Source: a virus
Length of the DNA stretch: 32,315 nt
Strand: one strand, 5' to 3'
Virus record (IMG/VR): IMGVR_UViG_3300034095_000609
Location: 1 to 32,315 of that record
Position numbers and translations under genes: made by a program. This document shows, piece after piece, positions 1 to 32,315 of the stretch. A model generated the notes under the pieces. The model made no database searches. It was given only the letters and a program-made list of their open reading frames with translations, and was not told where the DNA came from. The stretch's first letter is position 1; each line of letters begins with the position of its first letter.

Positions 1-18
1 AGGAATGAAAAAGAAGAA

Positions 19-165
19 ATGAAAACTGGACTTTACTCCAATATTAATGCTAAACGCAAACGCATTGCCGCTGGCAGCGGTGAGAAGATGAGGAAGGTTG
101 GAAGCAAAGGCGCACCAACCGCAAAAGCATTCAAACAATCAGCAAAAACAGCAAAGAAAAAATGA
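19..165 (+). CDS. Small lysine-rich basic phage protein (48 aa)
   Basis: The product is 48 residues, about one third Lys/Arg, with no hydrophobic segment. It begins MKTGLYSNINAKRKR and ends KTAKKK. I recall similar short basic proteins in phage and marine metagenomic contigs but know no proven role; nucleic-acid binding is an inference from charge only. The start at 19 follows a purine-rich AAGAAGAA stretch; an in-frame ATG at 5 meets a stop at once. The stop overlaps the next start (ATGA), which suggests translational coupling. The gene lies at the window edge, so its operon may begin outside. Confidence 0.6.
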   Translation: MKTGLYSNINAKRKRIAAGSGEKMRKVGSKGAPTAKAFKQSAKTAKKK

Positions 166-284
166 AAAAAGAAACTGGTAAAAAATGTTGTGGCAAACAA
201 AAGGGTTGCAACAAGAAGATGCACGAAAAAATGGAATCAAAAGCCATGAAAAACATGGAACGTAAGCGTGGTAAGAAATCTTAG
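162..284 (+). CDS. Small Lys/Cys-rich protein (40 aa)
   Basis: This 40-residue product starts inside the stop of the previous gene (ATGA). It is very basic and has a CC-GKQKG-C cluster at residues 9-16 that could bind a metal or form disulfides. No family is recognised. Coupling to the upstream basic protein and the shared composition support a real gene, but at this length the evidence is modest. Confidence 0.5.
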   Translation: MKKETGKKCCGKQKGCNKKMHEKMESKAMKNMERKRGKKS

Positions 285-291
285 TTATAAC

Positions 292-318
292 AAGTTTAGT
301 GCGGTTTATAATAAACTT
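292..318 (+). repeat. A/T-rich inverted repeat before the 326 gene
   Basis: AAGTTTA (292-298) and TAAACTT (312-318) are a 7-bp inverted repeat with a 13-nt spacer, extendable with a bulge to TTATA on either side. It fills the gap between the 162 and 326 genes. Two TATAAT hexamers (307-312 and 318-323) lie in or beside it, without a convincing -35 element. It may be a hairpin or operator over a promoter; this is inference. Confidence 0.35.
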
Positions 319-325
319 ATAATAT

Positions 326-568
326 ATGGAAAAGAGATTCACGAAAGTAGTCAAGAACGCTAAGACTGGCAGAACTAAGACTGTGAAGTATGGTCAAGCT
401 GGTAAGGCTAAAGATGGCAAGGATCGTATTCAACCACTCACAAAAAAAGCGGACGCATATTGTGCCCGCTCAGCTAAGATTAAAGGAGACTGGAAAAGTG
501 ATCCTAATTCACCAAATAACTTAAGTCGCCGCAAATGGAAGTGCAAGGGTAGCAAGTCAATGAAATGA
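326..568 (+). CDS. Basic phage protein with AYCARS / LSRRKWKC motifs (80 aa)
   Basis: An 80-residue basic protein. The N-terminal half is Lys-rich (TKVVKNAKTGRTKTVKYGQ). The C-terminal half carries AYCARSAKIKG (residues 45-55) followed by DPNSPNNLSRRKWKCKG. The spaced Cys residues and the SRRKWKC signature resemble small uncharacterised proteins common in phage genomes; function is unknown. It is soluble, with no membrane segment. The last codons overlap the next start (ATGA). Structural or DNA-associated roles are guesses from charge. Confidence 0.75.
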   Translation: MEKRFTKVVKNAKTGRTKTVKYGQAGKAKDGKDRIQPLTKKADAYCARSAKIKGDWKSDPNSPNNLSRRKWKCKGSKSMK

Positions 569-732
569 AAATCAACGGCAAAGACACAGAAGGTAATGTT
601 GACCAAGACGATGCCAGAGTAGGGTGGAAGTATCCACTTAACTCAAAGCAAATAAGTAAAGCTTGTGAAGACTTCTTCAAAAAACGTGGAATGAAGCAAT
701 ACACGCTTACTGGTAAACTAAAAACTAAATGA
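565..732 (+). CDS. Hypothetical protein (55 aa)
   Basis: A 55-residue ORF that starts within the previous stop (ATGA) and ends within the next start (ATGA). It has an acidic N-terminal third (GKDTEGNVDQDDARVGW) and a basic C-terminal half (FFKKRGMKQYTLTGKLKTK). I do not recognise the family. Double overlap coupling in a tightly packed rightward cluster is the main evidence that it is translated. Confidence 0.6.
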   Translation: MKINGKDTEGNVDQDDARVGWKYPLNSKQISKACEDFFKKRGMKQYTLTGKLKTK

Positions 733-983
733 TCTGTCCTAAATGTGATTCACCTACAGAAGTCATCAATAGCAGAAAGAAAGATGGCAATGTAGTAAGA
801 AGGAGGCTTTGCGCCTGCGGGGAAAGGTTCTCAACCAAAGAAGTAATTGTAGATTCTAAGCAAGTTAATTTTAAGAAAGTAATTAAAGCACTATCCATGA
901 CTAAAGCAGTCACTGGAGAATGGACAATCAAAGTAGATGAAGACACGCCTACATGGGCAAAAAAGATGTTACTTAATTTATAA
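729..983 (+). CDS. NrdR-type zinc-ribbon protein lacking the ATP-cone
   Basis: This 84-residue protein begins MICPKCDS..VINSRKKDGNVVRRRLCACGERFSTKE. That matches the N-terminal zinc ribbon of the regulator NrdR (CPxC, VxxSR, RRRxC, CGxRFxTxE), with CPKC at 3-6 and CACG at 28-31 as zinc ligands. Full NrdR has about 150 residues and an ATP-cone that senses dATP/ATP; here only about 45 unrelated residues follow, so nucleotide sensing of that kind is probably absent. A DNA-binding role is plausible. It lies directly before dCMP deaminase and is separated from it by a TATCG-N4-CGATA dyad. It could instead be a general phage zinc ribbon. Confidence 0.75.
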   Translation: MICPKCDSPTEVINSRKKDGNVVRRRLCACGERFSTKEVIVDSKQVNFKKVIKALSMTKAVTGEWTIKVDEDTPTWAKKMLLNL

Positions 984-984
984 C

Positions 985-998
985 TATCGTAAACGATA
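985..998. promoter_or_regulatory. Dyad TATCG-TAAA-CGATA abutting a start codon
   Basis: A perfect copy of the recurrent 14-bp dyad fills the gap between the zinc-ribbon stop (981-983) and the dCMP deaminase ATG (999). It occupies the place of a Shine-Dalgarno sequence, and none is visible. It may act as DNA operator or as an RNA hairpin over the initiation region. Confidence 0.7.
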
Positions 999-1505
999 AT
1001 GAACTGGGACGAATACGCAATGAGTATAGCTGAGGTAGTAGCTAAGAAGTCAAAAGACCCATGGCATAAGGTAGGCGCGGTAGTTCTTAGAGAAGATAAC
1101 TCCATAGCCTCAGTAGGGTATAACGGATTCCCTCAAGGCCAAGAAGAAGACTGGTCATCCAGAGAAGAGAGATCAAAGTATGTAATCCACGCAGAGCAGA
1201 ACGCACTCAGATATACCAGTCCCGGCGAAGGAAAGACACTGGTATCCACCCTACTCCCATGTAGAGACTGCCTAAAGACCATAGCCGCCTATAAGATAAA
1301 GAGAGTCCTCTACAAAGAAATCTACAAATCCGATTCCATAGCCTTAGAGATAGCAGAAAAAATGGGAGTCACACTAATCCAATTTCAAAAAGAAAAACTA
1401 TCCTCCCACTGGGATCACTCAACCAAACCATCTATGTTCGTAGTAAAACGGGGATCAGAAGAAATCCACCGAGGAACCTACCCAAACGGAGCAAAACTAC
1501 TATGA
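999..1505 (+). CDS. Deoxycytidylate (dCMP) deaminase
   Basis: A zinc-dependent cytidine/deoxycytidylate deaminase family member, 168 residues. The catalytic motif HAE is at residues 64-66 (His ligand, proton-shuttling Glu) and the second zinc motif PCRDC at 87-91. An N-terminal VGAVVL strand and SVGYNGFP loop fit dCMP deaminases, which convert dCMP to dUMP to feed dTMP synthesis. The long C-terminal tail after residue 130 is unusual and unassigned. The start abuts the dyad at 985-998 with no SD, and the stop overlaps a micro-ORF by ATGA. Such genes are common in lytic phages that raise host thymidylate supply. Confidence 0.93.
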   Translation: MNWDEYAMSIAEVVAKKSKDPWHKVGAVVLREDNSIASVGYNGFPQGQEEDWSSREERSKYVIHAEQNALRYTSPGEGKTLVSTLLPCRDCLKTIAAYKIKRVLYKEIYKSDSIALEIAEKMGVTLIQFQKEKLSSHWDHSTKPSMFVVKRGSEEIHRGTYPNGAKLL

Positions 1506-1585
1506 CAGACGAAATCATGGCTCTAACATTAGCATGGTCTATCATAGTAGCCTGCTTCATTATAGAGATAATAACCAAAGAATAA
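1502..1585 (+). CDS. Single-pass membrane microprotein (27 aa)
   Basis: It starts in the ATGA overlap with the dCMP deaminase stop. The product is 27 residues: a short acidic head (MTDEIM), a hydrophobic stretch ALTLAWSIIVACFIIEII and a TKE tail. This is consistent with one transmembrane helix. No family is recognised. Overlap coupling supports translation; the short length keeps confidence moderate. Confidence 0.45.
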   Translation: MTDEIMALTLAWSIIVACFIIEIITKE

Positions 1586-1691
1586 TTTTGAGAGCAATAA
1601 CGTGGTATTGTGGCGGCTCGTAGGGTCGATCTGGTCAAAGTGAACACCATTCCCGTAATCACATAAAACGGGAACTCTCATTAATAATAAT
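1586..1691. other. Intergenic segment with a 7-bp hairpin
   Basis: No gene is seen here. TTCCCGT (1650-1656) and ACGGGAA (1668-1674) form a 7-bp stem with an 11-nt loop. GAGAG near 1591 and CTCTC at 1675-1679 could close a larger structure. No U-run follows, so it is not a standard terminator; a structured leader for the 1692 gene is possible. Confidence 0.35.
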
Positions 1692-1874
1692 ATGAAACAA
1701 GAACAAGAAATACTCCAACTAATCAAAGACACAGTAGATAAATTCAAATCTGAAGATGAACACAAAGACAGGATGTTCAACCTCGGAGAGATAACCGATA
1801 ACAGAGGAAACCGCCAAAGGGTATGGCTAACCTTCACATCAACCAATATGAAACTAAAAAATAGAGAACTCTAA
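1692..1874 (+). CDS. Hypothetical protein (60 aa)
   Basis: A 60-residue, charged, probably soluble protein. A predicted helix (EQEILQLIKDTVDKFKSEDEHKDRM) is followed by strand-like segments (RQRVWLTFTS). The family is not recognised. The leader before ATG is AT-rich (TTAATAATAAT) without an SD. The stop codon is followed after 1 nt by a perfect copy of the recurrent dyad. It is the last gene before the long noncoding region. Confidence 0.6.
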   Translation: MKQEQEILQLIKDTVDKFKSEDEHKDRMFNLGEITDNRGNRQRVWLTFTSTNMKLKNREL

Positions 1875-1875
1875 T

Positions 1876-1889
1876 TATCGGTAACGATA
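1876..1889. promoter_or_regulatory. Dyad TATCG-GTAA-CGATA after a stop codon
   Basis: A perfect copy lying 1 nt after the stop of the 1692 gene, extended by one flanking T/A pair. It marks the boundary between the coding block and the 1890-2815 noncoding region. Confidence 0.7.
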
Positions 1890-1893
1890 ATAC

Positions 1894-1918
1894 AGTTGTC
1901 CGGAAATACCAGACAACT
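1894..1918. repeat. Hairpin AGTTGTC / GACAACT
   Basis: A 7-bp perfect stem (1894-1900 with 1912-1918) and an 11-nt loop, just after the dyad at 1876-1889. There is no U-run on the plus strand, so termination is uncertain. The geometry equals that of the 1650-1674 hairpin. Confidence 0.45.
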
Positions 1919-1921
1919 CAG

Positions 1922-1973
1922 CATAAGACCTACCATAAGACTTTAGGGATAGCATAAGACTTTAGCATAAGAC
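1922..1973. repeat. Four CATAAGAC direct repeats
   Basis: CATAAGAC occurs at 1922, 1934, 1953 and 1966, three times continued as CATAAGACTT. Spacings of 12, 19 and 13 bp approach one to two helical turns. A partial copy (CATAATC) follows at 1988. Iteron or regulator-site arrays look like this; no binding protein is identified. Confidence 0.55.
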
Positions 1974-2061
1974 TTATCATAGGGTAGCATAATCAGGCGT
2001 ATAGTCAAAAAAAGCAGTTTTTATGGGGAGAGGGGTTTTCCGCATTGGGATCGCGCGAGTT

Positions 2062-2087
2062 GGGCATGGTGGGGCAGGGGCCGGGGG
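2062..2087 (+). other. G-quadruplex motif
   Basis: Four G-runs (GGG 2062-2064, GGGG 2071-2074, GGGG 2077-2080, GGGGG 2083-2087) are separated by loops of 6, 2 and 2 nt. This satisfies the canonical G3+N1-7 rule on the plus strand. It lies in the noncoding region, in a genome otherwise fairly A+T-rich. Confidence 0.6.
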
Positions 2088-2151
2088 CCGTCCATCCTCC
2101 ATAGAAAAAGAGATTTCTTAGAGCCATGGCCATGCTTGCCAGTGTGCAGCC

Positions 2152-2250
2152 TTGCCAATGATGAGAGATGACAGCGTGCAGCGTGCAACGTAGCGTTGTT
2201 GTATGCGTTGCCAATGATGCGAGTCGATAGCCGATTGATTGGCGATGATG
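2152..2250. repeat. Iteron-like TTGCCAATGATG repeats
   Basis: An exact 12-mer TTGCCAATGATG is at 2152-2163 and 2208-2219, with a two-mismatch copy TTGGCGATGATG at 2239-2250. Between them are GTGCAGCG/GTGCAACG repeats. They lie outside genes, consistent with a binding array or origin iterons. Confidence 0.5.
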
Positions 2251-2332
2251 GCCGGGCTTATTGAGACAGCGAATGGCCTCAGTATCTCCTACTGATTTTA
2301 TCGGATGTTATCAGTCGCAAGAAGGATCAGGC

Positions 2333-2352
2333 TATAATGCAAGCAACTTGCA
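2333..2352 (+). promoter_or_regulatory. TATAAT followed by TGCAAG-CAA-CTTGCA dyad
   Basis: A consensus -10 hexamer (2333-2338) shares its last T with a 15-bp dyad, TGCAAG/CTTGCA with 3-nt centre (2338-2352). No good -35 lies at 16-18 bp; the best is TTATCA at 2308-2313, spacing 19. It may be a weak regulated promoter or a chance match. Confidence 0.3.
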
Positions 2353-2544
2353 ATAATCTTTGCGCGAGGATGCCACAGGATCGCTTTGTTTTGATAGAGT
2401 GGAATAGTGGCATGGGGTGAAAATGGGGTGAATCGCTATTTGAGGAGATAGCCAGAAAAGGGGAATCGCATCGCCAGAATTAGCCAGCGGATTTGATAAG
2501 ATGAAACGTATTTTCAAACTTGGCATAGGATTTGCTTATTGAGT

Positions 2545-2612
2545 TTTCATTTTTTAATGAAATGTCATTCACTTTATTCATTTCATTCAATCTTTTCATT
2601 TATTAATGAAAA
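2545..2612. repeat. TCATT/AATGA half-site cluster
   Basis: Seven TCATT or AATGA pentamers occur in 63 bp (2547, 2556, 2565, 2578, 2583, 2596, 2605). They form three inverted repeats: TTTCATT/AATGAAA (2545-2562), AATGA/TCATT (2556-2569) and the 8-bp perfect TTTTCATT-TATT-AATGAAAA (2593-2612). The last ends 5 bp before a sigma-54 promoter. Binding sites for an activator or repressor are likely by position. Confidence 0.55.
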
Positions 2613-2617
2613 TTGAA

Positions 2618-2634
2618 TTGGCACGAAGTTTGCT
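2618..2634 (+). promoter_or_regulatory. Sigma-54 (RpoN) -24/-12 promoter
   Basis: The sequence TTGGCACG-AAGT-TTGCT matches the RpoN consensus YTGGCACG-N4-TTGCW at every conserved base, including the GG (2620-2621) and GC (2632-2633) doublets and the 4-bp spacing. Transcription would start near 2645 and run into the 2816-3790 small-gene cluster. Sigma-54 promoters need an enhancer-binding ATPase, which is not encoded here and would have to come from the host. Confidence 0.65.
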
Positions 2635-2761
2635 TGCCCCTAATCTAAAAATAATAAATAAAAATCTATTGACATCTTGTCTATTCTTTGCGAGAGTGTG
2701 CGAGTGCTGGCTACGGATGCCCTTAGAATAAGGCTCTGCGGACTGAATCACAAATTGCTCT

Positions 2762-2793
2762 TTGACTAAAAAAACTTTTCGCGCTGGTAGAAT
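2762..2793 (+). promoter_or_regulatory. Weak extended -10 promoter candidate
   Basis: An extended -10 (TGGTAGAAT, hexamer at 2788-2793) lies 23 bp before the 2816 ATG. TTGACT at 2762-2767 is 20 bp upstream, which is too far for a normal -35. It may be an alternative start to the sigma-54 promoter; support is weak. Confidence 0.25.
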
Positions 2794-2815
2794 GCCAGTG
2801 TGAATCAACCTAAAA

Positions 2816-2968
2816 ATGAACATGACTAAAAATCAAATTCACGCCTTAAAGATGAAACTCGCATCATTGAATATTAAATTGATTGATGCGAAAGCCGCCA
2901 ACAAACCAACACTTGAATTACAAGCCGCCTTTGATGCCCTTGCAAAACTAATCGCAAACCAAAAGTAA
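2816..2968 (+). CDS. Small helical protein (50 aa)
   Basis: A 50-residue basic product, MNMTKNQIHALKMKLA at the start, then AANKPTLELQAAFDALAKLIANQK. It is largely predicted helical with heptad-like Leu/Ala spacing and no membrane segment. The family is unknown. An internal ATG at codon 3 is an alternative start. The leader reads AACCTAAAA immediately before ATG, an SD-less motif repeated before other genes of this phage. It is first in the cluster downstream of the sigma-54 promoter. Confidence 0.55.
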   Translation: MNMTKNQIHALKMKLASLNIKLIDAKAANKPTLELQAAFDALAKLIANQK

Positions 2969-2978
2969 AAAGCCCCAT

Positions 2979-3089
2979 ATGAACACCAAAAAATCAGACG
3001 ACATCATTTGCCTTATCGGCCTCATTGTCATTCTTGGAATGATCGCGGTCTTCACTTTGAAACTACAAACAAGTTTCCCCTTAAACTAA
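2979..3089 (+). CDS. Single-pass membrane microprotein (36 aa)
   Basis: A 36-residue ORF 10 nt after the previous stop. MNTKKSDD is followed by a hydrophobic helix IICLIGLIVILGMIAVFTL and a short tail. One transmembrane helix with a basic/acidic N-terminal head is clear from composition. Function is unknown; small phage membrane proteins may act in lysis control or superinfection exclusion, which is speculation here. Confidence 0.5.
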   Translation: MNTKKSDDIICLIGLIVILGMIAVFTLKLQTSFPLN

Positions 3090-3110
3090 ACCTAAAAAGA
3101 AAATCCTAAT

Positions 3111-3431
3111 ATGACAACAACGAAAAAAACACCTGCCGAGATAGCTGCTTACTTTGTGGCACACTGCCGGAAAAACGAGATCATCATTGAACGCTGTGAA
3201 AATATCCTGACACTCACAAAACGGATTTCTATTGGCGATAAATTAGCATTTGCAAACGCTGAATCAGATTGCTCTATTATTTATTCACTGCCGGGGGCCT
3301 GTGGTTCAGTGTGGGGCACGGATGGAGCTTCTATTGGCGGCATGGCCGCTCTTAATAGTGGCCGCTTTCGTTTGAATCGCTCTGGTGTTCAGAAACGAGT
3401 TTTAAAAGCTATCCGTGAAGTTTCCCGATAA
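3111..3431 (+). CDS. Hypothetical protein (106 aa)
   Basis: A 106-residue soluble protein. An N-terminal helix (TPAEIAAYFVAHCRKNEI) precedes strand-rich sequence (NILTLTKRISIGDKLAFANAES) and a Gly-rich segment GACGSVWGTDGASIGGMAALNSG at 63-85, ending in a basic helix. I do not recognise the family. The leader AAACCTAAAAAG is the same SD-less type as at 2816 and 3515. Two hairpins follow the stop. Confidence 0.7.
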   Translation: MTTTKKTPAEIAAYFVAHCRKNEIIIERCENILTLTKRISIGDKLAFANAESDCSIIYSLPGACGSVWGTDGASIGGMAALNSGRFRLNRSGVQKRVLKAIREVSR

Positions 3432-3437
3432 ATCGAA

Positions 3438-3476
3438 ACGGGAGTTTTCCCGTCTTCACACTGTGGCAGGTGTGAA
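3438..3476 (+). repeat. Tandem hairpins in a leader
   Basis: ACGGGA/TCCCGT (3438-3443, 3448-3453; loop GTTT) is followed at once by TTCACAC/GTGTGAA (3455-3461, 3470-3476; 8-nt loop). No U-run follows. They lie between the 3111 and 3515 genes and may be processing, attenuation or operator elements. Confidence 0.5.
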
Positions 3477-3514
3477 CTGATGAGATTGCCAAACCTAAAA
3501 CACAAAATAATAAC

Positions 3515-3790
3515 ATGAATCGTATCACTAAAAAACAACTCGTTGCACGCATTGAAACAATCAATTCAATACTCAACCGTCCTTTGACTCCATACACTCG
3601 CACAGATGACAAGCTTGCGGCTAACATTGGCAACTTTAGCCTGTCGCAAGCGTATGGCGGATATGGAGTGCATTTGATGGTAAATGATGGCGGCGGGGTT
3701 TCTTGCCCTATTTGGGACGGGCACGTTTCAGCTCGTGAAGCTTATGAGCGTCTTTCTTCTTTCATTCGCGGCCTCACTTTCACTAAATAA
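3515..3790 (+). CDS. Conserved small phage protein with GGYG / NDGGG motifs (91 aa)
   Basis: A 91-residue protein with an N-terminal helix (ITKKQLVARIETINSILN), then RPLTPYTRTDDKLAANIGNF, LSQAYGGYGVHLMVNDGGG and a C-terminal helix AREAYERLSSFIRGL. I recall this arrangement (KKQLxxRIExIN, PxxPY, ANIGN, AYGGYxxHxMVNxGGG) in many short uncharacterised phage and bacterial proteins; no function is established to my knowledge. The leader is AAACCTAAAACACAAAATAA, SD-less. A terminator follows 9 bp after the stop. Confidence 0.8.
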   Translation: MNRITKKQLVARIETINSILNRPLTPYTRTDDKLAANIGNFSLSQAYGGYGVHLMVNDGGGVSCPIWDGHVSAREAYERLSSFIRGLTFTK

Positions 3791-3799
3791 TCCAATAAT

Positions 3800-3826
3800 G
3801 CGGGATGTTCAATCCGTCCCGCTTTT
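3800..3826 (+). terminator. Rho-independent terminator
   Basis: GCGGGA (3800-3805) pairs with TCCCGC (3817-3822), loop 11 nt, followed by TTTTCT. It sits 10 bp after the 3515 gene stop and probably ends the 2816-3790 unit. A partly similar GCGGG/CCCGC pair recurs at 4166-4191. Confidence 0.65.
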
Positions 3827-3842
3827 CTCTTCTCTTATTATC

Positions 3843-4037
3843 ATGAAAAAACTATCTAAAGAATACTATTTTGAATTAGCTCAATTTTGCATTGATTATC
3901 ATTCTGGCCAATGGTCAAGAGGATATCGGCTTATTTCCCGCCTATGCCCTTCTAATTTCTCCTCTTCACTATCTGAGGAGTTGAGAGAATCGGAAGCATA
4001 TGAGTGGCTCGTCACAAACTACGCAGAAAAAATCTAA
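3843..4037 (+). CDS. Hypothetical protein (64 aa)
   Basis: A 64-residue soluble protein rich in aromatic residues (MKKLSKEYYFELAQFCIDYHSGQWSRGYR at the start, then LCPSNFSSSLSEELRESEAYEWLVTNY). No family is recognised. The ATG at 3843 is preferred over in-frame upstream starts, which would overlap the 3515 gene and the terminator. It has no clear SD. It would need its own promoter after the terminator or read-through. Confidence 0.55.
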   Translation: MKKLSKEYYFELAQFCIDYHSGQWSRGYRLISRLCPSNFSSSLSEELRESEAYEWLVTNYAEKI

Positions 4038-4041
4038 TCCT

Positions 4042-4152
4042 ATGTCTAAACTAAACTCATCTCTCCAATATAATCGCGCAAAGAATCGTTTCTTCGGTCT
4101 CTTGCTCTTCCTTTCCACTCTTGGCGCAATCCTGATATTTGCCCTATTGTAG
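4042..4152 (+). CDS. Single-pass membrane microprotein (36 aa)
   Basis: A 36-residue ORF 4 nt after the previous stop. MSKLNSSLQYNRAKNR is followed by a hydrophobic helix FFGLLLFLSTLGAILIFALL that runs to the C-terminus. This predicts an N-in tail-anchored or single-pass membrane peptide. Function is unknown. Confidence 0.5.
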   Translation: MSKLNSSLQYNRAKNRFFGLLLFLSTLGAILIFALL

Positions 4153-4278
4153 CCTGTCACGCATTGCGGGCTATGTTCAATTCATTCCCGCATCGCTCAT
4201 ATTCGCCTTCTGCCGCATTTTTATTCTCTCTCTGCTATGTTACCATTCCTCTTTTCTGTCGCACTTTCCTGCGGCTTT

Positions 4279-4292
4279 GATCGTTTACGATA
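4279..4292. promoter_or_regulatory. Dyad variant GATCG-TTTA-CGATA
   Basis: One mismatch from the recurrent dyad (first T replaced by G). It lies in the 4153-4349 intergenic region, about 57 bp before the 4350 start, the sort of place an operator would be expected. Confidence 0.5.
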
Positions 4293-4311
4293 ATCTTCCC
4301 CTCTTATTTTT

Positions 4312-4349
4312 CCCTCCACAACACAACAAACCACAACACAACACAAATA
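4312..4349 (+). promoter_or_regulatory. CCCTCCACAA leader before the 4350 gene
   Basis: CCCTCCACAACACAACAAA (4312-4330) then continues A/C-rich to the ATG. The region has no SD and little potential for structure. The same CCCTCCACAA block starts the leaders of the 4563 and 5944 genes. CCUCC equals the core of the 16S anti-SD, so it cannot pair with the ribosome in the usual way. Confidence 0.5.
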
Positions 4350-4538
4350 ATGAATAACACGATAAAAAAACTAAACACGCTCAAAAATATCCCATTTGAA
4401 CAATGGCCTCTCCATGGGGTAAAATTGAAAGCTGTTTCTTCAAATGCCAATGGCTTAGTAAATAGCGGGATAACAAAATGCGGAGTTTATTTTTTCCGTA
4501 AATGGCAAGGAAATAATTCTGAACTCGTTACACAATAA
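4350..4538 (+). CDS. Hypothetical protein (62 aa)
   Basis: A 62-residue basic protein: MNNTIKKLNTLKNIPFEQWPLHGVKLKAV, then NANGLVNSGITKCGVYFFRKW. The family is not recognised. It follows the long A/C-rich CCCTCCACAA leader. Its first 15 bp around the ATG (TAATGAATAACACGA) recur exactly at 11896-11910, and the next gene also starts ATGAATAA, hinting at a duplicated initiation region. Confidence 0.55.
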   Translation: MNNTIKKLNTLKNIPFEQWPLHGVKLKAVSSNANGLVNSGITKCGVYFFRKWQGNNSELVTQ

Positions 4539-4540
4539 AA

Positions 4541-4562
4541 CCCTCCACAATACAACACAAAA
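4541..4562 (+). promoter_or_regulatory. CCCTCCACAA leader before the 4563 gene
   Basis: CCCTCCACAATACAACACAA runs directly from the 4350 gene stop to the 4563 ATG, again without SD. It is the second of three leaders of this type. Confidence 0.5.
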
Positions 4563-4832
4563 ATGAATAATACACTCCACAATCGCCAATTTCCTCTTGG
4601 AATAATTCACGATGATGAAAAGCTTATTGTCATAACCTCACAAGGGACTCATTACGCTACGACATACGACCCTGCCGCCGCTCGCCTCATCGCCGCCGCT
4701 CCGGAATTGCTTTCCGCACTGGAGTTCCTGCTTGCGGATTATATCGCAATCAATGGGGAAAAGCTAACAGGTTCCTCGGTTCCTGCCGACAAGGCCCGCG
4801 AAGCCCTCCACAAAGTGAAAGGAGAGGCATGA
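4563..4832 (+). CDS. Phage protein with ARLIAAAPELL motif (89 aa)
   Basis: An 89-residue protein. The N-terminal half is strand-like (FPLGIIHDDEKLIVITSQGTHYATTY). The C-terminal half has DPAAARLIAAAPELLSALEFLLADY (residues 37-61) and ends in KAREALHKVKGEA. The ARLIAAAPELLxAL block is widespread in short uncharacterised phage proteins; its role is not known to me. The stop overlaps the next start (ATGA). Confidence 0.75.
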   Translation: MNNTLHNRQFPLGIIHDDEKLIVITSQGTHYATTYDPAAARLIAAAPELLSALEFLLADYIAINGEKLTGSSVPADKAREALHKVKGEA

Positions 4833-5062
4833 TCCAGAAACTAATTTTTCCCGGTGGTATTTTCTCTCCGGGCACGTTTGTTCTCCATAAGATAACAGGT
4901 AAATTTACGGGGAAATGTTCCGCATGGTTTGACTCAGAAGGGAAAATGACAGATTGCGAGTGGATTCGCAAAGATGGAAAGGTCTGCCTTATCCCTCCAC
5001 ATAAGCCAATGTATCGCTATCTGGAGTCCCTCGGGCCAATCTGGAAAGGAGATTCAAAATGA
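4829..5062 (+). CDS. Hypothetical protein (77 aa)
   Basis: A 77-residue strand-rich protein (PGGIFSPGTFVLHKITGKFTGKCSAWFDSEGKM, then DCEWIRKDGKVCLIPP). No family is recognised. The start is set by the ATGA overlap and by a good SD (AAAGGAG) 5 nt upstream, in contrast to the SD-less first genes of these units. It is followed by another ATGA overlap. Confidence 0.65.
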   Translation: MIQKLIFPGGIFSPGTFVLHKITGKFTGKCSAWFDSEGKMTDCEWIRKDGKVCLIPPHKPMYRYLESLGPIWKGDSK

Positions 5063-5232
5063 GCGCGGAATTTCATTCTATGTCAAAGCGGATCAAAGCG
5101 GCCTCCACACTCGCCGACCTTGTGAAGCTGGAAACTTCACTTGACCGATGCTGGAATGCGGGTTGCTTTTCCAAGGGCGAGTTTGTCGTTCTGGATTGCA
5201 TGATTATCCAACGAAAAATGCGATTCGATTAG
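5059..5232 (+). CDS. Hypothetical protein (57 aa)
   Basis: A 57-residue protein starting in the ATGA overlap with the previous stop, behind an AAAGGAG SD. The sequence is helical (MSKRIKAASTLADLVKLETSLDRCW, then FSKGEFVVLDCMIIQRKMRFD). No family is recognised. It ends the 4350-5232 coupled cluster, just before a strong hairpin shared with the convergent gene. Confidence 0.6.
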   Translation: MSAEFHSMSKRIKAASTLADLVKLETSLDRCWNAGCFSKGEFVVLDCMIIQRKMRFD

Positions 5233-5238
5233 CCTTTT

Positions 5239-5279
5239 ACAAGGGGTAGAAATAGTCCAATCCTATTCTATCCCCTTGT
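5239..5279. terminator. Long hairpin between convergent genes
   Basis: ACAAGGGG (5239-5246) pairs with CCCCTTGT (5272-5279). The stem continues inward with TAGAAATAG/CTATTCTA and single-base bulges, giving about 16 pairs. It lies between the rightward 5059 gene and the end of the leftward 5312 gene. On the plus strand only CCATACTTTTAT follows, so the U-run is poor; transcription may end here in both directions. Confidence 0.55.
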
Positions 5280-5311
5280 CCATACTTTTATATGACATAC
5301 TTTGCACTACC

Positions 5312-5875
5312 CTACTGTTCCCTTTCAAGGGGTTCTATCTGCCCCTCCACAGCATCGGAACATTCCACGGGAACAATATCAATATCGACTGCTTTTTTTG
5401 GCCCTTCCACATGGAGCGAAATCATTGCATTTATGTTTAACCCCTTCCTATCGTGAAGATTATTCTCGTCCAATCCCAACGCTCTGGTAGCCATTTTCTC
5501 GTATTGCGCCAACACGTCGAGCCTTCCGGCTTGGTCTTTAATGTTCCCGCTTTTAGTCCTAATCTCAATCTGTTTTCTCTCCTCAGAAATTTGGGCGAGC
5601 ATGAAATTGTAATGGTTTTCCGTTTCCCTCCGCATCACGTCTTCCATTTTCGGAGCCAAAGTGTTCGCCACTTCTTCGCGCAATTTAAGCCGCTTCGCTA
5701 TCCATTTTCCCTGCACCATGAGGTTCTTCAAATAATTTTTGGACAACTTAGAAAACTCAGGAGTTTTGAGAATGTCACCAAGCTCCGCTCCCGCCATGTA
5801 TAACTGTTCAATCTTCGCAACGTCCCACTTCCTGCGGCGTGTTCCCAGTGTCTCAGCGTTGTATTCTTGCTTCAT
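5312..5875 (-). CDS. Putative terminase small subunit-like HTH protein
   Basis: A 187-residue protein. The N-terminal region KWDVAKIEQLYMAGAELGDI then LSKNYLKNLMVQGKWIAKR (about residues 16-62) follows the W..I..LY..G....I......S...L......G.W..KR pattern of helix-turn-helix DNA-binding domains in small terminases. A long charged helix (residues 65-115) and an acidic C-terminus follow. Small terminases recognise the packaging site and recruit the large subunit, which is not in this window. The gene is alone on the minus strand inside a rightward block. An unrelated HTH regulator cannot be excluded. Confidence 0.5.
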   Translation of the reverse strand: MKQEYNAETLGTRRRKWDVAKIEQLYMAGAELGDILKTPEFSKLSKNYLKNLMVQGKWIAKRLKLREEVANTLAPKMEDVMRRETENHYNFMLAQISEERKQIEIRTKSGNIKDQAGRLDVLAQYEKMATRALGLDENNLHDRKGLNINAMISLHVEGPKKAVDIDIVPVECSDAVEGQIEPLEREQ

Positions 5876-5880
5876 ACCTT

Positions 5881-5909
5881 CTTCTATTCTATACCCTTTC
5901 GCTTGTCAA
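5881..5909 (-). promoter_or_regulatory. Candidate leftward promoter for the 5312-5875 gene
   Basis: On the minus strand TTGACA (5904-5909) is 17 bp from TAGAAG (5881-5886). The -35 is perfect and the -10 matches four of six bases. Start would fall almost at the ATG (5875), giving a leaderless or near-leaderless mRNA, which weakens the call. Confidence 0.3.
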
Positions 5910-5916
5910 TAAATTT

Positions 5917-5943
5917 CCCTCCACAACAAACCAACCAAAACTA
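5917..5943 (+). promoter_or_regulatory. CCCTCCACAA leader before the 5944 gene
   Basis: CCCTCCACAACAAA followed by CCAACCAAAACTA leads to the 5944 ATG. It is the third leader of this type and again has no SD. Confidence 0.5.
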
Positions 5944-6087
5944 ATGAAAATAACACCACACAAAACAGTTACACACGGAACCTGCCTTCCACCAGAGGCG
6001 TATATTCGTTTATGGAATGCCGCCGCCAAAGCTAATATCAGCGAAGTTCTTAAATTCAAATCCACAGTATACCCTATTAAAAAATGA
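5944..6087 (+). CDS. Hypothetical protein (47 aa)
   Basis: A 47-residue basic product: MKITPHKTVTHGTCLPPEAYIRLWNAAAKANI, then SEVLKFKSTVYPIKK. The start at 5944 is chosen because it follows the CCCTCCACAA leader; longer in-frame starts would overlap the divergent 5312-5875 gene. The stop overlaps the next ATG (ATGA). The family is unknown. Confidence 0.55.
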   Translation: MKITPHKTVTHGTCLPPEAYIRLWNAAAKANISEVLKFKSTVYPIKK

Positions 6088-6272
6088 GAACCTTTAACCT
6101 ACACAAACAGAAACCTGTCTTTCGCATTAAAGACACTCACCTTTCTGGTGAGTCTGTGAAACGGGAGCTAATGGAAGCATTGGAAGCAGTCTTAGATTGC
6201 TATGGAGATGGCGATACTCTCCTCATGATGCAATGCAAGGCGGCCTTAGATAGAGCAAGGAGGAACCCATGA
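6084..6272 (+). CDS. Hypothetical protein upstream of helicase (62 aa)
   Basis: A 62-residue protein coupled by ATGA at both ends. A basic head (MRTFNLHKQKPVFRIK) precedes helices SVKRELMEALEAVLDCY and DTLLMMQCKAALDRARR, a pattern common in short phage proteins of unknown function. It lies directly before the helicase and contains that gene's SD. Confidence 0.6.
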   Translation: MRTFNLHKQKPVFRIKDTHLSGESVKRELMEALEAVLDCYGDGDTLLMMQCKAALDRARRNP

Positions 6273-7885
6273 ACATCCACGATCTTATGGCAACAGTTGA
6301 ATGGTCGCATCCCATTCAACTCAATACAAAGCGAGGCGTTCGATTACTGAAGAAAGCTCCTATCACTCAGGCTTTTTGGAAAGTCTATGGTGAGGACAAG
6401 GAGTTATTCAAAAAACAAATGGGCGATGCCGGGATTCAGTTGGGCAAGTTCCGAGAGGAATGGCAGCTTACCCATTGGTCAGATGATCAACTGAAGTTTA
6501 AACAGATAATCGTTACCGATACTCAGGCCGAAGCGATTCAAGAATTAGATTTTTCCCCTCTACTGCACCCCGAAGGACTCTTGCCTTATCAACTAACGAG
6601 CGTCCAGATGGGTGTTGCCAGCATGAACAAATACAATCGGGTGCTTCTTGGACACTCTACGGGTGTAGGCAAAACATTCTGTGCTTTAGGTATTGCCAGA
6701 GAACTCGGCAAACGCATTGCGGTTGTCTGTCCAAAGCCTATCACTACCGATTGGCATCGTGCCGCGAAGATGATGGGCGTTGAAGTCTTTGAGATTTGCG
6801 GATGGGAGTGGGCCAAAACAGGAAAATCTCAACTTGGTAGATGGACAGACGAGAATAAGAAAACATTCCGATTTATGCTGCCAGAAGATGTCCTCCTCGT
6901 ATTTGATGAGGTTCATCGCGGAAAGGGTGAAGCTACCCAAAACGCCTATCTTGTCCGGGATTCAGTAGTCCAGAACATTCCTGCCATTGCTTTGTCTGCT
7001 ACCATTGCCGACGATCCAACTAAGCTGTGGGCAATCGGTCAGTTCCTCGGACTCCACCAAGGAGGAAAAGACTACTTTCGATTCCTCAGTCAGAACGGAT
7101 GCCGCAAAACCCGCTTTGGAATGCAGTTTACAGGTGGTCATTCAGTTTTGAAGAGATTGCATAGCCGCATTTACCCAGAGCGAGGCAATCGGTTAAGACA
7201 TTCTGATCTCGGTGATGCGTTTCCTGATACGCTAATCAAAGCCAAAGCGTTTGATATGGACAATGCCCGAAAGATTGCTGATGAATACGATGATCTCTTA
7301 TGCCGAATTGATGAGTTGCGCGGCCTTGAAAACTTCTCGGCTAATGTTTTAGCAGAGCAGACCAGAGCAAGGCAACGCATCGAACTCCACAAAGCCCCGG
7401 CAGTCTGTGCGATGGTCAGAGACATGATCGAGGAAGGCAACTCGGTATTTGTAGCGGTGAACTATACCGAGACTCGCAAGTTCATCTTGGACGAGCTTAA
7501 AACTAATTGCTCTATTCATGGAGGACAGGATGAGATGGAAAGGCGAGGTAACATTGATGCTTTCCAACGCGATGACTCACGGGTCATCGTGGGAATAATT
7601 CAAGCTTGCAGAGAAGGGTTAAACCTTCACGATCTCAATGGCAACTATCCCCGTGCCGCTCTAATCATGCCTTCACCTTCGGTCTTTGACCTTAAACAGG
7701 TCTTAGGTCGAGTCCATAGATCAGGAGGCAAGTCAAAGTCCCTTCAATACATCGTATATGCCGCTGGGGTTGGTATCGAAGAGTCAATCTGCGAGAAGTT
7801 AGATACCAAACTGAAGAGACTCGATGTCTTGGCAGATGGCGAGGTTGATCCCACAATCTCACTCGCTCCTAAACAAATAGTATAA
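6269..7885 (+). CDS. SF2 (SNF2-like) DNA helicase
   Basis: A 538-residue superfamily 2 helicase/translocase. Visible motifs: LLPYQ (104-108), Walker A GHSTGVGKT (128-136), Walker B DEVH (213-216), motif III SAT (243-245), a second RecA domain with motif V CREGLNLHDL and motif VI QVLGRVHRSG. The compact size and QxxGRxHR box fit phage SNF2-type helicases that unwind or remodel DNA during replication, recombination or repair. The start is fixed by an AGGAGG SD (6258-6263) and ATGA overlap. A near-perfect copy of the recurrent dyad lies inside at 6508-6521. A terminator follows the stop. Confidence 0.92.
   Translation: MNIHDLMATVEWSHPIQLNTKRGVRLLKKAPITQAFWKVYGEDKELFKKQMGDAGIQLGKFREEWQLTHWSDDQLKFKQIIVTDTQAEAIQELDFSPLLHPEGLLPYQLTSVQMGVASMNKYNRVLLGHSTGVGKTFCALGIARELGKRIAVVCPKPITTDWHRAAKMMGVEVFEICGWEWAKTGKSQLGRWTDENKKTFRFMLPEDVLLVFDEVHRGKGEATQNAYLVRDSVVQNIPAIALSATIADDPTKLWAIGQFLGLHQGGKDYFRFLSQNGCRKTRFGMQFTGGHSVLKRLHSRIYPERGNRLRHSDLGDAFPDTLIKAKAFDMDNARKIADEYDDLLCRIDELRGLENFSANVLAEQTRARQRIELHKAPAVCAMVRDMIEEGNSVFVAVNYTETRKFILDELKTNCSIHGGQDEMERRGNIDAFQRDDSRVIVGIIQACREGLNLHDLNGNYPRAALIMPSPSVFDLKQVLGRVHRSGGKSKSLQYIVYAAGVGIEESICEKLDTKLKRLDVLADGEVDPTISLAPKQIV
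6508..6521. promoter_or_regulatory. Dyad variant AATCG-TTAC-CGATA in helicase gene
   Basis: One mismatch from the recurrent dyad (first T to A). In coding terms it reads within I-V-T-D, one of two codon phases used by intragenic copies. Confidence 0.45.
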
Positions 7886-7899
7886 TCCTAAAAAGCAAG

Positions 7900-7935
7900 A
7901 AGCCCACCAAGGAGAAATCCAAGGTGGGCTTTTTT
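7900..7935. terminator. Strong hairpin terminator after helicase
   Basis: AAGCCCACC (7900-7908) pairs with GGTGGGCTT (7923-7931). Inside, GGA-GAAA-TCC (7911-7920) makes a second stem with a GNRA loop, separated by an AA/AA mismatch. On the plus strand T6 (7930-7935) follows, ending helicase transcription. On the minus strand a weaker CTTTTT occurs a few bases past the stem, so it may also end the leftward operon that stops at 7948. Confidence 0.85.
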
Positions 7936-7947
7936 GTGTCTTGATGG

Positions 7948-8223
7948 TTAGCTGATAATCCGAGGAGCTTCTTCTTCTTGCTTATCGAATCGCTTGCGGA
8001 ATTGGCTCTCTTTATAGTAAAGGAATGCGGTTTCCAAATAGCGAATAGCTTCAAACCCCTCACCCTTGCGGGATTCTGATTTAATTACCATCATGCTTGC
8101 TGTATGCAACAGGCTTGCCATTGCATGGACTCGTTCGTTTAGTTTCTCATCCTCGCATTTGATAAAGGAAAAAGCTTCCAGAATTGTTTTCGAGGTTTCG
8201 TTTTGTGGTGTTTGTTCTGACAT
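7948..8223 (-). CDS. Hypothetical protein (91 aa)
   Basis: A 91-residue, mainly helical, charged protein: a KTILEAFSFIKCEDEKLNERVHAMASLLHTASMM segment with SESRKGEGFEAIRYLETAFLYYKES and an acidic tail. The layout recalls small phage proteins that pair with replication or nucleotide-metabolism genes, but I recognise no family. It is the last gene of the leftward replication operon, before the terminator at 7900-7935. Confidence 0.65.
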   Translation of the reverse strand: MSEQTPQNETSKTILEAFSFIKCEDEKLNERVHAMASLLHTASMMVIKSESRKGEGFEAIRYLETAFLYYKESQFRKRFDKQEEEAPRIIS

Positions 8224-8225
8224 AA

Positions 8226-8396
8226 TTATCTTTCTTTTAAGTAAATGTTGTTGTTTTTGAATACTCTAATTGCTTCTACATATGATTTGATTCTGTCTCT
8301 CCAATAAGAATCTGATCGTTTATCCCAAAGTTTTTTAACTTCAAGTTGCAGCAATGCTTGAATATCAATAATTAGGTTTATTGGTAATTCTTTCAT
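8226..8396 (-). CDS. Hypothetical protein (56 aa)
   Basis: A 56-residue helical protein, MKELPINLIIDIQALLQLEVKKLWDKRSDSYW at the start, then a basic segment ending NNNIYLKER. The start at 8396 makes an ATGA overlap with the stop of the upstream 329-residue gene and is preferred over an ATG at 8444, which would overlap by about 50 bp. The family is unknown. Confidence 0.55.
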   Translation of the reverse strand: MKELPINLIIDIQALLQLEVKKLWDKRSDSYWRDRIKSYVEAIRVFKNNNIYLKER

Positions 8397-9382
8397 TGCT
8401 CTTTCAAGAATTTCATCCAGTTTTCTTCTGCCGGATCGAACCATGACTTGTCTGAGAGGTCGATCAAGAGTTGGTGTTCTTGCACTTCTTCGGGCATCGT
8501 GCGGAGGACTTCTGAGTTGCTGAAGTTACCGACATTGAGAAGGAGGAAGCGATGACCGGATGGTTTATCGTCCTTACCTTGCTCGCTACGCACTCGGTTC
8601 CTAACCTCAGTCGAGGATAGTTTCTCAGTCTTCGCTGCTTCCAGAAGCTCGTCTTGCTTCTTTTTATTAGTCTTCTCATCTCCGAAGTTGGCGTTGCCAA
8701 TCTCACGATAGACTGTGAACGGAAGCATTGGGTCACGTTTATCTGATGGGAATGCACGGCAAGCGCGAGCGTAACCTGACACGGTAGGGTAACTCTTCTT
8801 AAAGTTGGAGCAGAGTTGATTGACTACATCTTCATGCCCTGCGTTCTCTAACGCTACCACAGAGTCACCAATGATCCATTGTGCGCCACTCTCCAAGGTC
8901 AGACCGAAAGCAAACGCTGCTACCCAATCTTTCATTTCGACCTTACCTTTAGGAACGCACTGTGTCATTCCTGCGCCGATGTCGAACTTCTGAGTGAATG
9001 AGGACAATTCCAATCCATTTTTTACACTCTCCACAAGGGCAAGAGACTCGTTGACTGGTTCTTCGGTGGGTTCATCTTCGGTAATCTCAACTTCCACTTC
9101 TTCTACAACTGGCAAGGCAACACGCTCTTCGGCCAATTCCTCGGCCATGTCCAAGTCAGCACTCATCTTCTCATACATCTCCAACATTTCATCTGGTGCA
9201 TCGTCACCAAGGTATTCGTTCTTCTGAAGTTTGCTCCATGCTTTTTTAATGTGAGTCTCAGTGATACTGATCCCCGGCCATTCGGTTTTAACAAACTCTC
9301 CCATTTGACGGAGGTAAGTTGACAGAGGCACAAGGACGCCTTCTTGAGTTGGGCTGAATAGTTCTAATTCTTTCTTTTTCAT
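8393..9382 (-). CDS. ParB-HTH-like DNA-binding candidate (329 aa)
   Basis: The N-terminal part (about 1-115) is charged and ends in an acidic low-complexity linker (VVEEVEVEITEDEPTEEP). The region WIIGDSVVALENAG then YPTVSGYARACRAFPSDKRDPMLPFTVYREIGNA and LLEAAKTEKLSSTEVRNRVR resembles the helical domain of ParB-like phage and plasmid proteins (W.lGD, T...YA..ArrFp...R, L.f..h.e.a, LS..elR). DNA binding is therefore inferred. It lies between the SSB-like protein and small genes of the replication operon. Its leader (AACCTAAACCTAAA, minus strand) is of the SD-less ACCTAAA type. It is a conceivable binder of one of the repeat families. Confidence 0.55.
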   Translation of the reverse strand: MKKKELELFSPTQEGVLVPLSTYLRQMGEFVKTEWPGISITETHIKKAWSKLQKNEYLGDDAPDEMLEMYEKMSADLDMAEELAEERVALPVVEEVEVEITEDEPTEEPVNESLALVESVKNGLELSSFTQKFDIGAGMTQCVPKGKVEMKDWVAAFAFGLTLESGAQWIIGDSVVALENAGHEDVVNQLCSNFKKSYPTVSGYARACRAFPSDKRDPMLPFTVYREIGNANFGDEKTNKKKQDELLEAAKTEKLSSTEVRNRVRSEQGKDDKPSGHRFLLLNVGNFSNSEVLRTMPEEVQEHQLLIDLSDKSWFDPAEENWMKFLKEQ

Positions 9383-9425
9383 GTTTGTATTTAGGTTTAG
9401 GTTAGGTGTTCTGGGAGGAACATGA

Positions 9426-10253
9426 TTACCAAGGGATTTCGTCTGCTTCGTCTTCTTCTACTATTGGAGCGTCGAGGTGGAAGTCTTCTGCCGCTTGCTC
9501 TACGCATTTGCTGAATGGGGTATTGAAACCCTTTGCCAAATAGAATTGATAGAGCTTGGTAAGTGCAGGCTTGCCGATTTCTCCGAGCCTCTTCCCTGCA
9601 TGACTACCAGACGGGACAGTAACTTCAGCCCAAAGTTTTGGATCAAATGCTGCTGGCTCTTCTGCTTTAGATTCAGACTTTGGTTCTGACTTACCGATAG
9701 AGATTCCTTTGCGGTTAGCTTCGATGAAGACCGACGATACATACGAGCGAAGAGTTTCTTCATCCGTAATCTTTCCAAGGTATGCCATTCTAACAAGGCT
9801 ATCAATGTATTGATGAGTCTCTACAATTTGATCGAGTGCCTGCTCAGGATTATCGGTTACGATACTCACCTTAGTTGTTTCATTCCGGCGCACAGGCTCG
9901 TCACTTACCCCATCGTATTCAACTTTAGCCGAAGCCGAAACCTTGATGACTTCGTTGTGAATCTGCTGACCCTCTTTATTCTTGTAAGATTCCTCCTCAA
10001 AGGTGACTCCATTCATCCCGTGCTTGCCGCGAGTTGAAGACAGAGTTACTGTCCTACCCTTAGCAGATTCGGGCTGAGTGTTCTTCCAGAAGGCAAGCTT
10101 GTAGTTCTTGCCATCCACTTCGATCTCGCCATTCTGGATGGTGTATGGGCCGTAGTTGCCTTCGTGTTGCTTCTCTGGGAAGAGTTTAATAATCTTCCCT
10201 GTTACTTTCTTGATGATGTCTTTCGGCTCAAGTCCGTCTAATTGGTTACTCAT
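9426..10253 (-). CDS. Single-stranded DNA-binding-like protein
   Basis: A 275-residue protein. The N-terminal region (15-130) is strand-rich, with ITGKIIKLF-type start KKVTGKIIKLFPEKQ, YTIQNGEIEVDGKNYKLAFWK and GRTVTLSS, consistent with an OB fold. A helical middle and a linker rich in Lys/Ser/Glu follow. The C-terminal tip is EEDEADEIPW, closely like the acidic DDDIPF tip by which SSBs recruit partners. It lies between a RecB-type nuclease and the ParB-HTH-like gene, fitting replication/recombination. It carries one perfect dyad (9851-9864). It could also be a recombination mediator with an OB fold. Confidence 0.7.
   Translation of the reverse strand: MSNQLDGLEPKDIIKKVTGKIIKLFPEKQHEGNYGPYTIQNGEIEVDGKNYKLAFWKNTQPESAKGRTVTLSSTRGKHGMNGVTFEEESYKNKEGQQIHNEVIKVSASAKVEYDGVSDEPVRRNETTKVSIVTDNPEQALDQIVETHQYIDSLVRMAYLGKITDEETLRSYVSSVFIEANRKGISIGKSEPKSESKAEEPAAFDPKLWAEVTVPSGSHAGKRLGEIGKPALTKLYQFYLAKGFNTPFSKCVEQAAEDFHLDAPIVEEDEADEIPW
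9851..9864. promoter_or_regulatory. Dyad TATCG-GTTA-CGATA inside the SSB-like gene
   Basis: A perfect copy within coding sequence, read on the minus strand as part of S-I-V-T-D-N. Confidence 0.6.
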
Positions 10254-10260
10254 AATTTAT

Positions 10261-10497
10261 TTACCAGTTTTCTTCGTTTACTTCCAGTTGTTTGATTTCT
10301 TTGGTTATTTTATCGTAGATTCGATAGAAGTTTGCTAACCCGCCGAGGGAGATGCGGATTTCCCATCGGCTGATTGGATCAACAGTGTCATCTATGTGTG
10401 CTGGTGGCTGACTTGCCATCCAGTCTAATGCTTCTTGCCTATTCTCTTCTGGTAGCATATCCAGCATTTCAATAGGTGGTAGTGGCTTGTTACTCAT
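10261..10497 (-). CDS. Hypothetical protein (78 aa)
   Basis: A 78-residue protein: PPIEMLDMLPEENRQEALDWMASQPPAHIDD, then a short IRISLGGLANFYRIYDKITKEIKQLEV stretch. It overlaps the nuclease stop by 8 bp, so it is part of the same leftward operon. A six-base-spacer variant of the recurrent dyad lies in it (10311-10326). The family is not recognised. Confidence 0.6.
   Translation of the reverse strand: MSNKPLPPIEMLDMLPEENRQEALDWMASQPPAHIDDTVDPISRWEIRISLGGLANFYRIYDKITKEIKQLEVNEENW
10311..10326. promoter_or_regulatory. Dyad variant with 6-bp centre
   Basis: TATCG-TAGATT-CGATA: both half-sites perfect but the spacer is 6 instead of 4. It may be a weak site or a chance match. Confidence 0.3.
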
Positions 10498-11359
10498 TTG
10501 ATTTGTATGTTGCTTTGTAGTAGTGGCAGAAGGGTGCTACGGAGCAATAACGCTCGCAGCGAATATCCCCACCTGCTCGTTTTTCGATTGAGTGTTTCGC
10601 GCCATAGGTAGGAAGGAGTTGTTGCGCTTCCTCCAATGTGTCGCACACTTTTGCTGCTCGTTTGTTACCATCTTTTTTAATGGCAAAGGTATTTGATTTA
10701 GCCCAACGCTCTTTTGGTTCACAGCATGGGATTGTATCGTCTGGCATCGCTGCCGCTGCTTGGTGTAACTTGATTCTCTCCGCTGCGTATGCAAGACACT
10801 CGTCGTTATCCCAAAGTGGAATGTCAACAATGTGGACTGCGCACTGAGGATACTCTTTGTCATACTCAGCCTTGCTCGCCTGCCAGTCACGAAGGATGGC
10901 GACGATCTGACCTTTGTTAACTTCGTATCCGTAACTTCTCCAAAGACAAGCATTTAAATTAATTTGCGCCTCCCACTCAGATTTTCCACCGAGGAGGAAC
11001 GAGAATACCGATGTTACCTTGAAGTCAGAGATTACCTTGTTACCTGTTTCGTAGAGGTCAGTTTGTCCGGTCAGCGTCCATCCATTGATCTCAAGGTATA
11101 GACGCTTTTCAGTCAACTCTTCCTCGCCACCCGCCAACTCAAGAACCTTGTGAACTGACTGACCGAGTAATGCCCACACCCTATCGGATGCGTCTTCCAC
11201 GATCAGATCAGAATACCTTTTCTTAAGCTGGTTGATCTTAGGTGGCCCGATAAGCGTAGTCACGCTGATGTCTGCCTTCCTTGTGCCTGCCATATAACCA
11301 TCGTGCGCCAACGCCCGATACATAGGTGCAGGTAGGTCGTAATTATTCGTGATCGTCAT
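10490..11359 (-). CDS. RecB/Cas4-type PD-(D/E)XK exonuclease
   Basis: A 289-residue nuclease. In order it shows GQSVHKVLE (His70, RecB motif I), LTGQTDLYE (Asp101), ISDFKVTS (Asp112-x-Lys114) and AQINLNACLW (Gln132 of the QxxxY-type motif). A C-terminal CERYCSVAPFC cluster recalls the Fe-S region of Cas4/AddB relatives, although the full four-Cys set is not clear. Expected activity is Mg-dependent DNA exonuclease in phage recombination or replication. The ATG at 11359 is preferred because the upstream 43 codons overlap another coding frame (11343-11507). Confidence 0.85.
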   Translation of the reverse strand: MTITNNYDLPAPMYRALAHDGYMAGTRKADISVTTLIGPPKINQLKKRYSDLIVEDASDRVWALLGQSVHKVLELAGGEEELTEKRLYLEINGWTLTGQTDLYETGNKVISDFKVTSVFSFLLGGKSEWEAQINLNACLWRSYGYEVNKGQIVAILRDWQASKAEYDKEYPQCAVHIVDIPLWDNDECLAYAAERIKLHQAAAAMPDDTIPCCEPKERWAKSNTFAIKKDGNKRAAKVCDTLEEAQQLLPTYGAKHSIEKRAGGDIRCERYCSVAPFCHYYKATYKSNE

Positions 11360-11507
11360 TTTCTGGTTCGTCCCAGTAAGTAGGTCGGATGCCGTGATCC
11401 ATGTCGCGGCGAGCGCACTTGTGGAGAAAGTTCTGCTCTCTCTCCTCTTCAATTTCGGAAGAAAGATCGTAAGGCTCTTCTTCCCCATCGTTACAAGCCA
11501 AGCTCAT
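11343..11507 (-). CDS. Small acidic protein (54 aa)
   Basis: A 54-residue acidic product: MSLACNDGEEEPYDLSSEIEEERE, then NFLHKCARRDMDHGIRP and a tail WDEPENDDHE. It starts in an ATGA overlap with the 11504 gene stop and overlaps the nuclease start by 17 bp. This chain explains why the nuclease should not be extended upstream. The acidic, possibly DNA-mimicking composition is only suggestive; the family is unknown. Confidence 0.6.
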   Translation of the reverse strand: MSLACNDGEEEPYDLSSEIEEEREQNFLHKCARRDMDHGIRPTYWDEPENDDHE

Positions 11508-11743
11508 TTCTCGTAGCACTTGGCAAGAAGTTCCGATACACCTTTGAGGTGATCGCCCTGCTTAACTACTGCCTGAGCATTGGGGAGATTGCCGAGGAGG
11601 AATCGTCCGTCTGCTGCTGCTGAAGAAATCAAGCGGAGGTAGATTTCAAGCTGGATGTTTGGTTCTACTTTCATGCTGTAACTTGCTGCTGGAGTTTCTG
11701 ACTTTTCTGCTACTTCTTTTTTTACTGTTGGTGTTTCTTTCAT
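11504..11743 (-). CDS. Hypothetical protein, first gene of replication operon (79 aa)
   Basis: A 79-residue protein: a polar head (MKETPTVKKEVAEKSETPAA), then a helical part NIQLEIYLRLISSAAADGRF and VKQGDHLKGVSELLAKCYEK. The ATG at 11743 is chosen over an in-frame GTG at 11776, because the predicted -10 lies only 7 bp before that GTG. It opens the leftward replication operon. No family is recognised. Confidence 0.6.
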   Translation of the reverse strand: MKETPTVKKEVAEKSETPAASYSMKVEPNIQLEIYLRLISSAAADGRFLLGNLPNAQAVVKQGDHLKGVSELLAKCYEK

Positions 11744-11782
11744 TGGATTTTTATGGACGGAGGTTGTGCCGTTCACAAGCTG

Positions 11783-11810
11783 AATCTACATCCTTCGATT
11801 ATCGTGTCAA
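11783..11810 (-). promoter_or_regulatory. Sigma-70-type promoter of the leftward replication operon
   Basis: On the minus strand TTGACA (11805-11810) is 16 bp from TAGATT (11783-11788, preceded by TG). Start would be near 11776, leaving a leader of about 33 nt to the ATG at 11743. The dyad at 11841-11854 lies 30 bp upstream of the -35. Confidence 0.55.
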
Positions 11811-11840
11811 TAGTTTTTTATTATTTTTAGAAAATAATTT

Positions 11841-11854
11841 TATCGGTTCCGATA
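11841..11854. promoter_or_regulatory. Dyad TATCG-GTTC-CGATA upstream of operon promoter
   Basis: A perfect copy flanked by T and A, between the late-operon terminator (11863-11890) and the promoter at 11783-11810. The position suits regulation of the replication operon, or late transcription end control. Confidence 0.7.
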
Positions 11855-11862
11855 ATTAGAAA

Positions 11863-11890
11863 ACGCACCCCAGATTTCTCCGAGGTGCGT
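11863..11890 (-). terminator. Terminator of the late leftward operon
   Basis: Read on the minus strand, ACGCACC (11890-11884) pairs with GGTGCGT (11869-11863), followed by TTTCTAATT. It lies about 70 bp beyond the 2220-codon gene stop and would separate virion from replication transcripts. Confidence 0.6.
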
Positions 11891-11943
11891 CAACCTAATG
11901 AATAACACGAATACAGCAACAAGCTGCGGAATCAATCTACATG

Positions 11944-11975
11944 AGCCTTGGCGAGCGTCAAGGCTTTTCTTTTTC
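11944..11975 (+). terminator. Rightward hairpin with U-run at the late-gene end
   Basis: AGCCTTG (11944-11950) pairs with CAAGGCT (11959-11965), 8-nt loop, followed by TTTCTTTTTCC on the plus strand. The minus strand has no U-run, so it terminates rightward transcription. That implies a short rightward transcript from the 11855-11943 interval or a barrier against antisense reading into the ejection gene. Confidence 0.5.
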
Positions 11976-14900
11976 CATCAATTTTGACTGCGCGAAATCC
12001 CTTGCATTATTGCCGACATATTCCATCACTCGGTCATAATCTTTACCAGACATATCGGAAAGTTCTTGGAAATTTTCTTTCATCACACGCGAAATTTCAG
12101 ACCCATATTCTTTCACGAACATCTCAAATTCTTTGTTGGTCGGTTCACGGTCAAGACGCTTTGCAAGTTGGCTTCTGTTAGGGATGCTTGGCCCTCCACC
12201 TTGCTTTAAAACTAACTCATGGAGCATCACGGATTGTCTATCATTGGGTATCTCAAATGTGATTGGAATTCCAAGTTTGAATATCTTATCAGCGGCTTCA
12301 TTTGCCAGTGCGGATTCTCCGAAAGCATTCAAAGATTTTGCGGATACAGCAGGCCCAATAAATGGGATGTTAGCCCACAACGCGCCTTCCAGAGTCTTTC
12401 TATCTACTGGCTCGTTTAATAAGTCAGAGAAGTTTTTTGCAAGACTTGATCCCAATCCCGGAATAAGAGTCTTAGCTGGAAATGCAAGACTCTTTGCCAA
12501 GCTTTCTACTCCGCGATCTCCGTATGATTCAAAGAGAGGTTTCGCGGCGAAAGCATATGGGCCTCGACGTAGTGAAGCACTCAATACAAACCCACCAACA
12601 ATAGCCGCATCACTCATTTGAGCTGGGGTATTCGTCTCACGTTTTTGTTTTCTACGAATATGCCAGTCATCCACCGCACCAAGCATCATGGCAGGCCAAG
12701 CGAATGCTTCAAACCCTCTCATGGTATTGATCGTGAATTTAGTTTTACCGAAGTAAACGCTAACAGTATTCGGTTTGTTCTTCTTCATCCACGAATCGTA
12801 ATATTGTGGGTCTTCACTGCGAAGAGGGCCGTTGCCAGTCACTACAATCTTGAATGGCTTGTTGTCTTCCTCGTCTTCCGTAGATGATGACATTGCTGCC
12901 GCGAATGCAAGCATGACAAGAGTTCCAGCGGCAGTCTCAGTCAATCTTTGACGATACTGAAGATCATTCCCTAAACTTTGTGCATATGGAGATGTCTTAC
13001 CCATTTTTTTTGCGATATAATCATAGGCAAATCGAACTGCTCCATATGGAGAAAACCATGCCGTTTCTCGTAACACACGGGCAGGCACAACCGCAAATCC
13101 ATAAATAATTCTGCTGAAGATTTTGATGAATTGGTTGTTTTTTTGATTGGCAGCGTTTGCCATCGTTTCAAGCAACCAAAGGGCAGGAAATGAAAATACG
13201 CCTTCATCACGGGTGTTGGTATCCTCTTCACGGAATGCGTCGAGTGATTGCCTGTTCCTACCTACTGATGACATAGCATCGTTGAGCGCGGCATCCATCA
13301 CCTCTTGCGCTGGAAGCTTCGCGTCAGTCAATGCTTGTCTCCATGAAGAGATGAAGAACTCGTCTGCAAGAACTGCCGCTTTATTTTTATCGGTTCCGAT
13401 AGCGATCTGGTCATTGTAGAAGTTTCGCTTTTGTTCCATCATGGCATTGAGCATCTTTGCTCCGTCCTTGCTGGACATTCCTTTCGCCTGCATGACGGCC
13501 AAGGCATATTTGGATACCGCTTGGTTCTGAAGTGAAGCGATAGCTCCATAGTCAAGAGCATTCAAGATGCGACGAACATAGTCCATCATACCAATCATCA
13601 TGTTTTTTACTCCGTCCGCTCTATCGCGGGGAGTCTTGCCGTTGTTAAACTGATCTACGCCTTTTTTGTAGAGCTTCAGTAGTCCCTCATCATTCACCAA
13701 GTATTCGACATTCGAATAAACTGTGACGTTATTTTTGAAAGAGTATGCTACTGTGTTTGCCCATGACTTGATTGAGTCAATGAATGTAGTCAATGAAGCT
13801 GTGATTTGTTCCGGTCTTGCGGTCAACACACCATTCAAGGCTTGAGTCAAAACATTCTTTGCTGCCATACCAGCAGGAGAAAAAATGTTCACAGTTGCAG
13901 TTTGGATGCCACTCAACGCTTGAGCATCGTAATATTGCCCGATGACATCTCTTGCCCGAATAGGCAATTTGGCTTTAGAAATAATGTCTTGGATTACCTT
14001 ATGCGCTTCAGCCTTTGTTGCATCAGCGGATTCTGGATTAGAAAGGATAGCGTCATTCTTGAGAAGAATCTTGTATTGCTCTGGTGTAAACCCAGTCCAT
14101 CCATTAAGTGCCGCCATGTCACTCAACACATTCCTCGCTGGGTCTAATGCGCCAGCACGAAGGGCTTGCAATACCTTCTTGAATGCTCTGCGGCTTCTGG
14201 TATCTCCAGATTTCCAAGGTGCAGACTTATTGATAGCATCTGTGAATGCTTGCTCTTGCGCCATCGTGAAGCGTTTCTGTAGCGAGATATCCATCAACTT
14301 CGCTATTCGTTCAGCCTGTGCCAACGGCAATCCTGCTCTACGGAGGTAGTCACGCATGACTTCGTATCTCCAGTTAGGATTCTGTTGATCTTCCAGCGGA
14401 GTTTCTTTGATTGCTTTGACGATTTCCGAGATTGGGCCTTTCTCTATAGCTTTATTGATGGAAGATAGTTCTCTCGAAAGACTATTGATTTCATGCTGTC
14501 TCCAAACAATATCTGCCAGTGTCTCTGCTGCTGCCAGTTCTACCCCTGCTTCTTGTAGCTTGGCAACCAACATGGACTTCCAAGGAGCCTTGCGCCCCAT
14601 GTCTGGACGTTGCTTTAGGTCAGTGGATACGATAGCACGGACATCATTTGTGATCTGCCTTGCTGCCGCTGGATCAAACGAAGGTGTATCAGACTGAATC
14701 TTGGCGAGCTTTTCAATCTCAGCATCAGCCTGCTTCTGAACTTTCTTATATTCTATATCCAGTTCCGCCTCCTCAGTCTTGCGTTTCTCTTTACCCTTAT
14801 CAGTAGCCTTAGTAAACTCTTCTTTGATCTTACCAACCAAGTCAGTTCCAGTTCTGCCGCCAACCGCTGCAATCTCATCAGTCAACTCTTGCTCGGTTAC

Positions 14901-17900
14901 TTGTGGAGTCTTTTCTACCGCTGCATAAGCATCCTTGATGGATTGAATCTGATCTTTAGCTGGGTTAGGCCCGTAGATGAATTCTGCTACATAGTTGGTG
15001 TAGGCATCCTGTTCTGCATCTCCCATAATACGGAAGCGTTGAGCTAACTCAAGTCTTGCGCGTAAATCTCTGGCAGCATCGCTCGCTCCAATTCCGGCAG
15101 TAGGTAGTTTGTTGATGTTAGTCAACATCATACCAAGCAATTTTTTATTTCCTTCTGCTGCGAGTCTGATGGAATACTCAAACAAGTCGTTAATGAACAA
15201 CGCTGCACCCATACTAATCTCGCTCGCCGCGCCCGACTTATCTACTACTCTACCAATGTCGTTTAGCTCTTTAGCGAAATCAGTTCCACCCCTACCAGTC
15301 AATCTTCCCAATGCGCGGAATGCTTCAGTAGTATTCTTATCTGATACTTTCGATGGGTCAAACTGCTTGCGTAGGAGTTCTTGGGTTTTAGCAATGATGC
15401 CTTCGGGAGTTTTCTTTGGTGGGCCAACTTCTTCACCCATGATCTCTTCACGATCTATTTTAGCAAGCATATCTCCAAGCCCTTCAATTGGGCGCGGATT
15501 ATACTCTGGAAGTTGAACAACATATTCAACTTGTTCCATAACTTTATCTAAAATATTTTTATCAACTTTGGTAAGTTTTTGGAATAGGCTGCGAATTGCA
15601 TCAATAAACTTTTGGAATAAATTACGAGCATCTGGAGTTTCTATTTTTAAAGCTTTTAACTCATCACGAAATCTTGGACTTGTCAGAGCATGGGTAAGAA
15701 ATTCATCATTTGAAATTAAAGCGTAAGCAGTCTCATAAGCTTGATATGACATTGGTTCTTGCCTGCCAGCAAGTGAGTTATTCCATATATTTATTAACCA
15801 ATTACCTTTCCTTGCCATATATTGGCTATAGGATTCTGAATCTCTTTTTTTTGCTAAAGGAGACTTTGCTTGACCATAAACATCATTTAAAAATTGGACA
15901 GCAACTCTAAATGTTTTGTCTTTAGAATACTTTGATCTTTCTATCGTTTCCTTTCGGATTTTATCTATAGCTTCTCTAAATGATGGAATCTCTCGTAAAG
16001 CAACAGCAAGGAATCCATGAACAATTTCGTGGTTTATAGCCTCAACTAAATCCGGGCCTTGTGTAGCCTTATTAATTCTAATCGTTTCTCCATCAAAACT
16101 ATTTTTGTTTTCTTTTAGAACATTGATTTGCTTTAATGCTTCTCCAATCTTTGGGTTCATGTCTATGATCCGATTGATCATGTCACTTATATCCCCGTAA
16201 TTGTTTCTAATTAAATCAAGTGCATTTCCAGATTCAGATGCTTTTTGCGCTCCGCTTATTTGCGTTGGATTTGCCATTCCAAGTTCTGACCTACGCTGTT
16301 CTCTTGGAATATTAAGTTTTTCATCAAAGAATTGCTTTGCTGCCTCTCGCTCGTTTGGATCAAGACTTGATTTACTATTCCAAATGATTCCAACCCTGTC
16401 TGATCTTTGCTTTTTGTTTTTTGATTCGGCAAGGTAATCAACCCACTCTCTTTTGATTTTAGATATTTTAGATTCTGGAGCGGCGGCTGGCTCCGTTATC
16501 GTTTCCGATACTGCGGGGGTAGGCGCAACCTCTGGCGCGACAGGTATTGCTGGTGCAGCTTGCTCGGTGACTGGTGCGGGAGTGGTTGGCTTTTCGAGTG
16601 CAGCAATAAGTTTATTTTTTGCAATCTCAGCTTCGTTTCGTGCAGATACCCTTTGTAGCCTTCTTATATCTGGCGTTAACCCCATTCCTTCCCTTTTTAC
16701 CTTATCAACATTTTGAGTTGCTATTTCATAATTCTGTATTGCAACATCAAGATCATAGTTTTCACCTTTTCGAGATTGCGCTGATTTCAATATAGCATCA
16801 TCCGCTTTCTTTTTTTCTTTGTTATATACAGTTTTTTCAACTTGAGTTTCAATTGCATCTTCAATTTCGGATATGGAAGGATTGTCTCCGACTTGTTTTT
16901 TTACTTTAGCAATTAGGGATTGTGAAAATCCTTTAGGTAAATTTCTGGACGATACGCTATTTGAAATATATGGAACTACCCGCGATCCGCTCACGGCATC
17001 TTTTCTAACAGCTTCATAAAGATCGGGGTTTTTCTTTATATTCTCAAGTGCTACTGGAGGAACAAGGCTTTCAGCCGTTGGTGCTTCTTCGACTGCGGGA
17101 GTGACAGGCTCAACTGGAGCGGCCTCTGCGATGGTTGGCGCTACCTCTACTGGTGGCGTGACTACTTGTTCTACTGGTGCGGGTGCAGCTTGTGCAGGTT
17201 GAACTGGTAAGGATTCCTTAACAGTTGGCGCGGCAGGTGCAGTTTCTGGAGTGGTAATTACTTTAGCTAATTCAATCTGTTGCTTTTCTGCTTCGATTAT
17301 CGGTTCCGATAAAAATTCTTCTCCAAGGAATTGCTTTAGTCCCGTAGCTTTCTTTTGCTCCTCGGAGATTCGCATCCGCAATTGCTGTGCTTTTGGGTCA
17401 GTAGGTTCCAGCGTGTCTAACTCTTGCCTTAAAGAATCAATCGCATTTTCAGATTGGTTAAGATCATTGATAACCTTTTTGGTTGTAGAATCAGTAGCAG
17501 AAAGTGATCTTGCTTCTCTATCTGCGGAACGATTAATGTCTTGTTCAGCCTTCTCTTCCGCTGAAAGAAACTCAATTCCCTTCAACCCGCCACCAATAAC
17601 ACCACCTGCCACTGCGCCCATCGTAGCTACTTGCGGGACATTCTGGAAAGTAGGAACATCCTTGCCCTCTCTTTGTAGTGCGATGTTCTGTGAGATTTGT
17701 TCTGCCGCCTCTTGAGTTCCTTCGGTCAAAGCCTCTACCCCGCCAGCAGCAACACCTTGCTTCAAGAACTCTCCGACGGTTTTCTTTGTTACATCTTTCC
17801 CTCTACCAGTAAGAATGCGTGTCGCTATCCTTTCCGCTCCAGTTGATGCGGCCAATGCTCCAATGCCAGCGTTAGTAAGAATCAAGTCCAAGTTCTTACC

Positions 17901-18620
17901 ACCATATGATTGAGCTTCTGTAGCAGCGCGATCAGCTTCAACCTCGTCAAGACCTTGCTCGCGGGAGTAGTCTCTGACTGATTGATAGATGTCACCCTTA
18001 ATAGAACCTGCTGCTTGGACCGCACCAATAGTAGCCTGCGCTCCAATTTGAACTGGTATAGATGCGCCTCCGGTTAATAAGCCAGCAGCTAAAGACGGAA
18101 GCATATACCCTGCCATTTCTGGCCCAAGTGTCTCTGGAGATACAGCTACAACTTTAAGACCAGCCATAACTTTATTGCCCAAACCTTTTCCTTCTGCTTC
18201 TTGGAACAAGCGAGATATTTCTTCTTTGTCTTGCTTGGCTTGAGCCGTAGTAAACTGGTCAATGTAATCTTCTACTCCAGCAATCTCTTTAGACACCTTG
18301 TTATTTGCGCCAAATAGATCAGTAAACATCCTTACCGATCCAACTGCTGATTTCGCAAATGCACTACCTGCCCTGCCAACCCCTGCTTCTAATTCTTCTG
18401 CTGTTGTTTGAAGTGTATCACCAATAGAAATGCCTACTGGTTCTTGTGCAGCAAAAATATTAGGGTTTTTTGAAGCGTAATCAACGATCTCATCAACACT
18501 ATATCCAGAATCTTTAGCTTTGCGGAAGCCTTCATTTTGCTGTCCAAGGAAATCTATAATTTCATCGTCGTTATATCCAGCCTCCCGCGCTTTGGCTATT
18601 GATTGAACAGAAAATTCCAT
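11958..18620 (-). CDS. Giant ejection (internal virion) protein with zincin motif, 2220 aa
   Basis: The length and position, last of three ejection-type genes, match T7 gp16-like proteins that leave the virion and cross the cell envelope with the DNA. Near the N-terminus two short repeats (KAREAGYNDDEIIDFL, KAKDSGYSVDEIVDYA) occur, then a hydrophobic Gly/Ala-rich region (about 160-280). Two Pro/Ala/Val-rich linkers (about 450-520 and 675-720) flank a middle part. HEIVH at 864-868 is a HExxH zinc-metalloprotease motif, as in polyvalent phage proteins. Coiled coils follow, with a likely membrane segment LVMLAFAAAM near 1900. No lysozyme motif was seen. Three perfect dyads lie inside. The segment around the zincin is visibly A+T-richer than its flanks. 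Confidence 0.8.
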   Translation of the reverse strand: MEFSVQSIAKAREAGYNDDEIIDFLGQQNEGFRKAKDSGYSVDEIVDYASKNPNIFAAQEPVGISIGDTLQTTAEELEAGVGRAGSAFAKSAVGSVRMFTDLFGANNKVSKEIAGVEDYIDQFTTAQAKQDKEEISRLFQEAEGKGLGNKVMAGLKVVAVSPETLGPEMAGYMLPSLAAGLLTGGASIPVQIGAQATIGAVQAAGSIKGDIYQSVRDYSREQGLDEVEADRAATEAQSYGGKNLDLILTNAGIGALAASTGAERIATRILTGRGKDVTKKTVGEFLKQGVAAGGVEALTEGTQEAAEQISQNIALQREGKDVPTFQNVPQVATMGAVAGGVIGGGLKGIEFLSAEEKAEQDINRSADREARSLSATDSTTKKVINDLNQSENAIDSLRQELDTLEPTDPKAQQLRMRISEEQKKATGLKQFLGEEFLSEPIIEAEKQQIELAKVITTPETAPAAPTVKESLPVQPAQAAPAPVEQVVTPPVEVAPTIAEAAPVEPVTPAVEEAPTAESLVPPVALENIKKNPDLYEAVRKDAVSGSRVVPYISNSVSSRNLPKGFSQSLIAKVKKQVGDNPSISEIEDAIETQVEKTVYNKEKKKADDAILKSAQSRKGENYDLDVAIQNYEIATQNVDKVKREGMGLTPDIRRLQRVSARNEAEIAKNKLIAALEKPTTPAPVTEQAAPAIPVAPEVAPTPAVSETITEPAAAPESKISKIKREWVDYLAESKNKKQRSDRVGIIWNSKSSLDPNEREAAKQFFDEKLNIPREQRRSELGMANPTQISGAQKASESGNALDLIRNNYGDISDMINRIIDMNPKIGEALKQINVLKENKNSFDGETIRINKATQGPDLVEAINHEIVHGFLAVALREIPSFREAIDKIRKETIERSKYSKDKTFRVAVQFLNDVYGQAKSPLAKKRDSESYSQYMARKGNWLINIWNNSLAGRQEPMSYQAYETAYALISNDEFLTHALTSPRFRDELKALKIETPDARNLFQKFIDAIRSLFQKLTKVDKNILDKVMEQVEYVVQLPEYNPRPIEGLGDMLAKIDREEIMGEEVGPPKKTPEGIIAKTQELLRKQFDPSKVSDKNTTEAFRALGRLTGRGGTDFAKELNDIGRVVDKSGAASEISMGAALFINDLFEYSIRLAAEGNKKLLGMMLTNINKLPTAGIGASDAARDLRARLELAQRFRIMGDAEQDAYTNYVAEFIYGPNPAKDQIQSIKDAYAAVEKTPQVTEQELTDEIAAVGGRTGTDLVGKIKEEFTKATDKGKEKRKTEEAELDIEYKKVQKQADAEIEKLAKIQSDTPSFDPAAARQITNDVRAIVSTDLKQRPDMGRKAPWKSMLVAKLQEAGVELAAAETLADIVWRQHEINSLSRELSSINKAIEKGPISEIVKAIKETPLEDQQNPNWRYEVMRDYLRRAGLPLAQAERIAKLMDISLQKRFTMAQEQAFTDAINKSAPWKSGDTRSRRAFKKVLQALRAGALDPARNVLSDMAALNGWTGFTPEQYKILLKNDAILSNPESADATKAEAHKVIQDIISKAKLPIRARDVIGQYYDAQALSGIQTATVNIFSPAGMAAKNVLTQALNGVLTARPEQITASLTTFIDSIKSWANTVAYSFKNNVTVYSNVEYLVNDEGLLKLYKKGVDQFNNGKTPRDRADGVKNMMIGMMDYVRRILNALDYGAIASLQNQAVSKYALAVMQAKGMSSKDGAKMLNAMMEQKRNFYNDQIAIGTDKNKAAVLADEFFISSWRQALTDAKLPAQEVMDAALNDAMSSVGRNRQSLDAFREEDTNTRDEGVFSFPALWLLETMANAANQKNNQFIKIFSRIIYGFAVVPARVLRETAWFSPYGAVRFAYDYIAKKMGKTSPYAQSLGNDLQYRQRLTETAAGTLVMLAFAAAMSSSTEDEEDNKPFKIVVTGNGPLRSEDPQYYDSWMKKNKPNTVSVYFGKTKFTINTMRGFEAFAWPAMMLGAVDDWHIRRKQKRETNTPAQMSDAAIVGGFVLSASLRRGPYAFAAKPLFESYGDRGVESLAKSLAFPAKTLIPGLGSSLAKNFSDLLNEPVDRKTLEGALWANIPFIGPAVSAKSLNAFGESALANEAADKIFKLGIPITFEIPNDRQSVMLHELVLKQGGGPSIPNRSQLAKRLDREPTNKEFEMFVKEYGSEISRVMKENFQELSDMSGKDYDRVMEYVGNNARDFAQSKLMEKEKP
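13388..13401. promoter_or_regulatory. Dyad TATCG-GTTC-CGATA in the giant gene
   Basis: A perfect copy, read on the minus strand within A-I-G-T-D-K. Confidence 0.6.
16497..16510. promoter_or_regulatory. Dyad TATCG-TTTC-CGATA in the giant gene
   Basis: A perfect copy, read on the minus strand as V-S-E-T-I, in the second codon phase compared with the 13388 copy. It falls in a Pro/Ala-rich linker. Confidence 0.6.
17298..17311. promoter_or_regulatory. Dyad TATCG-GTTC-CGATA in the giant gene
   Basis: A perfect copy, read on the minus strand as L-S-E-P-I, sharing the codon phase of the 16497 copy and only 0.8 kb from it. Confidence 0.6.
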
Positions 18621-18661
18621 GCCTTTATATTTACTTCATGGGTTAGACCAATCCAAGATTT

Positions 18662-20011
18662 TTATTTATTGATCCCAAAGAAAGAACCAATTGGCGGGCG
18701 TTGCCCTTGTTGTTGCAAAGGCGCGGCAGTTTTCAAGCGAATAAACTTAGCATCGTAAGTATTTGCTGCTGCGGTTTGCGATTGAAGCATTTGAACGTTT
18801 TTTGCTAAATCATCAGAAACTTGAATTTTAGTATCTGGTTTATTGCGAATTTGAAGTTGCGCTGGAGCTTGTCTGCCTAAAGAATCTTTTCCGGAAGACG
18901 GAATAATATCAATAGCTAAAGCATCGTTATTTGCTTTAGTTAAAAGATCACGCAACTCTGGATTTGATCCAACTGCAATTGAAGCATTTTGCCAATCCCT
19001 CAACCAATTTAGTGCAGATTTAGCTTCTGCGTCACCTTCAATTTTTTTAGAAACATTGTAACTTATTTCACCATTTTTATTTATATTAAATGATGGGGAA
19101 TATTTTTCAATTGCTTTTGGAAGTTCAACTTGATCTGTAAGTCCGGGAATACCAAGTGCTGCCGATGGAGAAAGTTTAACTACCGTTCGCCCTTTTGCTG
19201 GCTTGTAATCTTCCAGCATTTTTTGATTTGCAAAAATAATGGAGTTATTATCCATTTCAGATTGTTGTTTATCAAATGGTAATTTGGCAAACCTATCTTC
19301 GATCTTGATAAATTTCTCAAGAATATTTTTAGGTGGAGGTTCTTTTTGCATTTCTGGCAATACTCCTCTTATTGCTTGTTCCGCTTCTTTTGTTGGGCCT
19401 TGTGGCATTACAGGAAGTTGAGCGGTATTTTGTTTATCAAGTTCCTCCCTTGCTACTGCCATTCCAGCTTGATTTTGTGGTGCTGGAATTTGCATACCGG
19501 GAAGTTGTCCGGCAACCATTGGATTAACTCCAGTTTGATCTGTAATTGGTTCTGCATATTGAGTTACATCACCACCTTGATTCAAGGTATCTACAAAACT
19601 TTGAGCGTCAAATCCACCGCCCCCTCCTCCGCCTGCTCCACCACCGCTATAACGATCCTTATATGCTTCGGTTTGACTCTTCTTTAAAAAATCATCAGCT
19701 GCAATTTGAGTCATTTCAATTCCAGCTTTAATGGCTGGAAATAATCTGGCATTTCCAGTTACCGATGCGTCTGTCAAAAATGGAATGAGCTTTGCATATG
19801 CTTCACCAGACTTGCCTTCTCCAGCCAATTTCATCGACTCCTGCATACTCTGCTGCAAGAATGGTAGCATCTCCTGCGCTTGCTTCTGTTGCTCTCGTTC
19901 ACGAAGAACCTTGCCTACATTGTCTCCAATTTTAGCCAAAGAATCTGCCACCCAATCCGTTGATTTGGATGCTCGCTCCGTTCCTGTCATTATGAGTTCT
20001 GCGATAGACAT
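18662..20011 (-). CDS. Ejection/internal virion protein (449 aa)
   Basis: A 449-residue protein. The N-terminal part is helical (TDWVADSLAKIGDNVGKVLREREQQKQAQEMLPFLQQSM). A Gly tract SGGGAGGGGGGGF lies near 120-133. The rest is Gln/Pro-rich linker and a mixed domain ending QRPPIGSFFGINK. There are no enzymatic motifs. Position between the 358- and 2220-residue genes corresponds to T7 gp15 in the ejectosome order, so that role is inferred by synteny. An SD-like GGAAGG lies about 9 nt before the ATG. The sequence is visibly A+T-rich compared with the neighbouring genes. Confidence 0.6.
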   Translation of the reverse strand: MSIAELIMTGTERASKSTDWVADSLAKIGDNVGKVLREREQQKQAQEMLPFLQQSMQESMKLAGEGKSGEAYAKLIPFLTDASVTGNARLFPAIKAGIEMTQIAADDFLKKSQTEAYKDRYSGGGAGGGGGGGFDAQSFVDTLNQGGDVTQYAEPITDQTGVNPMVAGQLPGMQIPAPQNQAGMAVAREELDKQNTAQLPVMPQGPTKEAEQAIRGVLPEMQKEPPPKNILEKFIKIEDRFAKLPFDKQQSEMDNNSIIFANQKMLEDYKPAKGRTVVKLSPSAALGIPGLTDQVELPKAIEKYSPSFNINKNGEISYNVSKKIEGDAEAKSALNWLRDWQNASIAVGSNPELRDLLTKANNDALAIDIIPSSGKDSLGRQAPAQLQIRNKPDTKIQVSDDLAKNVQMLQSQTAAANTYDAKFIRLKTAAPLQQQGQRPPIGSFFGINK

Positions 20012-20017
20012 AAATTA

Positions 20018-21094
20018 TTACCTTCCATATGCTCCTGATGGATCATAATAATAACCCCCACTTGTTCCAGTGGATGGTTTTTGATATGATAATTGTGATG
20101 GAGCTACCTTATATGCGTTTGCTGCTCCTATTTCTCCACCATAAAATCCAGATGCGTTTGGAGTTGTTGACGCTCCCATTTGACCATAAACACTACTCAT
20201 TCCACTCAACGCGCCAGAAGTAGCCTTACCAATGTCAGAGACACCTTGTCCAACTGCTTGCTGTGCTGCGTAGCTTGCGGCAATGTTTTCTTTATTCGCT
20301 CCGTAGATTTGCGTGGCAAGACCAGACTGAGCATTGAAGATGTTTCCGTAAATATCACCTGTCATCTTAGCTTTCTGCAATCCGACTTCTGCTTGGGCAG
20401 TTTGGTAGCCAAGTTGTAGTCTTCCTACATCAAGTGGTTCTGCTTGGAATGCTCGCGCCAATTGCTGCCAGTTCATTGCTGTGCCTTGGATACTTGGAAT
20501 TGCTGCCAATCCTTGCCTTTGAATATCAAGTGAAGTTAGCCCAAGGTTACGCGCCATCTGCCCTTGTGCGGCTTGAAATCCACCAGCTTGTCCTGCCGTT
20601 GCTGGGTTAAACCCTGCTCCAGCACTCTCAGCGACATTACGCATGATCTGATCTTTAACATCTTGCGGGACTTCTCCTTTAAGATATTGAGAAATAACAT
20701 CCATCGCTTGCCCGATCTGGCCTTGAGCTTGTTGGCGTTGCTGCGCTGCTCCGGGTTGGAATGTCTCAAGCTGTTGACGATAGTAATCTGAAATCTGACC
20801 AGCATCACCAAGCATTGATCCAAGATTATATTGAGGTGCTTGCACACCTTTAATCATCTTACCAACTTTTTTCTGACCCTTTTCGTATCCAGCTACAGCT
20901 TCTCTCTGCTGCTTTTTAAATGTTGCCGCTGCTGCACCTTGAGCTTTCTTTGCTCTATCTGCCGCCGACATTGAGATAGCCGCTGAAGTCCCAGCGGCAG
21001 CAACAGCGACTACTCCAGCACCAATAGCAAGTGCGGTGGAGTGAAACATCTGTGGATGCTTGTTGCCTAATGGGTCTGGTAAAAGAAATCTCAT
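20018..21094 (-). CDS. Ejection/internal virion protein (358 aa)
   Basis: A 358-residue, Ala/Gln/Gly-rich protein. A hydrophobic segment ALAIGAGVVAVAAAGTSAAI at about 21-40 could insert in a membrane. It is followed by a helical region DRAKKAQGAAAATFKKQQREAVAGYEKG and Gln-rich repeats. The composition and order (connector, this gene, two larger ejection genes) match T7 gp14-like proteins that form the outer-membrane part of the ejection channel. The start is supported by ATGA overlap with the 21091 gene. The family assignment rests on layout, not on a detailed match. Confidence 0.6.
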   Translation of the reverse strand: MRFLLPDPLGNKHPQMFHSTALAIGAGVVAVAAAGTSAAISMSAADRAKKAQGAAAATFKKQQREAVAGYEKGQKKVGKMIKGVQAPQYNLGSMLGDAGQISDYYRQQLETFQPGAAQQRQQAQGQIGQAMDVISQYLKGEVPQDVKDQIMRNVAESAGAGFNPATAGQAGGFQAAQGQMARNLGLTSLDIQRQGLAAIPSIQGTAMNWQQLARAFQAEPLDVGRLQLGYQTAQAEVGLQKAKMTGDIYGNIFNAQSGLATQIYGANKENIAASYAAQQAVGQGVSDIGKATSGALSGMSSVYGQMGASTTPNASGFYGGEIGAANAYKVAPSQLSYQKPSTGTSGGYYYDPSGAYGR

Positions 21095-21579
21095 TTGATT
21101 AAATCAGTTCGGTTATGCCGCCACTTCTGCACCCTTGGGTCTTCCTTGGCGATGTGGGGATTAAAGTCTCTCGAAGTGATGCTGTCAATAATTTCGTCTG
21201 GATCAGTTAAATCAGTTACATGACAAGTAATCCATATTGTGTCTTTGTGAGTAGCCAGCAACCGCCTCGTTCCTGCTTCTGTGATGCCACTGTAACCCGT
21301 TTTATACCTATGGGCAGGGATTCCATGATACCAAACACTCACATCGCCCTTCATAATGAAAAATGGATGCGTTGTCAGATGGAGTAGAGTAGTTAGAATC
21401 GTATCCTTCGGTATATAGATTTCCCGAATATACATTCCCGGCGTGAACCTGTGAACCAATGGACACTCCCTTGGAGGCAGCTTTAGAATCTCCAAATCCA
21501 TCAAGTTAAGTTCGTAGTCCGGATCACCATACCCAACCACTTTCCTTGCGTCGATCTTGTCTGGAATTGTCAGTGTCAT
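21091..21579 (-). CDS. Cupin-like small protein (162 aa)
   Basis: A 162-residue protein with a jelly-roll pattern: FTPGMYIREIYIPKDTILTTLLHLTTHPFFIMKGDVSVW (about 46-85) followed by EAGTRRLLATHKDTIWITCHVT. The G..IREI.IP...I....H....F.I..G...V sequence is typical of double-stranded beta-helix (cupin) folds. Metal ligands are not all evident. It is coupled by ATGA on both sides, between connector and ejection genes. A structural or assembly role is likely by location; enzyme activity is not shown. Confidence 0.6.
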   Translation of the reverse strand: MTLTIPDKIDARKVVGYGDPDYELNLMDLEILKLPPRECPLVHRFTPGMYIREIYIPKDTILTTLLHLTTHPFFIMKGDVSVWYHGIPAHRYKTGYSGITEAGTRRLLATHKDTIWITCHVTDLTDPDEIIDSITSRDFNPHIAKEDPRVQKWRHNRTDLIK

Positions 21580-22538
21580 CTATAAAGGAAATAATCGTTG
21601 GGTGATGGTGAAAGTAAATCAGACCCGATTAGGTTTTCTGCCCGACTATAGTTTGAGAAGCGAATTGGAGCGGCAGTTGGAATTTCTGCATTTGACATCT
21701 CCTTCTCTTGCTCTTGCACAGCCAATGATAGGTTACTCAAGAACTCCTGCGCCTTACGATTCTCACGCGAGTTCAATGCCAATACAGCATAGATCATCGC
21801 GTCAGGAATAAACTCAACTAATTCTTTTGGATCAGTTAAATCAAAGTATTTCTTCGATGCGTAGAGCGTGATACACTCGCAGGTCTTAGGTGCTTTGAAC
21901 CTACGGAATGTAGGATTAGCATCGTTCGGTTGATAGATTGCTATCAGCGTTTTTGCTTCCAATGCAGTATCGTAGGCATACACCCGAATCCTACCTTTAG
22001 TAATTGGCTTGGTTACTCCGCGAATCCCTTTTACAAGAAGATCGGATTTAGCCAGCGTTGGAGGATTGGCGGTAGCCACTTTAACCTTGTGGTAGGTGTC
22101 ATACTGGTCTTGTGCTTCAAACATCAACTCTACGCCGATGTCTTCAACTTCCTCGGCCATTACCCCAATTTGGTATGGATGAGTTGTATAATCACGGAAG
22201 AGAACATGAAGTCCTCCTACTTCTACAATTCCTCTATGGCATGAGTTCCCTGCTTGCAGAGCAAAGGCATTGGTTGCGTTAAACCATTCATCTGCGAGGC
22301 TCGCAGATTCATCCCCGACCCAAGCAAGTTTGATTTGCTCATATCGGGCTGGAAGCGTGAAACAATCGTTTACGCAACAGATTTGGACATACTCTTCTTG
22401 CGAAGTCCAGCCTCTCTTATTCCACAACAATCTCCTCGCTTGGTTTACAGCTTTGACTCCGCGCTCATACGAACACGTTCCACTGTCTCCGACGAAACCC
22501 TTAACGAGTTCCACCATCTCTTCGAGGGTATCAGCCAT
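21576..22538 (-). CDS. Putative head-to-tail connector/tail tube A-like protein
   Basis: A 320-residue protein. The N-terminal helix pattern DTLEEMVELVKGFVGD, then YERGVKAVNQARRLLWNKRGW, resembles the start of podoviral adaptor proteins such as T7 gp11. Strand-rich middle and a C-terminal helical stretch VEFIPDAMIYAVLALNSRENRKAQEFLSNLSLAVQEQEKEM follow. Location next to the large tube-like protein and ejection genes supports this. The perfect dyad at 22545-22558 lies 6 bp before its ATG in place of an SD. Confidence 0.55.
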   Translation of the reverse strand: MADTLEEMVELVKGFVGDSGTCSYERGVKAVNQARRLLWNKRGWTSQEEYVQICCVNDCFTLPARYEQIKLAWVGDESASLADEWFNATNAFALQAGNSCHRGIVEVGGLHVLFRDYTTHPYQIGVMAEEVEDIGVELMFEAQDQYDTYHKVKVATANPPTLAKSDLLVKGIRGVTKPITKGRIRVYAYDTALEAKTLIAIYQPNDANPTFRRFKAPKTCECITLYASKKYFDLTDPKELVEFIPDAMIYAVLALNSRENRKAQEFLSNLSLAVQEQEKEMSNAEIPTAAPIRFSNYSRAENLIGSDLLSPSPNDYFLYR

Positions 22539-22544
22539 AGGGAT

Positions 22545-22558
22545 TATCGTTACCGATA
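22545..22558. promoter_or_regulatory. Dyad TATCG-TTAC-CGATA before connector gene
   Basis: A perfect copy between the 52-residue gene stop (22560) and the connector ATG (22538), with 6 bp to the ATG and no SD. In the leftward mRNA it would be a stem with a GUAA loop. Confidence 0.7.
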
Positions 22559-22559
22559 A

Positions 22560-22718
22560 TTACTTTTGGTAGCCTTGTTTTGGAGTGCCAGCAGTCGTGT
22601 AGATGCTTGGCTTTTTGGCTCCAAGGTTTGGCATATTACCCATACCTTCGCCGATTTTGCCGCGAGTTGGTGCGCCGCCAGAGACGAGCTTTGGGTCTGT
22701 TCCTTTTAGTGGTGTCAT
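22560..22718 (-). CDS. Small Gly/Lys/Pro-rich virion-region protein (52 aa)
   Basis: A 52-residue, basic, low-complexity protein: MTPLKGTDPKLVSGGAPTRG then KIGEGMGNMPNLGAKKPS and a tail TTAGTPKQGYQK. It has no hydrophobic segment. It lies between the coiled-coil fibre gene and the connector. A minor structural or assembly role is possible; the family is not recognised. Confidence 0.55.
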   Translation of the reverse strand: MTPLKGTDPKLVSGGAPTRGKIGEGMGNMPNLGAKKPSIYTTAGTPKQGYQK

Positions 22719-22743
22719 ATGTTTAGTTTTTCTTTGTGATGGC

Positions 22744-23265
22744 TTATGGTTGTGAGGTATGAACCGCCATCCAGTTCAAGCTCGTAATTTCTGCGATGTT
22801 GTTATCAACGCGAATTGTAAATCCTGATGCGTTTTGCGAGATAATTGTGTAAAGCGGGGTTGTTAATGGAGTTCCAGAACCATAGATAGGAGTCAATGAT
22901 ATTCCATAAATAGCAGTTGGAAGAGGAGAACTAAAAGTAATTCCAATAGATGTTGTATCTCCAGCCGCTATTCCTGTTTGCGTTCCGTAACGAACTTTAA
23001 CAGTCGGAATTGCAGCAACAGTTGTTTCCAATGTATCGACTCGCGTATCAAGTGCGGTAATCTGTGTTTGCTGGTCAGCAAGGTCTTCGTTGATTTGAGC
23101 AACTTGCGCTGGAGTTACATCGCCCAATCCCGGCACATTGATAGTTCCATTAGAAAGAACTTCATCAATGAATACTTGAAATACATTCTGCCAGTTACCA
23201 GTTGGACAGAAGTCATCTGGAACATTTGGAAATGTAAGTGCTGGCGATGACGATTGATTGTCCAT
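22744..23265 (-). CDS. Fibre-like protein with coiled coil (173 aa)
   Basis: A 173-residue protein. The N-terminal part (SSPALTFPNVPDDFCPTGNWQNVFQVFIDEVLSNGTINVPGLGD) precedes a coiled coil INEDLADQQTQITALDTRVDTLETTVAAIP (about 55-85). A strand-rich C-terminal domain with VRYGTQTGIAAGDTTSIGITFSSPLP follows. Coiled coil plus beta domain is typical of trimeric fibre or spike proteins. Its stop lies next to the connector cluster. Confidence 0.6.
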   Translation of the reverse strand: MDNQSSSPALTFPNVPDDFCPTGNWQNVFQVFIDEVLSNGTINVPGLGDVTPAQVAQINEDLADQQTQITALDTRVDTLETTVAAIPTVKVRYGTQTGIAAGDTTSIGITFSSPLPTAIYGISLTPIYGSGTPLTTPLYTIISQNASGFTIRVDNNIAEITSLNWMAVHTSQP

Positions 23266-23268
23266 AGT

Positions 23269-25263
23269 TTAATTGACGATATTATATTGCCAATATTTCT
23301 CTTGGCAACACAAAAATGGTTCGCATTCTTGATTTTCTTCTGGGCAATCACCAACTGGAGAATCGTCGTTGTTCTTGATGTTTGCCATCAATCTTACTCG
23401 GTCAACTGTAGCTGCTCCGGTTAAATTTACTTTGATCTGAAACTCACTTCCCTCCACCGATGGGATGCCTGCCAAGTCATTGCACTCACTTGGGTCAGGA
23501 GTATTAAACTTGTAGCGTTTGTAGCGATTGCCTCCTCGTTGTGGAAAGCATTCAGTTACTACTGGTGAACAAGGGTTGCAACCGAATGTCGTAGGCACTT
23601 TCAGTTGTGACCAGCAAGGATTAGAGTCAGCGCGGAAATCAACGTAACTATCTACTTCACCCTTAATCTCACTCATCCACATTTCTCCACCAGTAATCTT
23701 TTTGCGGAGAAACTTATTTGTAGCCCCACTTCGGTTGAAGTCATACCTACCAGTTGTGAAGAAAGATTCAATCTGTCTTGTTCCATTTGGGCCATAGTCG
23801 TCGCCTTGAGCTATGGTAAACTCGTAAAGTCGGTTCTTGTTGTCTGCGTCGAATGAGAATCCAAATCCTCGCTTCTCACCTTGGATTAATGCAGACAGAA
23901 GTTGAGTTGGTCTGATGCCCGTCCAGATACCATTCCAACGAAATTGAAGCTGTGCGTCTGGTGCGGGTGAAGAAGATTGGTCGAGATCAAGAACCACCAT
24001 TCCACGATGATACCTATTCAGTCCTTCTACACCTTCTGCTCGGTAAGTTTGTGGCGCAACTGTGCTAATTAGATAGTTGTTGAAGAACATCGTAGAAGCG
24101 AACTGCTTCATCCACGGAGTATCATTCTCTACCCACTTGTTTACTTCTCTTGAAAGTTTACGAAGTGAAAAGTATCTGGCAAATTCAGATTGGCTATTGG
24201 AGTAGAATGCCCAACCATCGTGTGATCTAAACCAAAGCTCAGAGTTGGCTAATCCAAGGTATGGCGATGTGCATCCGCGCCCAAGGAGTGAGATGCGTTG
24301 GATGTTAGATGTATTCCATTGTGATCTTGGAATAGATACATCCATTGAGAATGCTCCGTTACCAGTAAGGATAACAAGCTCGCCTTGGCCACGAAGGTTA
24401 GTTCCAATCTGTGGCATGACTTTCATCCCTGTGATATTTCCCATCATGGCTGGAGTCGAGAATGCTCCACCCTCTGCCCAGTATCCAATCTCTGTGAAGT
24501 TCTCGGTATTTTTCGTATCAGTAAATCCACCACCATAAATGATGTCAGAAGCGTAGATTTGATTGAACTTGTCAGCTACAAAAACTCGCCCGAAGGCATA
24601 CTCCATGATCGTTCCAATTGGCATCTTTGCCAAGTATGGGTTCAGTCGGTAGGCAGGAATTTTAACTGTGCCATCTCCAACTCCACTTCCGGTTGCCGTG
24701 AATTTTACTCCAATTGTATTTGATGGCGCGCCAATCAACATGAAATCTGTAGTCCCAACCGAAACAATCTCGCAGTAGTCTTGGTTTTGGATTTCGCTTG
24801 CTGTAAGGGTTCCTAATACTCCATCCCATGCTATTGCATTCTGGTAGCCGTTTTGGATATATGCCCGATCTTCGGCTTGCACGAACCATGTGTGCATCAT
24901 GCCCGGATCGTTGCCTTCGATGATCTTGTAGGCGAATGCGCGGTTGTTTACCATCTTCAGAAAGTAGATAATCCCAGATACAGATAGCAGGATACCATCG
25001 CTCGTTCTGAAGTTAGTCGCTCGATATGAATACGCACCTTGGAAGTTACCACCAAGAATATCGTTAACGATAGTCTCGGCTTCTCCATCTCCAGCGATAA
25101 TCGGAATATTCCGAATACTTGGCCTTGTCCGGTTAATGCCGCCTCGGAATGTCCTATTAACCGACTCTGATACTACAGACTCTGGTAAATACGATGGATG
25201 AGTATCTGCGTCTTGCGCTATGATACTTGTGAATCCATCAAAGACTGATCCTTCTGCTGGCAT
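23269..25263 (-). CDS. Large tail tube/nozzle-like protein (664 aa)
   Basis: A 664-residue strand-rich protein. It begins with a loop region (DADTHPSYLPESVVSESVNRTFRGGINRTRPSIRN) similar in style to T7 gp12-like tubular proteins, and shows repeated beta-propeller-like stretches (GRVFVADKFNQIYASDI, GWAFYSNSQSEFARYF). Its C-terminus is unusually Cys-rich: CWSQ, GCNPCSPVVTEC, then CPEENQECEPFLCC. Position before the connector (in transcription order) and size support a tail tube B role. It overlaps the 231-residue gene at TAATG. One perfect dyad lies inside. Confidence 0.55.
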   Translation of the reverse strand: MPAEGSVFDGFTSIIAQDADTHPSYLPESVVSESVNRTFRGGINRTRPSIRNIPIIAGDGEAETIVNDILGGNFQGAYSYRATNFRTSDGILLSVSGIIYFLKMVNNRAFAYKIIEGNDPGMMHTWFVQAEDRAYIQNGYQNAIAWDGVLGTLTASEIQNQDYCEIVSVGTTDFMLIGAPSNTIGVKFTATGSGVGDGTVKIPAYRLNPYLAKMPIGTIMEYAFGRVFVADKFNQIYASDIIYGGGFTDTKNTENFTEIGYWAEGGAFSTPAMMGNITGMKVMPQIGTNLRGQGELVILTGNGAFSMDVSIPRSQWNTSNIQRISLLGRGCTSPYLGLANSELWFRSHDGWAFYSNSQSEFARYFSLRKLSREVNKWVENDTPWMKQFASTMFFNNYLISTVAPQTYRAEGVEGLNRYHRGMVVLDLDQSSSPAPDAQLQFRWNGIWTGIRPTQLLSALIQGEKRGFGFSFDADNKNRLYEFTIAQGDDYGPNGTRQIESFFTTGRYDFNRSGATNKFLRKKITGGEMWMSEIKGEVDSYVDFRADSNPCWSQLKVPTTFGCNPCSPVVTECFPQRGGNRYKRYKFNTPDPSECNDLAGIPSVEGSEFQIKVNLTGAATVDRVRLMANIKNNDDSPVGDCPEENQECEPFLCCQEKYWQYNIVN
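25059..25072. promoter_or_regulatory. Dyad TATCG-TTAA-CGATA in tail gene
   Basis: A perfect, fully symmetric 14-bp copy (TTAA centre). Coding reads T-I-V-N-D-I on the minus strand. Confidence 0.6.
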
Positions 25264-25958
25264 TAGTAAACAGTGCGAAGTTCACCAGTTGCCGTTTTAT
25301 AAACATCATTTACAGCCAAACCACCAGCAATTGCAGCGGTATTGTCGGCGTAAAGCGGAAGACCTAATAAACGAACTGTTCCAGAAGTGGTTATTTCTAC
25401 TTTTGATCCTGTGGTTGATACAAATCTTAAATTAGGTGTAGTTGTAGAACCAAAACAATCAATAAACCATCCATTAGCATTATCTAATGATCTTTTAAGC
25501 ATTACTTGACCACCTTCATTAATTGAATCAAGTCGATTAACTACAATTTCTCCTGTGGTTGTAACTATTCCAGTAGTAGTTACGCTTGCTGCATTAACTG
25601 CTCCAGTAGCAGTTACGCTCATTGCAGTAATAACTCCAGAATTTATTGCTCCAGTAGTAGTCAATGGTTGGATACCAAGATCAACTGGGCCGGACTGGAG
25701 AACACTATTGAGGGTAGCAAACTCCACCTTGCCAGTAGAGTCTTTTCCAAGAACAGTGCTGTTAGCTCCGTTTGTCCAAGTCAGATTGCCAGCACCATCA
25801 GTTTTCAAAACCTGCTGGTAAACTGGACTCTGAATTGTCTTCTGACAAGCAGCAGAGTCTTCTACCACCAATCGTTTCCCATTAGCAGTTGTTTCGAGCG
25901 GTTCACATAACAACGGAAAGTTCGTGTCGCATGGTGGGCATGGTGTGCAATAACTCAT
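25263..25958 (-). CDS. Cys-rich tail fibre-like protein (231 aa)
   Basis: A 231-residue protein. The N-terminus has CTPCPPCDTNFPLLC (4-18) and ACQKT. The middle shows repeated TG-x-I/V strands (TGAINSGVITAMSVTATGAVNAASVTTTGIVTTTGEI), suggesting a beta-helical or fibre shaft. The C-terminus GLAVNDVYKTATGELRTVY is a typical phage fibre end. A host-contact or baseplate-like structural role is likely; the Cys motifs may bind metal or form disulfides. Confidence 0.6.
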   Translation of the reverse strand: MSYCTPCPPCDTNFPLLCEPLETTANGKRLVVEDSAACQKTIQSPVYQQVLKTDGAGNLTWTNGANSTVLGKDSTGKVEFATLNSVLQSGPVDLGIQPLTTTGAINSGVITAMSVTATGAVNAASVTTTGIVTTTGEIVVNRLDSINEGGQVMLKRSLDNANGWFIDCFGSTTTPNLRFVSTTGSKVEITTSGTVRLLGLPLYADNTAAIAGGLAVNDVYKTATGELRTVY

Positions 25959-25961
25959 ATT

Positions 25962-26090
25962 TTAAATGTCTTTTGTATCAACTTTGCTGTAATATTCAAT
26001 AGCTTCTTTCGGTGCGTTTGCAAACCAAGAGATGTAGTCTCCGCAGTCGATGCCGATTGCTGTGTTTTTCCAATAGATTAGATTTTCCAT
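25962..26090 (-). CDS. Small hypothetical protein (42 aa)
   Basis: A 42-residue product, MENLIYWKNTAIGIDCGDYI then SWFANAPKEAIEYYSKVDTKDI. It starts 1 nt after the 26092 gene stop and ends 3 bp before the ATG of the 25263-25958 gene. Aromatic and acidic residues are frequent. The family is unknown. Confidence 0.5.
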   Translation of the reverse strand: MENLIYWKNTAIGIDCGDYISWFANAPKEAIEYYSKVDTKDI

Positions 26091-26091
26091 G

Positions 26092-26352
26092 TTAGCAATC
26101 TACAGCATTCGCAAATTCTGGCAATGTTTTAAGATATAGATATGCTTGCTTGATTGGGTTTTCTCCAGAAAGATTAGTTTTGAATTCTTTGAAAAATTGA
26201 TCTATTTTGTTTTCTTTTTTATTATCAAAAATTTGAATCAATACAGATGAATTATCTTTATCTGATGTTACTTGCAATGCTTTAATGTAAGCGTTTTCAA
26301 TTTCAATTTCTTGATTGAATGCTTTTGCTTTATATGTTTTTTGTAGTGCCAT
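26092..26352 (-). CDS. Hypothetical protein (86 aa)
   Basis: An 86-residue protein, A+T-rich in sequence: MALQKTYKAKAFNQEIEIENAYIKALQVTS, then SSVLIQIFDNKKENKIDQFFKEFKTNLSGENPIKQAYLYLKTL. Strands followed by helices; no motif recognised. It directly follows the spike gene by 9 bp and shares its A+T-rich composition, so it may travel with the spike as a chaperone or accessory protein. That is inference. Confidence 0.6.
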   Translation of the reverse strand: MALQKTYKAKAFNQEIEIENAYIKALQVTSDKDNSSVLIQIFDNKKENKIDQFFKEFKTNLSGENPIKQAYLYLKTLPEFANAVDC

Positions 26353-26361
26353 AGTTTTATT

Positions 26362-28014
26362 TTAAGGGATTGTTTGATTTAAACTTCTTGCTACTTCATA
26401 CCAATTACTTCCATCAGATGCAAGCGTTATGGTATCGTTTGTTGTCCCAGCAAAACCTCCTGCAAGTAGTAAATTGTTTCCTGTAAATAAATTTATACCA
26501 TCATTAAGCATTTTTAATGTTACAATCCTACCTTTTCTTGCAATAGTAAATGCGAATATTGCACTTGTTCCACTTATATTGATAAGATTAGACCATTCTG
26601 GAAGTGTTGGTATTGAGCTTGTAGGAATTGTTGGAATATCTATACCTACTGGTTGTGTTAAAAAATTAACAGTATTTTGATTAACTGAATAAATATTTTT
26701 AGCTTTAACAGTATTAAAAACTCCACTTACATTAGAACTATTTATTGCAATATCATTTAATTGATATGGGCCAAATCCTGTTCCGTTTGTAAAAGAATTT
26801 ACAATTATATTATAACAATTTGTCCCTATTGAAAGTCCGTTTTGGTAAAATGCACCTGCTTGTCCCCTGCCATTATTGTAAACATATAAATTTTGTATTG
26901 CAATAGAATCGCAATCATTGGCTATTATCATTCCTGAGCCTTTGCAGTTTAAAGCTGATGTAATTCCAATAAATTGAGATTCTCTAACATTTTCTAACCA
27001 AAATGCAGATGCGTTTGGATATGAGGGCCAATCTGGATGAAAATCTGTTGCATAACCAGTATATTCTGCCCAAAAACTATAAAAATATAATTGAATAAAA
27101 TTTGAAGCAAATACTGCTCCAAGATTATCAAAACTTGATCCACAATTTATTAAAAAAATATTTGCTCCAAAAGGTATTGTTGGAGCGGTTAATTTAAATC
27201 CGTGATTTTTATTACTAAATGTTGAACATTTTGTAAGCACAACTCCAGTTTCACCACCAGCAATTTGAGTTAAAAAATAACCATTCCCTTCACAATTTTG
27301 AGCAAAACAATCAGCAAAATTACCCCTTGGATTTATTCCGTGAAATCCATCTCCTAAACAATATTCAACCCATATTTTTTCTACATTAAAATATTGTCCT
27401 CCAGTCCATTTAAATCCATGCCATTGTGAAAATATTTGTATATTTGAAAATAATGAATTTAAAAAAATTGATATACAATTTATTCCAGTATCAATGGATG
27501 TCAAACTTGGTTCTAAACCTATCTTTGTTCTTATTGCAAAATTTGTTAATGTAATTGGTGTAAATGTTGGATAACCATCAATTTCAATTAATGCTCCACC
27601 AACAAAATGCCTTTCTAATTTAGCATTTAAACTTTCTCCAAATATTCCAGACCCAGAAAATATTTTTAATGTAGATGTTACTTTATATGTTCCATTTGGA
27701 ATATATACCATTTTTGTCGTATTTATAGCAGCTTGAATCGCAGCAGTATCATCAGCGACATTATTACCCACCGCTCCGAAGTCTTTTACATTGACCACAT
27801 CTGCAAACCGATTAGCCAATGTCCTTGCCGTAGTCGATCCTGTTGCAAGAGCCGTAGCACTCGATGCGTTGCCAGAAATAGTTCCTCCAGTCACATTTCC
27901 TACAAAACTGTTTGCCGTCACTACTCCAGCATTACTCACAGTCATCTGGTCAACGCCACCTACGCCGATGATTGCCTGTGTTCCGTCTGTGGATGCTTTA
28001 ATGTTTGCGCTCAT
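26362..28014 (-). CDS. Tail spike with pectate-lyase-like beta-helix (550 aa)
   Basis: A 550-residue receptor-binding spike. The N-terminal 80 residues are fibre-like (NIKASTDGTQAIIGVGG, GNVTGGTISGNASSATALATG). RFADVVNVKDFGAVGNNVADDTAAIQAAIN (about 88-118) is the hallmark start of Pectate_lyase_3 right-handed beta-helices. A parallel-coil body rich in Asn and aromatic residues follows, with a C-terminal sandwich-like end. Such spikes bind or cleave host polysaccharide; catalytic residues cannot be picked with certainty. Codons after about residue 95 are strikingly A+T-rich, unlike the first 250 bp, which marks a swapped module. Confidence 0.85.
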   Translation of the reverse strand: MSANIKASTDGTQAIIGVGGVDQMTVSNAGVVTANSFVGNVTGGTISGNASSATALATGSTTARTLANRFADVVNVKDFGAVGNNVADDTAAIQAAINTTKMVYIPNGTYKVTSTLKIFSGSGIFGESLNAKLERHFVGGALIEIDGYPTFTPITLTNFAIRTKIGLEPSLTSIDTGINCISIFLNSLFSNIQIFSQWHGFKWTGGQYFNVEKIWVEYCLGDGFHGINPRGNFADCFAQNCEGNGYFLTQIAGGETGVVLTKCSTFSNKNHGFKLTAPTIPFGANIFLINCGSSFDNLGAVFASNFIQLYFYSFWAEYTGYATDFHPDWPSYPNASAFWLENVRESQFIGITSALNCKGSGMIIANDCDSIAIQNLYVYNNGRGQAGAFYQNGLSIGTNCYNIIVNSFTNGTGFGPYQLNDIAINSSNVSGVFNTVKAKNIYSVNQNTVNFLTQPVGIDIPTIPTSSIPTLPEWSNLINISGTSAIFAFTIARKGRIVTLKMLNDGINLFTGNNLLLAGGFAGTTNDTITLASDGSNWYEVARSLNQTIP

Positions 28015-28019
28015 GTTAT

Positions 28020-28286
28020 TTAAGATACTACTGCTAATTTCCTTGGAGTCCCTGATATGTCTTTAATTGTGATATATCCAACAATTGTAGATGGTGTATT
28101 TGTATAAGTTCCAAATCCAACATTCCCACTTGCATCTACACTCAACACATTTTGCGTAGTTGCGCCTGCGTTTCCCCGTGCCAGCTTAATCGTGCCGTCT
28201 GGTGACGATGGCACTGCCAGAGTAAAGTTCTGCGTTGCTGTCGGTGATTGTCCGATCTGGACTGCGTTTGCTTTGATGAGACTCAT
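28020..28286 (-). CDS. Short fibre-associated protein (88 aa)
   Basis: An 88-residue beta-rich protein. It begins MSLIKANAVQIGQSPTATQN then FTLAVPSSPDGTIKLARGNAGATTQNVLSVDASGNVGFG. The VDASGNVGFG and IKDISGTPRKLAVV segments are typical of phage tail-fibre attachment or fibre-tip proteins. It lies between the 101-residue protein and the spike gene and overlaps the former (ATGA). Likely a virion adaptor. Confidence 0.7.
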   Translation of the reverse strand: MSLIKANAVQIGQSPTATQNFTLAVPSSPDGTIKLARGNAGATTQNVLSVDASGNVGFGTYTNTPSTIVGYITIKDISGTPRKLAVVS

Positions 28287-28588
28287 ACGATTGTATAGGT
28301 GCTGCCTGCTGGCACTGTTAAAGTGACTCCGGGGTTTACTGTGATTGGCCCTGCTGACATGGCGTTGCGGTCAGTTGTGATCGTGTAGTCAGTTACCATT
28401 ACTTGGTCATTTTCGTAGAATACTCCAAATGTATTTCCACCAGTTGGAGCCTTGCCGCCCGATGTGCCTCCAGCGGCTTCAACTGCGATACGAGCGTAGT
28501 AAGCTGCACGATTTACAATCTCATTCAATGCCGCCTCACTTGGGCCGCACGGATTGCATTTAGAACTTCTGGAATTTCCGCAACTCAT
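28283..28588 (-). CDS. Short fibre-tip-like protein with Cys motif (101 aa)
   Basis: A 101-residue protein. The N-terminus MSCGNSRSSKCNPCGPSEAA carries CNPC, then a helix LNEIVNRAAYYARIAVEAAGG. The C-terminus NAMSAGPITVNPGVTLTVPAGSTYTIV is the form seen at the end of many phage tail proteins. It starts 5 bp after the perfect dyad at 28594-28607 and has no SD. A structural role near the fibre is inferred. Confidence 0.65.
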   Translation of the reverse strand: MSCGNSRSSKCNPCGPSEAALNEIVNRAAYYARIAVEAAGGTSGGKAPTGGNTFGVFYENDQVMVTDYTITTDRNAMSAGPITVNPGVTLTVPAGSTYTIV

Positions 28589-28593
28589 AGTTT

Positions 28594-28623
28594 TATCGTT
28601 AACGATAGTTAGGTTTTTGTCAA
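28594..28623 (-). promoter_or_regulatory. Dyad TATCG-TTAA-CGATA overlapping promoter region
   Basis: The perfect dyad is at 28594-28607. On the minus strand TTGACA (28618-28623) lies upstream, so the dyad covers the place expected for the -10 element, for which no consensus is seen. This is the intergenic gap between the phosphoesterase and the 101-residue gene. An operator over a promoter is a natural reading. Confidence 0.6.
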
Positions 28624-28626
28624 TGA

Positions 28627-29520
28627 TTATTTAGCCTCTATGATTTCGTAGTCATAGATTCTTTTGTCTTTCTCGTATCTATCAAAATAAAATCTGATCC
28701 AATACGCGCCTGTTGGTTTTGGTGGGCCACCCCTTTCAACGTGCCATCCTCCATATCCATCTGTAAATTCTTCCTTGTATCCACCAACCTTAATATGAGT
28801 TTGGCGAAACTGTTCAATAACATCAGAACTATTTAATTTGATTCTTTGAATTGGAACTTGCCAAGAATCGTGAGTGTGCCCAGTTAAAACAAAATCGGCA
28901 TCAGCAACATACACGGCTTGTCGGTTTGTTTGGATAACTCCGCGAGTTACTGGGCCGCCGCCACCACTGCCATGAAAATACCAAAGTTTGTATAATTGAA
29001 TTCCAGCTATCTTGCCGTTTGTTTTGCCGCTATAAAGTGAGAATTTGATGAATCCAGAGTATCCTCCCCTACGGGCAATCCCGCCATTACTTCTCAGTCT
29101 TTCAACTAATCTTTCACCAAGATCACTTTCATGGTTTTTCTGAATAGCACTCTCATGGTTGCCAGCCGCTCTTACAGTGAGTATTTTCTTGTAAGGATCA
29201 AGATACTTTGCGGCGGTTTCAACTAACGAATCCAAGTAATTTCCAGTTGCGTGTTCTGGGCGCAAATCTTTTTTATTGCTTCTCTTGTCATACTTGCCCT
29301 GCATCGCGCAAAAGAAATCTCCTGCATCAATTACAGGAGCATTCCGTTGTAATGCTAAATCCAAGTGCTTTTTTAATTTTGCTCTGTCACACTTTGGATT
29401 GTCCCAGTGAACATCACTCTGAAGTAATACCCATTGTTCATCTCCAACTTTAGGAAGGAATATTTCAATCGTGTGGACATTTCTATTTATTTCTTTGAAA
29501 TTCCACTTTGATGTTTTCAT
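28627..29520 (-). CDS. Calcineurin-like metallophosphoesterase (297 aa)
   Basis: All blocks of the family are present: SDVH (Asp36, His38), DAGDFF (Asp68), GNHES (Asn121, His122), YFHGSG (His183) and GHTHD (His215, His217). Two metal ions and phosphoester hydrolysis (DNA end, nucleotide or phosphodiester) are expected; the substrate is unknown. It has no signal peptide. It lies inside the virion/lysis operon, downstream of the lysin, behind a dyad 4 bp before the ATG. A role in DNA processing or protection is possible. Confidence 0.9.
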   Translation of the reverse strand: MKTSKWNFKEINRNVHTIEIFLPKVGDEQWVLLQSDVHWDNPKCDRAKLKKHLDLALQRNAPVIDAGDFFCAMQGKYDKRSNKKDLRPEHATGNYLDSLVETAAKYLDPYKKILTVRAAGNHESAIQKNHESDLGERLVERLRSNGGIARRGGYSGFIKFSLYSGKTNGKIAGIQLYKLWYFHGSGGGGPVTRGVIQTNRQAVYVADADFVLTGHTHDSWQVPIQRIKLNSSDVIEQFRQTHIKVGGYKEEFTDGYGGWHVERGGPPKPTGAYWIRFYFDRYEKDKRIYDYEIIEAK

Positions 29521-29524
29521 ATTT

Positions 29525-29538
29525 TATCGGTTACGATA
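29525..29538. promoter_or_regulatory. Dyad TATCG-GTTA-CGATA between lysin and phosphoesterase
   Basis: A perfect copy that overlaps the lysin stop (29531-29533) and ends 4 bp before the phosphoesterase ATG (29520). No SD is present in the gap. Confidence 0.7.
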
Positions 29539-30070
29539 ATTCCGTTAAGAGATATGGAATCGTCTTTTGGTTATATCTATTCATTTCTGAATAGACAAGG
29601 TTAATGAACCCATCCCACTGTGATGGATAGATCGTTTGGCATCCCAATGAACTTGTTGTGTTATACCCACCTTTATGGATGTTTATCGCAATCCCCATCG
29701 AATCACCTTCACCATCTCGCGTAACAGGGAGTTGTTCTTTTGCGTTAGCAGGTCGTAACGCTGGGTAGCCACCTCCGGGTTTAGAGATACCATGATTGCC
29801 TTTGCGAAACCTATGCACGCCCGTTTGAAGCACCGCAATACCTTTCTTAAAAATTGATGGATCAGTATTGGCGTTAAATGTAGCATGAACAGAAGGAGAT
29901 AATAATATGATCGCATCGTCGTAGATACCCCTTTGATTTCCTGATGGCTGGAATGTTTCTGAGTAGTATCCACGAATCCCAACCAAACAAACCAAATCCT
30001 CGATCCTCGCTTTGATTACCATTGCGAGAGTCTTTTCCTTGGCCTGCTGTGGTCTGGAGTTTGGAATCAT
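29531..30070 (-). CDS. Putative endolysin, L,D-transpeptidase (YkuD)-like
   Basis: A 179-residue protein. Its last third shows AINIHKGGYNTTSSLGCQTIYPSQWDGF: His132, then S-x-G-C with Cys144 as candidate nucleophile, matching the H...SxGC catalytic pattern of L,D-transpeptidase-like phage lysins. No signal peptide is apparent. It starts at the stop of a holin-like gene (TAATG) and lies in a lysis cassette, so peptidoglycan cleavage is the expected role. Cross-link type and exact family need confirmation. Confidence 0.65.
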   Translation of the reverse strand: MIPNSRPQQAKEKTLAMVIKARIEDLVCLVGIRGYYSETFQPSGNQRGIYDDAIILLSPSVHATFNANTDPSIFKKGIAVLQTGVHRFRKGNHGISKPGGGYPALRPANAKEQLPVTRDGEGDSMGIAINIHKGGYNTTSSLGCQTIYPSQWDGFINLVYSEMNRYNQKTIPYLLTELS

Positions 30071-30240
30071 TATCCTTTACGAACTACATTGATAAGTCCA
30101 ACAAGTCCGAGTCCTGCGACAAGAATAGCTTCTTGAAGTTCCGGTTCGATCTTTACTCCGACTGCCGTAGCAATCAAGATAATGCCGCGCCATGTGCTAT
30201 TTTCTGATAGCCGTTGAAGTAGTATATTTACGATTTTCAT
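30070..30240 (-). CDS. Holin-like membrane protein (56 aa)
   Basis: A 56-residue protein: amphipathic head MKIVNILLQRLSENSTWRG, helix IILIATAVGVKIEPELQEAILVAGLGLVGLINVV and basic tail RKG. The STWRGIxxIATAxGVxxxPELxEAIxxAG pattern recalls small phage holins with two weak helices. Its stop touches the lysin start (TAATG) and its start overlaps the lipoprotein stop (ATGA), a classical lysis arrangement. Confidence 0.75.
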   Translation of the reverse strand: MKIVNILLQRLSENSTWRGIILIATAVGVKIEPELQEAILVAGLGLVGLINVVRKG

Positions 30241-30395
30241 TTTTTTGTTCCTTTTGGTTCTGGAAGTTCATAAGTAAAACTTCCGTATTGTGTCTGTAGA
30301 GAAATTCCAAGTGTCTCGCATCCGGTCAAAAATGCCATTGCGAGAAATGCAAGCGAAATTAAGATAAGTCCAAGTGCTATTTTTTCTGGTTTCAT
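30237..30395 (-). CDS. Small lipoprotein of the lysis cassette (52 aa)
   Basis: A 52-residue protein with signal sequence MKPEKIALGLILISLAFLAM and lipobox LTGC (Cys26 as lipidated residue). The mature part is only 27 residues (CETLGISLQTQYGSFTYELP...). It is coupled by ATGA to genes on both sides. In Gram-negative phages small outer-membrane lipoproteins of lysis cassettes may act as spanin-like factors, but no partner inner-membrane spanin is seen. Confidence 0.75.
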   Translation of the reverse strand: MKPEKIALGLILISLAFLAMAFLTGCETLGISLQTQYGSFTYELPEPKGTKK

Positions 30396-30568
30396 TGTTT
30401 ACGAATTTTGTTAAACATATAAACTATCGTCATAATTCCTGCAATTAGAGAAACAAATAATCCTCCAACCCGCAAACCAGCTTCAATGTGTGGCATTAAG
30501 CTAATCATGAATCCAGTAAAACTGGTAGTTGTTCCAATAATTCCAGTGAATGTCGTGTTGTCGTTCAT
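30392..30568 (-). CDS. Two-helix membrane protein, holin/antiholin candidate (58 aa)
   Basis: A 58-residue protein with two hydrophobic stretches (FTGIIGTTTSFTGFMISLM and GLRVGGLFVSLIAGIMTIVYMF) and a basic tail NKIRKQ. It starts the ATGA-coupled lysis cassette, followed by lipoprotein, second holin candidate and lysin. Which of the two membrane proteins is the holin and which an antiholin is not decidable here. Confidence 0.65.
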   Translation of the reverse strand: MNDNTTFTGIIGTTTSFTGFMISLMPHIEAGLRVGGLFVSLIAGIMTIVYMFNKIRKQ

Positions 30569-30572
30569 CCGT

Positions 30573-30818
30573 TTAGAATGTTATTGGTTTCCAATGCACT
30601 TCTACCTTATCAGGGAACCACTCAAGGTAGCTTTCCCATTCTGTTTCTGGGCCGGGAGGTTCTGCTTTGATTAGTTCTACAAGCGTAGGATCAACCCAGT
30701 CTTCTGGAACTGGATATGGTCGAATTGTATCAATGCGAGGATTGCCTTCATCGTCCAGCACAACACTGAAAAGATACTTGTCTCCGTTTGGAAATATGAG
30801 TCCGTATGTTTTAAGCAT
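30573..30818 (-). CDS. Hypothetical protein (81 aa)
   Basis: An 81-residue acidic protein: MLKTYGLIFPNGDKYLFSVV then LDDEGNPRIDTIRPYPVPEDWVDPTLVELIKA and WFPDKVEVHWKPITF. The start at 30818 is chosen because upstream in-frame codons overlap the fibre gene. It lies directly after the fibre gene and could be a fibre assembly chaperone by position, but no match is recognised. Confidence 0.6.
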   Translation of the reverse strand: MLKTYGLIFPNGDKYLFSVVLDDEGNPRIDTIRPYPVPEDWVDPTLVELIKAEPPGPETEWESYLEWFPDKVEVHWKPITF

Positions 30819-30823
30819 AATAA

Positions 30824-32284
30824 TTATGTTCCGTAAGCTACTTCTACTGCATCTACAGAAGCTACCCACCGCCATGTTTCAGAGGTGATACCAGTAACCG
30901 AGATGCGAAGCGTATCATCAGCGTTATTTGCAGAAAGTGCAATCGTTGTTCCTGCGGCGTTATCAGTTCCAATAGTTACTGGAGCGTAAACCTGTGAAGA
31001 GGTTCCACCAATATTCTTAACGCAGTATTGGCGCAAGTAGTGAGCTACGGCAGTTCCATCCGATTTACTTCCAGTAATGTTAATTGTGCAGGCGATAATC
31101 TTTCCAGACGGAATTCCAAGATAGGTTGTCGCTCCATTCAGTGCCATCTCTACTCCAGTATTGGTGGTAGTCTTGCAACGAAGAACAAATCTTGCGCGTT
31201 GGGCATCGCCTGATCCAGATGTTCCAGAAAATGATCCATTTGCATGAGCTTGCATTCCAATTCTATTTGCTAATGCTGAACTTCCTCCAAGTATTGCGCT
31301 ATTTGATGCAGATGCTGTATTCCCTATCGCTCCATCACCTCCTCCAGCAATTACAGAAGCATTTCCGCTTGCAAGATTGCTTCTTCCAGCACCAATAAAC
31401 GCAAGAGTTGCAGAAACATTATTACTAACACCACCAACAAGCGCATTGTAATCTGCTGCACTGCATTGATTTGAAAGACCAGAACAGATAATTGATCCCA
31501 ACGCAATGCAAGTATTAGCTTCCCCTGCACAAATAACGGATTGCGCTCCACTTGCAGTATTATTTTTCCCTCCACAAATTACAGATTCACCTCCACTTGC
31601 AACTTGAGTTGCTGCGGTGCGTGAAAGTTGCAAGTCAACCGCTTTAGCACCTCGCGCATTCCCGCCAGTTGTTGTTCCATCTGGTTTTGGCCCAAGAATA
31701 AAAGCCCCCGTGCCTTTCGGCGCGAGGACGAGTGCGGAGTTGGTCGCGGTAGTGTTCTCGGAGAGAGTTACATTCGTGGATACGCTATGCCCCGTGAGGA
31801 GCGTTCCTGCGGTGATATTAGTCGTGAAATTAATTGCTCCTCCACCAATGCTGGTTTCAAGCTTAAAGGTAGCTCCAGAGACATCACGGACAAAATAGTT
31901 GGTAGTGGTGTTGAGTCCAGTTCCACCTGTGAGCGCAGTGAATCGAACGGGTTGCCCATTGGAAAACGCAGAACCTGTAGCAGTAATAACATCTGTTAGA
32001 GCATCACCAGTTATTCCAGTAATTGAAACAATAGCGTCTTCGACAATAAGACCAGAGTTTTGCAAAGTAGCACCAGAGGTTCCATCCGCACGAAGGATAG
32101 AATTATCAACTGAGCCTGTGGTAATACTTCCTCCAGCAAAGTTCCATACAGCACCAGTTCCGGGATGTCTGAAATAAATTTTTTGATCCGTATGGTTTAT
32201 TGCGCCTTCACCCAAGGCAAGATTTGCAGTCGTAGGAATATTCCCAGCAACAATTGATTTTTTTAATTTTATGACATTGGCCAT
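30824..32284 (-). CDS. Tail fibre/adhesin with YadA-head-like repeats (486 aa)
   Basis: A 486-residue fibre protein. The N-terminus MANVIKLKKSIVAGNIPTT then LALGEGAINHTDQKIYFRHP is the common phage fibre N-terminal domain for virion attachment. The centre (about 225-345) has repeats of about 15-16 residues, SVICGGKNNTASGAQ, SVICAGEANTCIALG, SIICSGLSNQCSAAD, like the left-handed beta-roll of trimeric autotransporter adhesin (YadA) heads. The C-terminal domain is strand-rich and ends VDAVEVAYGT. Host surface recognition is the likely role. The leader ACCTAAAATC has no SD. Confidence 0.8.
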   Translation of the reverse strand: MANVIKLKKSIVAGNIPTTANLALGEGAINHTDQKIYFRHPGTGAVWNFAGGSITTGSVDNSILRADGTSGATLQNSGLIVEDAIVSITGITGDALTDVITATGSAFSNGQPVRFTALTGGTGLNTTTNYFVRDVSGATFKLETSIGGGAINFTTNITAGTLLTGHSVSTNVTLSENTTATNSALVLAPKGTGAFILGPKPDGTTTGGNARGAKAVDLQLSRTAATQVASGGESVICGGKNNTASGAQSVICAGEANTCIALGSIICSGLSNQCSAADYNALVGGVSNNVSATLAFIGAGRSNLASGNASVIAGGGDGAIGNTASASNSAILGGSSALANRIGMQAHANGSFSGTSGSGDAQRARFVLRCKTTTNTGVEMALNGATTYLGIPSGKIIACTINITGSKSDGTAVAHYLRQYCVKNIGGTSSQVYAPVTIGTDNAAGTTIALSANNADDTLRISVTGITSETWRWVASVDAVEVAYGT

Positions 32285-32297
32285 GATTTTAGGTGAG

Positions 32298-32315
32298 TTA
32301 TAAGGAGGCGCGGTA
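32298..32315 (-). CDS. Possible C-terminal end of an upstream gene (partial)
   Basis: The minus strand shows five codons and a TAA (..YRASL-stop) at the window edge, before the fibre gene. It may be the end of a gene that continues to the right. The evidence is minimal. Confidence 0.2.
   Translation of the reverse strand, partial: YRASL

Follow-up and report, generated by a model that had tools for sequence, protein, structure and literature searches.

A conserved sigma-54-like element placed before a sigma-70-type promoter and a boxA-bearing leader in a family of uncultured freshwater phages

The DNA analyzed here, referred to as the window, is the complete stretch of 32,315 nucleotides of an IMG/VR virus record. 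Near one end of the window a long gap extends from an ORF that ends at 1874 to an ORF that starts at 2816, and behind it follows a cluster of small genes that is closed by a helicase gene. The gap holds two sigma-54-like sites together with further signals, so that the region reads as follows:

2520-2536, + strand: distal -24/-12-like element TTGGCATAGGATTTGCT, two mismatches, GG and GC intact
2544-2562, no strand assigned: palindromic direct repeat TTTTCATTTTTTAATGAAA, copy 1, a possible regulator site; relatives vary in the kind and presence of the palindrome
2593-2611, no strand assigned: palindromic direct repeat TTTTCATTTATTAATGAAA, copy 2, with the same variation among relatives
2618-2634, + strand: proximal -24/-12 element TTGGCACGAAGTTTGCT, exact match; predicted sigma-54 start near 2645
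2669-2697, + strand: sigma-70-type promoter, TTGACA at 2669-2674, N17, GAGAGT at 2692-2697 (weak -10)
2704-2751, + strand: leader RNA stem; RNAalifold gives 13 consensus pairs, 8 of them with two-sided pair-keeping changes
2755-2765, + strand: boxA-like TTGCTCTTTGA, conserved as TGNTCTTTGA in the leader alignment
2781-2801, + strand: putative short hairpin GCGCTGG...CCAGTGTG ahead of the small genes' first ORF, seen in the sequence of the window and of most relatives
2816-6272, + strand: small-gene cluster, mostly variable among relatives
6269-7885, + strand: helicase at the cluster end (PHROG 62, Pfam ResIII and Helicase_C), conserved

When the cluster was compared by tblastn with 37 relatives, most early small ORFs were present in only 0-14 of them, while the ORF at 6084-6269 was present in 32; one conserved ORF (5312-5875) lies within the cluster on the - strand. 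Terminator-like hairpins are found downstream of the leader, for example at 3800-3822, in a number that is within chance. Additionally, the palindrome TATCG-N4-CGATA is dispersed over the window in 11 copies (at 985, 1876, 9851, 11841, 22545, 28594, 29525 and others), many of them directly before start codons, and three relatives carry 15-22 copies each. It is a candidate operator or RNA hairpin.

The pattern TTGGCACG-N4-TTGCT matches the + strand at exactly 2618-2634 with no mismatch, for which a chance expectation of about 0.001 is calculated (13 specified bases, 32 kb, both strands). The GG at -24 and the GC at -12 are 10 bp apart, and the flanking consensus YTGGCACG-N4-TTGCW is exact in the window, with relatives mostly showing TTGGCAYG-N4-NTGCT. 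Read backwards, the pattern gave no match in the window. With up to three mismatches allowed, loose matches were at chance level (13 found, 9.9 expected), the only exact one being 2618-2634. The distal site lies 98 bp upstream of the proximal site.

Relatives were collected from IMG/VR, where the helicase search gave 38 loci and the search with the deaminase gave 78. A profile built on window 2650-2802 detected the leader in over 50 loci, of which 30 have a non-redundant upstream region. We scanned the 260 bases before each leader, requiring GG-N10-GC and a score of at least 10 of 13, and detected at least one sigma-54-like site in 26 of the 30 non-redundant relatives, 49 sites in total; since these rows share ancestry, the counts describe conservation and not independent trials. 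The reverse strand of the same 30 regions gave no site at all. In 200 first-order Markov shuffles the mean was 1.4 matches (maximum 5) versus the 49 real sites, and 1.3 leaders with a match (at most 5) versus the real 26. T-26, GG, A-22, GC and T-11 are invariant across the 49 sites, of which GG and GC were demanded by the scan and T-26, A-22 and T-11 were not demanded individually. Position -14 is T in 47 of the 49, and the spacer bases vary. An independent count of TGG[CA][AG] followed by TGCT gave 47 pairs with a spacing of 7; no other spacing had more than 3, and the opposite strand had none. More than one copy is present in 22 of the 26 site-bearing leaders, the window included, the second copy being mostly 34-98 bp, commonly 37 bp, upstream of the proximal one. 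Four of the 30 relatives (L020, L002, L014 and L007) have no sigma-54-like site, yet they keep the sigma-70-like promoter and the leader. These four are scattered on the helicase tree and four changes are needed to explain them, which shows that the sigma-54-like element is an optional and rapidly exchanged input in this phage family.

Downstream of the element and ahead of the genes, the sigma-70-like promoter is kept in all 30 leaders and matches at 9-12 of 12 positions. Most relatives have 32-35 nt from C-12 of the proximal site to the first base of TTGACA, five have 44 nt and one has 104 nt. A constant distance, or one that changes in steps of 10 bp, was not seen as a general rule in unrelated phages. 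As in known boxA leaders, a conserved boxA-like TGNTCTTTGA and a covarying RNA stem come together near the predicted transcript 5′ end. Rfam gave nothing convincing in the leader region. Parts of the leader and boxA (window 2704-2765) recur in the more distant viruses L095, L100 and L102, there without sigma-54 sites. The original prediction of a perfect RpoN match is borne out by these data, and the conservation that it asked to be checked is indeed found. Its view of the element as the promoter directly upstream of the cluster has to be refined: the element is perfect, conserved in position and precedes the cluster within the long gap, but the sigma-70-type promoter and the structured leader (2704-2801) intervene, so that it is not the sole promoter, and it usually comes in at least two copies.

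For a comparison beyond the family, IMG/VR was scanned with TTGGCACG-N4-TTGCTT and, as a control mis-spaced by one base, with an otherwise identical pattern that has N5. Each pattern occurs in at least 120 stretches, and the stretches listed are samples and not censuses. In these samples 44 of 108 in-register sites were intergenic versus 10 of 114 control sites (Fisher p=2e-8, a value that is optimistic because some sites come from similar phages). Four of the 10 intergenic control sites belong to a single phage and appear to fall in tRNA genes. Within 400 bp, 27 in-register sites have the start of an ORF of 80 aa or more, compared with 3 in the control. Neighbouring site pairs within 130 bp numbered 78 in the in-register loci and none in the control loci, a count that reflects clustering and not general frequency, as the in-register loci were picked for containing a site. 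Arrays of up to about nine sigma-54-like sites on both strands were seen in L192 (6519-8146), L164/L153, L182, L200, L143 and L239, with preferred spacings of 25-28 bp (tandem), 19-22 bp (convergent) and 24-25 bp (divergent); in L143 and L244 the arrays adjoin repeated DnaA-box-like TTATCCACA. An unrelated G+C-rich viral contig carries TTGGCACGGCGCTTGCTTGCCCC upstream of an ORF (L118, 265-282, - strand). In two other phages an exact sigma-54-like site stands 150 nt upstream of a late sigma factor (phrog_234; L184) and 262 nt upstream of a small terminase (phrog_3802; L195), respectively.

Some of these phages encode an activator of their own. A PF00158 scan of 67 in-register records revealed a clear enhancer-binding protein (bEBP) in six (G033, G038, G040, G058, G059 and G064) and no match above the cut-off among 50 control records, weak matches being left uncounted in both sets. 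The six records form two groups by sequence, and G033 shares 97% identity with G040 over 3.5 kb, so that they represent few independent cases. The five bEBPs that we read out (L485 1438-2211 in G033, L487 in G059, L486, L488 and L490) have 235-257 aa and carry the sigma-54 contact loop in its GSFTGA form; a perfect site follows 1 or 21 nt after the end of their genes. The protein is phrog_7998 ("unknown function"), has the Pfam Sigma54_activat domain and matches NtrC-family AAA+ structures. G033 holds three perfect sites: the first between the bEBP gene and the replication genes that follow it, the second before a 493-aa gene of unassigned function, and the third before a 1034-aa gene belonging to the terminase-containing block. 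The initial assumption that sigma-54 promoters are rare in phages looks doubtful, given the enrichment of exact in-register sites in intergenic viral DNA and the phages with their own activator. A connection with sigma-54 has been drawn for the myxophage Mx8. Our literature search, which covered few subscription papers, returned no publication in which a phage operon is driven by a sigma-54 promoter, and this is weak evidence for novelty.

Taken as a whole, the sequence data make it probable that 2618-2634 is a genuine, conditional sigma-54 (RpoN) promoter in tandem with the sigma-70 promoter, served by host RpoN and a host activator. This reading builds on the sequence, the exact spacing, the conservation, the fixed place before the sigma-70 promoter and the covarying leader, the bEBP-paired sites in other phages, and the intergenic preference of in-register over mis-spaced sites in the IMG/VR samples. 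Moreover, the halves of the element differ at fixed positions, unlike those of a symmetric dimer site, which argues for sigma-54. We infer an RpoN in the host, a host bEBP acting here and transcripts starting at this position. Host RNA polymerase with sigma-54 would bind 2618-2634 as a closed complex, and an active host bEBP would trigger transcription from near 2645. This start would be a conditional input added to the neighbouring sigma-70 promoter, and both promoters would feed one boxA-bearing leader RNA and the small-gene/helicase operon. A link of the small-gene cluster to host nutrition or envelope stress, as initially proposed, is speculation. The four relatives that keep the sigma-70 promoter and the leader without a site count against the tandem sigma-54 promoter, and so does the spacing of 34, 44 or 104 nt from TTGACA, which hints at a coupling to the sigma-70 promoter that a stand-alone sigma-54 promoter would not need. 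Also on the negative side, no bEBP gene was found in 18 records of the window family, many of which are fragments, and the activator may be the host's; no phage-encoded sigma-54 was found in 26 records. A common enhancer palindrome upstream of the sites was not found in the family, where the upstream palindromes are variable and an enhancer may lie at a distance.

Alternatively, the element could serve a different protein, of the host or of the phage, as an operator through which it controls the sigma-70 promoter, and the sigma-54 likeness would be the result of convergence. This would suit a host that may lack rpoN, the possible cyanophage link, the helical-looking distances to the sigma-70 promoter, and the upstream copies that, with AA following, become the imperfect palindrome TTGGCA-N7-TGCTAA. 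The invariant pattern, however, is the asymmetric one of sigma-54, and its recurrence in unrelated phages with a G+C content of 31-62% suggests a widely shared host protein; we regard an operator of this kind as unlikely. The bEBP-encoding phages, which put single perfect sites right before gene blocks in the manner of promoters, speak against a further possibility, in which sigma-54 polymerase would form silent closed complexes that start no transcript and instead modulate or obstruct the sigma-70 promoter or sequester sigma-54. Such complexes would explain the tandem copies in most relatives, the packed both-strand arrays of other phages with their preferred spacings, and the 10-bp steps in the site-to-TTGACA distance within the window family, but these steps stem from few independent events and are absent in unrelated phages, and we consider silent complexes about as unlikely as the operator. 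That a chance match is kept by common descent only is highly improbable, because the key bases and their spacing stay constant while the bases of the spacer, the flanking sequence and the number and spacing of copies vary, even though the sites in relatives are not independent and four relatives have none.

The main threat to the sigma-54 promoter comes from the host. A host search of genome contigs with helicase and terminase alignments found no relative, and cultured relatives of the window DNA, the terminase and the portal were not found either. There is one strong link to a cultured phage: a relative (G001; L127 7098-8228) encodes a glycosyltransferase with 73% identity to its counterpart in Synechococcus phage S-CAM7, a possible hint of a cyanobacterial host; the likeness to cultured phages is otherwise limited to weak helicase and general deaminase similarity. 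The strong conservation of TTGACA in this phage family and a boxA-like sequence closer to the proteobacterial than to the cyanobacterial type presumably disfavour such a host. If the host were nevertheless cyanobacterial, the sigma-54 reading would be in danger, since sigma-54 is absent from cyanobacteria (PMC3162934). A Shine-Dalgarno motif precedes 1 of the 18 window ORFs of at least 150 aa and is near-absent also in G001, G009 and G014; this scarcity points to a low-SD host.

Similar sites in other environmental phages, some beside a phage-encoded activator, suggest that phages may use sigma-54 control more than realised. We see about an even chance that sigma-54 transcription is a widespread and little-noticed mode of phage control, with an own minimal bEBP and perfect promoters for gene blocks in some phages, a host bEBP that ties the operon to a host signal in the window family, and site arrays in others. 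If true, phages of the window family would read host sigma-54 signalling (nitrogen, carbon or envelope state) when they express the small-gene cluster, while other phages would swap the host signal for their own activator. The phage sites and phage bEBPs are directly testable cases.

With bacterial sigma-54 (RpoN, -24/-12) promoters the element shares the consensus YTGGCACG-N4-TTGCW, the 10 bp between GG and GC and an intergenic place upstream of genes; it differs in being phage-borne, in having usually at least two copies and in standing directly before a sigma-70 promoter. Tandem sigma-54/sigma-70 promoters are known from bacterial operons such as glnA, where likewise a conditional and a housekeeping promoter serve one operon. 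Here, in contrast, the operon is that of a phage and has a structured boxA leader, and the sigma-54 part is present in some and absent from other close relatives. The leader itself resembles the antitermination leaders of rRNA operons and of the lambda nut type in its hairpin and boxA-like TGNTCTTTGA near the operon 5′ end, with the hairpin preceding boxA as in rRNA leaders; unlike these, it has no identified antiterminator and no Rfam match. Finally, the bEBPs of the other phage groups, not of the window, share with PspF/NtrC-type proteins the Sigma54_activat domain, the Walker motifs and the GSFTGA loop, but they are phage-encoded, comprise only 235-257 aa, and no DNA-binding domain was found in them.
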